From Wenzhouxiangella sp. XN24 (GTDB lineage Bacteria; Pseudomonadota; Gammaproteobacteria; Steroidobacterales; XN24), in NCBI RefSeq assembly GCF_011064545.1, contig NZ_JAAMFG010000036.1:124001-188000 (forward strand): 64,000 nucleotides of DNA, in the 5' to 3' direction. The notes below the pieces were generated by a model that did not search any database, had not been told where the DNA came from, and was given only the letters and a program-made list of their open reading frames with translations. The translations under genes were made by a program, and so were the position numbers. Within the stretch, counting starts at the first letter, position 1, and each line of letters starts with the position of its first letter. Shown here one piece after another: positions 1 through 64,000 of this stretch.

Positions 1-1262
1 TCCTCGGCTTCTCGGCCGACAACCAGCAGGCCTACTTCAGGTCCAACCACGACATGCCGAGCAACGACCGCATGGGCGTGTTCCGCTACGATTTCGAGAC
101 CGGCGAAGTGGATCTCATGTATCGCCACGAGCATGTCGATGCCCGCGGCCTGCTGCGCACCCCGTCGGGGAACGTGCTGGGCGCCTGGGCCACCTTCGGC
201 CCGGCCGACTACGCTTTTTTCGATGACCAGGTCGAGGCGCTGCCCGACCAGGCCCGCCTCCTGGCAGGGCTGCTGAACGCCTTCCCGGAGGACGACGTGT
301 TCGTCACCTCGTCGACGCGGGATGGAACCAAGTCGATCATTTCCGTCTCCGGCGACCAGAACCCGGGGGACTTCTATCTGTTCGACGGCAAAGAGGTGCA
401 GATGCGCTTCCAGGCCGCCTCGTTCCCGGACCTCGACAAGTCCAAGCTGGTGCCGATGGAGCCGGTGCGCATCGAGGCACGCGACGGACTGGTGCTGAAC
501 GCGTTTCTCACCCGCCCGAAGGATGCCAAGAAGAACCTGCCCCTGATCCTCAACGTGCATGGCGGCCCGTTCGGTCCTTATGACAGCTGGGACTTCAACC
601 CGGAAGCGCAGTACTTCGCCCAGCACGGCTATGCCACGCTGCAGGTCAATTTCCGCGGTTCCGGCAATCGGGGGCAGGACTTCCAGCAGGCCGGCTGGCG
701 CGAGTGGGGCGGCAAGATGCAGGACGACGTCACCGACGCCACCCGGTGGGCCATCGAGCAGGGCATTGCCGACCCGGAACGGATCTGCATCTACGGCGGC
801 AGCTACGGCGGCTATGCCACGCTGATGGGCGTCATCAAGGAACCGGACCTGTACCAGTGCGGCGTCGGTTATGTCGGCGTGTACGACCTCGAGTGGTTCC
901 GCAATGGGGACGGCTCGGACTTCTCCCGCCGGAGGGACCGCGACTCCCGCGAGAATTTCGAGCGCTTCATGAGTTCGGCGGTGGGCGAAACACCCGAATC
1001 ACTGCGCCCCGTGTCGCCCGTCCTCCATGTCGATCGCATCAAGGCCGACCTGTTCATCGTGCATGGCGAGGACGACGTGCGCGTCCCGGTCGGCCATGCC
1101 TACCGCCTGCGTGACGCGCTCGATGCAGCCGGCATGGAATACGAGTGGATGATCAAGGAAAAGGAAGGCCACGGCTTCTACCAGGTCGACAACCGCGTGG
1201 ACCTCTACGAGGCGATGCTGGCGTTCTTCGACAAGCACATCGGCGCAGAGTCAGCGGAGTAG
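1..1262 (+). CDS. Prolyl oligopeptidase family (S9) peptidase, 5'-truncated
   Basis: C-terminal part of an alpha/beta-hydrolase serine peptidase; the frame is open to the window edge, so the start and most of the beta-propeller domain lie outside. The catalytic triad is visible: nucleophile Ser in GGSYGG (codon 801-803), Asp in HGEDDVRVP, His in KEGHGF. The oxyanion-side HGGP motif (NVHGGPFGPYDSW) precedes them. The family cleaves short peptides, acylaminoacyl or dipeptidyl substrates. Substrate and localisation cannot be judged without the N-terminus. It stops three bases before the next gene, so the two are probably co-transcribed. Confidence 0.93.
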   Translation, partial: LGFSADNQQAYFRSNHDMPSNDRMGVFRYDFETGEVDLMYRHEHVDARGLLRTPSGNVLGAWATFGPADYAFFDDQVEALPDQARLLAGLLNAFPEDDVFVTSSTRDGTKSIISVSGDQNPGDFYLFDGKEVQMRFQAASFPDLDKSKLVPMEPVRIEARDGLVLNAFLTRPKDAKKNLPLILNVHGGPFGPYDSWDFNPEAQYFAQHGYATLQVNFRGSGNRGQDFQQAGWREWGGKMQDDVTDATRWAIEQGIADPERICIYGGSYGGYATLMGVIKEPDLYQCGVGYVGVYDLEWFRNGDGSDFSRRRDRDSRENFERFMSSAVGETPESLRPVSPVLHVDRIKADLFIVHGEDDVRVPVGHAYRLRDALDAAGMEYEWMIKEKEGHGFYQVDNRVDLYEAMLAFFDKHIGAESAE

Positions 1263-1265
1263 TAT

Positions 1266-1928
1266 TTGCGCGGCGCGCCGCCAGCCCCGCCGGCTAAACG
1301 CACCCTCGTCCAGCGCATCTGCCTGGGCCTGCTGCGGCTGTTCGGCTGGCGGGTACTGGCCGCGCCGCTGCCCGGACCCAAGGGCATCATCATCGTCTAC
1401 CCGCACACGTCGAACTGGGACTTTCCGCTCGGCCTGCTGTACCGCTTCGGCACGGGCCTGCGCGCCAACTGGATGGGCAAGGACACGATCTTTCGCTGGC
1501 CGGTGCGGGGACTGTTTCTCCGCATGGGCGGCGTGCCGGTCAACCGGCGTGCCGCCAGCGGGTTCATCGGCGCGGCGCTGAAGCAATACGAGACCAGCGA
1601 TTGGATGTGGCTTGCGCTGGCGCCGGAAGGCACGCGCAAACACACCGACCACCTGAAATCGGGCTTCTACCAGATCGCCCTCGGCGCAGACATTCCCTGC
1701 GCCCTGGCGTTCATCAACTATGCCGACAAGACCATCGGCTTCGAGACCTTCGTGCGCTTCAGCGGGAACGTCGAACAGGACATCGAGATGCTCCGAGGCT
1801 TCTATGCCGACAAGGTCGGCAAGTTTCCGCCCAACGCCAGCGAGATCCTGTTTCGCGGCAAGGTCGCGGGAAGGACCGATCCGGGACCGACCGATCAGGT
1901 GCCGACCGATCAGGTGCCGCGCGACTAG
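1266..1928 (+). CDS. PlsC-like lysophospholipid acyltransferase family protein
   Basis: About 220 residues. The acyltransferase HX4D catalytic motif is present as HTSNWD near residue 43 and the acceptor-site motif as APEGTR near residue 120. The family transfers acyl chains from acyl-CoA or acyl-ACP to lysophospholipid-like acceptors at the inner membrane. The start is a TTG only three bases after the peptidase stop; no better ATG fits, so the exact start is uncertain. The 3' end carries a 15-base tandem duplication (1889-1903 and 1904-1918) that repeats TDQVP just before the stop. The stop overlaps the stop of the convergent zinc-ribbon gene by four bases. Confidence 0.82.
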   Translation: MRGAPPAPPAKRTLVQRICLGLLRLFGWRVLAAPLPGPKGIIIVYPHTSNWDFPLGLLYRFGTGLRANWMGKDTIFRWPVRGLFLRMGGVPVNRRAASGFIGAALKQYETSDWMWLALAPEGTRKHTDHLKSGFYQIALGADIPCALAFINYADKTIGFETFVRFSGNVEQDIEMLRGFYADKVGKFPPNASEILFRGKVAGRTDPGPTDQVPTDQVPRD

Positions 1929-2224
1929 CCGAACAAGTCGTCGAGCTGTCGCCGCGCCGCCTCGGCGGCCGGGTCGGCACCCCCCGCCGTAAGCCCCGGA
2001 CGCGCGCGGAACCAGCCGCAGAAGTTCGCGCGTGTCTTGTCCGACACGGGCTCCGCCACGGGCTCCCGGCACGCGTTGGCCTTGCCCGGGTCATAGAATT
2101 CGCACATCCGGCAGACGTGGAGTTCCGCGCGGCAGTGACGGCATTCGGCCGTGCGGGACAAGGGCAACGGCTCGTCCGCGACCTCGGTACCGCAGCGCCA
2201 GCAATTGAGAGCATCTCCGGGCAT
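1925..2224 (-). CDS. Small zinc-ribbon protein of unknown function
   Basis: A 99-residue protein preceded by a strong ribosome binding site (GGGAGG, seven bases before ATG). The N-terminal half has cysteine pairs typical of a zinc ribbon: CWRCG at residue 8, CRHC near 28, then CRMC near 38, plus two more Cys (ACREP and FCGWF). The C-terminal third is Ala/Asp-rich and probably disordered. The Cys spacing supports metal binding, but the family is not one I can name. It is convergent with the acyltransferase gene and overlaps its end. Confidence 0.7.
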   Translation of the reverse strand: MPGDALNCWRCGTEVADEPLPLSRTAECRHCRAELHVCRMCEFYDPGKANACREPVAEPVSDKTRANFCGWFRARPGLTAGGADPAAEAARRQLDDLFG

Positions 2225-2344
2225 GGTTCACCTCCCTGGGCGCCATTCTAGCCTCCCCATCAAGGGCCGCCAGAAGCTGCACTGCGCATCGATCGGACGT
2301 TACACTATGCTGCTAGGCCGCGAATCATCCGGAGAGCCGAATCC

Positions 2345-2869
2345 ATGAGCAGCTTCCGCCAGCGCCTCAAGCGCATCTACGTCGTCGTGATGATGCGCAT
2401 CGTCGGCTGGGGGCTGCGGGCGATGAGCCGCGTCGACCCGGTGGTACGGGCGGAAGCGGCCGGCTTTCCCGACGGCATGGTGATCGCCATGACCACCCTC
2501 CCGGACGGACCGGCCATGGTGCTGCAGAAAATCCCCGGCGGCGGGTTACGCTATCTCGGCGGCACCCTGCCCGCCGACACCGGGTTGAGCATCCGCTTCA
2601 AGCACCTGGACTACGCATTCCGGGTGTTCGCTTTCATCGAGAGCACCCCCACGGCGTTCGCGCGGGCCCGGATGGTCGTGGACGGGGACCTGCCTGCAGG
2701 GATCCGCCTGGTGCGCTGCATGTACCGCCTGGAAAGCGTGTTGATGCCGCGCTTCATCGCCGTACGGGGAGTGAAACGCTATCCGGCCGACCTCGGCCTC
2801 GGCGACAAGCTCGGATTGAATGCAAGGATCTACGGCCGTATCGCGCTCGACCTGGTGACGAGGAGCTGA
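2345..2869 (+). CDS. Conserved protein of unknown function, possibly SCP2-like
   Basis: A 174-residue protein with a hydrophobic amphipathic N-terminus (YVVVMMRIVGWGLRAM) that may associate with membrane. The central part (FKHLDYAFRVFAFIE, then AFARARMVVDGDLPAG) is loosely reminiscent of sterol-carrier (SCP2) folds, but this is a weak resemblance. A GGAGAG ribosome binding site precedes the ATG. It stops one base before the GTG of the alcohol dehydrogenase, so the two are almost certainly one operon. A role in presenting a hydrophobic alcohol or lipid substrate to the dehydrogenase would be inference only. Confidence 0.6.
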   Translation: MSSFRQRLKRIYVVVMMRIVGWGLRAMSRVDPVVRAEAAGFPDGMVIAMTTLPDGPAMVLQKIPGGGLRYLGGTLPADTGLSIRFKHLDYAFRVFAFIESTPTAFARARMVVDGDLPAGIRLVRCMYRLESVLMPRFIAVRGVKRYPADLGLGDKLGLNARIYGRIALDLVTRS

Positions 2870-2870
2870 C

Positions 2871-4055
2871 GTGAAAGAAACCTATTATGAGTTCTCCTGT
2901 TCCGTGAAGCTGATCGTCGGCGCCCGGGCGCTCGAGAACATCCCCTTCGAACTCGGCGCCATCGGCGCGAAAAAGCCGCTGCTTGTGACGGACAGGGGCG
3001 TCGCCGCCGCGGGGCTGGTCGATACGCTGCGCGAGATTCTCTCCACCGGCGGGCTCGAGATCGCCGCCGTGTACGACGAGGTGCCGCCGGACTCGTCGCT
3101 GACGGCCGTCAGGGCGATCGCCGCGATCTACCGGGACCGCGGTTGCGACTCGCTGATCGCGCTCGGCGGCGGCTCGCCGATCGACACCGCCAAGGCGGCC
3201 AACATCCTGGCGTCCTACCAGACCGATGATCCCGCAAAATACTCCGGCGTCGGCAACCTGCCCAGGCCGTTGAATCCCCTGCTGGTGATCCCGACGACCG
3301 CGGGCACCGGCTCCGAAGTGACCTACGTCTCCATCGTCAAGGACGAGGAGCGCGGCGTAAAGGTGCCTTTCGCCTCGCCGTTCCTGATGCCGCATGCCGC
3401 GGTGCTGGACCCGCGGATGACCCTCGGTCTGCCGGCGCAGATCACCGCGGCGACGGCCATGGATGCGATGACCCATGCCTGCGAGGCCTTCATCTGCCTG
3501 GCGAAAAATCCGATGAGCGACGCCTACGCCGCCGCCGCGGTGCGTGCCGTCAGCGAGAACCTGCTGCAGGTGCTCGACCGCCCCGGCGACGAGCAGGGCC
3601 GGCTTGCGTTGGCCCAAGGCGCCGCGATGGCCGGCATCGCCTTCTCGAATTCCATGGTCGGCCTCGTGCATGCGCTCGGCCACTCGGTGGGCGCGATGTG
3701 TCATGTGCACCACGGCACCTGCATGAGCATCCTGTTGCCGGCCGTCCTGGAGTACAACCTCGAGGCCCGCCGCGACGTAATCGGCGAACTGCTGCTGCCG
3801 CTGGCGGGGGCCGATATCTATGCTTCCACGCCCGCGTCGGAACGCGCCGAAAAGGCCATCGCCCGGCTGCGCTGGCTCAAGGACGAGATCCATGCACGCT
3901 GCGGCCTGCCTCGCACTCTCTCCGAGACCGGCAAGGTCGAACAGTCACAGCTCGAGGAGATCGCCGAGATGTCGCTGGACGACGGCTCGATCATCTTCAA
4001 CCCCGTCGAGGTCGATCGCGAGGAGGCGCTCGCGGTGCTGCGGAAGTCCTGGTAA
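2871..4055 (+). CDS. Iron-containing alcohol dehydrogenase
   Basis: A 394-residue group III (Fe-dependent) alcohol dehydrogenase, full length for the family. The nucleotide-binding segment is GGGSPIDTAKA near residue 100; metal ligands fit the MDAMTHACEAF region and HALGHSVGAMCHVHHG. It catalyses NAD(P)-dependent interconversion of alcohols and aldehydes; the substrate cannot be read from sequence. GTG start with a GAGGAG site six bases upstream. It lies one base after an unassigned protein, apparently translationally coupled. Given the AlkB hydroxylase elsewhere in the window, a fatty alcohol is a possible substrate, but this is inference. Confidence 0.93.
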   Translation: MKETYYEFSCSVKLIVGARALENIPFELGAIGAKKPLLVTDRGVAAAGLVDTLREILSTGGLEIAAVYDEVPPDSSLTAVRAIAAIYRDRGCDSLIALGGGSPIDTAKAANILASYQTDDPAKYSGVGNLPRPLNPLLVIPTTAGTGSEVTYVSIVKDEERGVKVPFASPFLMPHAAVLDPRMTLGLPAQITAATAMDAMTHACEAFICLAKNPMSDAYAAAAVRAVSENLLQVLDRPGDEQGRLALAQGAAMAGIAFSNSMVGLVHALGHSVGAMCHVHHGTCMSILLPAVLEYNLEARRDVIGELLLPLAGADIYASTPASERAEKAIARLRWLKDEIHARCGLPRTLSETGKVEQSQLEEIAEMSLDDGSIIFNPVEVDREEALAVLRKSW

Positions 4056-4564
4056 CGGACGGGCCGGACCGCACCGTCACGATCGCGCGGCCGGACCGCG
4101 CAGGGCTCCTGACGAACGTGACGATCGCGATCGCGCGGCCGGACCGCGCAGGGCTCCCCTCGCTCAAGAAATCTTTATATCGCTCGGTGAGCCCTGCACG
4201 TCCCGACCCCGCTGCCGAGCCCCGTTTCGGACCTCGAGGCTGTCCGCCGGCGATCGCTTCGGAGGCCTGAGCCATAGCGGTAGCCGTAACCATGCCACTG
4301 GCCGCAGCCGTGGCCGCAGCCGTGGCTATGGCACGATGGCAAGGGCGATCGGCAGGCGACGTTCGCGCTGGATCCGGGGGGCGGCAGTGGGACGTTACAG
4401 GCGGCCCGCGCGAGTTTTTCCTTGTCCGAGCCCGGGCCGCCTGTGACGGCGCGCTGTCGCCGGGTCTGTCCCGAAGGGAACTGGACGGCGCCGCATCGGT
4501 CGCCTGGCCTGTCCCGAAGGGAACCGGGCAGCGCCTGTGACGGCCGGCTTCGGCGGTGATGCGG
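4056..4564. repeat. Gene-free spacer with direct and inverted repeats
   Basis: About 510 bases between convergent genes with no convincing gene. It contains a 29-base direct repeat (4081-4109 and 4129-4157), a 12-base tandem unit gccgcagccgtg (4301-4312, 4313-4324) between inverted arms gccatagc/gctatggc (4271-4278, 4325-4332), a perfect 12-base inverted repeat (4397-4408 with 4433-4444) and two further direct repeats, ctgtcccgaagggaac (4466-4481, 4509-4524) and cgcctgtgacggc (4438-4450, 4532-4544). The hairpin could terminate one or both convergent genes; the rest is unexplained. Confidence 0.75.
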
Positions 4565-5545
4565 CTACCAGCCGAGGATGAGCGCGAACATCAGCGGCGC
4601 GACAATCGTCGCATCGGACTCGATGATGAACTTGGGCGTGTCCGCCGAAAGCTTGCCCCAGGTGATCTTCTCGTTCGGGACCGCGCCCGAGTAGGAACCG
4701 TAGCTGGTGGTCGAGTCGCTGATCTGGCAGAAATAACCCCAGCGCGGGATGTCGGTCATCTGCAGGTCCTGTTCGAGCATCGGCACGACACAGATCGGGA
4801 AATCGCCCGCGATGCCGCCCCCGATCTGGTAGAAACCGATCGAACGGCCGGCTTTCACCTGGCCCTGGTACCACTCGGCGAGGTACCCCATGTACTCGAT
4901 GCCGCTGCGCACGGTGTGGACGTTCTTGATCTCGCCCGTGATGCAATGGCTGGCGTAGATGTTGCCGAGCGTGGAGTCCTCCCAGCCAGGCACGATGATC
5001 GGCAGGTCCTTCTCGGCCGCGGCGAGGAGCCAGCTGTCTTTCGGATGGATCTGGTAATGCTCTTCCAGGCGCCCGCTGCGCAGGACCTGGTACATGAACT
5101 CGTGCGGGAAGTAGCGTTCGCCCGCGGCGTCGGCCGCGAGCCAGTGATCGAGCACGACGCGCTCGATGCGCCTGATGGCCTCTTCCTCCGGAATACAGGT
5201 ATCGGTCACGCGGTTCAGGTGGCGCGCGAGCAGCGCCTCTTCGTCGGCACCCGTCAGGTCGCGGTAACCGGGGATGCGAACGTAATGGTCATGGGCCACG
5301 AGATTGAAGACGTCTTCCTCGAGATTCGCGCCCGTGCAGGTGATCGCGTGCACCTTGTCGCGGCGGATCATCTCGGCCAGCGACAACCCCAGTTCGGCCG
5401 TGCTCATCGCGCCGGCGAGCGTCACCATCATCCCTCCGCCGTTGTCGAGATGGGCAATGTATCCGTCCGTGGCATCCACCAGCGCGGCGCCGTTGAAGTG
5501 CCGGAAGTGATGCCGGACGAAACTCGAGACAGGGGCGTCGGCCAT
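4565..5545 (-). CDS. Deoxyhypusine synthase family protein (possible homospermidine synthase)
   Basis: A 326-residue protein of the deoxyhypusine synthase fold. NAD-binding and active-site segments are recognisable (TCTGANLEEDVFN, QIGGGIAGDF, SDSTTSYGSYSGA), and the lysine that forms the enzyme-intermediate imine in the family is kept in TWGKL (K298). Bacteria lack eIF5A, so hypusination is unlikely. Some bacterial homologues are reported to transfer the aminobutyl group of spermidine to putrescine, making homospermidine. Good site GGAGG before ATG. An agmatine deiminase lies 1.4 kb upstream on the same strand, consistent with polyamine metabolism. Confidence 0.88.
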   Translation of the reverse strand: MADAPVSSFVRHHFRHFNGAALVDATDGYIAHLDNGGGMMVTLAGAMSTAELGLSLAEMIRRDKVHAITCTGANLEEDVFNLVAHDHYVRIPGYRDLTGADEEALLARHLNRVTDTCIPEEEAIRRIERVVLDHWLAADAAGERYFPHEFMYQVLRSGRLEEHYQIHPKDSWLLAAAEKDLPIIVPGWEDSTLGNIYASHCITGEIKNVHTVRSGIEYMGYLAEWYQGQVKAGRSIGFYQIGGGIAGDFPICVVPMLEQDLQMTDIPRWGYFCQISDSTTSYGSYSGAVPNEKITWGKLSADTPKFIIESDATIVAPLMFALILGW

Positions 5546-5686
5546 GCGTGCGGCCTCCTTCCAGGATGGGCGAATCGAAGGGCGCCAAGGTTAGGGCACG
5601 CCGCTGGCCGCAGCAAGGGCAGCGGAACACGTCGGGCTTCGATGGGGGGCTTCGACCTCGAGCATCCTGCGGCGCCCGGTGGTAAC

Positions 5687-6397
5687 TCAGAGCGAGACCG
5701 CCCAGTCCGGGAGAATTCCCAGGGCCACGGCCTCCAGCCGCTTGTCCAGCCCGGTGAACACCATCAGGCCGAGCACCAGCAACAGGGCCCCGAGCCACTG
5801 CTTGCCGCGCGCCGCGCCCTGCAGCATGCCCGGGCGCCAGCGATTGAGCAGCTGCCCGGACACCACGCCCGCGAGGAGCAATGCAGAGGCGGTGCCGATG
5901 CCGAAGGCGAACATGACGACGAACGCCGTGCCCATCTGCTGGCCGAGCGATGCGAGCGCGATCGCCGCCCCGAGGGTCGGGCCGACGCAGGGCAGCCAGA
6001 CCAGGCCCAGCAGGGCCCCGACCCCGAACTGGCTGACCGCCCCGCCCGTCCCGCCGGAAGCCACGTCGAAGCGGCTGGTCAGACCGGACAGTTTCACGGC
6101 CGCCCATTCGCCGAGCGGCTTCGACAGCAGGAATGCCGCCACGATGATCAACATGGCCGCAGCCACGTAGCGGAAACCATCCGGATTGAAACCGAGCGTG
6201 AGCAGCAGCAGGGTCAGGATCGTGCCCGAGACCGCGAAGGCCGTCGACAACCCCAGCGCCAGGAACAGGGGGCCGCTGCGGCCGCTGGTCGCGGCGGAGG
6301 ACATCACCACCGGGACCAGCGGCCAGACGCAGGGGGAGAGGATGCTCAGGACGCCGGCGAGCATGGCCAGCGGAATCGAGGCGAGTTCCAGTGTCAT
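5687..6397 (-). CDS. CcdA/DsbD-family membrane thiol-disulfide transporter
   Basis: A 236-residue integral membrane protein with about six hydrophobic helices. The paired redox cysteines of the CcdA family occur as LSPCVWP near residue 22 and LPCVGPT near residue 135. It passes electrons from cytoplasmic thioredoxin across the inner membrane to periplasmic thiol proteins. It lies 31 bases downstream of a secreted thioredoxin-like gene on the same strand, its likely partner, so together they resemble a split DsbD. The client (cytochrome c maturation, oxidised proteins or other) is not evident. Confidence 0.9.
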   Translation of the reverse strand: MTLELASIPLAMLAGVLSILSPCVWPLVPVVMSSAATSGRSGPLFLALGLSTAFAVSGTILTLLLLTLGFNPDGFRYVAAAMLIIVAAFLLSKPLGEWAAVKLSGLTSRFDVASGGTGGAVSQFGVGALLGLVWLPCVGPTLGAAIALASLGQQMGTAFVVMFAFGIGTASALLLAGVVSGQLLNRWRPGMLQGAARGKQWLGALLLVLGLMVFTGLDKRLEAVALGILPDWAVSL

Positions 6398-6428
6398 CGG
6401 ATTGATCCTGCTGCTGCCCGCGCCACGC

Positions 6429-6818
6429 TTACATCGTCGCCTTGATCGCCTTGTCGAGCTCCGCGGCGATCACCTCGGGCCGGGACTCGGCGACGCTGTA
6501 CCAGAACTGCGACTCGCCTGCATAGATCAGCAGGGTGGACTGGCGCGGCGCGCGGAAGTGGCGCACCCACTCCTTTTCGGTGTCGAAGTCCACGGAAAGG
6601 ATGTGGAAGACCTTGTCGGGATTCGCCTCGCGATAGGCCGCGAGCGCAGCCTGCTGCTTCTTGCAGGTGGAGCACCAGTCGGCATAGACGTCGACCAGCA
6701 CGACCTCGCCGGCCTGCTGCAGCTCGGCGAACCGGGCCGGGTCGAACGGCTCTTTCTCGAGAGCGAACGCGGTCGAAAGGGACAAGGCCAGCACGAGGGC
6801 CACGAATAACTGCTTCAT
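6429..6818 (-). CDS. Periplasmic thioredoxin-like protein
   Basis: 129 residues. The ATG at 6818 was chosen because AGGAGA lies just upstream and the protein then begins with a clear signal peptide (MKQLFVALVLALSLSTAFA); the open frame extends further upstream but without a plausible start. The redox motif is WCSTC in VDVYADWCSTCKKQQAAL, typical of DsbD-gamma/thioredoxin_7 domains. Probably receives electrons from the CcdA-like protein encoded immediately downstream and reduces periplasmic disulfides. Missing the usual cis-Pro context TXP; QSTL is found in its place, which is unusual. Confidence 0.87.
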   Translation of the reverse strand: MKQLFVALVLALSLSTAFALEKEPFDPARFAELQQAGEVVLVDVYADWCSTCKKQQAALAAYREANPDKVFHILSVDFDTEKEWVRHFRAPRQSTLLIYAGESQFWYSVAESRPEVIAAELDKAIKATM

Positions 6819-6898
6819 GAAAAGTCTCCTGGGGGTACCGAACGACGAGCGGCCCCGTGCCGCCCTGTACCCACAAGAAACCTGCCGGAGGGAAAATA

Positions 6899-7954
6899 TT
6901 ACAAGCGAATGCCGACGGGGACCTGCTGCGTCAGGCAATGGAACGCGCCAAGCCCGACGACCAGCTCGGTGGCGCGAATCGGCACGACGCGCCGATCCGG
7001 GAAGCAGTCCGCCAGGATCCGGCCGGCCACCGCGTCCGTCGGCTGGTCGAAAACCGGCAGCAATACCACCCGGTTGCCGATATAGAAATTGCCGTAGCTG
7101 GCCGGCAGGCGCTCGCCATCGCGCTCGACCGGGGCCGGCATCGGCAATTCGACGATGCGCAGCGGCCTGCCATCGGCCAGGCGCAGGGCTTGCAGGCGTG
7201 ACAGGTTCTCCGCCAGCGGCGCATGGTTCGGGTCGGCCCGGTCGGGTTCCACGACGGTCACGACCGCGTCCTCCGCGACGAAGCGGGTTATGTCGTCGAT
7301 GTGGCCGTCGGTGTCGTCGCCGACGATCCCGTCACCCAGCCAAAACACCTGGTCGATGCCGAGCAGCAGCGCCAGGCGGGCTTCGATCTCGGCGCGCGAC
7401 AGGGTCGGGTTGCGGTTCGGGTTGAGCAGGCACTGCTCGGTGGTCAGGACCGCACCCGCGCCGTTCACGTCGATGGAGCCGCCCTCGAGAATCATCCCGC
7501 CGTCGAACAGCGGCACGCCGAGCGCCTCCGCCATCTGTGCGGGAATGGCATCGTCCAGGTCCCATGGCGGGTACTTGCCGCCCCAGGCGTTGAAACCGCA
7601 ATCGAGCGCCGCGAGGCGCGATGTTGCATCGCGCACAAAAATGGCGCCATGGTCGCGGCACCAGGCATCGTTGGTGGGGAAGCGGTGAAACACGACGGCG
7701 GGCGTGGCCGCGACCTCGCCGAGCAGGCTCCGCACATGGCGTTCGTGCGCTGCATCAAGCACGTTGATGCGCACCGTCTCGCCTTCCGCCAGCGCCGTCA
7801 CGGCCTGCGCCATCGCAGCCTCGGCGGCACCCAGCACGCCCGGCCAGGTCTCGGGGTTGTGCGGCCAGGAAATCCAGGTCGCCTCGTGAGGCGCCCACTC
7901 TGCGGGCATGCTGAAGCCGAGCTCTGCGGGAGCCGGCCGGGTCATCGCTTTCAT
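6899..7954 (-). CDS. aguA: Agmatine deiminase
   Basis: 351 residues of the peptidyl-arginine deiminase-like family. Landmarks: WPHNPETW near the N-terminus, NDAWCRDHGAIFV, EGGSIDVNG, GDDTDGHIDDI, and the catalytic Cys in GAFHCLTQQVP (C340). It hydrolyses agmatine to N-carbamoylputrescine and ammonia, a step toward putrescine. The ATG at 7954 gives the usual length; a second ATG three codons in is also possible. Read on the same strand as the thioredoxin/CcdA pair and the deoxyhypusine synthase homologue. The partner N-carbamoylputrescine amidase is not in the window. Confidence 0.92.
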   Translation of the reverse strand: MKAMTRPAPAELGFSMPAEWAPHEATWISWPHNPETWPGVLGAAEAAMAQAVTALAEGETVRINVLDAAHERHVRSLLGEVAATPAVVFHRFPTNDAWCRDHGAIFVRDATSRLAALDCGFNAWGGKYPPWDLDDAIPAQMAEALGVPLFDGGMILEGGSIDVNGAGAVLTTEQCLLNPNRNPTLSRAEIEARLALLLGIDQVFWLGDGIVGDDTDGHIDDITRFVAEDAVVTVVEPDRADPNHAPLAENLSRLQALRLADGRPLRIVELPMPAPVERDGERLPASYGNFYIGNRVVLLPVFDQPTDAVAGRILADCFPDRRVVPIRATELVVGLGAFHCLTQQVPVGIRL

Positions 7955-8082
7955 TGCCAGGTCTCGGACAAGGGGCGCCAAGTTTAGCGGCACAACGCGC
8001 CTTAGACGAAGGGCGGGTGGCGTCGCGCGGCCCGAGCGTTCATATTTGGCGCTTCCGACAAGCACGAGAGGGGAGAGGAGCG

Positions 8083-8808
8083 ATGACAGGACGCGTGGCG
8101 GTTGTGACCGGCGGAACACGAGGAATCGGCGGCGCCATCTCCGAGGCGCTGGCGAAAAACGGCTACCAGGTGGCTGCGAATTACGTCGGCAGCACGGACC
8201 GGGCGAAGTCGTTCCAGGAGCGCACGGGCATAGCGACCTTCCGCTTCGACGTGGGCGATTTCGAGGCCAGCCGCGAGGGCGTGAAGCGCATCGAGCAGGA
8301 ACTCGGCCCGGTGGAAGTGCTCGTCAACAACGCCGGCATTACGCGCGACGGCACGCTGCACAAGATGAGCTTCGAGAACTGGGACGAGGTCATCCGCACC
8401 AACCTCACCAGCTGCTTCAACATGTGCCGCCACGTGATCGAGGGCATGCGGGACCGCAAGTTCGGCCGCATCGTGAACATCGGTTCGGTCAACGGCCAGG
8501 CGGGCCAGTACGGGCAGGTCAATTATGCGGCGGCGAAATCCGGTATTCACGGCTTCACCAAGGCGCTCGCCCAGGAAGGCGCGAAAGTGAACGTCACGGT
8601 AAACGCCGTGGCGCCGGGTTACGTCAACACCGAGATGGTGCGCGCGGTCCCGGACAAAGTGCTGGAGAAGATCATTGCCCGCATTCCGGTGGGTCGCCTC
8701 GGCGAGACGGACGACATCGTCCGCGCCGTGCTGTTCCTGGTCGCCGACGACGCGGACTTCATGACCGGCTCGACCATGTCCGTGAACGGCGGGCAGCACA
8801 TGTACTGA
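8083..8808 (+). CDS. phaB: Acetoacetyl-CoA reductase, copy 1
   Basis: 241-residue short-chain dehydrogenase. Rossmann motif TGGTRGIGG, NNAG motif, catalytic Ser in NIGSVNG and YAAAK (Tyr/Lys). The match to PhaB (SVNGQAGQYGQVNYAAAKSGIHGFTKALA) is strong. It reduces acetoacetyl-CoA to (R)-3-hydroxybutyryl-CoA with NADPH, giving the monomer for PHA synthase. Start set at ATG 8083 after GGAGAGGAG. It converges on phaC, with a GC-rich hairpin between them. A second reductase lies at 13073-13816. Confidence 0.92.
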   Translation: MTGRVAVVTGGTRGIGGAISEALAKNGYQVAANYVGSTDRAKSFQERTGIATFRFDVGDFEASREGVKRIEQELGPVEVLVNNAGITRDGTLHKMSFENWDEVIRTNLTSCFNMCRHVIEGMRDRKFGRIVNIGSVNGQAGQYGQVNYAAAKSGIHGFTKALAQEGAKVNVTVNAVAPGYVNTEMVRAVPDKVLEKIIARIPVGRLGETDDIVRAVLFLVADDADFMTGSTMSVNGGQHMY

Positions 8809-8834
8809 GCGGGCTTTCCGCCCGCCGGAAAGCG

Positions 8835-8868
8835 GCGCGCCGGCCCGGAATCGACCGGACCGGCGCGC
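8835..8868. terminator. Hairpin between convergent phaB and phaC
   Basis: Arms gcgcgccggcccgg (8835-8848) and ccggaccggcgcgc (8855-8868) pair with one C-A mismatch around a six-base loop. It sits between the converging stops of phaB and phaC, so it may act as a bidirectional terminator, although no clear T-run follows on either strand. Confidence 0.5.
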
Positions 8869-8894
8869 GTGACGGCCTCAGCCCGTTTCTTGCC

Positions 8895-10634
8895 TCAGCG
8901 GGTCTCGTCCAGCGTGCGCCGCACGTAGGAGCCCGGCGCGTCCTCGATGACCGGATAGTCCTTGTGCAGGCCGGGCTGGCGGGCGTTGACCTGGCCCCCG
9001 GCGTGCTTTTTCAGCCACTTGCCCCAGTCCAGCCACCAGCTCCCCGGGGTCTCCTCGGTCGATGAGAACCAGGTGTCGGGGTTGGCCGGCGGCTTGTCGC
9101 CGGCCCGGAAACCATACTTCACCTTGGTCGGCGGATTGATCGCGCCGGCGATGTGGCCCGAGTTTCCGAGCACGAAACGGTTCGGACCGGAGAACAGCTG
9201 CGTGGTCTCGTAGCAGGTCTTCCAGGGCGCGATGTGATCGTCGCGCGTGGCCAGGACGTAGCTCGGCGTGGTCACCCGGGTGACGTCGATCGGCTCGCCC
9301 GCGACCTCGATCCCGCCAGGCTCGCGCAGCAGGTTCTTCAGGTACATGTTGCGCATGAACCAGGTGTGGCAGGCCGCCGGCATGTTGGTCGCGTCCTCGT
9401 TCCAGTACAGCAGGTCGAAGGGGATGCGCGGCTTGCCGAGCAGGTAGTGGTTGATGATGAACGACCAGATCAAATCGGGCGCGCGCAGCATGCGGAAGCC
9501 CCACGAGACGTTGTCTCCCGGGATGAATCCCTTGGCGCGGCCGACCGCCTCCAGCCTGTCCACCAGCTCCTCGTTGACGAACACCTTGATGTCGCCCACG
9601 TCGCTGTAATCGACGAGCGTCGTGAGGAAGGTCGCCGACTTGATCGGCTTGCGGCCCTTCTTTTCCAGCCAGGCCAGCATTACGGTCAACAGGATGCCGC
9701 CGAGGCAGTAGCCCATGGCGTTGACCTCGTCCTGGCCGGTCAGATCCTTGATGACGTCGAGCGCCGTCAGCGGGCCTTCGGTCATGTAGTCGTCGAAGGT
9801 CTTGTCCCGGGTCTCGCCGTTGGGATTCACCCAGGAGATGAGGAACACCGTGTGCCCCTGGTCTACCGCCCAGCGCACCAGCGAATTGGACGGCTGCATG
9901 TCCAGCACGTAGAACTTGTTCAGCCACGGCGGGATGATCAGCAGCGGGCGGCGCGCCACCTTGGCCGTCGTGGGGGTGTACTGGATGAGTTGCATCAACT
10001 CGTTCTGGTAGACCACCTTGCCCGGCGTGACCGCCAGGTCGCGGCCGACCTTGAACGCCCCCATGTCGGACATGCTGACTTTCAGCCGGCCGTGCTCGAT
10101 ATCCAGGTCGGACCAGAAATTACGCACACCCTCGACGAGGTTGCGGCCCTTGCTCGACTTCGTCGCCGCCAGCACCTCGGGATTGCTGAGCGCGAAATTG
10201 CTGGGCGCCACGGCGTCGAGGAACTGCCCGGTGAAGAAGCGCAGCTTGCGCGCCGTGTCCTGGTCGAGCCCGGGGGTGCCGTCGGCCAGCGACAGCGTGG
10301 TCCGGGTGGTGGCCTCCCAGGTGCGACGCACCGCGTTGAACAACGGGCGCTTCTGCCAGGTGGCGCCGCTGAAGCGGCGGTCGCCGTTGATGCCGTTCGC
10401 GGCGGTGCCGTTGACCGGGGTGCCGACGGCCTGGCGCAGCAGTTCGCCGCCGATGCCGAGGTAATCCCCGGTCAGCGAGACCGAGTGTTTCATGACGAAG
10501 CCGGGATGCGTCGCGAGGGCTGCGACCCACTGCGCGTACGCCTTGCCCAGGTCGGCGGAAAGGCCGGTCATGACGCGCGCCATCTGGTACTGCGCTTTCA
10601 GGTTTTCCGGCTTGAGATGCTTCAAAACTGACAT
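8895..10634 (-). CDS. phaC: Class I poly(3-hydroxyalkanoate) synthase
   Basis: 579 residues, normal class I length. The lipase-like box is GYCLGG with the nucleophile Cys at C310; the other triad members fit DDHIAPW (Asp) and GNSGHIAG (His). It polymerises (R)-3-hydroxyacyl-CoA into PHA on granule surfaces. ATG 10634 is chosen because GGAG stands nine bases upstream and the protein then starts like other PhaC (MSVLKHLKPENLKAQYQMAR). It lies 14 bases after phaA in the same direction, so phaA-phaC is an operon read leftward. Confidence 0.95.
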   Translation of the reverse strand: MSVLKHLKPENLKAQYQMARVMTGLSADLGKAYAQWVAALATHPGFVMKHSVSLTGDYLGIGGELLRQAVGTPVNGTAANGINGDRRFSGATWQKRPLFNAVRRTWEATTRTTLSLADGTPGLDQDTARKLRFFTGQFLDAVAPSNFALSNPEVLAATKSSKGRNLVEGVRNFWSDLDIEHGRLKVSMSDMGAFKVGRDLAVTPGKVVYQNELMQLIQYTPTTAKVARRPLLIIPPWLNKFYVLDMQPSNSLVRWAVDQGHTVFLISWVNPNGETRDKTFDDYMTEGPLTALDVIKDLTGQDEVNAMGYCLGGILLTVMLAWLEKKGRKPIKSATFLTTLVDYSDVGDIKVFVNEELVDRLEAVGRAKGFIPGDNVSWGFRMLRAPDLIWSFIINHYLLGKPRIPFDLLYWNEDATNMPAACHTWFMRNMYLKNLLREPGGIEVAGEPIDVTRVTTPSYVLATRDDHIAPWKTCYETTQLFSGPNRFVLGNSGHIAGAINPPTKVKYGFRAGDKPPANPDTWFSSTEETPGSWWLDWGKWLKKHAGGQVNARQPGLHKDYPVIEDAPGSYVRRTLDETR

Positions 10635-10648
10635 CGTGTTCACTCCGC

Positions 10649-11842
10649 TCAAGAGAGCCGCTCGAAGATGGCGGCAATGCCCTGCCCGCCGCCGATACAC
10701 ATGGTGACGAGAGCGTAGCGCCCGTTACAGCGTTCCAGTTCGTGCAACGCTTTCACGGTGATGATGCAGCCCGTGGCGCCGATGGGATGACCCAGCGAAA
10801 TGCCGCTGCCGTTCGGGTTGACCAGGTCGGGCGGCAGGTCGAGGTCGCGGCAGACCGCGAGCGCCTGGGCCGCGAAGGCCTCGTTCACTTCGAACACGTC
10901 GATGTCGGAGACCTTCAGGCCGGTCTTCTCGAGCAAGGCCCGCGTGGCCGGCACCGGGCCGATGCCCATGTACTTCGGCTCGACGCCCGCGAAGCTGTAA
11001 CCCACCAGGCGCGCCATCGGCGTCAGCCCCTTCGCCTCGGCGGCGGCGCGCTCCATCAGCACCACCGCCCCGGCGCCGTCGTTCAGGCCCGAGGCGTTGC
11101 CGGCCGTGACACTGCCGTCGCCCTTGAAGGCGGGACGCAGCTTGGCCAGGCTCTCGAGACTCGTCTCGCGACGCACGTGCTCGTCGGTGTCGAACAATTT
11201 CTTTTCGCGCTTGACCTTCACTTCGACGGGCACGATCTGTCCCTTGAAGCGGCCCTCGTCGATGGCACGCGCGGCCCGCACCTGGCTTTCGAGCGCGATT
11301 GCGTCCTGGTCCTCGCGACTGACCTTCCAGCGCTCCGCCACGTTCTCGGCAGTGATGCCCATGTGACAGGAATCGAAGGGGTCGCTCAGCGCGCCGACCA
11401 TGGCGTCGATCACCTGGCCGTCGCCGAGGCGCTGGCCGAAGCGCATGCCGGGCAGCCAGTACTGCGCGCGGCTCATGCACTCGGCGCCGCCGGCCACCGC
11501 GGCCGGGGTGTCGCCCTGGAGGATCAGCTGGGCTGCGGACACGATGGCCTGCAGGCCGCTGCCGCACAGCCGGTTGACGGTGACGGCCGGCGTTTCGACG
11601 GGGAGGCCCCCGTTCACGGCGGCCGCCCGCGCAAGATACATGTCCCGCGCCTCGGTGTGGATGACGTTGCCGAACACGCAATGGCCGATGTCGGCCGGCT
11701 CGAGTCCCGCCCGGTTGACGGACTCGCGCACGACCAGCGCTGCGAGGTCGGCGGGCGGGCTGCCGGCGAGGGCGCCTCCGTAGGTACCGATGGCGGTGCG
11801 GACGGCGGACACGACGACGACTTCGCGATGCTGCTCACTCAT
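10649..11842 (-). CDS. phaA: Acetyl-CoA C-acetyltransferase (beta-ketothiolase)
   Basis: 397-residue thiolase. Acyl-enzyme Cys in NRLCGSGLQA (C93), His in GHPIGATG, second Cys in CIGGGQG, and the NGSGISLGHP loop are all present. It condenses two acetyl-CoA to acetoacetyl-CoA, the first step of PHB synthesis, and may also work in fatty acid breakdown. It is the first gene of phaA-phaC, 182 bases downstream of the phasin gene and separated from it by a strong terminator, so it must have its own promoter in 11843-11977, which I could not define. Confidence 0.94.
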   Translation of the reverse strand: MSEQHREVVVVSAVRTAIGTYGGALAGSPPADLAALVVRESVNRAGLEPADIGHCVFGNVIHTEARDMYLARAAAVNGGLPVETPAVTVNRLCGSGLQAIVSAAQLILQGDTPAAVAGGAECMSRAQYWLPGMRFGQRLGDGQVIDAMVGALSDPFDSCHMGITAENVAERWKVSREDQDAIALESQVRAARAIDEGRFKGQIVPVEVKVKREKKLFDTDEHVRRETSLESLAKLRPAFKGDGSVTAGNASGLNDGAGAVVLMERAAAEAKGLTPMARLVGYSFAGVEPKYMGIGPVPATRALLEKTGLKVSDIDVFEVNEAFAAQALAVCRDLDLPPDLVNPNGSGISLGHPIGATGCIITVKALHELERCNGRYALVTMCIGGGQGIAAIFERLS

Positions 11843-11977
11843 GGCGCTGGAATCCTTTGTTGTTGGTCACGGCCTTGTATCGGCCATTGAACTTGCCACC
11901 AGTCGCGGATTGTCGCAAGGGTGGCCGCGGGTGGCATCCGCAGATACCCCGGGCAAGCCCGGGGGCCTGCCGGACGC

Positions 11978-12013
11978 AAAAAAAACGGGCGGGACGTCGC
12001 CGCCCCGCCCGTT
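11978..12013 (-). terminator. Rho-independent terminator of the phasin gene
   Basis: On the minus strand, arms aacgggcggg and cccgcccgtt (12004-12013 with 11984-11993) form a perfect ten-base stem, followed by a run of eight T (11978-11985). It begins about 11 bases after the phasin stop. This separates phasin transcription from the downstream phaA-phaC operon. Confidence 0.88.
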
Positions 12014-12024
12014 CCCGTCCTGCT

Positions 12025-12417
12025 TCAGGCGCCCTTCTTGCCTGCCGGCTTCGGCGCGGCGGCCTGCGCGGCGGCCATGGTCTCGCCGAAATTCGACTGG
12101 GCCTGCTTGATGCCCTGTTCCGCCCACGCGGCCAGCTTGCCCTGCGCCTCGGTGGCGGTTTCCATCAGGCTCTCCGCGCGCTTCTGTACCCGCGCGACAT
12201 ATTCCTCGGCCAGCTTCGTCTGGGCCTGGAAGTACTCGGTCGGACTGGTCGTCGAAGCGGCGACTTTCATCTGCTCGACGGCGAGATCGATCGCGTCGCC
12301 CAGCAGGTCGGCCTGCATCTGGAAACCCTTCTCGAAGCTCTCGAAACCGAATTCCGTCATCTCGGCAAGGGGTGCGCCGGCCTTCTGGGCCTGGGTGTAA
12401 AGGTCGTCGTACGTCAT
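12025..12417 (-). CDS. phaP: Phasin family protein
   Basis: 130 residues, predicted mostly helical, matching the phasin_2 type (ALA-rich C-terminus, FEKGFQMQADLLGDAIDLAVEQMKV in the centre, YFQAQTKLAEEYVARVQ after it). Phasins coat PHA granules and control their size. ATG 12417 is preferred over upstream in-frame starts since it gives the normal phasin N-terminus (MTYDDLYTQAQKAG). The 5' leader carries a TATAAT box and a 31-base palindrome resembling a PhaR operator; a strong terminator follows. Expression is therefore probably PHA-dependent through PhaR. Confidence 0.87.
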   Translation of the reverse strand: MTYDDLYTQAQKAGAPLAEMTEFGFESFEKGFQMQADLLGDAIDLAVEQMKVAASTTSPTEYFQAQTKLAEEYVARVQKRAESLMETATEAQGKLAAWAEQGIKQAQSNFGETMAAAQAAAPKPAGKKGA

Positions 12418-12484
12418 GGCTGGGTCCTCAGGTTGTTCCGTAACTGCTCGATGGCGGTTTGCCATCCCGGGGACACAAGCTAGC

Positions 12485-12528
12485 AGAAATCTTTTTGCAT
12501 TGCAAAAAGATTTCTTCTGTGGATTATA
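12485..12528 (-). promoter_or_regulatory. Promoter and candidate PhaR operator of the phasin gene
   Basis: On the minus strand a perfect TATAAT (12523-12528) is followed about seven bases later by a 31-base perfect inverted repeat: arms agaaatctttttgc (12485-12498) and gcaaaaagatttct (12502-12515) around att. The centre reads TTGC-ATT-GCAA, the same layout as the CTGC-N3/4-GCAG sites known for PhaR repressors. A good -35 box is not seen. The palindrome would cover the first transcribed bases, a standard repressor position. Alternative: an RNA hairpin in the leader. Confidence 0.68.
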
Positions 12529-12545
12529 CGTACCCTTAAAAACAA

Positions 12546-13028
12546 CTACTTAGGCTTATTGGCGCCGGGTTTTTTATTTTGCGACTGCGTATCCGACATG
12601 CCGAACATGCGCTGCTGGAGCTCCTTCCAGGTGGCGAGGTTCTGCTCGGCCAGCTGGCTGACGGTGGACAGCGGCGTATCCTTCATCATCGTCAGGACCT
12701 GTTCCTGGAAGCTCTGCTGCTGATCCACGAAAGCGCCGACGCTGCGCTCGAGGTAGGTCGAGAGAAAGTCCTGCATCGCGCCGCCGTAGAAGCGGATCAG
12801 CTGCTCCAGCAACTCGGCGGACAGCAGCGGCCGTCCCGCCTCTTCCCGTTCGACGATGATCTGCAGGAGGATGCTGCGGGTGAGGTCTTCGCCGGTCTTG
12901 GCGTCCTCGACCCGCACCTTCTCGCCCGCGACTACTAGCTCGCGGACCTCGTCCAGCGTGAGGTGGCGACTCTCCGACGGGTCGTAGAGGCGGCGATTGG
13001 CATATTTCCGGATGACGCGTTCTTTCAT
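12546..13028 (-). CDS. phaR: PHA synthesis repressor PhaR
   Basis: 160 residues. The N-terminal DNA/PHB-binding domain is unmistakable (VIRKYANRRLYDPSESRHLTL, about residues 5-25), followed by two PHB accumulation regulatory segments (RFYGGAMQDFLSTYLERS) and a Gln/Lys-rich tail. PhaR binds PHA granules and, when free, represses phasin and its own gene. It lies directly upstream of phaP on the same strand and 45 bases downstream of the second acetoacetyl-CoA reductase gene, so reductase and phaR are probably co-transcribed. ATG 13028 is the natural start. Confidence 0.93.
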   Translation of the reverse strand: MKERVIRKYANRRLYDPSESRHLTLDEVRELVVAGEKVRVEDAKTGEDLTRSILLQIIVEREEAGRPLLSAELLEQLIRFYGGAMQDFLSTYLERSVGAFVDQQQSFQEQVLTMMKDTPLSTVSQLAEQNLATWKELQQRMFGMSDTQSQNKKPGANKPK

Positions 13029-13072
13029 GGGCTCATAATGCAGCCCCGGGCGCCCGCCGTGAAGTGCCGGCC

Positions 13073-13816
13073 TCAGTCCATGTGGTATCCGCCGTTCACC
13101 GACAGGTCCGTCCCCGTGATGTAAGCGGCGTCGTCGGAGGCGAGAAACAGCACGGCGCGTGCGATTTCGGCGGGCTTGCCGAAGCGGCCGACCGGGATCT
13201 GCTCGCGGATGCCCTCGCGGATGGGCTCCGGGACGTTCATGATCAGGGGCGACTCGATGTAGCCCGGCGAGACCGTGTTCACGGTGATGCCCTTGCGGGC
13301 CACTTCGCGCGCGACGGCCATCGTGAAGCCGTGCACCCCGGCCTTGGCGGCCGAGTAGTTCGCCTGGCCGAACTGGCCGCGCTGCCCGTTCACCGAGGAG
13401 ATGTTGACGACGCGCCCGAACTTGCGCTCGATCATCCCCTCGATGACCGACTTCGTGGCGTTGTAGACGCTGTCGAGGTTGGTACGCAGTACCGCCTGCC
13501 AGTCGGCCGGCGCCAGCTTGGCGAGGCGGCCGTCGCGGGTGATTCCGGCGGCATTCACCAGCAGGTCCACGGGACCGAGCTCGGCCTCGACGGCTGCCAC
13601 GCCGGCGCGGGTCGCCTCGTAATCGCTGGCGTCGAAGGGCTGTATGTGGATCTGCAAGCCGCGCGCGGCGAGTTCCTGCTGCCATTTGGCCGCGTTCTCC
13701 GCGTCGCCGGGATGACAGTTGGCCGCCACCTGGTAACCCGCCTCGAGCAGGACCTCGCAGATGACCCTGCCGATGCAGCCCGTGCCCCCGGTGACCAGCG
13801 CGTTTCGTCCGCTCAT
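13073..13816 (-). CDS. phaB: Acetoacetyl-CoA reductase, copy 2
   Basis: 247-residue SDR of the PhaB type: catalytic NISSVNG and YSAAK, SVNGQRGQFGQANY in the substrate region. It differs clearly from copy 1: the dinucleotide motif reads TGGTGCIG and the usual NNAG is NAAG. ATG 13816 follows AGGAG. The upstream region contains a promoter-like TTGCAT-18-TATGCT and a TTGC-ATT-GCAC motif overlapping its -35, similar to the phasin operator. It probably leads a phaB-phaR transcript. Whether both copies reduce acetoacetyl-CoA is unknown. Confidence 0.88.
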   Translation of the reverse strand: MSGRNALVTGGTGCIGRVICEVLLEAGYQVAANCHPGDAENAAKWQQELAARGLQIHIQPFDASDYEATRAGVAAVEAELGPVDLLVNAAGITRDGRLAKLAPADWQAVLRTNLDSVYNATKSVIEGMIERKFGRVVNISSVNGQRGQFGQANYSAAKAGVHGFTMAVAREVARKGITVNTVSPGYIESPLIMNVPEPIREGIREQIPVGRFGKPAEIARAVLFLASDDAAYITGTDLSVNGGYHMD

Positions 13817-13878
13817 ACCCTTCTCCTGATTGTTATTGGATCTTTGTCGATGGGCGCGGAGCATAACGCGTTTTTATT

Positions 13879-13889
13879 GTGCAATGCAA
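13879..13889 (-). promoter_or_regulatory. Second candidate PhaR site, before phaB copy 2
   Basis: Minus strand TTGCATTGCAC, differing from the core of the phasin operator (TTGCATTGCAA) only in the last base. It overlaps a possible -35 (TTGCAT), 18 bases from a possible -10 (TATGCT), about 40-50 bases upstream of the start codon region. This fits repression of a reductase-phaR transcript. Confidence 0.5.
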
Positions 13890-13913
13890 AATATTGTTGC
13901 GGACGCACAAACG

Positions 13914-13943
13914 AGGACGGGCGGCCCGAGGGCCGCCCGTCCT
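13914..13943. terminator. Strong hairpin after the porin gene
   Basis: Perfect 14-base arms aggacgggcggccc (13914-13927) and gggccgcccgtcct (13930-13943) with a two-base loop. It starts about 40 bases beyond the porin stop on the minus strand and is followed there by a short, interrupted T-stretch (cgtttgtg). Likely the porin terminator. Confidence 0.62.
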
Positions 13944-13981
13944 GCCGGCAACGTGGCCGGATCCTGTCGGCCTGGGTCGGC

Positions 13982-15067
13982 CTAGAAGAACACCTGAGCA
14001 CCGACGCGGAAGGCGTCGGTCTTTTCGCCGCCGACGAACTGGTCGTCGATCGAGTACTCGGCCTTGATGTTGGCGCGGTGACCGCTGATGTAGTAGCTCA
14101 GGCCCAGCCCGATGGTGTCGAGCGACTCACCGGCATCCGGGTCCTGCTGCTGCCAGCGAACCACCGGCTGCCACTTGCTGCCCGTGGGCAGGAACGCGGC
14201 CTGCAGGCTGAAGCTCTTGCCATCGCCAAAGCCGCCGATGACGCCGTCCCAGTCGATGTAGGTGCCGTTCAGCGACAGGTGACCTGCCCCGATGCCCTGC
14301 TCCGCCGTGAAGAACAGGCTCCAGGCCTCGTGGTCGTCGAAGCCAGTGCTGGCGCGACCCATGCTGTCGTAACCTGCGCCGAAGGTCAGCACGTCGAGCG
14401 CGCCGAGGCTGTTCTGGTTGAAGAACCAGCCGCCCTGCGGTGAGGCCAGGTTAATCGTGACCATACCCGTGATGCGGCCGTCGCCCCCGTCATTGCGCGT
14501 CGCGTCGCGATCGCCGCGGAAGTAACCCACGCGATAGCCGACCATGCCGCCGCCGAGCAGGCCGCGGGCCATGATGCCGTCGTCGCGCCAGAAGGCGCCG
14601 CTGGGGGTGGTGGGCTGGTTGGCCAGGGTGCGGGTCGGATAATCGAGCGCGGTCAGCGACACGGCGGACGACTGGTTGTCGATCGTGAACGGCACCAGCA
14701 TGCGGCCGACCATCACGTTGAATTCCGGAGCGATCCGGTAGTCGATGAACGCGTCGGTGAGCACCGGATCCTGGCGGCCGCCGGCGGCGCTGCCGGAGGC
14801 GGCGTCGTAGTTGACGAAGAAGTGCACCTTCTCTGCAGCCTGGCCGAGCAACATGATGCGGTTGCGGCGGGTGAAGAAATCGTTGGAGCGATCGCCGGCG
14901 TTCTTGTCGTCGACGGACTCGTACCAGAACTGGTGCAGATAGCCCAGCTGGACCCAGGCGTTCTCGTTCACCTCGAGCTTCGGACTCCATGCGCTTGCCG
15001 TATGCGGCACCATCGCGAGCACGGCTGCCGCCAGCAGGCCGCTGGAGAGAGGCTTGTTCAATCTCAT
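13982..15067 (-). CDS. Outer-membrane porin (phosphate-selective OprO/OprP-like)
   Basis: 361 residues with a clear signal peptide (MRLNKPLSSGLLAAAVLAM, cleavage after ASA). The rest has alternating hydrophobic beta-strand texture and ends in the aromatic residue typical of outer-membrane barrels (RVGAQVFF). The sequence layout (WVQLGYLHQFWYES, then FFTRRNRIMLLGQ and FFVNYDAASG, later AFIDYRIAPEFNVMVGRM) resembles the phosphate-selective porin O/P group, but substrate specificity is not readable. ATG 15067 follows AAGGAG. It is divergent from acs, sharing a 484-base intergenic region. Confidence 0.78.
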   Translation of the reverse strand: MRLNKPLSSGLLAAAVLAMVPHTASAWSPKLEVNENAWVQLGYLHQFWYESVDDKNAGDRSNDFFTRRNRIMLLGQAAEKVHFFVNYDAASGSAAGGRQDPVLTDAFIDYRIAPEFNVMVGRMLVPFTIDNQSSAVSLTALDYPTRTLANQPTTPSGAFWRDDGIMARGLLGGGMVGYRVGYFRGDRDATRNDGGDGRITGMVTINLASPQGGWFFNQNSLGALDVLTFGAGYDSMGRASTGFDDHEAWSLFFTAEQGIGAGHLSLNGTYIDWDGVIGGFGDGKSFSLQAAFLPTGSKWQPVVRWQQQDPDAGESLDTIGLGLSYYISGHRANIKAEYSIDDQFVGGEKTDAFRVGAQVFF

Positions 15068-15551
15068 CGTTATTCTCCTTGTGTAGAACTCGTCTGTAGC
15101 GGGGATACGGCGTCCGGACCCTGGACACGTCGCGACCGGGGGATTCGTTCTCGCGACGAATTTCCCGACCCATCGAGGCACGCCTTGCCGTCATCTCCCC
15201 TGCTGGTTGTCGTCTGGAGGCAACTCGCACCGCGCATCATCACGCATGGCGGCACGTTATTGGTATTAGCTGAAAGTCTAAGTTTCTGCTACCTGAAAGT
15301 AACATTGATCAGGGAAAACCGAAACATCGCTCACGCATTGCGTTGTAAAAAAACCACAATCCTGCGGCGCTGTCGTGCACGCCGGGAGAATGCGGGCCCG
15401 CCGCCGAGTTGCGTTAAGCTTCGGCACAGGCCCAAGGCGCCGCTGCGACGAAGGTCTAATGTACGCGCCAAGGCGCGAACCCAAGACTCACATGATGAAA
15501 AATACGGCTCGCGCGGTCACGCGCGGGACCCGTTACAAGGAGGAGGAATCG
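15068..15551. promoter_or_regulatory. Divergent intergenic region between porin and acs
   Basis: 484 bases without a gene. The stretch 15250-15360 is markedly more AT-rich than its surroundings, as expected for promoters, but I could not assign convincing -35/-10 pairs. It is the expected place for CrbR action on acs. A strong ribosome binding site (AAGGAGGAGG) closes it in front of acs. Confidence 0.45.
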
Positions 15552-17501
<1,950 letters not shown>

Positions 17502-17547
17502 GATCGGCGGGATCTCGCCGCGGGCGAGGCTGCCAGGCCGAACAATC

Positions 17548-17580
17548 CCCGTGGCGGCGCCCGCAAGGGCCCGCCGCGGG
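17548..17580. terminator. Hairpin between acs and crbR
   Basis: GC-rich arms 17548-17562 and 17567-17580 pair around a gcaa tetraloop with one bulge. No T-run follows, so it may be a weak terminator or an mRNA-stabilising structure between acs and the response regulator. Confidence 0.4.
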
Positions 17581-17597
17581 AATACCGGGAAACAATC

Positions 17598-18254
17598 ATG
17601 GGCGAGAGTGCGCGCATTATCGTCGCAGACGACCACCCGCTGTTCCGTGAGGCGTTGCAGCAGGCGCTCGCCCCGATGATGCCCGGCGTAAGCTTCATCG
17701 AGGCGGAATCCTTCGAGTCCCTGCAGGCGGCCGTGGGCGATTGCGAGGATGCGGACCTGGTGCTGCTCGACCTGGAAATGCCGGGTGCGCAGGGTTTCTC
17801 GGTGCTCGCCTGGCTGCGCACGCAATACCCCGCGCTGCCGGTGGTGCTGGTGTCGGCGACCAGCGACGCCGGGGTCATGCGCCGCGCGGTGGATTTCGGC
17901 GCCTCCGGCTTCATCCCGAAATCGTCTCCCGCGGAAACCATTTCCGAGGCCATCGCCGCGGTGCTCGAGGGCGAGATCTGGCTGCCCGAGGCGGCGCTGG
18001 CGCTGGACGACTCGACGCTCTCGGAACACGAGGAACTGGCCCGGCGCGTCGCGAGCCTCACGCCGCAGCAGTTCCGGGTGCTGGACATGCTGGCGGAGGG
18101 GCTGCTGAACAAGCAGATCGCCGCCGAGCTGCAGGTCTCGGAGGCCACCATCAAGGCCCACGTGACCGCGATTTTCCGCAAGCTCGGCGTGCGCAGCCGC
18201 ACCCAGGCGGCCGTCGCGGCGCGCCGGCTCGAGACCTCAGCCCGACCCGATTAA
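17598..18254 (+). CDS. crbR: LuxR-type response regulator, CrbR-like
   Basis: 218 residues: a receiver domain (acidic pocket VADDHP near residue 10, phospho-acceptor D58 in LLDLEMPG, KSSPAET with the conserved Lys) and a C-terminal LuxR helix-turn-helix (LLNKQIAAELQVSEATIKAH). In Vibrio and Pseudomonas the CrbR/ErdR regulator activates acs. Its place directly after acs and convergent with a CrbS-like kinase supports that role here. The stop codon overlaps the stop of the kinase gene by four bases. Confidence 0.88.
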   Translation: MGESARIIVADDHPLFREALQQALAPMMPGVSFIEAESFESLQAAVGDCEDADLVLLDLEMPGAQGFSVLAWLRTQYPALPVVLVSATSDAGVMRRAVDFGASGFIPKSSPAETISEAIAAVLEGEIWLPEAALALDDSTLSEHEELARRVASLTPQQFRVLDMLAEGLLNKQIAAELQVSEATIKAHVTAIFRKLGVRSRTQAAVAARRLETSARPD

Positions 18255-21200
18255 CCCGCGGCGGCGCGGGCCGCAGCCGCCACGGACTGGCGCCGCGCCA
18301 GCAGCAACTGGCTCATGATGGCGCGCAGTGCGGCCGGCTTCACCGGCTTGCGCATGATGGCGAAACCGGCATCGCGGACGCGCTCACGGGCTTCCTCGCC
18401 GTAGTCCGCAGTGATCACCACCGCCGGGACTTCGCCCCACCGCGCGCGGACCGCGGTGATGGTATGCAGGCCGGTGTCGGCCCCATCAAGATGGAAGTCC
18501 GCCAGCACCAGGTCCGGCGGCCGGCCCGCCGTTTCCAGCGCCGCGAGTCCGCTGGCCGTGTCGGTGGCGGTGACGATCTCGCAGGACCAGCCTTCCAGCA
18601 ACTGCGCCATGCCCTCGAGGATATTGGCCTCGTTGTCCACGCACAGCACCAGGGCCTCGTCGAGCCGGGCCGCCGGGCCGCTGACCACGACCGGTGCGGC
18701 GACCTGCACCTGGCTCGCGGCCAGCGGCACCTCGACAGAGAACACCGAGCCACGCCCGAGTTCCGAGCGCACCCGGATCTCGTGACCCAGCGCCCGCGCC
18801 ATGCGGCGCACGATGGCGAGGCCGAGGCCCATGCCCTTGGCGCCCATTTCGTCGCGCGGCTGGAAGCGCCGGAACTCCTCGTAGATGTCGTCCTCGAGGT
18901 GCTCCGCAGGGATGCCCGGCCCGGTGTCGCAGACCTGGATGGACAGGAAATCGCCGCGGCGACGGCAACCGAGCACCACGCGTCCCTCCTTGGTGTAGCG
19001 CAGCGCGTTCGAGAGGAAGTTCTGCAGGATGCGGCGCAGGAACTGGCGATCGCTGTGTACCAGGAGACGGCAGGGCAGCGCGCGGAAATCGATGCCGCGG
19101 GTGCGGGCGATGACGCCGAACTCCACGCCGAGGGCCGCGAGGATGTCGTCGACGCGGAAATCGGAATGGCGCGGCTCGAGCGCTCCGGCGTCCAGCTTGG
19201 AAATGTCGAGCAGCGCGGTCAACAGCTCCTCGGCGGCACGCAGGGAACTGTCGATCCGGTCCACCGCGCGCAGCGTCCGTGCCTCATGCTCACCCTGGCC
19301 GAGCGCCGAGGTGAACAGTCGCGCCGCGTTGAGCGGCTGCAAGAGATCGTGGCTGGCGGCCGCCAGGAAGCGTGTCTTCGAGAGATTGGCGGCTTCCGCG
19401 TCTTTCTTCGCCTCGCGCAGGGCCCGCTCGATGCGTTTGCGCAGCTCGATCTCGCTGCGCAGCCTCTGGTTGACCTCGGACAGTTCGCGGGTGCGGTCAC
19501 GGACGCGCTGCTCCAGGGTCTCGTAGGCCTCCCGCAGGCCCTGCTGGGCGCGGCGCCGCTCGGTGATGTCGTGGAACAGGGCGAAGAAACCCTGCACGCG
19601 GCCCGTCGCATCGAACTGCGGGATATAGGTCGCTTCCGCGTAGCGCGGCTGGCCCTCGCCGTCGATGGTGGAAACCTCGAAGCTCTGCCGCAGGCCGGCG
19701 AGCGCGCTCTCCATGTGCGCCTCCCGCTCGAGAAAGCGTTCCCGGCCGAGCACCTCGTGCACGCGCCGGCCGCAGATGGCGTCGCGATGCAGGCCGATCG
19801 AGCGCTCGTAGGCCTTGTTGACGAAGCGGTACACCAGCTCGCTATCGAGGTAGGCGATCAGCACGGGCACGTTGTCCGTGTAGATGCGGATATTCGCCTC
19901 GCTTTCGCGCAGCGCACGTTCCGTGCGCTTGTGCTCCGTGATGTCGCTGAAGCTGGCGACATAGCCGCCGCCCGGCAGAGGGTTCACCCGCATCTCGATC
20001 ACAGATCCGTCGTCACGCGTGCGCTCGAACACGTGCGGCTCGCCGCGCTCGAAATAGGCAAGCCGCTTGGCGACATGCGCCTCGACGTCGCCCGGCCCGC
20101 AACGGCCGAGACCCGCGTTGTAGCGGATCAGCGTCTCGATGGGCGTGCCGATGCGCAACAAGGTGTCGGGATAGTCGAACAACTCGGCGTAACGGCGGTT
20201 CCATGCCACCAGGCGCGAATCCGCGTCGATCACGCTGATGCCTTCCGCGACATTCTCGAGGGTGGTTTCCAGCAGGTCGCGATTGAAGCGCGAGACCTGC
20301 GATGCTTCGCCGACGATGCTGGCCACGTCCTCGATCTGCAGCTCGGCGCCTTTCAGCGCGGACACGAGCACCGTGCGTGCGGCAGATGCGCCCATCGCTC
20401 CCGAAAGCAGCCGCTCGGTCAGGTTCAGCAGCTGCGTATCAGCGCGCAGACCGTCGACGAAAGGCAGGCCGCGCTCTCCGAGGTGCAGCTCGAATGCGGC
20501 AGTGGCCTTTTCCCGGCCGATGAAGCGTTCCGCGAGAATCCGCAGGTCGCCGACTTTCGCTGAACCCCGGATACGATCGGTGACCGGCACCACGAGGCCG
20601 TCCGGGCCATGCGGCGCACGATCTTCCGGACCGACGAAAGCCGCGGCCTGGCGACGCTCCATCATGCGCGGCGCCGTATACAGCGACACGCCCACGTAAA
20701 ACAGGATGTTGGCCCCGAGACTCCAGACGACCCCATGCGTCACGGCATCCAGGCCGGTCAGGCCGAACATGCCGTAGGGGCGGAGCCACTCGATACCGAA
20801 GGGGCCGGCCTGGACGAGCCCGATCGGCAGCCAGCCGGTCTGCGCGAAAGCCGGCAGCAGCAACGTCCAGGACCAGAGCAGGAAACCCGCCCACATCCCC
20901 GCGATCGCGCCGGCCCGGGTCGCGCGGCGCCAGTAAAGACCGCCGATCATCGCCGGACCGAACTGCGCAGCAAGAGCGAAGGACAACAGTCCGATGGACG
21001 CCAGCGTGCCATACATGCCGATCACGCGGTAAGCCAGCCAGGCGAGCGCAAGAATGCCGACTATCAGCACGCGGCGGATCTGCAGCAGCAGGCGTGCGAG
21101 ATCGGGGCGGCGCGAGACTTCCTCGCCGCGCAGCTTGACCAGCGCCGGCATGACGACCTCGTTGCACAGCATGGTGCTGCACGCGATGGTGGCGACGATC

Positions 21201-22231
21201 ACCATCCCGGTCGCGGCCGAAAAGCCGCCGAGGAAGGCAAGCAGCGCGAGGCCCGGTTGCCCCCCTGCCAGCGGCAGGCTGAGGAGGAATCCGTCGGCCG
21301 CCGCCCCGTCCCCCTGCGTGATCAGCCCGGCCGCCGCGATCGGCACCACCAGCACGGAGAACACCGCGAGATAGGCGGGGAAGGCCCAGCGGGCCAGCGC
21401 CAGGTCGCGCGGCCCGGTGTTTTCCACCACCGCGACATGAAACTGCCGCGGCAGGCACAGGATCGCCAGCATCGAAATGATCGTCATGACGAGAAAGCCG
21501 TGATCGATCGTCACCGAGGAATACAGCCGCATCACGGCCGCGTCGGCCTGCGAGGCGGCCAGCAGGGCGCCGGGCCCGTCGAACAGGCCGTAGAGAACCC
21601 AGAGGCCCACCGCCCCGAAGGCGACGAGCTTGACCGCCGACTCGAAGGCCACGGCCAGCATCACGCCCCGATGGCTTTCCGTGGAGTCCACCTGGCGGGT
21701 GCCGAAGAGGATCGTGAACACCGCCAGCACCAGCGCCACCACCAGGCCCGTGTCCTCCGACACGGGCGGGACGACCGCCATACCGGGCCCGCCGGTGATC
21801 AGGCTGTAACTGCCGGACACGGCTTTCAGCTGCAGTGCGATATAGGGCAGGACCGTCGCCAGGGCCATGACGGAGGCGAGCGCCGCGATCCCCTGGGCCT
21901 TGCCGTAGCGCGAGGCGATGAAATCGGCGACCGAGGTGATGCTCTGCTGCTTGCTGACCGCCACGATCCGGGCCGGGAGGCGGGTCATGAGCAGGAACAC
22001 GATCATGGGGCCGAGATAGATCGCGATGTAGTCCCAGCCACTGGACGCCGCGCGACCCACCGCACCGAAGAAGGTCCAGGAAGTGCAATAGACGCCGAGC
22101 GCCAGGCTGTATATGACGGGCGTGGGCACGTAGACCCCGCGCCGATGCAGCCGGTCGCCCAAGGAGGCGACCAGGAACAGCAATCCGACGTAAGCCAGCG
22201 CAACGACCGGGGGAACCCAGGTCTGCAGCAT
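18251..22231 (-). CDS. crbS: Transporter-fused hybrid histidine kinase, CrbS-like
   Basis: 1326 residues from ATG 22231 (AGGAG five bases upstream). Order: a sodium/solute symporter-like module of about 13 helices (residues 1 to about 500), a linker compatible with a STAC domain, two PAS domains (YAELFDYPDTLLRIG and NVPVLIAYLDSELVYRFVNK regions), a coiled coil, HisKA with H961 in AASHDLLQPLNAARLF, HATPase (CDTGPGIP and GMGLGLAIVRRM), and a receiver with D1245 in LADFHLDG. This is the CrbS/MxtR architecture, which senses acetate-type metabolites and signals to CrbR. It faces crbR tail to tail instead of being in the same operon. Confidence 0.92.
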   Translation of the reverse strand: MLQTWVPPVVALAYVGLLFLVASLGDRLHRRGVYVPTPVIYSLALGVYCTSWTFFGAVGRAASSGWDYIAIYLGPMIVFLLMTRLPARIVAVSKQQSITSVADFIASRYGKAQGIAALASVMALATVLPYIALQLKAVSGSYSLITGGPGMAVVPPVSEDTGLVVALVLAVFTILFGTRQVDSTESHRGVMLAVAFESAVKLVAFGAVGLWVLYGLFDGPGALLAASQADAAVMRLYSSVTIDHGFLVMTIISMLAILCLPRQFHVAVVENTGPRDLALARWAFPAYLAVFSVLVVPIAAAGLITQGDGAAADGFLLSLPLAGGQPGLALLAFLGGFSAATGMVIVATIACSTMLCNEVVMPALVKLRGEEVSRRPDLARLLLQIRRVLIVGILALAWLAYRVIGMYGTLASIGLLSFALAAQFGPAMIGGLYWRRATRAGAIAGMWAGFLLWSWTLLLPAFAQTGWLPIGLVQAGPFGIEWLRPYGMFGLTGLDAVTHGVVWSLGANILFYVGVSLYTAPRMMERRQAAAFVGPEDRAPHGPDGLVVPVTDRIRGSAKVGDLRILAERFIGREKATAAFELHLGERGLPFVDGLRADTQLLNLTERLLSGAMGASAARTVLVSALKGAELQIEDVASIVGEASQVSRFNRDLLETTLENVAEGISVIDADSRLVAWNRRYAELFDYPDTLLRIGTPIETLIRYNAGLGRCGPGDVEAHVAKRLAYFERGEPHVFERTRDDGSVIEMRVNPLPGGGYVASFSDITEHKRTERALRESEANIRIYTDNVPVLIAYLDSELVYRFVNKAYERSIGLHRDAICGRRVHEVLGRERFLEREAHMESALAGLRQSFEVSTIDGEGQPRYAEATYIPQFDATGRVQGFFALFHDITERRRAQQGLREAYETLEQRVRDRTRELSEVNQRLRSEIELRKRIERALREAKKDAEAANLSKTRFLAAASHDLLQPLNAARLFTSALGQGEHEARTLRAVDRIDSSLRAAEELLTALLDISKLDAGALEPRHSDFRVDDILAALGVEFGVIARTRGIDFRALPCRLLVHSDRQFLRRILQNFLSNALRYTKEGRVVLGCRRRGDFLSIQVCDTGPGIPAEHLEDDIYEEFRRFQPRDEMGAKGMGLGLAIVRRMARALGHEIRVRSELGRGSVFSVEVPLAASQVQVAAPVVVSGPAARLDEALVLCVDNEANILEGMAQLLEGWSCEIVTATDTASGLAALETAGRPPDLVLADFHLDGADTGLHTITAVRARWGEVPAVVITADYGEEARERVRDAGFAIMRKPVKPAALRAIMSQLLLARRQSVAAAARAAAG

Positions 22232-22405
22232 CCGCACTCCTCCCCGTCCGGCCGGCAATGTGGTTATCCGGTCTGGCCGGTCCGGTCCCGCTGATGCTAA
22301 CCATTCCGGGCGTGGCGAGAAAGCATCGTGCCGCAGCGGGCCAGGCCGCGGGCCGCGACCAGGGTCCGAGGAAAGACCGCCCGGCGCGGCGACCGCGCTC
22401 CCGGC

Positions 22406-24241
22406 TCAGAACAGGTCGTAACGGAACGCCAGCAGGATCGTCAACGACCACCACATGATCTGCTGCAGCGGCAGGCCGACGCGGAAGAAATCCGTGAAGC
22501 GATAGCCGCCGGCGGACAGCACCATCAGGTTCGTCTGGTAGCCGATGGGCGTCAGGTAACTCATGTTCGCGCCGAACAACACCGCGAGAACGAACGGCTC
22601 GGCCGGCACCCCGAGACGCTCGGCGACGAACACGGCCACCGGCGTCCCGAGCACCGCGGCGGCATTGTTGGTGACGACCTCGGTCAGCAGCGCGATGACC
22701 AGCATCAGCCCGGCCAGCGCCACCACGGTCGGCCAGGGCTCGGCCGCCATGACGAACAGGCTGGCGATATATTCCATCCCCCCGGTCACCGTCAGGGCGC
22801 GGCCCAGCGCAAGGCTGGCGACGATGACGATGATCAGGCGGCGATCGAGCGCCCCCAGGGCGGTCCGCCAGTTCAGGCAGTTTGTCACCAGCATCGCCAG
22901 CACGCCGAGCAAGGCGGCGACCGTGATCGACAGCACGCCGAAGGCGGCGGCCAGCACCACCGCGACCATGATCGACGCCGCCACCGGCGCCTTGCTCGTG
23001 TGCGGCAGGCCGAGCGAACCGTCCACCACCAGCACGTTGCCGGTCCGCTTCACGGCATCCAGCGACGCGGCCGAGCCCTGGACCAGCACGATATCGCCGG
23101 CGCGCAGGAACACGTCGCCGATATCGCTGACCTCGGCCCCGCGGGATCGCGGCCGGTGCACGGCGACCGGCAGCAAGCCATGGTGCGCGAAAAAAGGCAC
23201 GCTCTTCAGGGTACGCCGATGAAGCGGAGAGCCCCGGGTCACGACGATCTCCGCCATGCGCTGGTCGCCTGCCCTGGGCGCCTCGTCGGCCGCGAGTGCA
23301 TGCGAGGGATCGAGCGCATCGTAGAGCTTGACGCCCAGCTGGTGCTCGAAACGCTTCAGCCTTTCCGGGGTGTCGCGCACATGAAGCCGGTCGCCGGGTC
23401 GGATCTTCACCGAGGGGAGGCGCGCGACGAACAGTCCGGGACCGCGCTCGATGCCGCCGAGGCGCAGCGCCCCCTCGGTGCGCGTCACCAGCTCCGGAAT
23501 CGTGCAGCCGGCGGCCGCGCTTTGCTCATCGACGTGGAGAATCGCCTCGAAGACGCGCGGCGAGGTGTCGGGCAGGGGGGGCGTCCGGTCCGGCACGAGG
23601 CGCGGTGCGACCAGCCACAGGTAAAAAATGGCGAGCAGCGCCGCCGGCACGGCAACGCCGGTGAAATGGAACATGCCCATCGGGGCCAGGCCCATCTCGG
23701 CCGAGATCTGCACCACCAGCAGGTTGGTGGACGTACCGATCGTGGTGCAGACCCCGCCGACGATGGTCGCGTAGCCCACCGGCATGAGCACCGAGGAGGC
23801 CGGCGTGCCGGTGCGCAGCGCCACGCTGACGAGAATGGGCAACAGCATCGCCACCACCGGCGTGTTGTTGAGAAACATGCTCAGGGTGCCGGCGAGCAAC
23901 AAGGCGGCCAGCAGGGCCGTGGTGGGACTGCGCAACCACATCTTCGCGAGGCGATCGGCCACCGGCTGCAGGGCGCCGGTAGCCTCCAGGCTGCGCGTGC
24001 ACATCAGGAGCGCCATGATGGTGATCAGGGCCATGTTGCCGAAGCCCGCCAGGAAGGTGGCGGTGCTCACGATCTGCCCGGAGGGCGCCGTGTAGGGGAA
24101 CAGCTCGAAGCCGACGATCAGCACGCCGAGCACCACCAGCGCCGAGGTTTCCATCGGGATCCGGTCGCGGCTGAACAGGAACAGCGCCGTGACCGCGAGC
24201 AGCATTACGGCGATGCCATGGGGATCCGGCGCGGCGGGCAT
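22406..24241 (-). CDS. SLC13/DASS-family permease with TrkA-C domains
   Basis: 611 residues. Hydrophobic transport halves at about 1-180 and 390-611 flank a soluble insert that looks like two RCK_C/TrkA_C domains (GDRLHVRDTPERLKRFEHQL; then AGDIVLVQGSAASLDAV). Family signatures: LFLNNTPVVAMLLPI-like stretch (MFLNNTPVVAMLLPILVSV) and TNNAAAVLGTPVAV. Such proteins carry anions such as dicarboxylates or sulfate with sodium; the substrate is unassigned. ATG 24241 has only a weak ribosome binding site. Confidence 0.86.
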   Translation of the reverse strand: MPAAPDPHGIAVMLLAVTALFLFSRDRIPMETSALVVLGVLIVGFELFPYTAPSGQIVSTATFLAGFGNMALITIMALLMCTRSLEATGALQPVADRLAKMWLRSPTTALLAALLLAGTLSMFLNNTPVVAMLLPILVSVALRTGTPASSVLMPVGYATIVGGVCTTIGTSTNLLVVQISAEMGLAPMGMFHFTGVAVPAALLAIFYLWLVAPRLVPDRTPPLPDTSPRVFEAILHVDEQSAAAGCTIPELVTRTEGALRLGGIERGPGLFVARLPSVKIRPGDRLHVRDTPERLKRFEHQLGVKLYDALDPSHALAADEAPRAGDQRMAEIVVTRGSPLHRRTLKSVPFFAHHGLLPVAVHRPRSRGAEVSDIGDVFLRAGDIVLVQGSAASLDAVKRTGNVLVVDGSLGLPHTSKAPVAASIMVAVVLAAAFGVLSITVAALLGVLAMLVTNCLNWRTALGALDRRLIIVIVASLALGRALTVTGGMEYIASLFVMAAEPWPTVVALAGLMLVIALLTEVVTNNAAAVLGTPVAVFVAERLGVPAEPFVLAVLFGANMSYLTPIGYQTNLMVLSAGGYRFTDFFRVGLPLQQIMWWSLTILLAFRYDLF

Positions 24242-24279
24242 TTAAGGCCAGGCTCGTCGGGCGACGCGCGGCGGAAGAA

Positions 24280-24756
24280 TCAGTCGCTGTCGGTGACGAT
24301 GTCGAGATATTCCGCGCCGCGCATGAGCGCACGGAAGCTCGTCTGGTCCACGTGGACCAGGTCCTCGTGATCGCCGGCCTCGAAATACACCTCGTCGGTG
24401 TCGCGCAGGCGGACGTCCACCACGGTCGGCACGCGGTAATCCGGGCCGAGCGGCGGGATCGCGCCCTTCTCGCAGTCGTAGAACAACTGGTCGAGCTGGT
24501 CCTCGGGAATGAAGTCCAGCTGCGGCCGGCGCAGGGCCGCGCGCAGCCGCTCCAGGTCCAGCTTCCGGCTCGCGGACACCACTGCGAGCAGGGGCCCGAT
24601 GGCGTCCTTGAGCACGACCGCCTTGGCGAGCGACGCCGGATCGACATGGGCGGTCCGGGCCGCCTCGAGCGACGTGCTGGAGTGGTGATGGCGAAGAATC
24701 TCGAAATCGACGCGCGTCAGAGCCAGCGCGTAATTGACCGTTTTTGCCAGGCTCAT
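24280..24756 (-). CDS. YbaK/ProX-type aminoacyl-tRNA deacylase domain protein
   Basis: About 158 residues; matches the YbaK/EbsC editing domain (LAKAVVLKDAIGPLLAVVSASRKLDLERL, CEKGAIPPLGPDYRVPTVVD, EVYFEAGDHEDLVHVD). Members hydrolyse mischarged tRNAs in trans; this shorter-N-terminus type is often annotated as a YbaK/prolyl-tRNA deacylase. An in-frame GTG at 24768 is an alternative start; neither has a strong ribosome binding site. It is followed by the SLC13-type permease on the same strand, 38 bases apart. Confidence 0.83.
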   Translation of the reverse strand: MSLAKTVNYALALTRVDFEILRHHHSSTSLEAARTAHVDPASLAKAVVLKDAIGPLLAVVSASRKLDLERLRAALRRPQLDFIPEDQLDQLFYDCEKGAIPPLGPDYRVPTVVDVRLRDTDEVYFEAGDHEDLVHVDQTSFRALMRGAEYLDIVTDSD

Positions 24757-24829
24757 GGGATTGCTCACGCCAGTGGACCGGCTTGAATTATAGCGGCAAG
24801 ACCGGGGATCGGCTGGAATGCGTCCAGAG

Positions 24830-25912
24830 TCACCCGCGCCGGGGTCGCAGCGGTTCGGCGCGGGCGACCAGTCCGCCGTCGGTGAAGAGGGCCGAGAACT
24901 CCTCTCCCAGCCGCCGCGACGCGCGCACTGCGAGAGTCCAGCGGCGCAGGCGCTCGGCGTCGTCGAAGGCCCAGAAATCCTTACGATCCGGGATCTTGCC
25001 GCCGGGCAGCGCCGCCACGAAATCCGCCGACGGGCACAGGATCACGGTGCGGTCGAGGGCCTCGGGACTCGCGTCGCGCCACGGCAGCGCCTTGTCGAAC
25101 CAGCCGGGCACCAGGTGGGGGTAGAAATGCGGATAGAGCACCAGGCCGTCCCCGTCTCCGGCCATGGCGCAGTCGAAGTGGTAATCGATGATCCCGCCGT
25201 CCCGGTAAAGTCCCGCCGGGGCCCCGGGGATCGACGGCACCCCGGCCAGCACCAGCGGCACGGCGCCGGTGGCCATGACCGCGGGCGCCAGGTTGGCGGT
25301 GTCGAGCGGGACCCGGGTGGCCGGGAACACGCCGGGCGCCATGAAGGGGGCCGAATCACGCGGATCGTAGAACAGCACGCGCTCGAAAAACGCCTGCAGG
25401 GTCCGCGGCGAGGCCAGGTTCCCGATGGCCGCGAGGCCCAGGGCCAGCTTCTGCATCCAGGGCGTCTCGCTCGCGGCCAGGTGGCGCGCCCGCACCGCGG
25501 CCACGTTCATTCGCAGCGTCGGATGGGACAGGATCTCCGCCGCACCGTGCTCACCGAGGAGGCGCTCGAGGATGCCCGCCGTGACCCGGCTCACCTCCGC
25601 CGCCGAGGGGCGGACGCTGTAGCGCTGTTCCAGGTAGGCCTGCTCGAAGCGATCGAAGGCCGCCAGCGGGTCGGCCTGGGCATGACAGCAGGCCCGCCAG
25701 GCGCCGATCGAGGTGCCGAGCAGGAACAGCTTGCGCCGCCGCGGCGCGATGACATGGCGCGCCAGGGCCCGGTCGAGACCGCCCAGCACCAGCCACTTGG
25801 CACCGCCGGACGCTCCGGCCATGACCGTGAACGCGTCCGGGTCGAAGCCGTCCTTGCGGAGGCGCTCGAGGGCGGTCGGCCCGGCCAGGATTCGCAATGC
25901 AGGAGCACCCAT
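24830..25912 (-). CDS. Patatin-like phospholipase family protein
   Basis: 360 residues. Nucleophile elbow GTSIG (in LFLLGTSIGAWRACC), an upstream glycine-rich GASGGAKW that may be the oxyanion element, and the dyad Asp in YRDGGIIDYH give a Ser-Asp catalytic pair as in patatins. It likely hydrolyses acyl esters of lipids in the cytoplasm or at the membrane. ATG 25912 was chosen because the protein then begins directly at the conserved core; the frame is open further upstream but that part overlaps the divergent putP promoter region. Confidence 0.8.
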   Translation of the reverse strand: MGAPALRILAGPTALERLRKDGFDPDAFTVMAGASGGAKWLVLGGLDRALARHVIAPRRRKLFLLGTSIGAWRACCHAQADPLAAFDRFEQAYLEQRYSVRPSAAEVSRVTAGILERLLGEHGAAEILSHPTLRMNVAAVRARHLAASETPWMQKLALGLAAIGNLASPRTLQAFFERVLFYDPRDSAPFMAPGVFPATRVPLDTANLAPAVMATGAVPLVLAGVPSIPGAPAGLYRDGGIIDYHFDCAMAGDGDGLVLYPHFYPHLVPGWFDKALPWRDASPEALDRTVILCPSADFVAALPGGKIPDRKDFWAFDDAERLRRWTLAVRASRRLGEEFSALFTDGGLVARAEPLRPRRG

Positions 25913-26030
25913 CGGGGCCAAGCATACCGCGCTGCGACAAAATCCGGCAGGGCCGGCGAGCCGCCCCGGCCCCGGCGAAACCGCCGCCTGGGGTACCATC
26001 ATCGTTCGCGCGCACGAGAAGGACAGGCTC

Positions 26031-27497
26031 ATGATCGAGACCGGCCCCGCCGTCACGCTGACTTTTGTCGTCTACCTGGCCGTCGTGCTGGCGATCGGCG
26101 TCATCGCCTGGCGGCGCACCGCAGACCTGCGCGATTACATCCTCGGCGGGCGCCGCCTGGGCCCGTGGACCACCGCCCTCTCGGCGCAGGCCTCGGACAT
26201 GAGCGGCTGGCTGCTGCTCGGCTTGCCGGGCTACGCCTACCTCGCGGGCCTCGAGGCTGGCTGGCTGGTCGTCGGCCTGCTGGCCGGCACCTGGCTGAAC
26301 TGGCGCTTCACGGCCCGCCGGCTGCGGGTCGCGACCGAGGTCTACGGCGACGCGTTGACCCTGCCGGAGTACCTGCAACGACGATTCAGCGACCCCCATG
26401 GCCTGCTGCGCCTGCTCGGCGCGGTGGTCGTGCTGGTGTTTTTCACCTTTTACACCGCCTCCGGCCTGGTGGCCGGCGGCAAGCTGTTCGAGGCGGTCTT
26501 CGGCCTGCCCTACCTGTGGGCCGTGAGCGCGGGGGCCGGCGCGGTGCTCGCCTACACCTTTATCGGCGGCTTCCTCGCCGTCAGCTGGACCGACACGCTG
26601 CAGGGCGTGCTGATGCTCGTGGCGCTGGTGCTCGTGTCGTCTTTCGGCGTCGCGGCCGCGGGCGGCTTCGGCGGCCTCGGCGCCAGCCTGGAGGCCACCA
26701 ACCCTGCACTGCTCGACGCCTTCACCGATGTCACGGGGACCCCGATCAGCTGGCTCGCCGCCGCCTCGCTGCTCGGCTGGGGGCTGGGATATTTCGGCCA
26801 GCCGCACATTCTTGCGCGCTTCATGGCGGTGCGTTCGGCGGATGAACTCGTGGCGGCACGCCGCATCGGGGTGAGCTGGGCGGCCATCGGGCTGGGCACT
26901 GCGACCCTGGTCGGCCTCGCGGCGGCGGCCTTGCTCGACCCCGCGCTGGAGGGCGCCGACAGCGAAAAGGCCTTCATGGCGCTGGCGGCTCTCCTCCTGC
27001 ATCCCGTGGTGGCCGGCATCTGTCTCGCCGGAATACTCGCCGCCGTGATGAGCACCGCCGACTCGCAGCTGCTGGTCGCCTCCTCGGCCGTCTCCGAGGA
27101 CCTCTACCGGGACCTGCTGCGTCCCGGAGCCGGACCGGGCGAGCTGTTGTGGGTCGGTCGCCTCGCCGTGATCGTGATCGCCGTCGGTGCGTTCGTCCTC
27201 GCGCTCGATCCCGACAGCAAGGTGCTGGACCTCGTGGCCTATGCCTGGGCGGGATTCGGCGCCTCGTTCGGCCCGACCATCCTCGCCTCGCTCTACTGGC
27301 GGCGCATGAGCCTGGCCGGCGCCTACGCAGGCATCCTCGTGGGCGGGTTCACGGTGGTCACGTGGGGCGCCGCCTCGGGCGGGATCTTCGATCTCTATGA
27401 ACTGGTGCCGGGATTCCTGCTGTCGGCGCTTGCGGTGGCCGTTTTCGGCCGGCTCGGCCCCCCGGCGACCATGCCGGCGGCCTTCGCGCGGAGCTGA
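26031..27497 (+). CDS. putP: Sodium/proline symporter
   Basis: 488 residues with about 13 helices, complete for PutP of the SSS family. Typical stretches: AQASDMSGWLLLGLPG near residue 50, TFYTASGLVAGGKLFE, GWGLGYFGQPHI, AAVMSTADSQLLVASSA. It imports L-proline with sodium across the inner membrane. ATG 26031 follows a modest AGGACAG site. No putA lies in the window. It converges on the rhomboid gene with only six bases between the stops. Confidence 0.92.
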   Translation: MIETGPAVTLTFVVYLAVVLAIGVIAWRRTADLRDYILGGRRLGPWTTALSAQASDMSGWLLLGLPGYAYLAGLEAGWLVVGLLAGTWLNWRFTARRLRVATEVYGDALTLPEYLQRRFSDPHGLLRLLGAVVVLVFFTFYTASGLVAGGKLFEAVFGLPYLWAVSAGAGAVLAYTFIGGFLAVSWTDTLQGVLMLVALVLVSSFGVAAAGGFGGLGASLEATNPALLDAFTDVTGTPISWLAAASLLGWGLGYFGQPHILARFMAVRSADELVAARRIGVSWAAIGLGTATLVGLAAAALLDPALEGADSEKAFMALAALLLHPVVAGICLAGILAAVMSTADSQLLVASSAVSEDLYRDLLRPGAGPGELLWVGRLAVIVIAVGAFVLALDPDSKVLDLVAYAWAGFGASFGPTILASLYWRRMSLAGAYAGILVGGFTVVTWGAASGGIFDLYELVPGFLLSALAVAVFGRLGPPATMPAAFARS

Positions 27498-27503
27498 GGG
27501 CGC

Positions 27504-28391
27504 TCAGCCGAGCGCGATCGTCCAGGCGCCCGACAGCAACGCGACCACGGCGAACCCGGCCGCCGCCTGCACGCTGCCCCGGAGCAGTATCTCGCGCGGG
27601 ACGCGCGCCGCCAGGAGGCCGGCACCGAGGCCCGCGACGAAGCCCCAGATATGCGCACCGATGTCGGTCCGCTCGCCGCCGGCGCCGGTGTAGGCGAGCA
27701 CCGCGACCGCGGCGATCACCGGCGCCAGGCGATAAAGCCATCCCCGCAGGCTGCCGCGCCGGCCCGTCCAGCCCAGCGAGCCGAGCAGGCCGAGCGCCGC
27801 GAATACGGCGGTGGACGCGCCGATGGCCCTGTGGCCCGGACCCATGATCCATACGTTGAGGATATTGCCGACGATGCCGGCCAGCAGAATCAGGAACCAG
27901 GCGATCCCCGAGCCGAGGTAACGGCCCGCGAACCACCCGAACACCCCGCCGAAAAACAGGTTCGCGGCGATGTGGGCGAGATCGGCGTGCAGGGTCAGCG
28001 CCGTGACGGCCCGCCACCACTCCCCGGCGAGCATGGCGGCGCCGTCGATCCGGCCCGCCGCCAGCCAGTCTCGGTCGAAGGCGAAATTGGTGACGGCCAG
28101 GGCCACGAAGATCATGACCGCGATGTAGCCGGCGACGCCGCGGCGACCTCCCGCCAGGGGCTCGCGCGGGGCCGGGTCCGCCGGGCGCTGCAGGTTCTCC
28201 GCACGCCAGGCCTCGATCTCTCGCCGCGCCCGGGCCGCGTCGGCCGCTCCCACCAGGACGATGCAATCGCTGCCGTACTCGTGCACGACCGGCCGCAGGC
28301 CCACCGCCTCGAGCAGGAGGGCCACTTCGCCGCAGGGCCCGCGCCGGCGGGCGCGAAACACGATTTCCTGCGACTCGGGATCGACATCCAT
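27504..28391 (-). CDS. Rhomboid family intramembrane serine protease
   Basis: 295 residues: a soluble N-terminal domain of about 90 residues, similar to the YggT-less DUF2007-like/UIM-type domains (VALLLEAVGLRPVVHEYG), then six to seven membrane helices. Catalytic dyad: S193 in IGASTAVF and H247 in GAHIWGF. The HxxxN motif is kept as HIAANLFF. It cleaves membrane-embedded substrates. ATG 28391 has GGAGG upstream; a longer in-frame start at 28475 is possible but lacks a better site. Confidence 0.87.
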   Translation of the reverse strand: MDVDPESQEIVFRARRRGPCGEVALLLEAVGLRPVVHEYGSDCIVLVGAADAARARREIEAWRAENLQRPADPAPREPLAGGRRGVAGYIAVMIFVALAVTNFAFDRDWLAAGRIDGAAMLAGEWWRAVTALTLHADLAHIAANLFFGGVFGWFAGRYLGSGIAWFLILLAGIVGNILNVWIMGPGHRAIGASTAVFAALGLLGSLGWTGRRGSLRGWLYRLAPVIAAVAVLAYTGAGGERTDIGAHIWGFVAGLGAGLLAARVPREILLRGSVQAAAGFAVVALLSGAWTIALG

Positions 28392-28495
28392 CTCCGCTAT
28401 CCTCCGTGTTCCGGGCACCGGACTCAATCGGATGCTATGCTGCATTGCATCAGAAGCCATTCCGGCGGCCGACATGGGTTGGAGCAGGGTGATCG

Positions 28496-29248
28496 ATGAG
28501 ATTCGATGACCGTTATCGCGAGGACATCACGTTGCCCGACGGCGGCGTGATGCGACTGCGGCTGGTGCGCCCGGACGACCGGGACGGCATCATCGCCGCG
28601 TTCAACCAGCTGTCCATGGAAACTCGCGTGATGCGCTGGTTCTATCCCAAGATGCAGCTGAACCCGCAGGAAATCGATGAGCTTGTCGCGCCCTGCGACG
28701 ATGATCATGGCGCCATCACCGCCATCGAGCTCGGACCGGACGGCACGGAGAAGAACGGTATCGGCATGGCCCGCTTCGTGCGGAGCAAGGACAGCCCGGA
28801 TGCCGCCGAGATCGCGATCACGATCGTCGATGACTGGCAGGGACTGGGCATCGGGCGGATTCTCCTGCACCGCCTGCTCGCGATGGTCAGCGAACGCGGT
28901 ATCCCCTACGCAGACGGACGTTTGCAGGTGGAGAACAAGGCCATGCGCCACCTGCTGGAGCCTTACGTGCCGCACGACGGCTTCCGGCGGGAAGACGCCA
29001 CCCTCGTGTTCCGTTTCCCCGTGCCGCCCCCGGACCACCCGTTGATGGCCCAGCTGGCGCGCAACGCAGCTGCCGTGGCGAACATGTTCCAGCTGATGGC
29101 CGAGGGCGGGGTCGGATTGCCGCGGGCGCTGGCGGAATCGCTGACGGAGAAACAGGTGCCCCTGGTCCGCCCCAGGGCCTTGATGAAGACGCTGCTGCGC
29201 CAGGAGCGCAAGGGCGCGAGCGGCAAGCCGGGTGGCGGCCGCGAGTGA
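28496..29248 (+). CDS. GNAT family N-acetyltransferase
   Basis: 250 residues. The N-terminal 170 form a GNAT domain with the acetyl-CoA loop around DDWQGLGIGRILLHRL (Q/R-x-x-G-x-G/A), followed by a C-terminal extension of unknown function rich in Arg/Lys at its end. The domain resembles those fused to protein acetyltransferases that modify Acs (Pat type), but here the ligase-like part is absent, so substrate is unknown. An AGGG site precedes the ATG. It runs into a kinase-like remnant in another frame. Confidence 0.85.
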   Translation: MRFDDRYREDITLPDGGVMRLRLVRPDDRDGIIAAFNQLSMETRVMRWFYPKMQLNPQEIDELVAPCDDDHGAITAIELGPDGTEKNGIGMARFVRSKDSPDAAEIAITIVDDWQGLGIGRILLHRLLAMVSERGIPYADGRLQVENKAMRHLLEPYVPHDGFRREDATLVFRFPVPPPDHPLMAQLARNAAAVANMFQLMAEGGVGLPRALAESLTEKQVPLVRPRALMKTLLRQERKGASGKPGGGRE

Positions 29249-29456
29249 CGCCTACTCGCTCGGGGTGCTTACCTACCAGCTGCTGACCGGCGACCTGGAC
29301 AATATCCTGATGAAGGCGCTGGACCGCGAACCGGAACGGCGCTATCCCTCGAAAGCCGCCTTCAGCGCTGACCTGCGGCCCGTCGAGTCCAACCTCGAGA
29401 TACGACGACGGCTAGAGCTCTTGCTCGTCCACCTCGAGCTTCAGGAAATGGCCTGA
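29232..29456 (+). pseudogene. Remnant of a Ser/Thr protein kinase C-lobe
   Basis: The frame reads SDAYSLGVLTYQLLTG, a kinase subdomain IX sequence (normally DVYSLGVLLYELLTG), joined directly to DLDNILMKALDREPERRYPS, which normally follows 40-60 residues later as the end of the C-lobe, then KAAFSADLRPVESN. So the middle of the C-lobe and the whole N-lobe are missing. There is no start codon with a ribosome binding site, and the 5' end overlaps the GNAT stop. It is a deletion remnant rather than a gene. Confidence 0.75.
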
Positions 29457-29630
29457 GTCGTCGATGGCCTGCAGCAAGGATTCGACGCCGGCGCGGAGTG
29501 CCGGCCGGCCTGCACACCGGGCGGCAAGGTAGTCGTCCCGCTCAGCGCTCGGCAACGCCAGCACCTCGTCGCAGATCGCCAGCATTTGTTTCTCGAGCTC
29601 GGCATCCCTGTCCGTCAGCCCTGGCTCCAT
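29412..29630 (-). pseudogene. N-terminal fragment of a Ser/Thr kinase gene
   Basis: 72 residues. The text EVLALPSAERDDYLAARC followed by RPALRAGVESLLQAIDDSG is characteristic of the helical leader before the kinase domain in Pkn/PknB-like proteins (ALDLPEAERAAFLDEAC and DPALRAEVESLL types). Translation stops where the kinase domain should begin. It points opposite to the C-lobe remnant next to it and overlaps it by about 45 bases, suggesting rearranged debris of one or two kinase genes. It could still be made as a short protein, as GAGGTGAGC lies before the ATG. Confidence 0.68.
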
Positions 29631-29679
29631 TGCTCACCTCCATGAGAAACCAGCGTACGCCACCCGACTTGCAGTGGGC

Positions 29680-30285
29680 TCAGCGTCCTGCCGGCGTCCT
29701 CCGGGCGAAACCGAGCAATGCGAATGACATCCCGAGCAGACCCAGCGTTCCCGGTTCGGGCACGGGCACGGGCCCAGCCACCAGGGGCTCAGTGACCAAG
29801 TCCGTCGGCAGCCAGTCGCCGCCGAGCGTGAAAGGCTGGCTGCCCGGCGTACCTGTGCCACGCCAGGTAAAGAGCATAGTGAAGCCCGAGACTCGCGAGC
29901 CCGGAGCGACGGCTCCTTCGTTCCCTTGGTCGCAGAAAATACCCCCCACGCAGGCGTCATAGAAACCGAACTGATCGTCCGTGGGCGGGGGATCGAACAA
30001 CGGATCCGGCGCAGCCACCAGCACGCTCCATAAGTCCGGCCCCGCGAAGGCGTCCGGGTCCACTTCCACGTCGTCGCCGGTGCCCACGGTATCGAACGCG
30101 TACAAGGCCGGGTCGAACCAGATGGTGAACCAGTCGATCGAGGCATCCGTCTCGTTGCCGACCGTGTATGTGTACTGCCATTGATCGCCGCTGATGTTCT
30201 CGACCTCGTAGAAGATCGGGTTGGCGCTCGCCAGCGGCGGGACCAACATAAGTGTCGCGCCGATCAGTGCGGTAAACATCTTCAT
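29680..30285 (-). CDS. PEP-CTERM sorting domain protein
   Basis: 201 residues with a signal peptide (MKMFTALIGATLMLVPPLAS, cleavage after ASA) and the C-terminal tripartite sorting signal: VPEPGTLGLLG, a hydrophobic helix (MSFALLGF), then a basic end (ARRTPAGR). Exosortase EpsH/XrtA cleaves this signal in exopolysaccharide-producing bacteria, so the strain should have an exosortase elsewhere. The mature domain has about 130 residues of Trp/Tyr/Asp-rich beta-type sequence, with a Cys pair (CVGGIFC). GGAG lies six bases before ATG 30285. Adjacent to and co-directional with the giant RHS gene. Confidence 0.87.
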   Translation of the reverse strand: MKMFTALIGATLMLVPPLASANPIFYEVENISGDQWQYTYTVGNETDASIDWFTIWFDPALYAFDTVGTGDDVEVDPDAFAGPDLWSVLVAAPDPLFDPPPTDDQFGFYDACVGGIFCDQGNEGAVAPGSRVSGFTMLFTWRGTGTPGSQPFTLGGDWLPTDLVTEPLVAGPVPVPEPGTLGLLGMSFALLGFARRTPAGR

Positions 30286-30354
30286 TTCAATCTCCAGTTT
30301 CACAATGTCGTTTGTCTTTTGGTAGGGGGGACCGGCTCCGCGTCCGCTTCAGTC

Positions 30355-33300
30355 TCAGTCGGCTACATCCCAGGAATCGAGCAGCCAGTAGTACGAAATG
30401 GCGAAGCTGAACGCCCGATTCCTGCCGCCCGTGCCACGCCCCGCCGTCGCAGCGATGCCGGCACGGTAACCAAAGCTGTACCGGCTCTCACAGCTCGTAC
30501 AGTCATCAGCGCCGTCGAAAATGCCTCCGGCTCCATCGGTGAAGTAGGTCGGCACCGGCGACCAGAACCCGGAGAGCGCTCCGGCTCCACCTCCGGCGAC
30601 CCCGACCTTACTGGTCAATTGCCCGGTCACCGATCCACCGTAGGACGCTGCCACGAAATAGCCCTGGTAGTGTTCGGGCTTCGGCGTGTTATAGATCGCG
30701 GATCGACCAACAATCGCGACCGTAACGCCGCCGCCCACGACACTCGCATCCGGCAGCGTGGCGGGAATGGAAAGCGAGGGACCGAAGAACAGGTAGTTAG
30801 CCCGCTCCTTGCTTTCAGGGCTATTGAACTGGAGGCGCTCGAGGCCGCCTGTGAAACCGATTCCCCAAGCATTGAGATTCGCGCTGAAGACACCGAAAGG
30901 CACGAACCTGGCATCGGGTCCACGGGCCTCTGAATTCAAGATCCGTCGCACGCCTAGGCCTCCCGCGACGAACTCTTCCGGCCCGGTTCGATACAGGATG
31001 TCGCCCACCGCAAAGAGCGTGCTCGCGATGGACAGCTGCACAATGACGCTCGCCAGTCGGAACTCCGTCTGGCCGCTCGGATCGGTGCGATTAATCGGAT
31101 CGCCACCGACATAAGCGTAGCGATTGATGGTGCGTGGCCGTAGCGGGTCGGGGGACGCGGAGTCCGCCGTGACGAAGCGACCTTCTCGCGGGTCATACCA
31201 TCGACTGCGCATGAACACCAGGCCCGTCTCGGGATCGGTCAGCGAGTTCGCATAACCCAGTTCCAGCGTTTCGGGTCCGCCGGACAGCACGCGCCCGTAG
31301 GCGTCGTAGTCGATCTGAGTCACCTCGCCGGCCCTGACCCGTGCCGTTACCGAACCGAGATGGTCGCGGACGTAGGCAGTGGGGATGCCCGCCGAATCGA
31401 TCGAGTGAGTGACGAACACGCCGTCATGGAGATAGCGTCGTATCTGGTCCCCGCTTCCGTCAGTCACTTCGAGGAGCATGGGCATGGCCGGAATGCTCCG
31501 GTCCCAGGTGAAGTAGCGTGTTTCGCTCCCGACGCGCCGGTAACGTAGCAGCCCGTCCGTGTGATATCCGTACGCGACGGTCACGGACTCAGGGCCAGTG
31601 CGTTCGTAAACGACGAGCCGATCCTGGGAGTCGTAGGTGTACCGCTCGGCGACCGACCCATCCGAACGTGAAATGAGGTTCCCGTTGGGATCCCAACCAA
31701 ACTCTACGCCGCCGGACTGCAAGAGTCGGTCGTTGTCATCGTATGTCCTGGACGTCGTCTGGCCGTCGCGGCTTACTGCGGCGATGTTGCCGTTGCCATC
31801 AAACGTATACGTCGCCTCTCTCAGGACCACGGCACCGTTTGAGACCGTCTCGGCGATGAGGCGCCCGCCGGCGTCGTAGCTGTAGTCGGTATCGACACCG
31901 TCATGGCGGGACACGCGAGAAATTCTGCCCGCATCATCGAACGAGTAATCATAGAACGCGACGATGTCCGCTCCCGACCGGAAGGAGAGAGATAGCGCCC
32001 GCCCCTTGCCATCGTAGTCATGCTCGCCTTCCAACACGCCGGCCAGCGTGAAACCGACGGGAATCCCCAGCGCGTTGCGATCGACGCTTGAAGCCACACC
32101 CCTGTAGCGGAGTGTTTCGACTCGACTGGCGACATCGTAGTCTCGCTCGGTCTCCCCGCTCGGAGTTGCGATGCGCGTAACGCGGCCGGTGTCGTCCCGC
32201 GTGTACAGCGTGGCGATATTCGCCCCGCTCTGCCATTGAGTCAGGCGTCCGAGTCCGTCGTACGCCATGCGCTCCGCGAGTGCCGGCCCGTCGTAGGCGA
32301 CGATTCGACCGCGCGCATCGTACTGGTAGATTTCACTGCCGCCATCCACCGTGCGCGTCAGCGTGCGTGCATCGTCGTCATACTGGAGACCGATTACCGT
32401 GCCATCGAACTTGGTGGACTGGATTACACGACCGCTCGCATCGTATTGGAGCATCCGCTGTTGCCCTAACGGCAGGGCGTGAGACGTCAGCCGGCCAAGC
32501 CCGTCATGCTCGAATCGGAGGACCTGCCCTTCCGGCATGGTCATGGTTTCGACAGACCCCAGCGAGTCGTACGCGAACTCGAAGGTCGAGCCCGAGCCAT
32601 CGGTAGATCTCGCGAGGCGACCGACCGCGTCGTATTCGTAGTTCCAGCGCTCACCGAGATCCAGATCGACATCGGTGGGGCGGCCCGCCGAATCGTACCG
32701 GGTCTCGCGCCGGACGCCGTCGGATCCGGTCAGCGCGACAAGCCGGTTCGCAGCATCGTACTCGTAGCGAACATCCATGCCGAAACTGTCGGTCTGGCGA
32801 ATGATTCGCCCGGCGTCGTCATACTCGATACTGCGCTGGCCACCGTCGGGTCGGGTCGTGGATACCCGTCTGCCCAGCACGTCGTAGGCATGGCGAGTCT
32901 CACCTCCCTGGGCGTTTCGTTCCACGACGAGCTGGCCGGCGGCATCGTATTCCCTCTGGAACGCCCCGAGGTCCGCCGGACGGATCTCCGTCTGATTGCC
33001 GACCAGGTCATGGACGAACTCGACGCCACCATGGTCGTCCGCCCCGACGCGGACCAGGCGGCCATTGGCGTCGTAGGTGCCGGCGAACACGGATACATCG
33101 CCACGCTCGACGGCATCGACATCACCGCGCAGGTTACGTTGTGCAGACCAGCCGAGACCCAACGGATTGGTCGCCCCAACCAGCTGGTCGTTCGCGTCGT
33201 AGGCGGCGGTGCTCGGGGCCGGGTCCCCGGGGCGTTGCTCAGCGATGAGGTTCTGGTTGGAATCGTAGCCGTACGCCCAGCTCAGGCTGGTCGATCCCGT

Positions 33301-36300
33301 TGAGGAACGCAATGTGGTTCGTTCTTCAACAACGTCGCCCAGCGTATTGAGAATCGACTGTTGAACATTTCCTTCTGCATCAGTCCGGCTTATCTGCCGG
33401 CCAAGCGCGTCATAGGCATAGCGTGTCGTGCGTCCCGTGGGATCGGTTTCCGCGATCAGGTTGCCGTCGAGATCGTAAGCGAAGGTAGAACGGTTGCCGA
33501 GCGGATCGATCTCGGCAATACGATTGCCGCGGGAGTCGTACTCGTACGCGTGCGTCGCGCCGTTCTCGTCGGTGAAGCGAAGTACGCGACCCGTGGCGTC
33601 GTACTCTATCGACCGCCGGTTACCGAGTGGATCCAGTGTTTCCGTGATCCGACCGGCGTCGTCGTACGCGTACTGCCAGGTCTCGCCGAGACTGTTGGTC
33701 CTCGAAAGCTGGTTGCCCTCGGTATCGTAGGTATACAGCGTCGCGTTCCCGAGCGCATCGACACGTCGCGTGACGTTACCGGCGTCGTCATAGCTCAGCT
33801 CGGTCACCGCGCCATTGGCCTCGATGACAGTTTCCGTCTGCTGCTCAATATCGCGCTCGAAGTGCACCGCCTGGCCCTCGCCATCCACGGTACGGACCAG
33901 CCGGCCATCCGCGTCGTATTCGTTTCGCACGACGCTTCCGGCGTCACCGCCGAGGATCTCCAGGACATTGTGTTTGCGATCGTATGCGTAGCGCGTCGTA
34001 TTTCCGTTACGGTCGACGTGGCTGCGCAGGTCGCCATTGCCATCGTAGACATAGCGCTGCACGTTGCCGGCAGGATCGGTGATCGCCGTGATGCGGCCCA
34101 GGTCATCCCGGTCGAACGCGATGCTGGCACCGCTAGAATGGAAAATCCCGTCCGCCTCGAAATAAAGAGTGTTTCCGTTCCGGTCGACCACGCTTTCGAC
34201 GCCATCGCTTCGACTGATGACGTACTGCGTGCCATTGGGCGCGGTATACCGAAAACGGTCGGGATCGAAAACTCGACCTGACACGTCATCGACGAGCTCT
34301 ACCGCGCCGGGCTGCGGATCCAGGATGGACAGGATTGTGTTATCGAGCACCTCGAGCTGGCCGCGTGTTCCCGGCCGAGGCGCGAAGCTTGCCGAAAGCC
34401 GCGACGGCGGGAACGGGACGAGCGGCGAGGTGGCAGGCGTCACGACCATATCGAACGACTCGACTCGTCCGTCGGGCAGACGCAGGCTGACAACGGTTCC
34501 CGCGGTCGGACGAAGCGCGAACACGAGTCCCTGGCGATCCACCCGCCAACCCTCGCCGGCCGTGCGGTTGGCGCGGATTCGCAGGGACTGGACCCCAACA
34601 CTCCAGCCGACGCCAAAATCGCTGTTCGTCTTGTCCCGACTGTCGTAGGTCCGGCTGACCCTGATTGGCAAACCCGCCAGCGGCACTTCGAGATCGACAT
34701 AAGCCAGTGAGAAATGGCCTACCTTCATGCCCCCGTCGACCTGCACCGTGACCTCGTCAACGGTCTGGTTGCCGCCCCGGTCGAACACCGTCAGGCGCAA
34801 TGTGTACAGGTCGTTGATCAGCAGTGTCGGATCGAACCGGCCGAGCACGCCGTTCGTGACCGGCGACGTGGACGTCACGATCGGCGTGAACACGGTCTCG
34901 CCCGCCAGCGCGTACGCCAGCTCGTACTTCAGGAAGTTGTCGTCGGTTGCCGTGCCGGTCACGTCGACCGGCTCGGTCACCGTCGCATCCGCAGCTGGCG
35001 CCGAGATCGTCACAGAGGGCGGCACCTGGTCGCCGGCAATACGCGCCACGACCTCGATCGTCGCCGAGCCGGAGACGCCGTCGCGTGTCGCCGTCGCGGT
35101 GTAGCTGCCGGGCGTCGGTGTGCTGAAGCTCGGACCGTTGGTCCATGCAACAACGCCGGTCAGGTTCTGGCTGGTACCGTCCGCGAACACGCCTGTTGCG
35201 GTCAGGTTCACTGGCTGGCCGGCCAGCACCGTGGAGCTTGCGGGAGCGACGACCAGGCTCTCGAGATCGAGATCGCCGTCGATGCCATCGCAGTTGGCAT
35301 CGATGCCGTCGGCAGGATCATCCACCCCGCCGGGGAAAATGGAGCCATCGCCGTCGTCGCAATCGCCCTGGTTCGGTGTGAATCCGTCGCCGTCCGCATC
35401 GATATCCTCGGGACCGGGGCCACGGGACACGACCAGGTCGACTTCGCCGCCGAACTCGGCCACGGCCCCGCCCGGAGGCGACTGCTCGGCGACGGAGCCG
35501 GCGGGCACGGTCGGGTGCGTGGCCTCGCGAACCGAGCCCACGAGCAGGTTGGCGGCGGCCAGGGCATCCTCGGCCGCAGTCTGCGGGCTGCCGACCACGT
35601 CAGGCACGGTCACCGGTTCGCCGACGACGAGGGTGAATGATTGCACAGTGGTGAAGCCGATCGTGTCGCTCGCGAGGAGGCTCACGGCGTATTCTCCGGC
35701 CGCATCGGGCGACCAGTTCAGTCGTCCGGTCGAGGACAGCGTCATCCCCGGCGGCGCGGCGGCCAAGGTCAGCGTCACCGAGTCGCCCGGGTCGAGATCG
35801 ACCACGCGGGCGCCATACTGGTATGGGAAGCCGATGGTGGTCAGGGTATCCGGCTTGCTCAGGAACGCCGGCGGCGTGCCGGCCGGCTGCACGTCGAAGG
35901 TCACCGTGGCGACGTTCGAGGTGCTCTGCCCGTCCGAGACCTGGTAGGTGAAGGCATCGGTCGTGCCGGCCAGCGGGTCCGGCGCCCGCCTGATCAGGTT
36001 CCAGCCGTTCAGCTCCGGCCTCAGCCAGTGCGGCGTCGGGTTGGTCAGTACCTTGCCGTCAGCGTCGACGTAGCCCTCGTGGAAGATCCATTGCGTGCGG
36101 ACCGGCGGCGCCGGGGGCAGCGGCTTCGATTCGATGCCCCCGATCACGCGCACTGTGCCGTTCAGACCACCGTTGAACGACGTGACAATCTCCGCCGCGC
36201 CGTCCCCGTCGACGTCGGCGATGGTCGGGAAGCGATGGAACGGCGCATACCGGTCCACCGGAATGAACTCGAGCAGGCTGCCATCGCGGCCGCTGAAGAT

Positions 36301-39300
36301 GTAAAGCCCGTTGCCGTTGGCGGCATTGAGATGAACCACCATGTCGTAGGCGCCATCGGCGTTGGCGTCGAATGCGACCACGCCCTGGAGCGCGCCGCCG
36401 GCAAAACCCGAGGGCTCCTGGAACCGGTCGCGATCCGCGTGACTCCAGAGCGGCGTGCCATCGGTATCGAACACCGCCAGGTAGCGCGGCAGGCCCGAGC
36501 TGAAGATACTGTAATCGCCATCCATCCAGCCGAACTCGACCTGGCCGTCGCCGTCGAAGTCGGCCACGGCAATCGCGCTGGTGGAGGGTGTCTCCCGCGC
36601 GATTTCCCAGGCCAGCGTGCCGTCGTGTTCGAACAGGTAGGTCCAGTCCCTGCTGCGGCCGATGATCTCGGGATAAGGATCGTCGTCGAAGTTCGCGACG
36701 GCCGTATGCAGGTACAGGCCCTGGCCGGGCGTCGTCGTGAAGGCATCGCGAATCGGCAGCCGGAACTCGAATTCGCCGTCGTGACTGACGACGTGGTTGT
36801 GGACGATGACTTCCATGGTGCCGTCCAGGTCGAGATCGACGACGGCCACTGGCTGGTTGAGTTCCCGGTTACGCTGCGGCTCTGCCTCGTATTCCCACTT
36901 CAGGGAGCCGTCCGCACTGTTGAAGACCGTGACACCGGCACACGAAACACTCGGGCCGCAGCCGAAAACATTCCACGACACCAGGATCTCGACAGCCCCA
37001 TCGCCGTCGAGATCGGCGAATGTCGGACCAGAGGTCGACTCAGAGTATCCGAGGTAGGTCCGACCGGTGGGCTCGGAACCGCCGTTCCCCGGCCAGGCCA
37101 GCGTACCGTCGTGGTGCGCCGCAATCAGTGAGGGCGTCGGATCGAAGCCGCCGTTCGGCTGCCGGAGACGATGCGCGATCATTTCGAGATCACCGTCGCC
37201 GTCGATGTCGAGCAGGCCGAGGTGGGAGCCCACGCGCACGCCGCCGACATCGACGGCCTGCACCAGCGGGCTGCTTCCGAGTTGGACGGAACAGTCCTCG
37301 GCATTGAGGATGAAGAACTCACCAGTGAAGCTGCGCGTGATCCAGGACATGCCGACGATCTCGGTGTCACCGTCGTTGTCGACGTCGCCGACGGCCAGCG
37401 TGCCATTGGTTCCGAGGCGGTCGGGGGAGAAGGGCAACTCACACTGGGTCTGTGTGTAGACGCGCTGCGGGTCGGACACCAGGTTGTAACCGTTGCGGCC
37501 CGGCTGCAGCCACGCGGGTTCGGGCTCGGCGAGCACGTTCGCTGCGTCGTCGATACGCGTCTGGTCAAAGATCCACTGGTTGCGCACGCCCGGCGCCGGT
37601 GGCAGCGGGTTCGCACTGGTGCCGCGCCACACGCGCGTCGTGCCGGTGCCACCGGTATTGAAGGAACTGATCAGCTCAGCGGTGCCATCGTCGTCGATGT
37701 CCGCGATGGTGATGAAACGCTGCTCGGTGAAATAGGAATCGATCGTGACGAACTCGAGCACCGAGCCGTCACGGCCGTCGAAAATGTAGATGCCGGTGTC
37801 GGCGGGCACGCCGTTGTCGTAGTGAACCACGAGGTCCGCGGCGCCGTCGGCATTGGCATCCCAGGCCGTGATGTTCGGGCCCGTGAAGCGGTTGATCGCC
37901 GGCGGGGACAACGCCGAATTGCCGGCATGGCTCCACAGCTGCTGCCCGTCGGTGTCGAAGGCGACCATGTACCCGGGGCTGTTGCCGGTGCCGGCGAGGA
38001 AAGCGAACTCGACCTCTCCGTCACCGTCGAGATCCGCCACGGTGAGCTGGCTCTGGCCGTTGTTGGCGAACGGCTGCTGCCAGATCAAGGTGCCGTTCTG
38101 TTCGAAGAGATAGACGTTCTGCTGGTCGTAGGCGACGATCTCGGCGAAGGTATCGCCATCGAAGTCGGCCACGGCGCTGTAGAGATTGGTGGTGATTCTC
38201 GAGGAGCCACCGAGATAGCCTTCGACGGGTAATTCGAACTCGAGACCACCGAGGTGGTCGACGACCTGGGTGTGGAGGATGATCTCCATCGTGCCGTCGC
38301 GGTCGAGGTCGGCGACGACCGGCGGCTTGTAGTCGGCGTCGCCGAACTGGTCGGGGCCCGTGAACTCCCACTCGATGCTGCCGTCGCGGCTGTCGTAAAC
38401 GGTGACGCCACTTTGTCCATAGGCCGAGGTGCTGCCGATAATCCGCCACGGCATGACGATCTCCACCACGCCATCCGCGTCTAAGTCGGCGAAGGTCGGG
38501 CCGGTGTAGCGATAGGAACCGCTGCTGGAGCCGGCCGTCGGGAAGCCGAGGATCGGGCTGGTCTCGCTGCCGCCGTCGCCCGGCCACGCGAGCGTGCCGT
38601 CGTGGTGCACCGCCAGCAGGTGGCGGCTGTCGAAGTATCCGCCCTGGTCCTGCGGCAGGGCTTCGCGCGGCGCGATGATCTCGAGATCGCCGTCACCGTC
38701 GATATCGAGCAGGCCCGGATGCGAACCCTGCGACAGGCCGCCGGCCGCAACGACCGCGGGGCTGGTCGGGAGCTCGGGCGTGCAATCGGCCGCGTTCAGG
38801 ACCCAGAGCTCGGCGCGGCCGGCGCTGGTGATGAAGTTGTAGCCGACGAGTTCGGTCTCGCCGTCGTTGTCGACGTCACCGACGGCGATGGTGCCGTTGT
38901 GCTGGAAGCCTCCCGCCGAGATCGGCAATTCGCATTGCAGCTCGAGTTCCACCGGCCCGATCGTCTCGGGCAGTCCGGGCGTGTAATCGAAAGACCCGTC
39001 CGCCCTGAAGTCGAGTGTGCCGTTGGCAGTGGTGGTGACCAGGGACGCCGACAGCGGGTCTCCGTCGGGGTCGCTGTCGTTCGCCAGCACGCCCGGGGCG
39101 GCCACGGAAGCCGTTTCACCGATACGCGCTTCGTACAGGTCGTCGATGGCTACGGGCGCGCGGTTTGGCGCCACGACATTCACGATGGCGCTCTGCAGCG
39201 CGGCGGCACCGGCGGCATCCGTGACTTCCACGGTGACGTCATGGGCGCCGACCTGCGCGGCCGCCGGCGTCCACTCGATCAGTCCGGACGGCGAAAGCGT

Positions 39301-41283
39301 CATGCCGGAAGGTGCAGCGGGCAGCGCGTAGCTGAGGATATCGCCGGCATCCGGATCGCTGGCGTCCGTCTGGATGGACAGGGATTGTCCAATTACGACC
39401 GTGCGCGACCCGATCGGCGCGAGTGTGGGCGGCTCATTGTCGGTCGGTGTGAACGGCGCGCTGCGCACGTCGATGCTGAAGGTGTAGGAGTCGCTCAGTC
39501 CGCCGCTGTCGGTCACCCGCACCGTCACCGGCACCAGCGCCGGGCTCCCGCCGGCGTTGTAGAGGAAATCCCCGCTGGCCGGGTCGATGCTCGCGCCCGC
39601 AGGCGCCGACACCAGACTGAAGGCAAGCGTGTCACCGGCATCCGGATCGACGGCAAAGATGCGAAACGCGAGCGACGCGCCGACGAAGGTCACGCGGTCG
39701 CCCACAGCCACCAGCGCCGGCGGGTTGTTGTCCGTAGCGGCCGTGACAATCACGGCCGCCGGTGCACTGTCGAGCTCGCCGTCGTTGACGACCAGGCTCG
39801 CCGTGTAAGTGCCTTCCACGTCGGCGACGAAGCTCGGCGAAACGGCCGTCGCGGAACTCAGGGTCGCGCCGCTGCCGGCGGGCCGGAGCAGCGTCCAGAG
39901 GTAAGTCAGTTCGTCGCCATCGGGGTCGCTGGACGGGCTGCCGTCGAGCTGGATGGTGTCCCCCGGCGCCGGCTGCGACGGGCTTGCCGTGGCGGCCGCC
40001 AGCGGCGCCTGGTTGGCGGCGACGGCCGTGATCACGGCCGTGTCGGGTGCGCTGTCCACGCTCCCGTCGTTGACGATCAGCTGCGCGACATAGAGGCCGG
40101 CGACGTCAGTCATGAACTGCACGGAGGGGCCCAGCGGGGTCGCGAGTTCGGCCGCACTTCCCGCGGGCCGGGACAACAACGACCAGAAGAACTCCAGCGG
40201 ATCGTCGTCTACATCGAAAGAAAACTCTCCGTCGAGTGTGACCGTCTCGCCGGCTTCCACTTCCTGGTCGTCCCCGGCATCCGCCACGGGCGGCGAGTTC
40301 GAGGTCGTGACGAGAGCCGTGTCCGGTGCACTGTCGACATAGCCGTCGTTGACCACGAGTTCGACAGCGTATTCGCCCGCCACGTCCACGACAAAGCTGG
40401 TGTTCTCGCCGGAGGTCGAATCCAGCGCGGCGCTGCTTTCAGCCGGCCGTGCGGCCAGTCTCCACCTGTAGGTCAACGCGTCGCCGTTGGCGTCGAAGGA
40501 ACCGGCGCCGAAGAACTGCGCAGTCCCGCCGACCGGCACCGTCTGGTCGAGCCCGGCATCCGCAACGGGCGGGGTGTTCTGGCTCGACACCACGACAAGA
40601 TCGGCCGCGCTGTCGAACTCGCCGTCGTTGACGACGAGGCGGACCACGTAGTTGCCCGGGCGGTCCGCGACGAATCCCGGCATGACCGAGGTCGGGTCAT
40701 CGAGCTCGGCCGTGCTTCCGGCGGGCAGCTCCGTGAGCTGCCATGCATAGCTGAGCGGATCGCCCTCCGCGTCCGTCGAGCCGCTGCCGTCGAGTTGCAC
40801 CCGGTTGCCTGACTGGAGCGCCTGGTCGGGGCCCGCTTCGGCGACCGGGGGTGTGTTGGCCGGTTCCCCCGGGTCCGCGGTGAAATTCCAGACGATGCTC
40901 GACGGATTGAACCTGAAGCGGCGGTTCTGCCGGAACGTGAAGGTGTCGTCCGGCGTGACCATCGCGCCGGCCGGGATCGCGCCCGCATCGACGTCGCCGT
41001 CCCGTATGGAGGTGTTCCGTGAGGTACTCGTGGCGACGGCCCTGACGTTGGCGAGCGCCTCACCGTCATTTCTGATCGTGATGCGGTACGTGTAGTCGAA
41101 GTCCATTCGACCGACGCGGCTTTGCCCGACGAATTCATACTCGACCACCGCGAGGTCCGAGACATCGGCCCGCGGGGTGACGCCGGGGAGAAAAAGCGCC
41201 AGCCCGAGCAACAGGCTGGTGGCGTTGATGAAAGCGCGGGGCCTGGACCCCGCCAATCGATGGCGGCCGAAAACTGACATCAT
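30355..41283 (-). CDS. Giant secreted RHS/YD-repeat protein with Ig-like and FG-GAP repeats
   Basis: 3642 residues with an N-terminal signal peptide (residues 1-40, ends PRADV). Order (approximate): DUF11-like start 41-140; four PKD-type repeats from 142, 236, 329 and 423; two cadherin/Ig-like repeats from 518 and 615; a cadherin-like domain from 706, interrupted by two 497-residue FG-GAP/VCBS copies (782-1760) and resuming at 1767; PASTA-like segment 1893-1960; MopE-like metal-binding motif (DADGDGFTPNQGDCDD) 1958-2003; two more Ig-like domains; RHS N-terminal part from 2182; about 20 YD repeats to 3320; RHS core ending in NRTDPSG at about 3403; unknown C-terminal domain 3404-3642. GGGGGGAAAG precedes ATG. 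YD repeats have lower GC than surrounding genes by eye. Confidence 0.93.
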   Translation of the reverse strand: MMSVFGRHRLAGSRPRAFINATSLLLGLALFLPGVTPRADVSDLAVVEYEFVGQSRVGRMDFDYTYRITIRNDGEALANVRAVATSTSRNTSIRDGDVDAGAIPAGAMVTPDDTFTFRQNRRFRFNPSSIVWNFTADPGEPANTPPVAEAGPDQALQSGNRVQLDGSGSTDAEGDPLSYAWQLTELPAGSTAELDDPTSVMPGFVADRPGNYVVRLVVNDGEFDSAADLVVVSSQNTPPVADAGLDQTVPVGGTAQFFGAGSFDANGDALTYRWRLAARPAESSAALDSTSGENTSFVVDVAGEYAVELVVNDGYVDSAPDTALVTTSNSPPVADAGDDQEVEAGETVTLDGEFSFDVDDDPLEFFWSLLSRPAGSAAELATPLGPSVQFMTDVAGLYVAQLIVNDGSVDSAPDTAVITAVAANQAPLAAATASPSQPAPGDTIQLDGSPSSDPDGDELTYLWTLLRPAGSGATLSSATAVSPSFVADVEGTYTASLVVNDGELDSAPAAVIVTAATDNNPPALVAVGDRVTFVGASLAFRIFAVDPDAGDTLAFSLVSAPAGASIDPASGDFLYNAGGSPALVPVTVRVTDSGGLSDSYTFSIDVRSAPFTPTDNEPPTLAPIGSRTVVIGQSLSIQTDASDPDAGDILSYALPAAPSGMTLSPSGLIEWTPAAAQVGAHDVTVEVTDAAGAAALQSAIVNVVAPNRAPVAIDDLYEARIGETASVAAPGVLANDSDPDGDPLSASLVTTTANGTLDFRADGSFDYTPGLPETIGPVELELQCELPISAGGFQHNGTIAVGDVDNDGETELVGYNFITSAGRAELWVLNAADCTPELPTSPAVVAAGGLSQGSHPGLLDIDGDGDLEIIAPREALPQDQGGYFDSRHLLAVHHDGTLAWPGDGGSETSPILGFPTAGSSSGSYRYTGPTFADLDADGVVEIVMPWRIIGSTSAYGQSGVTVYDSRDGSIEWEFTGPDQFGDADYKPPVVADLDRDGTMEIILHTQVVDHLGGLEFELPVEGYLGGSSRITTNLYSAVADFDGDTFAEIVAYDQQNVYLFEQNGTLIWQQPFANNGQSQLTVADLDGDGEVEFAFLAGTGNSPGYMVAFDTDGQQLWSHAGNSALSPPAINRFTGPNITAWDANADGAADLVVHYDNGVPADTGIYIFDGRDGSVLEFVTIDSYFTEQRFITIADIDDDGTAELISSFNTGGTGTTRVWRGTSANPLPPAPGVRNQWIFDQTRIDDAANVLAEPEPAWLQPGRNGYNLVSDPQRVYTQTQCELPFSPDRLGTNGTLAVGDVDNDGDTEIVGMSWITRSFTGEFFILNAEDCSVQLGSSPLVQAVDVGGVRVGSHLGLLDIDGDGDLEMIAHRLRQPNGGFDPTPSLIAAHHDGTLAWPGNGGSEPTGRTYLGYSESTSGPTFADLDGDGAVEILVSWNVFGCGPSVSCAGVTVFNSADGSLKWEYEAEPQRNRELNQPVAVVDLDLDGTMEVIVHNHVVSHDGEFEFRLPIRDAFTTTPGQGLYLHTAVANFDDDPYPEIIGRSRDWTYLFEHDGTLAWEIARETPSTSAIAVADFDGDGQVEFGWMDGDYSIFSSGLPRYLAVFDTDGTPLWSHADRDRFQEPSGFAGGALQGVVAFDANADGAYDMVVHLNAANGNGLYIFSGRDGSLLEFIPVDRYAPFHRFPTIADVDGDGAAEIVTSFNGGLNGTVRVIGGIESKPLPPAPPVRTQWIFHEGYVDADGKVLTNPTPHWLRPELNGWNLIRRAPDPLAGTTDAFTYQVSDGQSTSNVATVTFDVQPAGTPPAFLSKPDTLTTIGFPYQYGARVVDLDPGDSVTLTLAAAPPGMTLSSTGRLNWSPDAAGEYAVSLLASDTIGFTTVQSFTLVVGEPVTVPDVVGSPQTAAEDALAAANLLVGSVREATHPTVPAGSVAEQSPPGGAVAEFGGEVDLVVSRGPGPEDIDADGDGFTPNQGDCDDGDGSIFPGGVDDPADGIDANCDGIDGDLDLESLVVAPASSTVLAGQPVNLTATGVFADGTSQNLTGVVAWTNGPSFSTPTPGSYTATATRDGVSGSATIEVVARIAGDQVPPSVTISAPAADATVTEPVDVTGTATDDNFLKYELAYALAGETVFTPIVTSTSPVTNGVLGRFDPTLLINDLYTLRLTVFDRGGNQTVDEVTVQVDGGMKVGHFSLAYVDLEVPLAGLPIRVSRTYDSRDKTNSDFGVGWSVGVQSLRIRANRTAGEGWRVDRQGLVFALRPTAGTVVSLRLPDGRVESFDMVVTPATSPLVPFPPSRLSASFAPRPGTRGQLEVLDNTILSILDPQPGAVELVDDVSGRVFDPDRFRYTAPNGTQYVISRSDGVESVVDRNGNTLYFEADGIFHSSGASIAFDRDDLGRITAITDPAGNVQRYVYDGNGDLRSHVDRNGNTTRYAYDRKHNVLEILGGDAGSVVRNEYDADGRLVRTVDGEGQAVHFERDIEQQTETVIEANGAVTELSYDDAGNVTRRVDALGNATLYTYDTEGNQLSRTNSLGETWQYAYDDAGRITETLDPLGNRRSIEYDATGRVLRFTDENGATHAYEYDSRGNRIAEIDPLGNRSTFAYDLDGNLIAETDPTGRTTRYAYDALGRQISRTDAEGNVQQSILNTLGDVVEERTTLRSSTGSTSLSWAYGYDSNQNLIAEQRPGDPAPSTAAYDANDQLVGATNPLGLGWSAQRNLRGDVDAVERGDVSVFAGTYDANGRLVRVGADDHGGVEFVHDLVGNQTEIRPADLGAFQREYDAAGQLVVERNAQGGETRHAYDVLGRRVSTTRPDGGQRSIEYDDAGRIIRQTDSFGMDVRYEYDAANRLVALTGSDGVRRETRYDSAGRPTDVDLDLGERWNYEYDAVGRLARSTDGSGSTFEFAYDSLGSVETMTMPEGQVLRFEHDGLGRLTSHALPLGQQRMLQYDASGRVIQSTKFDGTVIGLQYDDDARTLTRTVDGGSEIYQYDARGRIVAYDGPALAERMAYDGLGRLTQWQSGANIATLYTRDDTGRVTRIATPSGETERDYDVASRVETLRYRGVASSVDRNALGIPVGFTLAGVLEGEHDYDGKGRALSLSFRSGADIVAFYDYSFDDAGRISRVSRHDGVDTDYSYDAGGRLIAETVSNGAVVLREATYTFDGNGNIAAVSRDGQTTSRTYDDNDRLLQSGGVEFGWDPNGNLISRSDGSVAERYTYDSQDRLVVYERTGPESVTVAYGYHTDGLLRYRRVGSETRYFTWDRSIPAMPMLLEVTDGSGDQIRRYLHDGVFVTHSIDSAGIPTAYVRDHLGSVTARVRAGEVTQIDYDAYGRVLSGGPETLELGYANSLTDPETGLVFMRSRWYDPREGRFVTADSASPDPLRPRTINRYAYVGGDPINRTDPSGQTEFRLASVIVQLSIASTLFAVGDILYRTGPEEFVAGGLGVRRILNSEARGPDARFVPFGVFSANLNAWGIGFTGGLERLQFNSPESKERANYLFFGPSLSIPATLPDASVVGGGVTVAIVGRSAIYNTPKPEHYQGYFVAASYGGSVTGQLTSKVGVAGGGAGALSGFWSPVPTYFTDGAGGIFDGADDCTSCESRYSFGYRAGIAATAGRGTGGRNRAFSFAISYYWLLDSWDVAD
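35990..38940 (-). repeat. Tandem 1.5-kb duplication encoding two FG-GAP/VCBS modules
   Basis: Within the giant RHS gene, unit 1 (about 37450-38940) and unit 2 (about 35990-37449) encode parallel sequences: both start at QCELP (Cys codons 1491 bases apart), share GTIAVGDVDNDG/GTLAVGDVDNDG, LGLLDIDGDGDLE, HHDGTLAWPG, FADLDGDG-type repeats and end near QWIF...W-x-x-P. The units are similar but diverged, so the duplication is old. Each module has several DxDxDG calcium-binding loops. Confidence 0.82.
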
Positions 41284-41391
41284 CTTTCCCCCCGGGGATG
41301 ATCGGTCGCGCGCGGCACCGGTCCACGCGGCTCTATGTCAGTAATGGCGGAAAATTGACGCGAACTGGCTCGTTCACGTCGAGATTTGCGG

Positions 41392-42537
41392 TTATGTCAA
41401 ACTCGCAGAGGGGCTCTGTGACGGCATGCTATTGATTTTCCGTGCGTCGCCGCCGGCGTGCGCCAGCACCTTCGGATCCATGACCCGGCGCCACAGCGGC
41501 GGGATCATCGCCAGCAGGAACATGCCGTAATAGCCGGCGGGCAGCTGCGGCGCCTCGTCGAAATGCCTGAGGCTCTGGTAACGCCGCGCCGGCCAGGCGT
41601 GGTGGTCGGAGTGACGCTGCAGCTGGTAGAGCAGCAGGTTGGAGATCACGTGGTTCGAGTTCCAGCTGTGGCGGGGGGCGCAGCGCTCGTAGCGGCCGTC
41701 GGGATCGCGCAGTCTCTTGAGGCCGTAGTGCTCGACGTAGTTGGCCGCGGACAGGAGGCTGTAGGCGAGGACGGCCTGGAGCAGGAGGAACGGCAGGAGG
41801 GCCGGCCCGAGCCAGGCCAGCAGTGCGCCCCAGAACACCACGCTCAGCGCCCAGGCCTGCAGGTTGTGATTGGCCGGATGCCAGGGACCGCGGCCCTGGG
41901 CCGACAGACGCTCGCGCTCGAGCTGCCAGGCGCGGCAGAAAGCGCCGGGGATCTCGCGCGTCATGAAGCGGTAGTAGCTCTCACCCAGGCGTGCGGAGGC
42001 GGGATCCTCCGGCGTGGCGACATCGCGGTGGTGACCGCGGACATGCTCGACGATGAAGTGGCCGTAACAGGACGGTGCCAGCGCGGCGCGGCCGAGCCAG
42101 ATCTCCAGCGGGTCTTTCTTGTGGCCGAGTTCGTGACCGGCGTTGATTCCCGCAGCGCTGCTCCAGCCGGCCGAGAAGGCCAGGCCCAGCCAGCCGACCC
42201 ACCCCAGCCCGCCTTCGACCGCGACCCAGGCCGCGACGACGACGGTCAGCCACACCGCCGGGACCGCGAGCCAGGTCAGCCAGCGATACCAGCGGTCGGC
42301 CTCCAGCTCCGGCACCCGCGCCTCAGGCGGGTTGTTCTCGTCCGCGCCCAACAGCTGGTCGAGCAGGGGCACCACGCCGTAGAGCACGGCCGTCGTCAGC
42401 CAGAGCCAGGCTTCGCCGCCGCCGGCCACCCACAGGCCGATGCTCGCCAGGGGCAGCATGGGCATGAACAGCGAGACCATCCACCAGCGACGGCGGCGAT
42501 CGGTCCAGGAGAAAACTTCAGCGGGAGAACTTGCCAT
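41392..42537 (-). CDS. alkB: Alkane 1-monooxygenase (AlkB-type)
   Basis: 381 residues, integral membrane di-iron fatty acid desaturase superfamily. The histidine boxes of AlkB are HELGHKK, EHVRGHHRD and LQRHSDHH, with the AlkB-specific NYVEHYGL between. It hydroxylates terminal carbons of medium-chain alkanes using rubredoxin electrons; no rubredoxin gene is in the window. ATG 42537 was chosen for the GAGG upstream; earlier in-frame ATGs exist (42546, 42549). It is divergent from an AraC-type regulator, its probable activator, across 75 bases. Confidence 0.94.
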   Translation of the reverse strand: MASSPAEVFSWTDRRRRWWMVSLFMPMLPLASIGLWVAGGGEAWLWLTTAVLYGVVPLLDQLLGADENNPPEARVPELEADRWYRWLTWLAVPAVWLTVVVAAWVAVEGGLGWVGWLGLAFSAGWSSAAGINAGHELGHKKDPLEIWLGRAALAPSCYGHFIVEHVRGHHRDVATPEDPASARLGESYYRFMTREIPGAFCRAWQLERERLSAQGRGPWHPANHNLQAWALSVVFWGALLAWLGPALLPFLLLQAVLAYSLLSAANYVEHYGLKRLRDPDGRYERCAPRHSWNSNHVISNLLLYQLQRHSDHHAWPARRYQSLRHFDEAPQLPAGYYGMFLLAMIPPLWRRVMDPKVLAHAGGDARKINSMPSQSPSASLT

Positions 42538-42612
42538 GCGCCTCATCATGGCGGGGCAATCGGCCCTGCGCATTGTTCCTCTCCGTCAATTCTTTTGTTA
42601 TTTTCGGCCAAT

Positions 42613-43677
42613 ATGGCGTTACCTACCCTCCTCCCGATCGTTCCGCGCGGCCTGCATCACCCGGCCGCCGGTGTCGCCGTGCTGGCCGGCGTCCTGCAGG
42701 ACCTCGAGGTGGACCCGCAGCCATTGCTGGCGCGCTGCGGCCTGCCGCCGGAGATCGCCGGCGCCGGGCAGGCCGTCCCGGTCGAGCGCGAGATCGCCTT
42801 CATCCGCCTCGCGCTCGAGCGCTCCGGCCGGTCCGACCTGGGGCTCCTGGCCGGCCGCGGGCATCGATTTCCCGTATTCGGTTTCTGGGGCCTGGCGCTG
42901 GCGGCCAGCCCGACGCTGGCCAGCGCCATCCGGCTCGGGCTGCAATACGTGGACCTGACGCATACGTTCCTGCGCTGGCGTTTCGAGCGTGGCGGGCCGG
43001 AGGCTGCCCTGGTCATGCAGGCCGGTGCACCGCTGGGCGAGCTCGAGACCTTTCTCGTGGAGCGCGACGCCGCGGCCGCCGCCACGCTGCTGGAGGACCT
43101 CACGGGCCGGCGGGGCGGACTGGCGGGCGCAGAGTTCGCCTATCCCGCCCCCGCCCGGGCGGCTCGTTACGACACGGTGTTCGGTTGTCGCCCGACCTTC
43201 GGGGCAGGGAGGCACGCATTGCGGCTCAGCGCCGCGATGCTGGAGCAACCGCTGCCCGGCGGCGATCCGGTCATGGCCGCCGCCGCCGAGGCCCAGTGCC
43301 ACCGCCTTCTGGAAGGCCTGTCACCCGCCGGCGGCCTCGCCACCCGCCTGCGCCGTCACCTCCTCGATCATCCCGGCCGACTGCCGACCCAGGACGAGAC
43401 CGCGCGTCACCTCGGGCTGTCGCGGCGCAGCCTGCGGCGCAGGCTGGCCGAAGAAGGCACCAGTTTCAGGGCGCTGGCGGACGAGGTCCGCTTCGGTCTC
43501 GTGGCCGGCTACCTGGAGAACACCGGCCTCGCGCTGGACGAGATCGCGGCGCGCACCGGTTTCAGCGACGCCGCCAACCTGTCTCATGCCTTCCGCCGCT
43601 GGACCGGCACGACGCCGGGCACCTGGCGGGCGGGCCGCCGGCCCGGCCATGCGTCGCAGCCCGACGCGGACAAGTGA
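42613..43677 (+). CDS. AraC-family transcriptional regulator, likely of alkB
   Basis: 354 residues. An N-terminal effector-binding domain (arabinose-binding type, residues about 20-205) and a C-terminal double helix-turn-helix (TARHLGLSRRSLRRRLAEEG and LALDEIAARTGFSDAANLSH, then FRRWTGTTPGTWR). Its position back to back with alkB suggests control of the alkane hydroxylase, as such regulators do elsewhere. Start at ATG 42613; the frame is open far upstream, but that part is antisense to alkB. Confidence 0.86.
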   Translation: MALPTLLPIVPRGLHHPAAGVAVLAGVLQDLEVDPQPLLARCGLPPEIAGAGQAVPVEREIAFIRLALERSGRSDLGLLAGRGHRFPVFGFWGLALAASPTLASAIRLGLQYVDLTHTFLRWRFERGGPEAALVMQAGAPLGELETFLVERDAAAAATLLEDLTGRRGGLAGAEFAYPAPARAARYDTVFGCRPTFGAGRHALRLSAAMLEQPLPGGDPVMAAAAEAQCHRLLEGLSPAGGLATRLRRHLLDHPGRLPTQDETARHLGLSRRSLRRRLAEEGTSFRALADEVRFGLVAGYLENTGLALDEIAARTGFSDAANLSHAFRRWTGTTPGTWRAGRRPGHASQPDADK

Positions 43678-43761
43678 ATCCGGACTGACACGCATTTGCG
43701 ATATCATGACTGGATTGTGCCCGAAAACGGGACACGGACGGAGCCTCGAGCCTTGAGCATA

Positions 43762-45078
43762 ATGGACAGCCTGCTGACGGCGGGATTTCGGCACAACAGT
43801 CGCCGCCTGACCCGTTTCGCCCGCCCGCAGCCCAGCGAGACCCTGCCGCCGCCCGACCCGGCGCGCAAGTATATGCTTTACCTGCATATTCCTTTCTGCA
43901 CCGTGCTCTGCCCGTTCTGCTCCTTCCACCGGGTCTGCTTCGAGGAACAGAAGACCGTCCGCTACTTCGAGAGCCTGCGCCAGGAAATCCGCATGGCCCA
44001 CGAGGCCGGCTACAGCTTTTCCGACCTGTATGTCGGCGGCGGCACGCCCACCGTGATGCCCGGCGAAATGGCGAAGACCCTGGAGCTGTTGCGCAGGCTC
44101 AGTCCCATCCAGAGCATCTCCATCGAGACCAACCCCGACGACCTGACGCCGGGCGTGATGTCGCAGATGCGCGACGCCGGCGTGACCCGCGTCTCGGTGG
44201 GCATCCAGAGCCTCGACGACGAATTGCTGAAGCAGATGGACCGCTACGAGAAATACGGTTCTTCGGCCCAGGTCATGAAGCGCCTCGAAGGGGCCCGCGG
44301 CTTCTTCGAGACCCTTAATGCGGACATGATCTTCAACCTGCCGCACCAGGACGAGAATTCCCTGCTGAAGGACATCGACCTGCTCACGCGGGATATCGAG
44401 GTCAGCCAGGCGACGTTCTACCCGCTGATGAGCGCGGAAAGCACCATGCGCAAGATGCTCAGGACCATGGGCGAGGTGGATTTCGATCGCGAAGGCCGGA
44501 TGTACCGCCTGATCCTCGACTCGCTGCCGGACGCCTATCACCCTTCCTCCGCCTGGTGCTTCAACCGCGAAAGCGGCACGGTGGACGAATACATCATCGA
44601 GAACGAGGAGTATCTCGGCCTCGGCAGCGGGTCGATGAGCTACCTGGACGGCATCCTTTATTCCAGCACCTTCTCGCTGAACCACTACAATCGCCAGATT
44701 GCCGCGGGTCGCTTCGGCATCAGCCGGCGACAGCCGCTCACCCGTCGCGACCGGCTGCGCTATTTCATGCTGATGAACCTGTTCGGCCTGTCGCTGGACA
44801 AGCGCACGGCGGAGGCCCGCTACCCGGGCTTCTTCTGGAAGCTCGCCCCGGAGATCGCCGGCCTGAAACTCCTCGGGGCCGTGCGGGATGAGGGCGATCG
44901 CCTCGTGTTGACCCGGTACGGTATGCGCATATGGATCCTGATCATGCGCGAATTCTTCATGGCCGTATCCGATTTCCGCGACCTGATGCGGCATAGCATC
45001 CGCGACGAGCTGGATGCCTTCGGCCCGCTCGAAACCCGCCTTCCCACCCCGGATCTGCGCCCTCCCGGCACGTATTGA
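43762..45078 (+). CDS. Radical SAM protein of the HemN/HemW (coproporphyrinogen oxidase-like) family
   Basis: 438 residues from ATG 43762. The 4Fe-4S/SAM motif is CX3CX2C in HIPFCTVLCPFC (C46, C50, C53), followed by VGGGTPTVMP, IETNPDD, RVSVGIQSLDD and NADMIFNLPHQ typical of HemN/HemW. The C-terminal half has a HemN-like region (GLGSGSMSYLDG) but diverges from HemN. Candidates are anaerobic coproporphyrinogen oxidase, heme chaperone HemW or ChuW-like heme-metabolising enzymes. Two multiheme cytochrome genes follow, so a heme-related role is plausible. Confidence 0.86.
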   Translation: MDSLLTAGFRHNSRRLTRFARPQPSETLPPPDPARKYMLYLHIPFCTVLCPFCSFHRVCFEEQKTVRYFESLRQEIRMAHEAGYSFSDLYVGGGTPTVMPGEMAKTLELLRRLSPIQSISIETNPDDLTPGVMSQMRDAGVTRVSVGIQSLDDELLKQMDRYEKYGSSAQVMKRLEGARGFFETLNADMIFNLPHQDENSLLKDIDLLTRDIEVSQATFYPLMSAESTMRKMLRTMGEVDFDREGRMYRLILDSLPDAYHPSSAWCFNRESGTVDEYIIENEEYLGLGSGSMSYLDGILYSSTFSLNHYNRQIAAGRFGISRRQPLTRRDRLRYFMLMNLFGLSLDKRTAEARYPGFFWKLAPEIAGLKLLGAVRDEGDRLVLTRYGMRIWILIMREFFMAVSDFRDLMRHSIRDELDAFGPLETRLPTPDLRPPGTY

Positions 45079-45291
45079 TCCTTACCCCGGGTACGCATTG
45101 ACCCTGATTACGGCGGGCGTCATGCGGCGCAAAATTGCACCTGCCTGAGCCCCTGCGTCCGGTGACCATGCTTCACCGGGCCCGATTGAGCGACGGCTCG
45201 GCTGAGTTTGGGGCAGCCGGACACTAAACAGGATCTTCCGCCTTCGGCGCGATCCGCGATCCACGGATCGACAAAAACCGGGAATACAGAC

Positions 45292-47256
45292 ATGGCCAGA
45301 ATCACTCCTATCCTGCTCGGGCTGCTCGCCTTACTCGCGTTGTCGCTTACGGCGACGGCGGTGGACGCCCAGCAGCGCGAGATCAACTGCACCGCCTGCC
45401 ACAGGGACGTGCAGCACGAATCGACCGCGCACACCGAGCTGGCCTGCAAGGACTGCCACACCAACGTGACGAGTCCGCGCCACAAGGCGGAAGACCTCGC
45501 GGACCTCGCAGGCGACGCGATGTGCGCGCAGTGCCACACCGTGGCCGAACGCGTCGTCGGGCGCAGCATCCACGCCGACAAGGTGAGCTGCCTCGACTGC
45601 CACGGCGAAGCGCACGACATCATGCGCAACGACGAACTGACCGCGCCCATGTCGCCGGTCGGCCAGGTCCGGGTCTGCGGCGACTGCCACTCGGGCCTCG
45701 AGGGACAGGAGGGCATGATCGATGCGTTCGTGGACAGCGTGCACGGCCGCGGCCTGCTGCGCTCCGGACTCGTCAACTCGCCGACCTGCAGCACCTGCCA
45801 CGGCGGTCACCAGGTCTTTGCAGTGGACCACGAACGCTCGCCGACCTCATTCGAGAACTCGGCCGAGATGTGCGGCGACTGCCATGCCTACATCTACGAC
45901 GAATGGCTGAATGTCAGCGCCCATGGCGTGGCCTTCAAGGCCGGCAATACGGAAACGGCGACCTGCACCGACTGCCACGCCTCGCACGCCATCGGCGAGC
46001 CCACCATCGGCGGCGACCGGCTCGACATCGTCAACGAATGCGGCGACTGCCATGGCAGTTTCCTGAATACCTACCGGGGCGACTTCCACGGCAAGGCCAC
46101 GAACCTGGGCCTCGTCGTGTCCGCGACCTGCTCCGACTGCCACTCTCCGCATAGCACGCTGGGCAAGGATGATCCGCGCTCCAGCATCCACCCCGACAAC
46201 CTGCAGCAGACCTGCGGCGACTGCCACGGCGACGTGACGCCCGGCTTCGCGTCGTTCAACCCGCATGTCGATCCGAGCGATCCGACGTCCAACTTCTACG
46301 TTTACCTGATCGCGATGGCGATGCATGCGCTGGTGATCGGCGTGTTCGGCTTCTTCGGCATCCACGCGATCCTCTGGCTGCAGCGCGGTATCGTCGGCCA
46401 CATGCGCGGCGAGTTCATCGGGCACCACAGCGCCAGCGGCAAGTACGTCCGCCGCTTCAAGGATCGCGACATCAAGATGCACATCCTGATCATCGTGACC
46501 TTCCTGTTGCTGGCGGCCACCGGCCTGCCGCTGAAGTTCAGCTACGCGCCCTGGGCGCAGCCGCTGGTCGATCTGTTCGGCGGCGTCGAGAACACGATGC
46601 TGCTGCATCGCCTGGCCGCGATCGGCACCTTCGCCTACTTCGTGTGGCACCTTGGCATCCTCGTGCAGCGCTTCTTCATCAAGAAGGAGAAGGGCTTGTT
46701 CTGGGGCCCGAACTCGATGACCCCGCAGCTGAAGGACGGCAAGGACATCGTCGCCATGTTCAAGTACTTCCTCTACATGGGCCCGCGGCCGGCCGGCGAC
46801 CGCTGGACCTACTGGGAGAAGTTCGACTACCTGGCGGTGTTCTGGGGCATGATGATCATCGGCGGCTCCGGCCTGATGCTCTGGTTCCCGAACTTCTTCA
46901 CGGAGATCCTGCCGCTGCCGGGCTGGGTGCTCAATGCCGCCTACGTGGTGCACAGCGAAGAAGCGCTGCTGGCCACGGGCTTCATCTTCGTGTTCCACTT
47001 CTTCCACACGCACCTGCGCCCGGAAAGCTTCCCGCTGGATCCGGTGATCTTCACCGGCGCCCAGCCCATCGAGCGCTTCAAGGACGAGCGCCCGCTGGAG
47101 TACCAGCGCATGGTGGACGAAGGCACGCTGGAAGATCACCTGGTGCCGGCACCGACCGACGCACAGATGCGGAAGATCCATTTCTGGGGCTTCTTCTTCG
47201 TGGCGATCGGCCTGGCCCTCGCGGTCGGGATCTTCACGGCCCTGCTGATCTATTGA
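45292..47256 (+). CDS. 11-heme cytochrome c fused to a membrane cytochrome b domain
   Basis: 654 residues. After a signal peptide (MARITPILLGLLALLALSL) come eleven CXXCH heme sites over residues 30-330 (NCTACH, CKDCH, CAQCH, CLDCH, CGDCH, CSTCH, CGDCH, CTDCH, CGDCH, CSDCH, CGDCH). Then about six membrane helices (from FYVYLIAMAMHALVIG to IHFWGFFFVAIG) with paired His suited to b-type hemes (MHALVIG, MHILII, LLHRLAAIGTFAYFVWHL, VVHSEEALLATG, HFFHTHL). It could pass electrons between the quinone pool and a periplasmic carrier. GGAAT before ATG. The 6-heme gene follows. Confidence 0.92.
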   Translation: MARITPILLGLLALLALSLTATAVDAQQREINCTACHRDVQHESTAHTELACKDCHTNVTSPRHKAEDLADLAGDAMCAQCHTVAERVVGRSIHADKVSCLDCHGEAHDIMRNDELTAPMSPVGQVRVCGDCHSGLEGQEGMIDAFVDSVHGRGLLRSGLVNSPTCSTCHGGHQVFAVDHERSPTSFENSAEMCGDCHAYIYDEWLNVSAHGVAFKAGNTETATCTDCHASHAIGEPTIGGDRLDIVNECGDCHGSFLNTYRGDFHGKATNLGLVVSATCSDCHSPHSTLGKDDPRSSIHPDNLQQTCGDCHGDVTPGFASFNPHVDPSDPTSNFYVYLIAMAMHALVIGVFGFFGIHAILWLQRGIVGHMRGEFIGHHSASGKYVRRFKDRDIKMHILIIVTFLLLAATGLPLKFSYAPWAQPLVDLFGGVENTMLLHRLAAIGTFAYFVWHLGILVQRFFIKKEKGLFWGPNSMTPQLKDGKDIVAMFKYFLYMGPRPAGDRWTYWEKFDYLAVFWGMMIIGGSGLMLWFPNFFTEILPLPGWVLNAAYVVHSEEALLATGFIFVFHFFHTHLRPESFPLDPVIFTGAQPIERFKDERPLEYQRMVDEGTLEDHLVPAPTDAQMRKIHFWGFFFVAIGLALAVGIFTALLIY

Positions 47257-47266
47257 GGAAAAATGC

Positions 47267-47297
47267 CAACAGGGCGGCCGGGATGGCCGCCCTGTTG
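47267..47297 (+). other. Perfect hairpin between the two cytochrome genes
   Basis: Arms caacagggcggcc (47267-47279) and ggccgccctgttg (47285-47297) with a five-base loop, ten bases after the first cytochrome stop. No T-run follows, so it is more likely a stabilising or processing structure than a terminator, tuning the ratio of the two proteins. Confidence 0.55.
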
Positions 47298-47371
47298 ATC
47301 AACCAGGGAATGGCGCGGGGCCCCGTCGAGCAATCGGCGGGGCTTTGTGCGTAGCCCATAAGGAAAAAAAC

Positions 47372-48799
47372 ATGGCCAGAAAATTCTTCGCTGCGTTGAC
47401 GCAGAACCCCGTCAGCCTTGTCGGCACGGCGCTCGCCGTCGCCGCCCTGACCCTCATCATCTCGCTGTTCATCGTCCAGATGCTGGGCTTCGAAGGCGGC
47501 CCGTACCTGGGCATCCTGACGTTCCTCGTGCTGCCGGTATTCTTCGTCGCCGGACTTTTGCTGATCCCGATCGGCATCGTCCGGCAACGCAAGAAGGCTG
47601 CGAGAATGGCGGAGCGCGGCGAGGCGCCGCCGCTGTTCCCGGTCATCGACCTGAACAAGGACACCACCCGCAAGTCCGTGGTGATCTTCATGGCGCTGAC
47701 GCTGTTGAACATCATCGTGCTTGCCGGCGCTACCTACAAAGGCGTGGAAGTCATGGACTCCAACGCCTTCTGCGGCCTCGCCTGCCACTCCGTCATGCAG
47801 CCCGAACACACGGCCCATCAGCGCTCGCCGCATTCCCGCGTGCACTGCGTCGATTGCCACATCGGACCCGGTGCCGACTGGTTCGTGAAGTCCAAACTCG
47901 ACGGGGCCTGGCAGATGGTGGCGGTGACGCTGGACATCTATCCGCGCCCCATCGAGACGCCGCTGCACGACCTGCGTCCGGCGCGAGACACCTGCGAGCA
48001 GTGCCACTGGCCGACCAAGTTCCTGGGCGACAAGCTGAAGGTGGAAACGATCTACGCGGAGGACGAGGCCAATACGGAACTGCGCAGCGCCCGGCTGATG
48101 AAGATCGGCGGCCTGCAGGGGCGCGAGTCTTCGGGGATCCACTGGCATGTCGATCCCGACATCCAGATCCGCTATCGCTCAGACGAGAGCCGCATGGAGA
48201 TCTACGACATCGAGATGACGCAGGCGGACGGCACCGTCAAGTTGTTCCTCGCCGGCGAGACGCCGGCGGATGCCGGCGACTGGCGCGTGATGGACTGCGT
48301 GGATTGTCATAACCGCCCCACGCACATCTATCGCCCGCCCGGCGCCGAGATCGACCAGCTGATGGCCGGAGGGCGCATCGACACCAGCCTGCCCTTCATG
48401 AAACGCGAGGGCGTGCGCATCATCGAGGAAGCGGACTACGAGTCGCACGAAGAGGCGCGCATCGGCATCACCGCCTCCCTGCAGTCCTTCTACCAGGAGA
48501 ATTATCCCGAGGTCTACGCGGAAAATGCCGGCGCCATCATGGGTGCGGCGGACGCCCTCGGCGACATCTACAGCTGGAACGTGTTTCCCCACATGAACGT
48601 CCGCTGGGACACTTACCCGGACCACAGCGGGCATCCGCCGGTGCGCGCCCGCCAGGACGCGCCGGGCTGCTTCCGCTGCCATAACCGGCAGCACCAGACC
48701 GCGGACGGCGAACGGATTTCGCGCAGCTGCGATCTCTGCCACACGATCCTGGCACAGGAAGAAGAGGACTCCGAGATCCTGAAAGTGCTGAATCCCTGA
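47372..48799 (+). CDS. Membrane-anchored six-heme cytochrome c (NapC/NirT-like context)
   Basis: 475 residues. Three N-terminal hydrophobic helices (about residues 15-135) anchor a periplasmic domain with heme sites at CGLACH (a CX3CH site), CVDCH, CEQCH, CVDCH, CFRCH and CDLCH. The CX3CH first site and the FCGLACHSVMQPEH context resemble the cytochrome c3/NapC-NirT superfamily whose members oxidise quinol. AAGGA lies upstream of ATG. It follows the 11-heme protein gene, and the two probably exchange electrons. A terminator follows the stop. Confidence 0.9.
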   Translation: MARKFFAALTQNPVSLVGTALAVAALTLIISLFIVQMLGFEGGPYLGILTFLVLPVFFVAGLLLIPIGIVRQRKKAARMAERGEAPPLFPVIDLNKDTTRKSVVIFMALTLLNIIVLAGATYKGVEVMDSNAFCGLACHSVMQPEHTAHQRSPHSRVHCVDCHIGPGADWFVKSKLDGAWQMVAVTLDIYPRPIETPLHDLRPARDTCEQCHWPTKFLGDKLKVETIYAEDEANTELRSARLMKIGGLQGRESSGIHWHVDPDIQIRYRSDESRMEIYDIEMTQADGTVKLFLAGETPADAGDWRVMDCVDCHNRPTHIYRPPGAEIDQLMAGGRIDTSLPFMKREGVRIIEEADYESHEEARIGITASLQSFYQENYPEVYAENAGAIMGAADALGDIYSWNVFPHMNVRWDTYPDHSGHPPVRARQDAPGCFRCHNRQHQTADGERISRSCDLCHTILAQEEEDSEILKVLNP

Positions 48800-48815
48800 A
48801 GCCGGGGTGCCTGAC

Positions 48816-48848
48816 CAGGGCACGGTTCTCCGGAGCCGTGCCCTGTTT
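48816..48848 (+). terminator. Terminator after the six-heme cytochrome gene
   Basis: Arms cagggcacgg (48816-48825) and ccgtgccctg (48836-48845) form a perfect ten-base stem, followed by TTT. It starts 17 bases after the stop codon, so the cytochrome operon likely ends here and the thioredoxin-CcdA gene has its own promoter. Confidence 0.68.
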
Positions 48849-48955
48849 CGTGCCGTGTAGCCGGCAGGGCCGCGAAAGTTCCCAAGGACTTACCACGATT
48901 GCCTGCGCCCTGCCCGCTGGGTAGAGTGCTGCGCTTCGGAGACCCCGGAGATCCC

Positions 48956-50239
48956 ATGCTGCGCTCCCGCTTTTTCCAATCCCTGACGGCGGCCCTGTTG
49001 CTGTTCGCGGCCACGGCCGTCGCGGCAGCGGATCCCGAGTGGCTCAGCGACGGACCCGGCGGCGAAACGCGGATCGTCGTTTACTACTTCTACTCGGACA
49101 CCTGTCCGCACTGCATCGAGGCCAAGCCCTTCGTCGCCTCCCTCGACGAGCACGACTGGATCGACCTGCGCAGCTACGAGGTCAGCAAGAACCGCGACAA
49201 TGCCCTGCTTTACCGCGACACGGCCGCCGCGATCGGCGAGCAGGCCCGCAGCGTTCCCGCCTTTATTTTCTGCGGCTCGATGCAGACGGGGTATGACACG
49301 GCCGAGACGACCGGCGCCGTGCTGCTCGCCCGCATGGAGTACTGCCATGCCAACCCCGCGGGCGTGATCGACGCGGCGACGGAGCTCGGCCCCACGCCCG
49401 GCGAAGTGATGGGCGTCCAGGTGCCGCTGATGGGCTTCGTCAATCCCAGCGACTGGGGCCTGCCCATCCTGACCGTCGTGATCGCCGGCCTCGACGCCTT
49501 CAACCCCTGCGCTTTTTTCGTCCTGCTGTTCCTGCTCAGCCTCATGGTGCACGCACGCAGCCGCGCGCGGATGATGATGGTGGGCGGTACCTTCATCATC
49601 ATTTCCGGCGTCATCTATTTCATCTTCATGGCCGCCTGGCTCAACGTGTTCCTGCTGATCGGGGAACTGCGCGTGGTGACGCTGGTGGCCGGGTTGATCG
49701 CGGTGACGCTCGCCGTGATCAATATCAAGGATTATTTCTGGTTCGACGCGGGCGGCCCCTCGCTGTCCATCCCCGAATCGAAGAAACCCGGCATGTACGA
49801 GCGGATGCGCAACCTCGTCTCCGCCAAGAGCCTGCCGGCGATGCTCGCCGGTACGGTGGTGCTGGCGGTCGCGGTCAACAGCTACGAGCTGCTGTGCACC
49901 GCCGGCCTGCCGATGGTCTACACGCGCATCCTGACGCTGCGCGAGGCCGACACCTTCGTCTATTACATGTACCTGGTGCTCTACAACATCATCTACGTGA
50001 TACCCCTGCTCATCATCGTGGGACTGTTCGTGATGCGCTTCGGCTCGCGCAAGCTCAGTGAGAGCGAAGGGCGGCTGCTGAAACTCATGTCGGGCATGAT
50101 GATGTTCGGTCTCGGGGGCGTGATGCTCGTGGCGCCGACCGCGTTGAACAACGCCGGCGTGGCGATCGGACTGCTGTTCGGCGCGATCCTGGTGACGTGG
50201 ATGATTCATGCCATCAGCAGGAAACGCGGGCTGATATGA
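48956..50239 (+). CDS. Thioredoxin-CcdA fusion membrane protein
   Basis: 427 residues from ATG 48956 (CGGAG five bases before). Signal-like N-terminus (FFQSLTAALLLFAATAVAAA), a thioredoxin/glutaredoxin-like domain with SDTCPHC near residue 55, then six to seven helices of the CcdA/DsbD transmembrane type, with Cys in DAFNPCAFF (the membrane CcdA site) and LLCTAGLP. It would move reducing power across the membrane to periplasmic disulfides, for example apocytochrome CXXCH motifs. Gene order next to two multiheme cytochromes supports cytochrome maturation. It has no separate partner, unlike the pair at 5687-6818. Confidence 0.88.
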   Translation: MLRSRFFQSLTAALLLFAATAVAAADPEWLSDGPGGETRIVVYYFYSDTCPHCIEAKPFVASLDEHDWIDLRSYEVSKNRDNALLYRDTAAAIGEQARSVPAFIFCGSMQTGYDTAETTGAVLLARMEYCHANPAGVIDAATELGPTPGEVMGVQVPLMGFVNPSDWGLPILTVVIAGLDAFNPCAFFVLLFLLSLMVHARSRARMMMVGGTFIIISGVIYFIFMAAWLNVFLLIGELRVVTLVAGLIAVTLAVINIKDYFWFDAGGPSLSIPESKKPGMYERMRNLVSAKSLPAMLAGTVVLAVAVNSYELLCTAGLPMVYTRILTLREADTFVYYMYLVLYNIIYVIPLLIIVGLFVMRFGSRKLSESEGRLLKLMSGMMMFGLGGVMLVAPTALNNAGVAIGLLFGAILVTWMIHAISRKRGLI

Positions 50240-50246
50240 TCGGGGC

Positions 50247-50675
50247 ATGACCCCGGATTCGATACCCCTTCCCGGCTGGCCACGGATCGCCCTGCTCGCC
50301 GCCGTGGCGCTTGCATTGACCGCCTGCGCCGGGTCCCGGGCGTGGTGGCAGGACGACCTGGAAGCCTGGCGCGGTGCCAGTGCCTCGGAACTTGTCGATG
50401 CCTGGGGCCCCCCGGTGCGGACGTTGACCGACGCGGACGACACCACGGTGCTGGTCTACGAAAGCTCGCGCGAACTCGATTACCGGATGGAAACCCTGGC
50501 AGAACCGGCCCGGATGCTGGACCCCGACCGGTTGCGGACGGCCCGAATGCCGGGCGGCGGCGGCGAGTGCACCCTGTTCTTCGAACTCAGGGACGGCCGG
50601 GTCGCCGCGGTGCGCCATGAGGGCGCCGCCTGCGATATCGTACCGCGTGACCGCGCGCAGCGGCGCGCCCCGTAG
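50247..50675 (+). CDS. Predicted lipoprotein of unknown function
   Basis: 142 residues with a lipobox (LALTACAG) after a short hydrophobic signal, so probably anchored by lipid in the envelope. The mature part (AWWQDDLEAWRGASASELVDAWGPP near the start; FFELRDGRVAAVRHEGAAC at the end) is reminiscent of small lipoproteins that combine a BamE/SmpA-like fold, but I cannot name a family. Only seven bases separate it from the thioredoxin-CcdA gene, so they are probably co-transcribed. Confidence 0.75.
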   Translation: MTPDSIPLPGWPRIALLAAVALALTACAGSRAWWQDDLEAWRGASASELVDAWGPPVRTLTDADDTTVLVYESSRELDYRMETLAEPARMLDPDRLRTARMPGGGGECTLFFELRDGRVAAVRHEGAACDIVPRDRAQRRAP

Positions 50676-50690
50676 GGCGCACGCCGCGCG

Positions 50691-51287
50691 TTACTGCGAC
50701 TGGCTCGCCGCGCCGCTCCCGGCACGGAAGGGATAACGCTCGAAGACCTGCGCCACCGCATCATCCAGCGCGCCGGCCGGGTCTTCCCGGGTCGCCTGCG
50801 TCACTCGATCCGTCGCGGTGGCTTCCCAGACGAGCTGCCGACGCTCCGCATCGATGAGATCGATGAACAACGTGCCGCGCTGATACGTATCGACGCGTGT
50901 CTCGTAGCTGTAGGCCGGCCAGGGGTAGTAGTAGCTGCCGCGCCAGCCGTACCAGGGTGGCGGCATGGACGGCACGGTCCGCACGTCCTGGACCTTCTCG
51001 GTGGTCATGGCGAAATTCACCAGCAGGTCCGGATCCTCCGCGACGCGGCGATAGCCACGTGCCTCCAGTTCCCGCGTCACGGACCTGATGACGCGCTGGT
51101 CGCCGAGCGTGTCGTACGTCCGCGTCTCGCCGCGTTCCGCTCGATCCATGAATGCGAAGGTCTGGTACTGGGAAAAATCCGCCGTGGCGTCGTAATCGGT
51201 CGTGATCTCGGGGCCCAGTGCGGCGCAGCCGGCCAGCGCCAGCGCGCCCGCGAGCGATCCTAAGCGTGTTGCAATCGTCATTCTCAT
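50691..51287 (-). CDS. DUF4136 family lipoprotein
   Basis: 198 residues. Signal peptide with lipobox (LALAGCAAL), then the DUF4136 pattern: TDYDATADFSQYQTFAFMD near the start, LEARGYRRVAEDPDLLVNF in the middle and GTLFIDLIDAERRQLVWEATATDRV near the end. Function unknown; such proteins are envelope lipoproteins. ATG 51287 follows AGGAG at eight bases. Convergent with the preceding lipoprotein gene. Confidence 0.85.
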   Translation of the reverse strand: MRMTIATRLGSLAGALALAGCAALGPEITTDYDATADFSQYQTFAFMDRAERGETRTYDTLGDQRVIRSVTRELEARGYRRVAEDPDLLVNFAMTTEKVQDVRTVPSMPPPWYGWRGSYYYPWPAYSYETRVDTYQRGTLFIDLIDAERRQLVWEATATDRVTQATREDPAGALDDAVAQVFERYPFRAGSGAASQSQ

Positions 51288-51357
51288 AACCGGAACTCCT
51301 GTGCGGGGCCATAGGCCCTCTTGCCTGCTATTCTGGCACTGAGCCGGCCGGCCTGCC

Positions 51358-51570
51358 TCAAAGATCTTCGAAACTGTCGAGGTCGGCCAGCTCGCGGCTG
51401 AGCCGGCGGCTCTCCGCGAGGGCCTCGAGCGTCCGCCGCGCCGCCGTGCCGGGCCCGCTGCGCCGGGCTTCACGCTGCCCGATATCGCTCAGGACGTCCA
51501 TCGGCTCGACTTCCCCGGTGAACTCGAAGCCGGCGCTGCCCGGGGCATCCTCGTGTACCTGTGCTTTCAT
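51358..51570 (-). CDS. PA3496-like small protein (putative envelope integrity)
   Basis: 70 residues beginning MKAQVHED after a GGAGAG site. The C-terminal half RRTLEALAESRRLSRELADL followed by DSFEDL matches the short conserved end of PA3496-family proteins (charged helix then an acidic tail). I have no biochemical function for it. An in-frame upstream extension lacks a ribosome binding site. Confidence 0.6.
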   Translation of the reverse strand: MKAQVHEDAPGSAGFEFTGEVEPMDVLSDIGQREARRSGPGTAARRTLEALAESRRLSRELADLDSFEDL

Positions 51571-51789
51571 GGTCGGCTCTCCAAAATTCCTTTCCTGCCC
51601 GCGTATTCGGCCCCGGGCGCCGGTCGGTTCCACCGGCCGGCTATCCGGGAGCCTGTCTTGAGCTTAGATGATGCCGGCGCCGGAAAATTCCATGTCTCGC
51701 ACCACAGCAGCGGATGCCCTATATTCCGACCCTTCGGTGCGGCCCGGTGACGGCAGGCCGCCCGGTCCGTCCGCGGGGAACTGCGCACC

Positions 51790-52575
51790 GTGTTGAGAGC
51801 CAGGCAAAAGTTGGGCAAGTACCGGATCGAGAAGCGCCTCGCGGATGGTCCGCTGGCGGCCGTCTACCAGGCTTTCGACACCATCCACGGGCTGCGCGTC
51901 GCGCTGAAGATCCCGCATCGCCGCATGATGGATGACTACTTTCTCGCCGACTTCCGCAAGGAAGTCCGGATGCTCGCCAAGCTCGATCATCCCAACATCC
52001 TGCCGATCCAGAACGCCTGCTTCATCGACGGCTATTTCGTCATCTCCATGCCGCTGGGCATCGACACCCTGGGCGGGCGACTGCAGCGACGGATTTCCAC
52101 CGAGAAAGCCCTGGATTTCACCGGCCAGATCCTCGCGGCCATCGCCCATGCCCACGAGGAAGGCATCATCCATTGCGACATCAAGCCCGATAACTTCATC
52201 CTGTTCCCGGGCAACGTGCTGCGCCTCGCCGATTTCGGCTTCTCGAAGCTCGCGCGCCGCCGCATCGAGGCCTCGGGGTCCGGCACCGTGGGCTACGTCG
52301 CACCGGAACAGGCGATGGGCCGGCCCTTGCTGGCATCGGACGTCTTCTCGACGGGGCTCGTGCTGTATCGCCTGTTCGCGGGCACCTTGCCTCGCTGGCC
52401 CTACGACTGGCCGCCCCCCGGGGCGGCGCGGCTGCGCAAGAAGCTGCATCCCGAGATGGTGGCGCTGATCCGGCGGGCGATCGAGGTCAAGCCGAACCGC
52501 CGCTACCGGGACGGCGCGCGCATGCTCGCCGCCTTCGAGGCCATCCGCCAGCCGGCGGCCGGGCGGCGCGCGTGA
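51790..52575 (+). CDS. Ser/Thr protein kinase, atypical
   Basis: 261 residues, kinase domain only, no membrane segment. Catalytic elements: K40 in VALKIPH, D130 in HCDIKPDN, DFG in LADFGFSK, APE in YVAPEQAM, so it is probably active. It is atypical: the Gly-rich loop is degenerate (LADGPLAAVYQAF) and the HRD arginine is Cys, as in non-RD kinases. GTG start. The next gene, a PP2C phosphatase, overlaps it by four bases (GTGA), implying coupled translation of an opposing pair. Substrate unknown. Confidence 0.88.
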   Translation: MLRARQKLGKYRIEKRLADGPLAAVYQAFDTIHGLRVALKIPHRRMMDDYFLADFRKEVRMLAKLDHPNILPIQNACFIDGYFVISMPLGIDTLGGRLQRRISTEKALDFTGQILAAIAHAHEEGIIHCDIKPDNFILFPGNVLRLADFGFSKLARRRIEASGSGTVGYVAPEQAMGRPLLASDVFSTGLVLYRLFAGTLPRWPYDWPPPGAARLRKKLHPEMVALIRRAIEVKPNRRYRDGARMLAAFEAIRQPAAGRRA

Positions 52576-53480
52576 GCGCCGGCCTGGAAGCGCTCATGCT
52601 GAGCGCCGAGCCGCGTCCGGCCAGCACGCTGCTGCGGGCGGCCGAGGGCGCAGCCGCGGTCTGGGCGGCACCCCGGCCCGGCGGGGGGCTCAGTGAAGAC
52701 GCGCTGCTGGTGCTGCCGCTCGGCCCGGACAGTGCCGTGCTCGCGGTAGCGGATGGCATGGGCGGCCTGCCGGAGGGCGGCATCGCGGCGGCCCGGGCGA
52801 TCACCGCGCTCGCGACGACGGTCGAATCGGGTCTCGCGGACGGCAACTCGCTCCAGGGGGCGATCCTCGACGGGATATCCCGGGCCAACGCCGCGGTCCT
52901 GTCGATGGGCACCGGCTCGGCCACGACGCTCGCCGTGGCGGAACTGGCCGGCGGCTGGATTCGCGCATACAACGTCGGCGATTCGGAAATCATGGTGTTC
53001 GGCCAGCGCGGGGGACTCAAGTTGCGCACCCTGTCGCATTCCCCCGTCGGCTTCGCGCTGCAGGCCGGGCTCGTGGATCACGAGCAGGCCCTGTATCACC
53101 ACGATCGCCACCTGGTGTCGAACTTCGTCGGCAGCCACGACATGAGGATCGAGGTGGGCTCCGCACTGCGGCTGCGTCCGCTGGACACCGTCGTGGTATG
53201 CAGCGACGGCCTCGTGGACAACCTGCGGCTGGCCGAAATCGCCGCGATCATGCGTTGTGGCCCGCTGGATCGACGCCTGGAGAAACTGGCGGACCAGGCC
53301 ACGATGCGCATGACGACCCGCCCGAAGACGCAGGACAGTCATCCGAGCAAGCCGGACGACCTGTCGATCATCGCCTTCCGGCGGCGACCCGGGCGAGCCC
53401 TGGCGCGGCGGTTGCCGCCGACGCGCCAGCTCGGGCTGGGGGACGAAAGCACTGCAAAGAACGACTGGGGGCATCCATGA
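52572..53480 (+). CDS. PP2C-family protein phosphatase
   Basis: 302 residues. Metal-binding and catalytic motifs: SEDALLVLPLG, VADGMGGLPEGG, NVGDSEIMVF, CSDGLVDNL, DDLSIIAF. It removes phosphate from Ser/Thr with Mn/Mg and is expected to reverse the kinase encoded just before it. The C-terminus is a basic, likely disordered tail (RRRPGRALARRLPP). GTG start inside the kinase stop; its own stop lies in an ATGA overlap with the next gene. Confidence 0.9.
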   Translation: MSAGLEALMLSAEPRPASTLLRAAEGAAAVWAAPRPGGGLSEDALLVLPLGPDSAVLAVADGMGGLPEGGIAAARAITALATTVESGLADGNSLQGAILDGISRANAAVLSMGTGSATTLAVAELAGGWIRAYNVGDSEIMVFGQRGGLKLRTLSHSPVGFALQAGLVDHEQALYHHDRHLVSNFVGSHDMRIEVGSALRLRPLDTVVVCSDGLVDNLRLAEIAAIMRCGPLDRRLEKLADQATMRMTTRPKTQDSHPSKPDDLSIIAFRRRPGRALARRLPPTRQLGLGDESTAKNDWGHP

Positions 53481-54472
53481 ACACGAAGCCGTTTCGCCTG
53501 CTGCTTGCCTGCCTCCTGCTGTCACCCGGCGCGGTAACGGCAGAGGACGCGGGGCCCGTGCTGCTCATTCACGGCGGTGCCGGGACCCTGCGGGCCGCCG
53601 ACATGAGCGCGGCCGACCGGGCTGCCTACGAAGCGGCGCTGCATGCGGCGCTGGAGGCCGGCTGGCAGGTACTGGCCGACGGGGGCAGCGCCCTCGACGC
53701 CGTCACGGCCGCCATCCTGCCCATGGAAGACTCGCCCTTGTTCAATGCCGGGCGCGGCGCGGTGTTCACCGCCGACGGCCACAACGAACTGGACGCCTCG
53801 ATCATGGATGGCGCGACCCGCGAGGCGGGCGCGATCGGCGGCGTGCGCTGGGTGCGTAACCCCGTGCTGCTGGCGCGCCGGGTGATGGAGGCATCACCCC
53901 ATGTCTTCCTCGCCGGCCAGGGCGCGCTGGCGTTCGCTATCGACCAGGGTCTCGAACTGAAACCGTCCGAGTGGTTCTGGACCGAGCGCCGCTGGCAGCA
54001 GATGCAGCGCGCCACGCTGCAGGGCGCGCGGCCGCCGGGCCCGTCGGAGGGACGCTTCGGCACCGTGGGCGCGGTCGCGCTGGATGCTGCCGGCCGATTG
54101 GCGGCCGCGACCTCGACCGGCGGCACGACGGCGAAACGCTACGGCCGGCTGGGCGACGTGCCGGTCATCGGGGCCGGCACCTGGGCCGACCGGGGCTGTG
54201 CCGTCTCCGCCACCGGCGACGGCGAATACTTCATTCGCGCCGCCGCGGCAAGCAGCCTGTGCGCCCGCATGGCGCTGGCCGGCGAATCCCCCGAAGAAGC
54301 GGCATGGACCACGCTCGCCGCGATCCGGGAACTCGGCGGACTCGGCGGGGTGATCGTCCTGGACGGCACGGGGCGAGCCAGTTTCGCGTTCACCACCGAA
54401 GGCATGTACCGCGGCCGGGCCGATGCCGGCGGACGCCGGGTCGCCATCTTCGCGGCGGGGGAACAGCCCTAG
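53477..54472 (+). CDS. Isoaspartyl peptidase/L-asparaginase, secreted
   Basis: 331 residues of the Ntn-hydrolase type. Signal peptide (MNTKPFRLLLACLLLSPGA), then HGGAGT, DGGSALDAV, FNAGRGAVFT, and the autocleavage/nucleophile T196 in RFGTVGAVAL, TSTGGTTAK and GDGEYFIR. It would mature by self-cleavage before Thr and remove isoaspartyl or asparagine groups. An exported form is less usual. ATG overlaps the phosphatase stop, so a three-gene operon is likely. Confidence 0.92.
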   Translation: MNTKPFRLLLACLLLSPGAVTAEDAGPVLLIHGGAGTLRAADMSAADRAAYEAALHAALEAGWQVLADGGSALDAVTAAILPMEDSPLFNAGRGAVFTADGHNELDASIMDGATREAGAIGGVRWVRNPVLLARRVMEASPHVFLAGQGALAFAIDQGLELKPSEWFWTERRWQQMQRATLQGARPPGPSEGRFGTVGAVALDAAGRLAAATSTGGTTAKRYGRLGDVPVIGAGTWADRGCAVSATGDGEYFIRAAAASSLCARMALAGESPEEAAWTTLAAIRELGGLGGVIVLDGTGRASFAFTTEGMYRGRADAGGRRVAIFAAGEQP

Positions 54473-55422
54473 CCCGCCTTCGCGAGCCAGGCCATGTAGC
54501 CGATATAACCGACCACGAGTCCGAAGCCCTCGAATCGGCCGATTCGATTGCGCGTCAGGATCAGCGGCACCAGCACCATGGCGAAAAGCAGCATGGTGAC
54601 CAGGTCGATCATCGTGATGCCGCCGCGATCGAGCGGATGAAACACCGCCGTGAGCCCCAGCACGGCGAGGATATTGAAAAAGTTGGAGCCGACCACGTTG
54701 CCGACCGCGATGTCCGCGTTCCCCTTGATCGCGGCCACGATGCTCGTCGCCAGCTCCGGGAGGCTGGTACCGATCGCGATCACTGTCAGCGCGATCAATG
54801 CCGGGCTGACGCCCAGGCTCGTGGCCAGCCCGACGCCGCCGTGCACGAAAGCCCACCCCCCGAGCACCAGCGCGACCAGGCCGGCGAGAATCAGCAGCCA
54901 GTCCATCGCGGAAGATCGTTCGTTGCGGGGGGCCGCGCTCTCGAACTCGAGACGGACCTGCTCGGTCTCGATCTCGCGGCGCGCCACCTGGATGTTCCAG
55001 AAGAGGAAAACGCCGAGTCCCACGAGAAACACGAGTCCGGCGGGCCGGCTGATGCGGCCGTCGTTCAGGAAGGCCACGAGCAGCAGGGACACGAAAATCA
55101 GCCACGGCAGGTCGAGCCGCAGGATTCGCGCCTGCACCTGCATCGGCCGGATCAGGGCGCAGATGCCGAGGACCAGTCCGATATTGGCGATATTGGAACC
55201 GACCACGTTGCCGATCGCAAGGTCATCGACCCCCACGAAGGCGCCTTGCATGCTGACGGCGAGTTCCGGCGAACTGGTCGCGAAGGCGACGATCGTCATG
55301 CCCACGATGAACGGGCTCATGCCGCTGCGCAGGGCGATGTTGCCCGCCCCGCGCACCAGCGCTTCGCCACCGGCGTAGAGGAACACGAAACCGAGCAACA
55401 TGAATCCGATGAAAAGGAGCAT
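54469..55422 (-). CDS. Calcium/sodium antiporter (YrbG/CaCA family)
   Basis: 317 residues, about ten helices in two related halves. The alpha-repeat ion-binding motifs are FATSSPELAVSMQ with GNVVGSNIANIGLV, and GTSLPELATS with GNVVGSNFFNI. It exchanges calcium for sodium or protons across the inner membrane. ATG 55422 follows GGAGG four bases upstream and overlaps the gshA stop (ATGA), so translation is coupled to gshA. Its stop overlaps that of the asparaginase gene by four bases. Confidence 0.93.
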   Translation of the reverse strand: MLLFIGFMLLGFVFLYAGGEALVRGAGNIALRSGMSPFIVGMTIVAFATSSPELAVSMQGAFVGVDDLAIGNVVGSNIANIGLVLGICALIRPMQVQARILRLDLPWLIFVSLLLVAFLNDGRISRPAGLVFLVGLGVFLFWNIQVARREIETEQVRLEFESAAPRNERSSAMDWLLILAGLVALVLGGWAFVHGGVGLATSLGVSPALIALTVIAIGTSLPELATSIVAAIKGNADIAVGNVVGSNFFNILAVLGLTAVFHPLDRGGITMIDLVTMLLFAMVLVPLILTRNRIGRFEGFGLVVGYIGYMAWLAKAG

Positions 55423-56999
55423 CAAGCCTCCAGGTCGGCGAAATAGCTTGCGAGGAAAGACTCGAAGGGAATCGTTTCCGCGGCCTCCAGGTCGGCCTGC
55501 GATTCGAGAGACCGGGCGGTCTCGGCCTCGAACTCCGCCTGGCGGGCCGCAGACATCGGCGGCAGGGCCGCGAAATACTCCCGGTGCTGGCGCGACATCC
55601 GCATGGCGAACTCGAAGAAAGACTCCCGTTCCTGCTGCATCTCGGTGAGGATGCGTGCCGATGGCGTGAGGGACGGATCCTCGAGCTTGGCGGACTGCAG
55701 TTCGAGCGCGGCGCTGTAGGACGCCGCCGGATCGTCGCCGTCCAGGAGCCGGCAGATCGGCGCCAGCTGGCGACAGATTTCCCGCCCCCAGTCCGCCAGC
55801 GGCCGCTCCACCCCGGAGATGGCCAGGGCGAGGTCCGGGCGGCGCCCCGCGATGGCGACGCGTGCATGGTTGTCGTCGAGGCGCTCGAGCTCGTCCTCCT
55901 CGATCAACGGGCTGTCATGCAGCATGCAGAAAATCAGGAATGCCTCGAGGAAGCGAAACTCGTTCTGGCTCACACCGGCCGGATCGTAGGGGCTCACATC
56001 CAGCGCGCGCACCTCCATGTACGCCACCCCCGCGCGCCGCAATGCGAGCGTGGGCCGCTCGCCGGAGCGGATCGGCTGCTTGGGCCGGATGTAGCCGTAG
56101 TACTCGTTCTCGATCTGCAGCGCATTGCTCGACAGCTGGCGCCATTCGCCATCCGGGTTGACGCCGATGCGTTCATACGGCGGCCACGGCGACCGGATGG
56201 CGTGCTCCAGGCCCGCGATGTACTCGTCCAGCGAGTTCATCGACAGCTGGATGCTCGCCTGGCTGGTGTTGCGGTAACCGAGATCGCTCATGCGCAGTGA
56301 GGTTGCGTGAGGACCGTAGCAGGTGCCGTCGTCGAACTCGGGCAGGCCGGGATCGCGCCCACCGAGGAAGGACTTGCAGAGCGCGGGGGACGCCCCGAAC
56401 AGGTACAGCACGATCCAGCCGAAACGGCGGAAATTCCGCAGCAGGCCGAAGTACATGCGGTCGCGGAACTCGCGCTCGTCGCCACGCCAGCCCTCCACCT
56501 CGTGCAGGGCGGTCCAGAACTGCTCGGGCAGGGAGTAATTGAAATGCACGCCGGAAATGGTCTGCATGACGCGGCCGTAGCGGTAGCCCAGCCCGAGCCG
56601 GTAGATATGCTTCATGCGGCCGATGTTGGATTCGCCGTAGCGCGCGACCGGCACGCTGGCGTCGCCGCGGACCGCGCAGGGCATGCTGGTGGCCCACAGC
56701 AACTCGTCGTCCGGCAGCCGGGGATAGACGTACTGGTGGATATCGCACAGGAACTGCAGCGTCTCCCAGCAGCTTTGCTGCGGGGGCGTGACGAACTCGA
56801 GCAGGGCCTCCGAATAGTCCGTCGTAATCCACGGATGCGCGAGGGCGGAACCCAGGGCCCGGGGGTGCGGCGTCATCGCGAGACGGCCGTCGGGCATCAC
56901 CCGCAAGGACTCTTTCTCGACCCCGCGCCCCCCGCCGGACAAGCAGCGCGGGTCGAAATTCGCCAGGCGATCCAGTCTTTGATCGACCATCCGGTACAT
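55422..56999 (-). CDS. gshA: Glutamate-cysteine ligase
   Basis: About 525 residues, the E. coli-type (family 1) enzyme. Landmarks: GVEKESLRV near the start, ITTDYSEALLEFVTPP, RYGESNIGRMKHIYRLGLGYRYG, ISGVHFNYSLP, and YMEVRALDVSPYDP. It joins glutamate and cysteine to gamma-glutamylcysteine, first step to glutathione. ATG 56999 has GAGG six bases upstream; GTG 57002 and ATG 56990 are alternatives. A Ca/Na antiporter gene is translationally coupled behind it. gshB is not in the window. Confidence 0.95.
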   Translation of the reverse strand: MYRMVDQRLDRLANFDPRCLSGGGRGVEKESLRVMPDGRLAMTPHPRALGSALAHPWITTDYSEALLEFVTPPQQSCWETLQFLCDIHQYVYPRLPDDELLWATSMPCAVRGDASVPVARYGESNIGRMKHIYRLGLGYRYGRVMQTISGVHFNYSLPEQFWTALHEVEGWRGDEREFRDRMYFGLLRNFRRFGWIVLYLFGASPALCKSFLGGRDPGLPEFDDGTCYGPHATSLRMSDLGYRNTSQASIQLSMNSLDEYIAGLEHAIRSPWPPYERIGVNPDGEWRQLSSNALQIENEYYGYIRPKQPIRSGERPTLALRRAGVAYMEVRALDVSPYDPAGVSQNEFRFLEAFLIFCMLHDSPLIEEDELERLDDNHARVAIAGRRPDLALAISGVERPLADWGREICRQLAPICRLLDGDDPAASYSAALELQSAKLEDPSLTPSARILTEMQQERESFFEFAMRMSRQHREYFAALPPMSAARQAEFEAETARSLESQADLEAAETIPFESFLASYFADLEA

Positions 57000-57080
57000 C
57001 ACGGTCCTCTTGGATGCTCCCGCCAGCGCGGCGGACCGGCGATTATACGCATGCGACCGGCCGCACAGGACACACCCGGC

Positions 57081-57428
57081 TCAGGCGGCGAGCGTCTCTT
57101 CCATCACTTCGATGACGTGAGCGGCATACATCAGCGACGGGCCGCCCCCCATCATCACGGCCACGGAGAGGATCTCCATGAGTTCGTCACGCGTCGCGCC
57201 GTGGCGGATGGCGGCCGGGACGTGAAACGCGATGCAGGGGTCGCAACGGGCGCCCACCGACAGCGCGACGGCCACCAGCTCCTTGGTCTTCGGGTCGAGT
57301 GCCCCGGCCTGCATGGCCTGGGCATGGATCATGTTGAAGCCTTTCAAGGTGTCGGGCTGCGCCGTCTTCAACCCGGCATTCGCCTTGGTGATCCGCTTGC
57401 GCATGGTGGTGTAATCCTGATCAGTCAT
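57081..57428 (-). CDS. Carboxymuconolactone decarboxylase/AhpD-like protein
   Basis: 115 residues, all-helical. AhpD-type redox motif CDPC in VGARCDPCIAFHVPAAIRHG, preceded by TKELVAVALSV and followed by ELMEILSVAVMMGGGPSLMYAAHVIE. The CXXC plus His (CDPCIAFH) indicates a thiol-based peroxidase or reductant role like AhpD, though the substrate is unknown. GGAGG before ATG 57428; divergent from the quinone reductase gene across 64 bases. Confidence 0.87.
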   Translation of the reverse strand: MTDQDYTTMRKRITKANAGLKTAQPDTLKGFNMIHAQAMQAGALDPKTKELVAVALSVGARCDPCIAFHVPAAIRHGATRDELMEILSVAVMMGGGPSLMYAAHVIEVMEETLAA

Positions 57429-57492
57429 AATGGCCTCCATAGGCTGAAAAAAAGCGGGCACGTTTCCGCCCGCGACAGGAGTGATTATAGAG

Positions 57493-58479
57493 ATGGGTCT
57501 GCTGGTCAACGGCGCATGGCGCGACAAGTGGTACGACACCGATGCGACGGGCGGCGAGTTCGTCCGGCAGGACTCGGCCTTCCGCAACTGGGTGACGCCC
57601 GACGGCTCGCCGGGCCCCAGCGGCAGCGGGGGCTTCGCGGCGGAGCCCGGACGCTACCACCTTTACGTGTCCCTCGCCTGCCCCTGGGCGCATCGCACGC
57701 TCATTTTCCGTGCACTCAAGGGCCTGCGCGACCTGGTCAGCGTTTCGGTCGTCCACCCCCACATGATGGAGCACGGCTGGGAGCTGCGCGATTGCGAGGC
57801 CGGCGAGTTCACCGCCGGCGACCCGCTGTTCGGCCACGACTATCTTTACCAGCTCTACCTGCGTGCCGCGCCGGACTACAGCGGACGGGTGACCGTGCCC
57901 GTGCTCTGGGACAAGGAGCGCAACACCATCGTCAGCAACGAGTCCGCGGACATCATCCGCATGCTCAACAGTGCATTCGATGCCTTCACGACCGAGGATG
58001 CCGATTACTACCCGGCCGAGCTGCGTGCCGAGATCGACGCCGTGAACGAACGCGTCTACACGGACGTCAACAACGGCGTCTATCGCTGCGGCTTCGCGAC
58101 GACGCAGGATGCTTACGAGCGGGCGTTCGCGGCGCTGTTCGCGGCGCTCGACTGGCTCGACGAGCGCCTCTCCACGCGACGCTACCTGCTGGGCGATCGC
58201 ATCACCGAGGCCGACTGGCGGCTGCTCACCACGCTGCTGCGCTTCGACCCGGTATACGTCGGCCACTTCAAGACCAACCTGCGCCGCATCGCGGACTACG
58301 AGCACCTGTCGGGCTACACGCGTGAGCTGTACCAGGTGCCCGGCGTCGCGCCCACGCTGCACCTGGGGCACATCAAGGAGCACTACTATTTCAGCCATCG
58401 CACGATCAACCCGACGGGCATCGTGCCTGTCGGGCCGGCGCTCGACCTGGATGCGCCGCATGGTCGCGGCGGTGACTGA
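57493..58479 (+). CDS. Glutathionyl-hydroquinone reductase (YqjG/EcfG-like GST)
   Basis: 328 residues, Xi-class glutathione transferase. The active-site Cys is in SLACPWAHR, and the C-terminus carries the typical HIKEHYYFSH and TINPTGIVPVGP segments. These enzymes reduce S-glutathionyl-hydroquinones using glutathione. AGGAG lies 11 bases upstream of ATG; a GTG at 57481 is possible but sits on that site. The neighbouring AhpD-like and gshA genes give a thiol-defence context. Confidence 0.92.
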   Translation: MGLLVNGAWRDKWYDTDATGGEFVRQDSAFRNWVTPDGSPGPSGSGGFAAEPGRYHLYVSLACPWAHRTLIFRALKGLRDLVSVSVVHPHMMEHGWELRDCEAGEFTAGDPLFGHDYLYQLYLRAAPDYSGRVTVPVLWDKERNTIVSNESADIIRMLNSAFDAFTTEDADYYPAELRAEIDAVNERVYTDVNNGVYRCGFATTQDAYERAFAALFAALDWLDERLSTRRYLLGDRITEADWRLLTTLLRFDPVYVGHFKTNLRRIADYEHLSGYTRELYQVPGVAPTLHLGHIKEHYYFSHRTINPTGIVPVGPALDLDAPHGRGGD

Positions 58480-58503
58480 CCCCGGGCGGCCTGCGGCCCG
58501 ATC

Positions 58504-58743
58504 TCAGGCTGTCGTGGGGACCAGCACCTGCACCATCTCGTAGCCGATGACCTCGCGGGTCGCGGGATCGAAGATGGGGTTCGAGCGACGGAAGCGGGCC
58601 GGGGCCTGCCGGGGTGGCGCCGAGGCCGGGCCGAGCGCTTCCACGGCCATCCGACCGTCCGCGAACCGCACCAGCGCGGTGGAAGACTGCCAGCCATCGA
58701 CGTGGTCGTCGGGCGGCAACAATCCGATGATTTCCTTGTCCAT
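58504..58743 (-). CDS. Hypothetical small protein
   Basis: 79 residues from ATG 58743, preceded by GAGGGG. The sequence MDKEIIGLLPPDDHVDGWQS and the ending VIGYEMVQVLVPTTA show no recognisable motif. The open frame and ribosome binding site support a gene, and it is convergent with the preceding quinone reductase gene by a 24-base gap, but no function can be given. Confidence 0.5.
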   Translation of the reverse strand: MDKEIIGLLPPDDHVDGWQSSTALVRFADGRMAVEALGPASAPPRQAPARFRRSNPIFDPATREVIGYEMVQVLVPTTA

Positions 58744-58919
58744 CCCCTCACCTGCCGAGTCATCTGCATTGCCCGGAGCCAAGCAGGGATCGTGCCAGCG
58801 CCGCTCAAGCCCTAAAAACATGAGAACTCGGGGTACCGGCCGACGACCGCAGGGTGACGCAATGCGTCACTCTCCGACGCGGGCGAGGTAAACTTGCGCC
58901 ATAGCCAGGGAGACACCCG

Positions 58920-59939
58920 ATGGATTTCAAGCGTTTCGCCGGGGGCGGCCCACGCCCGCCAGGACAGCGTCGTCGCGTACTGACCAGGACGGCCGGGATC
59001 GTCGCGGCGGTGCTCGCCGTGTTCGTTCTGCTGCTGGGCTGGTACTGGTCGCGGGAACCGGACACCTTCTGGGTGGACTGGGAGAGAAACGGCGAGCCCG
59101 CCGTGACCGGCTATGCCACGACCGACACCCTGTTGCGCGTCGCGCGGACGCTGCTGGACAAGCCCGGCGGTTACCTGACGAACGACGTGATGCCCCCGGG
59201 GCTGTACCTGGACAACATGCCCAACTGGGAATTCGGCGTCCTGGTGCAGGTGCGCGATCTCGCGCGCGTAATGCGCAACGACTTCAGTCGCTCGCAGACC
59301 CAGTCGGTCGAGGACCCGGACCTCGCCGAGGCCGAGCCGAACTTCAATTTCGACAACAACAGCTGGATCCTGCCCTCCAGCGAGAGCCGTTACAGGCGCG
59401 GCATCGATCACCTCGAGAGCTACCGGGCGCGCCTGGTCGGCGAAGCGGAGCCGCCCGCCAATTTCTACGCGCGTGCCGACAACCTGCGGGAGTGGCTGGC
59501 CGTGGTCGAGAAACGGCTCGGCAACCTGTCACAACAACTCTCGGCGAGCGTCGGCCAGGCCCGCGTCAACATCGATCTCGCGGGCGACCCCGCGGGGGAG
59601 GCCGGCGGGCCGCGCAGGGACGAGGTCGAAGTGCAGACCCCGTGGCTGCAGATCGACGACGTGTTCTACGAGGCGCGCGGCACGGCCTGGGCGCTGCTGC
59701 ATTTCCTGCGCGCCATCGAGTACGACATGCGTCACGTGCTGGAGGACAAGAACGCCACCGTGAGCCTCCGCCAGGTCATCCGCGAACTGGAAGGCAGCCT
59801 CGCGCCCATGCGCAGCCCGATCGTGCTCAACGGGGGGGGTTACGGGCTGTTCGCCAACCATTCCCTGGTCATGGCGTCCTACCTCTCGCGCGCCAACCAG
59901 GCCATCACCAACCTGCGGGAACTGCTCGCGGGGGGCTGA
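58920..59939 (+). CDS. DUF2333 family inner-membrane protein
   Basis: 339 residues: cytoplasmic basic N-terminus, one membrane helix (about residues 25-45, VAAVLAVFVLLLGWYW), then a long soluble periplasmic domain rich in charged helices (DLARVMRNDFSRSQTQSVED, AEPNFNFDNNSWILPSSESR, LHFLRAIEYDMRHVLEDKN). This matches the DUF2333 group found in many gammaproteobacteria, of unknown function. The start is the ATG at 58920, 12 bases after CAGGGAG. Confidence 0.85.
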   Translation: MDFKRFAGGGPRPPGQRRRVLTRTAGIVAAVLAVFVLLLGWYWSREPDTFWVDWERNGEPAVTGYATTDTLLRVARTLLDKPGGYLTNDVMPPGLYLDNMPNWEFGVLVQVRDLARVMRNDFSRSQTQSVEDPDLAEAEPNFNFDNNSWILPSSESRYRRGIDHLESYRARLVGEAEPPANFYARADNLREWLAVVEKRLGNLSQQLSASVGQARVNIDLAGDPAGEAGGPRRDEVEVQTPWLQIDDVFYEARGTAWALLHFLRAIEYDMRHVLEDKNATVSLRQVIRELEGSLAPMRSPIVLNGGGYGLFANHSLVMASYLSRANQAITNLRELLAGG

Positions 59940-60001
59940 AGCCGGGGCGGGGCGGCCGGGCGCTGACGACGCGGCGCGTCTCGAAGCCCTGCGTCCCGCC
60001 G

Positions 60002-60499
60002 TCAGCGGCCGGCCAGGTACTCGCGGATGAACTCGTACTCCGCCTCGAGGGTCGTCTCGGTGTCGCGGGAGACGAACTTCTCGAGCTTGCCGCCGACCAG
60101 GGGCACCGAGGCCCGGATCGTGATCTCGACCTCGTTCACCGCGCCCTTGCCCTGCGGCGCGAGCTGCATGGTCCCGGTCATGGCCGCAGGGACCCCGCGC
60201 GCCTCGATTTCCAGCTCGTTCGCGTAGGTGTTCTTGCCGGTGCGGCTCCAGCGCTCATGCTGCAGTAGCGTGTTCCAGTCGCCGAGCATGCCGCGCAGGA
60301 AGCCCGGGACCTCGAGCGGCACCTCGCGGCTCACCTCCACCATGAAGCCGTCGGCGTCGCCCTCGCTCGAGACGATCTCTACGTTGCGATGCCCGATACC
60401 TTCGAACTTCGCCTGGTAGAAAGCCGGATCGCTGAACAGCGCCCAGACGTCCTTGACCGGGTGCGGGTACTCGTGGCGGGCGCGGACGATGACGCTCAT
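60002..60499 (-). CDS. SRPBCC/DUF2505-type lipid-binding fold protein
   Basis: 165 residues. The texture is of a START/SRPBCC fold: HEYPHPVKDVWALFSDPAFYQ at the start, then regular alternating beta strands (VEIVSSEGDADGFMVEVSREV; VNEVEITIRASVPLVGGKLEKFV) and a final long helix (TTLEAEYEFIREYLAG). Such folds bind hydrophobic ligands; the ligand is unknown. GGAG six bases before ATG. It is followed by no partner. Confidence 0.7.
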   Translation of the reverse strand: MSVIVRARHEYPHPVKDVWALFSDPAFYQAKFEGIGHRNVEIVSSEGDADGFMVEVSREVPLEVPGFLRGMLGDWNTLLQHERWSRTGKNTYANELEIEARGVPAAMTGTMQLAPQGKGAVNEVEITIRASVPLVGGKLEKFVSRDTETTLEAEYEFIREYLAGR

Positions 60500-60534
60500 G
60501 GCGGGCTCCGGGGTGGGCGAACGATCGCGGAAGA

Positions 60535-61059
60535 TTAACGGCTGGCCTGCTCGTCCTCAACCGGCCGCAGCAATTGCCGCGTGTCCTGGACGCGCAGCAC
60601 GGCCCGGCGCACCTCGGCGGTGTGCTCGATAAAGGCGGCCAGCAGCGCCGGATCCAGCGTGTCGAGAAAATGCAGCGAAACCTGGAACTCCAGGCCCTCG
60701 GGCCCGGCGCGAAACAGGCCGACATTCAACGCCGCATTGAGTTCGTGGGCGAACGCGGCGAGCGCCGCTTCGTCCGCCTCCGGTGCGGCCGGCCATTGCC
60801 GCCAGCTGACCAGCCGGTCCATGCCGCGCGCATCCAGCAACGGACGCAACCACAGGCGCTCGCCGTCACGTCCCGCGGCGACCACGGCCTCGGGCGAGAC
60901 CTGCACGGTCCAGCCCATCGCCAGCAGGTAGCCCGCCAGCAGGTGGGCGGCCTGCGCCTCGTCGTTCCCCGGCATCTCGAGCGTGGCCGGGGCGCGCGGT
61001 GTCGCGCAGCCCGCGGCGAACAGCAACGCGATCAACGGCAGGACGGCAGATACCCTCAT
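60535..61059 (-). CDS. Predicted lipoprotein, family unknown
   Basis: 174 residues with a lipobox (FAAGCATP) after MRVSAVLPLIALL. The mature part contains an Ala/Glu-rich helical segment (AALAAFAHELNAALNVGLF) and a beta-like FQVSLHFLDTLDP. No family recognised. It lies 35 bases upstream of the SRPBCC gene, so the two may be co-transcribed in the minus direction. Confidence 0.65.
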   Translation of the reverse strand: MRVSAVLPLIALLFAAGCATPRAPATLEMPGNDEAQAAHLLAGYLLAMGWTVQVSPEAVVAAGRDGERLWLRPLLDARGMDRLVSWRQWPAAPEADEAALAAFAHELNAALNVGLFRAGPEGLEFQVSLHFLDTLDPALLAAFIEHTAEVRRAVLRVQDTRQLLRPVEDEQASR

Positions 61060-61134
61060 GGCGCTACTTTAGCCCCCCGCCCTCCCGGCTGCCTATACTT
61101 GTTGCCTGAGTTGTTTTTCAAGGGAGAGGACACC

Positions 61135-61806
61135 ATGGCCAATTGCCTCGTCACGGGCGGAAACCGGGGGATCGGACTGGCGCTGTGCAAACTGCTGGCG
61201 GAGCGCGGGGAGCGCGTCATCGCCACCTGCCGCAACAGCTCGCCGGAACTCGACGCCCTGGACGTCCGGGTGGAACAGGGCATCGACGTGGGCGACCCCG
61301 AGGACATCGAGCGACTCGCGCAGAACCTCGCCGGAGAGCGCCTCGACTGGGTGATCAACAACGCCGGCGTCATGCGCCGCGATGCGCTCGGCAAGCTGCA
61401 TGGCGAAACGCTCGAGGGTGTGTACCTGCAGCTGCGCGTCAACGCCGTGGGTCCGTTGCTCGTCACCCAGGCGCTCCTGGACAAGCTGCAGAAGGGCGCC
61501 AAGATCGGCATCGTCAGCAGCCGCATGGGCTCGATCGAGGACAACACCTCCGGCGGCAGCTACGGCTATCGCATGAGCAAGGCCGCCGTGAACGCGGCCG
61601 GCAAATCGCTGGCCATGGACCTGAAGGAGCGCGGCATTGCCGTTGCCATCCTGCATCCGGGCTACGTGCGCACGGACATGGTCGGCGGCGGCGGCGACGT
61701 CGAGCCGGAGACCGCAGCCGCCGGGCTGATCGCGCGGATGGACGAACTGCGGCTCGAGACCACCGGTCGTTTCTGGCACGCGAAAGGCGAGCCGCTGCCC
61801 TGGTAG
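61135..61806 (+). CDS. Short-chain dehydrogenase/reductase
   Basis: 223 residues. NADPH-binding motif TGGNRGIGL, NNAG, catalytic Ser in VSSRMGS, and YGYRMSK with Tyr and Lys. The overall shape matches classical SDRs resembling C-factor/carbonyl reductases. Substrate not predictable. GGGAGAGGA before ATG 61135. The next gene starts 15 bases after its stop. Confidence 0.88.
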   Translation: MANCLVTGGNRGIGLALCKLLAERGERVIATCRNSSPELDALDVRVEQGIDVGDPEDIERLAQNLAGERLDWVINNAGVMRRDALGKLHGETLEGVYLQLRVNAVGPLLVTQALLDKLQKGAKIGIVSSRMGSIEDNTSGGSYGYRMSKAAVNAAGKSLAMDLKERGIAVAILHPGYVRTDMVGGGGDVEPETAAAGLIARMDELRLETTGRFWHAKGEPLPW

Positions 61807-61820
61807 GGCGGGCGCCGCCG

Positions 61821-62603
61821 ATGCCGGCCGAGGAGACGTCCCGGGCCCCGATCATCGTCGCGCATCGCGGCTATGCGGCCTGTCGTCCGGAGAACACGTT
61901 CGCCGCGCTCGACGCCGCCGCGGCGGCGGGCGCCCGATGGGTGGAGATCGACGTCCAGCTGAGCGCGGACGGCATCCCCATGGTGCTGCATGACCCGACG
62001 CTCGAACGGGTGTCCGGTGACAGCCGCACGGTCTTCGAGCTGACGGCGGCCGAACTCGCACGACTGTCGGTCGGCGAGCCGGGCCGTTTCGGCACGCGCT
62101 ACGCGGACGCCCGCATCCCGACCCTGGCGGGCTTCGCCGCCTGGCTGTCCAGGCAGCCGGCGATCAACGCCTTTGTCGAACTCAAGCCGGAGAGCATCGA
62201 GCGCTTCGGCGCCGCGACCGTCGTCTCGGCCTGCATGGCCGCACTCGCTCCGGCCACGGGGCGCTGGGCGCCGATCTCCTTCGACATCGACACCTTGCGC
62301 CTCGCGCGGGACGCCGGCTGTCCGGCCCTGGGGTGGATCGTGCGGGTTTTCGACCCTGCCATCGCCGCCGCGGCCCGGGCCCTGCCGGCGCGCTGGCTGT
62401 TCTGCAATCACGAGCGGCTGCCCGCCGGGCCGCTGCCGCCCGGTCCCTGGGACTGGGTGCTCTACGAGATCGGCGATGTCGCCACCGGGCGCGCGATGCT
62501 GGCCCGCGGCGCGCGCTGGCTGGAAACCATGGCGGTGACCGAGCTGCAGAAAGGACTCGAGGGCGCCGCATCGCAACACGGCTCCGCGGAAGAAACAGGA
62601 TAG
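61821..62603 (+). CDS. Glycerophosphodiester phosphodiesterase
   Basis: 260 residues, PI-PLC-like TIM barrel. Metal and catalytic motifs: AHRG at residue 14, PENTFAALDAA, WVEIDVQLSADGIPMVLHDPTLERV, VELKPES. It hydrolyses deacylated phospholipids to glycerol-3-phosphate and an alcohol. No signal peptide, so cytoplasmic. Start at ATG 61821 with weak site. In an operon-like row with the SDR and ABC exporter. Confidence 0.9.
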   Translation: MPAEETSRAPIIVAHRGYAACRPENTFAALDAAAAAGARWVEIDVQLSADGIPMVLHDPTLERVSGDSRTVFELTAAELARLSVGEPGRFGTRYADARIPTLAGFAAWLSRQPAINAFVELKPESIERFGAATVVSACMAALAPATGRWAPISFDIDTLRLARDAGCPALGWIVRVFDPAIAAAARALPARWLFCNHERLPAGPLPPGPWDWVLYEIGDVATGRAMLARGARWLETMAVTELQKGLEGAASQHGSAEETG

Positions 62604-62629
62604 GCGGATGCGGCGGCGCCGGAACCCCG

Positions 62630-62635
62630 TATAAT
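62630..62635 (+). promoter_or_regulatory. Possible -10 box before the ABC exporter
   Basis: A perfect TATAAT lies 14 bases before the ATG. No convincing -35 is visible 17 bases upstream, and the resulting leader would be only about eight bases, so this is weak. Confidence 0.3.
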
Positions 62636-62649
62636 CCGCGCCCCACGAC

Positions 62650-64000
62650 ATGGCTACTACACGCAACCCCGATGGTAGCGAGACCGTCACGGACGGCGCA
62701 GAGCGCGCCCGCAGCCGCACGCTGCGGCCGCTGCGCGACCTGCTGCCCTTTTTGAAGCCCTATCGCGGCATGTTGGCGGCGGCGCTGGGCGCGCTGCTGC
62801 TCGCCGCCGGCGCGACGCTGAGCCTGCCGGTGGCGGTGCGCTTCATGATCGACCAGGGCTTCTCCGCCGAGAACACCGCGCAGGTGGACCGCTATTTCCT
62901 CGCGATGTTCGGCATCGCCAGCCTGCTGGCGATCTCCACGTCGCTGCGGTACTACTTCGTCAGCTGGCTCGGCGAACGGGTGGTGGCGGACGTGCGCGAG
63001 GCCGTGTTCCGCCACATCCTGCGCCTCAGCCAGTCTTTCTACGAGACCACGCGCACCGGCGAAGTGTTGTCCCGTCTCACCACCGACACCACGATCCTGC
63101 AGTCGGTGGTCGGCTCGAGCGCATCCGTCGCCCTGCGCAACGTGCTGCTGCTCGCCGGCGGCCTCGTCATGCTGGCGATCACGAGCCCCAAGCTGACGGG
63201 GCTCATCGTCGTGCTCGTCCCGGTGATGCTGTTGCCACTGATCCTGTTCGGCCGCCGCGTACGCATGCTGTCGCGGCGCAACCAGGACCGGGTGGCGGAC
63301 TCGAGCGCGCTGGCCGAGGAGATCCTGACGGCGATGCGGATCGTCCAGGCCTACGTGCGCGAGACCTGGGAGGCGGCGCGTTTTCGCGACGTCGTCGAGG
63401 ACTCGTTCATCGCCGCCCTGGCGCGCATCCGCGCACGGGCCCTGCTGACGGCCGTCGTGATCCTGTTCGTCTTCGGCGCCATCGTGCTCGTCCTGTGGTT
63501 CGGCGCGAAGGCGGTGCTTGCCGGCACGATGACCGGCGGGCAACTCGGCCAGTTCGTGCTTTACGCGGTCCTGGTGGCCGGTTCGTTCGCCGCGCTCGCC
63601 GAGGTCTGGGGCGAGGTGCAGCGCGCGGCCGGCGCGATGGAGCGCATCATGGAACTGCTCACGACCACCCCCGAGATCCGCGATCCGGCCCGTCCCGCCG
63701 CGGCCGCCGTGCCCGCCCGCGGGGAAGTGCGCGTCGAGAACCTCGACTTCTGGTACCCGGCGAGGCCGGACCGCAAGGCGCTCGACAATGTCAGCTTCAC
63801 CGTGCCGGCCGGGAAGACCGTGGCGCTGGTCGGGCCCTCGGGCGCCGGCAAGACCACCGTGTTCCAGCTGCTGCTGCGCTTCTACGACCCGCAGTCGGGC
63901 TGCATACGCCTCGACGGCGTGGACATCGGCACGCTCAGCCTCGCCGACCTGCGCGGGGCGATGGCGATGGTGCCGCAGGAAACCGTGATCTTTTCGACCA
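62650..64000 (+). CDS. ABC exporter with fused membrane and ATPase domains (MsbA-like), 3'-truncated
   Basis: About 450 residues visible, running off the window end. An N-terminal basic stretch is followed by six membrane helices (about residues 35-310), then the nucleotide-binding domain: Walker A GPSGAGKTT near residue 395 and the Q-loop in VPQETVIF. Signature and Walker B are outside. The family exports lipids, peptides or drugs (MsbA/LmrA type); a lipid A flippase is possible but the substrate is undetermined. Confidence 0.92.
   Translation, partial: MATTRNPDGSETVTDGAERARSRTLRPLRDLLPFLKPYRGMLAAALGALLLAAGATLSLPVAVRFMIDQGFSAENTAQVDRYFLAMFGIASLLAISTSLRYYFVSWLGERVVADVREAVFRHILRLSQSFYETTRTGEVLSRLTTDTTILQSVVGSSASVALRNVLLLAGGLVMLAITSPKLTGLIVVLVPVMLLPLILFGRRVRMLSRRNQDRVADSSALAEEILTAMRIVQAYVRETWEAARFRDVVEDSFIAALARIRARALLTAVVILFVFGAIVLVLWFGAKAVLAGTMTGGQLGQFVLYAVLVAGSFAALAEVWGEVQRAAGAMERIMELLTTTPEIRDPARPAAAAVPARGEVRVENLDFWYPARPDRKALDNVSFTVPAGKTVALVGPSGAGKTTVFQLLLRFYDPQSGCIRLDGVDIGTLSLADLRGAMAMVPQETVIFST

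What the first reader, a model, noticed from the sequence alone, without database searches (positions are those of the whole stretch)
30355..41283. Giant RHS protein whose cadherin-like domain is split by a duplicated FG-GAP insert
Seen: text beginning NRAPVAIDDLYEARIGE stops after GSFDYTPG, and the matching end (DAFTYQVSDGQSTSNVATVTFDV) appears about 990 residues later. Between them lie two 497-residue FG-GAP units. Known: such a cadherin-like domain normally runs directly from FDYTPG into FTYQVSDG. Inference: the FG-GAP block was inserted into an existing domain and then duplicated. The whole architecture (PKD, PASTA, MopE motif, YD shell) is unusual.
Basis: partly seen in the sequence, partly recalled or inferred. 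Interest (0 to 1): 0.6.

Follow-up and report, generated by a model that had tools for sequence, protein, structure and literature searches.

The report
Split domain carrying twin propellers
A giant, probably secreted bacterial protein has one small structural domain cut open so that two doughnut-shaped modules, probably binders, are inserted in it; related bacteria share the design, which resembles known bacterial stickiness proteins but is here built onto a toxin-like shell.

Summary
ORF 30355-41283 (-), 3642 aa, holds one cadherin-like (Big_9) domain cut before its last two strands: a profile of 16 natural uncut domains matches positions 1-63 at residues 707-769 and 68-91 at 1773-1796; four loop positions are replaced by about 1000 residues. 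Between lie two FG-GAP units, 48% identical. It is no private accident: of 30 ORFs in public genomes where a strong unit match adjoins either half, 28 have both (the search favoured such ORFs). Of these 28, 24 carry one unit; six proteins in all, this one included, have or probably have two in one domain. So the insertion is a family trait, against a recent event; the doubling is probably older than this species. Model and sequence make each unit an eight-bladed propeller of Bap1 type, a module that binds biofilm polysaccharide in V. cholerae (PMC10102183). Downstream are PASTA, MopE-like and Ig parts, an RHS shell with a PxxxxDPxG motif and a variable tip. Best reading: a split-domain side arm, as in RTX adhesins, holding polysaccharide-binding propellers off an RHS protein's stalk. 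Binding, projection and toxicity are inferred.

The parts
41167..41283 (-). N-terminal export signal-like segment (residues 1-39)
   Evidence: hydrophobic stretch read by eye in the translation; no signal-peptide program was run
39709..40851 (-). four PKD domains (residues 145-525)
   Evidence: Pfam PF22352 1.9e-39, four stretches; outer borders by eye
39169..39696 (-). He_PIG-type Ig-like region (530-705)
   Evidence: Pfam PF05345, best stretch 618-703, three stretches in the protein; borders by eye
38977..39165 (-). first half of split cadherin-like (Big_9) domain (707-769)
   Evidence: uncut-domain profile positions 1-63, 62.2 bits; Cadherin_4 4.3e-15
37474..38937 (-). FG-GAP unit 1, predicted eight-bladed Bap1-type propeller (783-1270)
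   Evidence: FG-GAP_3; profile of 20 homologues vs 6mlt 5.7e-42; model of homologue L041 Z 34.8 to 6mlt
35998..37446 (-). FG-GAP unit 2, same kind (1280-1762)
   Evidence: 48% identical to unit 1
35893..35967 (-). second half of split cadherin-like domain (1773-1797)
   Evidence: uncut-domain profile positions 68-91, 17.3 bits
35614..35886 (-). He_PIG-like domain (1800-1890)
   Evidence: matched after the split domain in homologues by phmmer
35425..35613 (-). PASTA domain (1891-1953)
   Evidence: PF03793 5e-12
35278..35406 (-). MopE-like metal-binding motif (1960-2002)
   Evidence: PF11617 0.0089, under cut-off; matched in 13 of 14 RHS homologues, not in L058
34738..35271 (-). Ig-like region before the shell (2005-2182)
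   Evidence: Big_7 0.0025, under cut-off; matched in RHS homologues
31072..34737 (-). RHS/YD shell with PxxxxDPxG motif at its end (2183-3404)
   Evidence: PF05593 3.2e-100, TIGR03696 9e-18; PINRTDPSG at 3396
30358..31071 (-). C-terminal tip (3405-3642), no known domain; tips vary in the family
   Evidence: no Pfam/NCBIfam match; no relative in 146 other genomes searched; tips mostly unlike each other

Best explanation
A conserved cassette, a split cadherin-like domain with a Bap1-type propeller in its loop followed by He_PIG and PASTA, is built into a secreted RHS protein. The chain runs up a stalk of PKD and Ig domains, enters the cadherin-like domain, leaves it in the loop before its last two strands, makes one or two closed eight-bladed propellers, and returns to finish the domain. 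The propellers so stand off the stalk as a side arm and bind a polysaccharide, of the producer's own matrix or of a target cell, probably with calcium held in DxDxDG loops; the doubled unit would give two binding sites. The RHS shell beyond it encloses and cuts off a variable C-terminal tip, as in RHS polymorphic toxins. Shown: complementary domain halves, their conservation, propeller family and (by model) blade number, RHS shell with cleavage motif, variable tips. Inferred: rejoining of the halves in space, projection, polysaccharide binding, calcium, toxic tip.
For: Complementary halves. Natural uncut domains have 6-10 residues at that place (20 hits, 16 distinct); members have 477-632 (one unit, some with extra modules) or 991-1002 (two). 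Both halves in 28 of 30 ORFs (a search that favoured them). Homologue model L041: pLDDT 85, pTM 0.85; ten-residue blocks of the first half 90-95, of the second 81-95. Best PDB match Bap1 6mlt, Foldseek E 3.6e-15, VIA Z 34.8, 2.8 A, 413 residues, 20% identity; profile match 5.7e-42 including the NQ...P.WL end. The Bap1/RbmC propeller binds VPS (PMC10102183, passages). Split Ig-like domains project ligand-binding domains in RTX adhesins (PMC12077191, PMC10865825, passages). Cleavage-type motif in 15 of 16 RHS members given; 105 of 105 core pairs but 3 of 105 tip pairs similar.
Against: The model of this protein's own double unit is weak (pLDDT 65.6, pTM 0.51), and no tool gave coordinates, so that the halves touch was not measured. 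Similarity to Bap1 is 20%, and ligands of propellers change. Of 11 tips scanned with Pfam (own and ten others) none gave a toxin domain. No immunity gene was recognised, and none was looked for by profile.
Confidence: 0.6

Rival explanations
1. The propellers are part of the shell machinery, as the integrin-like propeller of TcdB/TcaC-type proteins that closes or docks the RHS cocoon.
For: RHS plus integrin-like propeller is a known pairing (PMC3482391, passages); a Tc B-C chain is among the fold matches (rank 34, E 5.4e-06) and YenB among the profile matches (E 0.0013); Pfam TcdB_toxin_midN matches 22 residues of L031's second unit under its cut-off (22.7 of 24.8 bits); teneurins have an NHL propeller beside the shell (PMC13018210, passages).
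Against: The best match is Bap1 by a wide margin. About 385 residues with He_PIG, PASTA, MopE-like and Ig regions separate the split domain from the shell. Of 29 family ORFs mapped, 14 have an RHS match and 15 do not (two of these, L037 and L056, run off their contigs, and L037 has the MopE part that goes with RHS). No SpvB among the Pfam matches.
Confidence: 0.1
2. The propellers are ligand-less bulk or a structural spacer in a giant stalk.
For: No ligand is known; the PKD and Ig domains around them are typical stalk domains.
Against: A stalk needs no insertion in a loop; the propeller is kept at the same place in diverse bacteria while its number and companions change; VCBS-like propellers are typically carbohydrate binders (PMC9218822, passage).
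Confidence: 0.15
3. Two separate partial cadherin-like fragments flank an in-line propeller block; no single cut domain exists.
For: The second half is short (24 matched positions, 17.3 bits); contact of the halves was not measured.
Against: The fragments are complementary, in order, and occur together in 28 of 30 ORFs; both are modelled with high confidence in L041.
Confidence: 0.07
4. Assembly or frame artefact.
For: Repeats often break assemblies; the gene of G034 is broken at contig ends inside the units.
Against: Open frame of 3642 codons; the same layout in other genomes, among them L031 with two units in an open frame of 3622 codons.
Confidence: 0.02

Closest known systems
Split Ig-like domains of RTX adhesins (AhLap, FrhA, MpIBP)
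   Same: An Ig-like domain discontinuous in sequence from which a binding domain buds (PMC12077191, PMC10865825, passages).
   Different: Here the host is a Big_9 cadherin-like domain cut before its last two strands, the cargo is one or two propellers, and the protein ends in an RHS shell and tip, with no RTX family among its Pfam matches.
Bap1/RbmC propeller of Vibrio cholerae
   Same: Eight-bladed propeller, closest solved structure and sequence, with a similar C-terminal end.
   Different: Bap1 and RbmC carry beta-prism and other domains (PMC10102183, passages); here the propeller itself is carried in a cut domain and may be doubled.
RHS polymorphic toxins and bacterial teneurin-like proteins
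   Same: YD shell, PxxxxDPxG motif, variable C-terminal part (PMC13018210, passages).
   Different: No known toxin domain in the tip, no NHL or SpvB among the Pfam matches, and a long PKD/Ig stalk with inserted propellers.
BapP of Pseudoalteromonas tunicata
   Same: Propeller together with cadherin-like and Big_9 domains in a biofilm adhesin (PMC12153261, passages).
   Different: Five-bladed, at the N-terminus and in line, not inside a cut domain.

Membership tests
Split-domain adhesin (RTX type) | Ig-like domain discontinuous in sequence | tested here: met
   Complementary profile matches; kept in the family
Split-domain adhesin (RTX type) | Halves rejoin in space; inserted domain leaves and returns at one side | tested here: inconclusive
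   High confidence of both halves in the L041 model, but no coordinates; own double-unit model weak
Split-domain adhesin (RTX type) | RTX nonapeptide repeats and type I secretion end | tested here: not met
   No RTX/HemolysinCabind family among the 19 Pfam matches; the chain ends in an RHS tip. Works like, is not a member
Split-domain adhesin (RTX type) | Inserted domain binds a ligand | not testable with these tools
   needs a binding assay
Bap1/RbmC-type propeller | Eight-bladed propeller related to Bap1 | tested here: met
   6mlt 5.7e-42, Z 34.8 for a homologue's model; that Cake8 and BamB, the next matches, are eight-bladed is recalled
Bap1/RbmC-type propeller | Binding to exopolysaccharide | not testable with these tools
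   known for Bap1/RbmC (PMC10102183, passages)
Bap1/RbmC-type propeller | beta-prism domain; 57-residue loop of Bap1 | not tested
   no such family named, but no dedicated search
RHS polymorphic toxin | RHS/YD shell with associated core | tested here: met
   PF05593 3.2e-100; TIGR03696 9e-18
RHS polymorphic toxin | cleavage-type motif and variable C-terminal tip | tested here: met
   15 of 16 members given have the motif; 3 of 105 tip pairs similar against 105 of 105 core pairs. Cleavage itself not tested
RHS polymorphic toxin | toxin domain in the tip | tested here: inconclusive
   no Pfam or NCBIfam match in the own tip; in ten other tips only two under-cut-off matches in L058
RHS polymorphic toxin | adjacent immunity gene | not tested
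   the next gene downstream looks like a PEP-CTERM protein; no immunity profile was run on purpose
TcdB/TcaC-type | SpvB domain before an integrin-like propeller | tested here: not met
   no SpvB among Pfam matches to E 0.01
Teneurin-like protein | FN-plug and six-bladed NHL propeller at the shell | tested here: inconclusive
   no NHL match; FN-plug not sought

The most novel reading that the evidence does not exclude
A cut cadherin-like domain works as a general exchange socket outside RTX adhesins: a fixed scaffold with one loop that accepts, swaps and stacks binding modules (one propeller, two copied propellers, a foreign propeller plus a native one, or a discoidin-like module plus propeller), shared between stalk proteins without RHS and RHS toxin-like proteins, so that polysaccharide-directed side arms aim an RHS shell at biofilm matrix or prey.
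Probability: 0.35. Interest if true: 0.7.

Novelty: new variant of a known kind. Interest (0 to 1): 0.5.

Why it matters
Split domains that push out binding modules have been described in RTX adhesins (papers). Finding the same layout in RHS proteins with a Bap1-type propeller suggests that it is a more general way for long bacterial surface proteins to present binders, gives a rule for spotting binding modules in sequence (look for cut Ig-like domains), and offers a testable link between biofilm polysaccharide and the aiming of RHS proteins.

Tried and rejected
Search for an empty site. Residues 1800-2182 (the flank after the split domain, without the insert) were sought in 369 genomes of the class (45 with a match) and 147 relatives (24 with a match). 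Most matches are single He_PIG, PASTA or MopE-like stretches in other proteins. The loci fetched (L110-L167, flanks of about 1.5 kb) and six longer stretches were mapped: where the flank matched well (G000, G073, G089, G034, G047, G106, G104, G412, G439) the units and second half are there; one RHS protein (L172, G209) has five PASTA, an Ig part and RHS but no split domain or unit, which shows that the cassette can be absent but is not an empty site; L173 (G037) begins after the place in question. Matches for which no locus was given were not looked at.

'Recent duplication in this species' was set aside, not excluded: a clade of the two own units costs 28 log units with p-AU 0.045 (borderline), while unit 1 plus unit 2 of L031 is rejected at 4e-59 and the four units of L032/L033 as one clade at 6e-05; {own unit 2 + other second units} and {own unit 1 + first units of L031 and G034} are allowed but not shown (p 0.37, 0.24). 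These groups were named after the tree was seen. The tree has several long branches.

The own genome has no second copy of the block. Extra inserts between first half and propeller gave only F5/8 type C matches under cut-off in G089 and L057 (E 0.0036, 0.0025) and nothing in L047 and L049; L046 gave a weak FG-GAP match. Paper searches for the combination listed nothing whose listing describes an FG-GAP propeller in a cut cadherin-like domain or an RHS protein of this layout; I saw listings, and passages of seven papers, no whole texts. The pattern search in the own genome found nothing, not even this gene, so the pattern was too narrow. In one search, gaps of 99-103 (L009, L012) and 284 (L015) also came up; by their layout I take them for pairings with the second half of a later domain, and 754 (L007) for a locus cut at its start; these were not counted. 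VIA's list is filled by propellers (model residues 76-520), so it says nothing on the cadherin-like part.

Full report
OBSERVATION. The frame 30355-41283 (-) reads 3642 residues without a stop. Pfam gives four PKD stretches, He_PIG, Cadherin_4 at 701-767, Big_9 with its best of five stretches at 707-770, FG-GAP_3, PASTA, a MopE motif under cut-off and fifteen RHS stretches. The first cadherin-like half is at 707-769, the second at 1773-1797, and two FG-GAP units of 488 and 483 residues lie between them, 48% identical over 500 columns.

ONE CUT DOMAIN. Twenty natural uncut domains of this type (16 distinct) occur in other ORFs of the fetched loci, with 6-10 residues between the parts that match the first and second half. 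A profile of these 16 (92 positions) matches this protein at positions 1-63 (residues 707-769, 62.2 bits) and 68-91 (residues 1773-1796, 17.3 bits, E 9.9e-07); L031 gives the same picture (1-63, 69-91) (the output was cut before the end of L041). Four loop positions are thus replaced by about 1000 residues. In the model of the homologue L041 five strands precede the cut and two follow it.

FAMILY. The search of 147 relatives gave a match in 23, mostly of the cadherin-like part alone, and found the propeller block in G073, G034, G106, G104, G047 and, more weakly, G089 besides the own genome. A scan of public genomes, capped at the best 80, gave 79 loci. In these, 65 ORFs have a unit match of 100 bits or more; 28 have both halves beside it, two have one (L034, whose contig begins inside the first unit; L050, whose second half is readable as DEFHYRVSDG but under threshold), and 35 have neither in this arrangement and are propellers in other settings (among the 35, L067 has a first half after its propeller). 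The query alignment and the profiles were made from split members, so the 28 of 30 is a favoured count; it also holds near-copies (L053, L054, L056) and pairs from one MAG (L035 and L037; L046 and L047). Several genes were found in both searches (for instance L002 and L031), so the counts must not be added. Members come from Woeseiaceae, Halieaceae, Lysobacterales, Wenzhouxiangella, tubeworm endosymbionts, and MAGs titled Planctomycetota, Deltaproteobacteria and Thermodesulfobacteriota (MAG titles may be wrong). Of 29 members mapped, 14 have an RHS match (for instance L031-L033, L036, L039, L040, L046, L047) and 15 do not (for instance L041-L045, L051-L055, L057, L091; L037 and L056 run off their contigs).

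ONE UNIT OR TWO. Gaps are 477-632 residues in single-unit members and 991-1002 in those with two. Two units in one cut domain: this protein, L031, L032, L033, L034 (end of a first unit at the contig start), and probably G034, whose gene is broken at contig ends inside the units. L046 instead has two cut domains with one unit each. The other 24 of the 28 have one. In the tree of 32 units the first units of L031 and G034 pair (100/99) and so do their second units (97/92), so that doubling predates these species. Own unit 1 falls with those first units and the single unit of L037 (95/97); own unit 2 is not firmly placed, and a clade of both own units is disfavoured only at p 0.045. The first unit of L032/L033 is 26.5-31% identical to the other units compared with it, apart from its copy in the sister genome: this slot holds a different propeller, so replacement or separate capture also happened. 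G089 has about 320 extra residues before the propeller with an F5/8 type C match under cut-off.

FOLD. The single-unit homologue L041 (605 aa, 20 sequences) was modelled at pLDDT 85 and pTM 0.85; ten-residue blocks of the first half score 90-95, of the second 81-95. Its best PDB match is Bap1 of V. cholerae, 6mlt (Foldseek E 3.6e-15; VIA Z 34.8, rmsd 2.8, 413 aligned, 20% identity, model residues 78-572), followed in VIA by designed Cake8 and BamB. The profile of the 20 homologues finds 6mlt at 5.7e-42, with the end of the propeller aligned. Own units hold eight and seven DxDxDG-like motifs by a loose pattern. The model of this protein's own 1111 residues is weak (pLDDT 65.6, pTM 0.51), with blocks of the first half at 78-89 and of the second at 66-88. 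Contact of the halves was not measured in either model.

FUNCTION BY ANALOGY. The Bap1/RbmC propeller has eight blades with a Velcro strand and binds the exopolysaccharide VPS (PMC10102183, passages). In RTX adhesins, split Ig-like domains project ligand-binding domains away from the axis (PMC12077191 and PMC10865825, passages). Together these give the reading that the cut domain here projects polysaccharide-binding propellers. The shell ends in PINRTDPSG, which fits the PxxxxDPxG motif described for RHS and teneurin-like proteins (PMC13018210, passages). Of the 16 RHS members given to (L035 and L038, cut by contig ends, were left out), 15 have such a motif by a pattern that allows three to five residues between P and DP; L046 has none. 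All 105 core pairs of these 15 are similar by BLAST, only three of 105 tip pairs are, all among L032, L033 and L040. The own tip has no relative in 146 other genomes. This is the pattern of RHS polymorphic toxins, but of 11 tips scanned with Pfam none shows a toxin domain.

SURROUNDINGS. The next gene downstream on the same strand, 29680-30285, is a likely PEP-CTERM protein (TIGR02595 18.0 bits, cut-off 16, E 0.0036), and the genome has an exosortase (201.6 bits). PEP-CTERM/exosortase systems are linked to exopolysaccharide producers (recalled), which would suit a matrix-binding role but proves nothing. Upstream is a gene of the fatty acid desaturase family.

VERDICT. A real, conserved architecture. 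Insertion is supported, recent insertion is not. It works like the split-domain side arms of RTX adhesins but is no RTX adhesin; the cargo belongs with Bap1-type propellers; the C-terminal half is RHS polymorphic-toxin-like. I rate it a new variant of a known kind.

Noticed in passing
29680-30285 (-): Likely PEP-CTERM protein gene 69 bases downstream of the giant gene, with an exosortase elsewhere in the genome.
   Followed up: partly
30355-34737 (-): Third-position GC is lower in the RHS part (0.74) and tip (0.71) than in the N-terminal part (0.83-0.87) and than in the other likely genes of the window (mostly 0.82-0.94 in a list that was itself chosen for values over 0.76), which may mean a different origin of shell and tip.
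   Followed up: no
L032 and L033: Endosymbionts of the tubeworms Lamellibrachia and Escarpia carry nearly identical two-unit RHS proteins whose first propeller is of a distant kind.
   Followed up: partly
L046: One 3999-residue frame with two successive cut domains, each with its own propeller, and without the PxxxxDPxG motif.
   Followed up: no
L170 771-1093 (G089) and L057 632-809: Extra module in the same loop before the propeller, F5/8 type C (discoidin-like) match under cut-off.
   Followed up: partly
own genome G000:C35:192681-192950: Another large frame (2368 aa) with a He_PIG-like domain like the one after the split domain.
   Followed up: no
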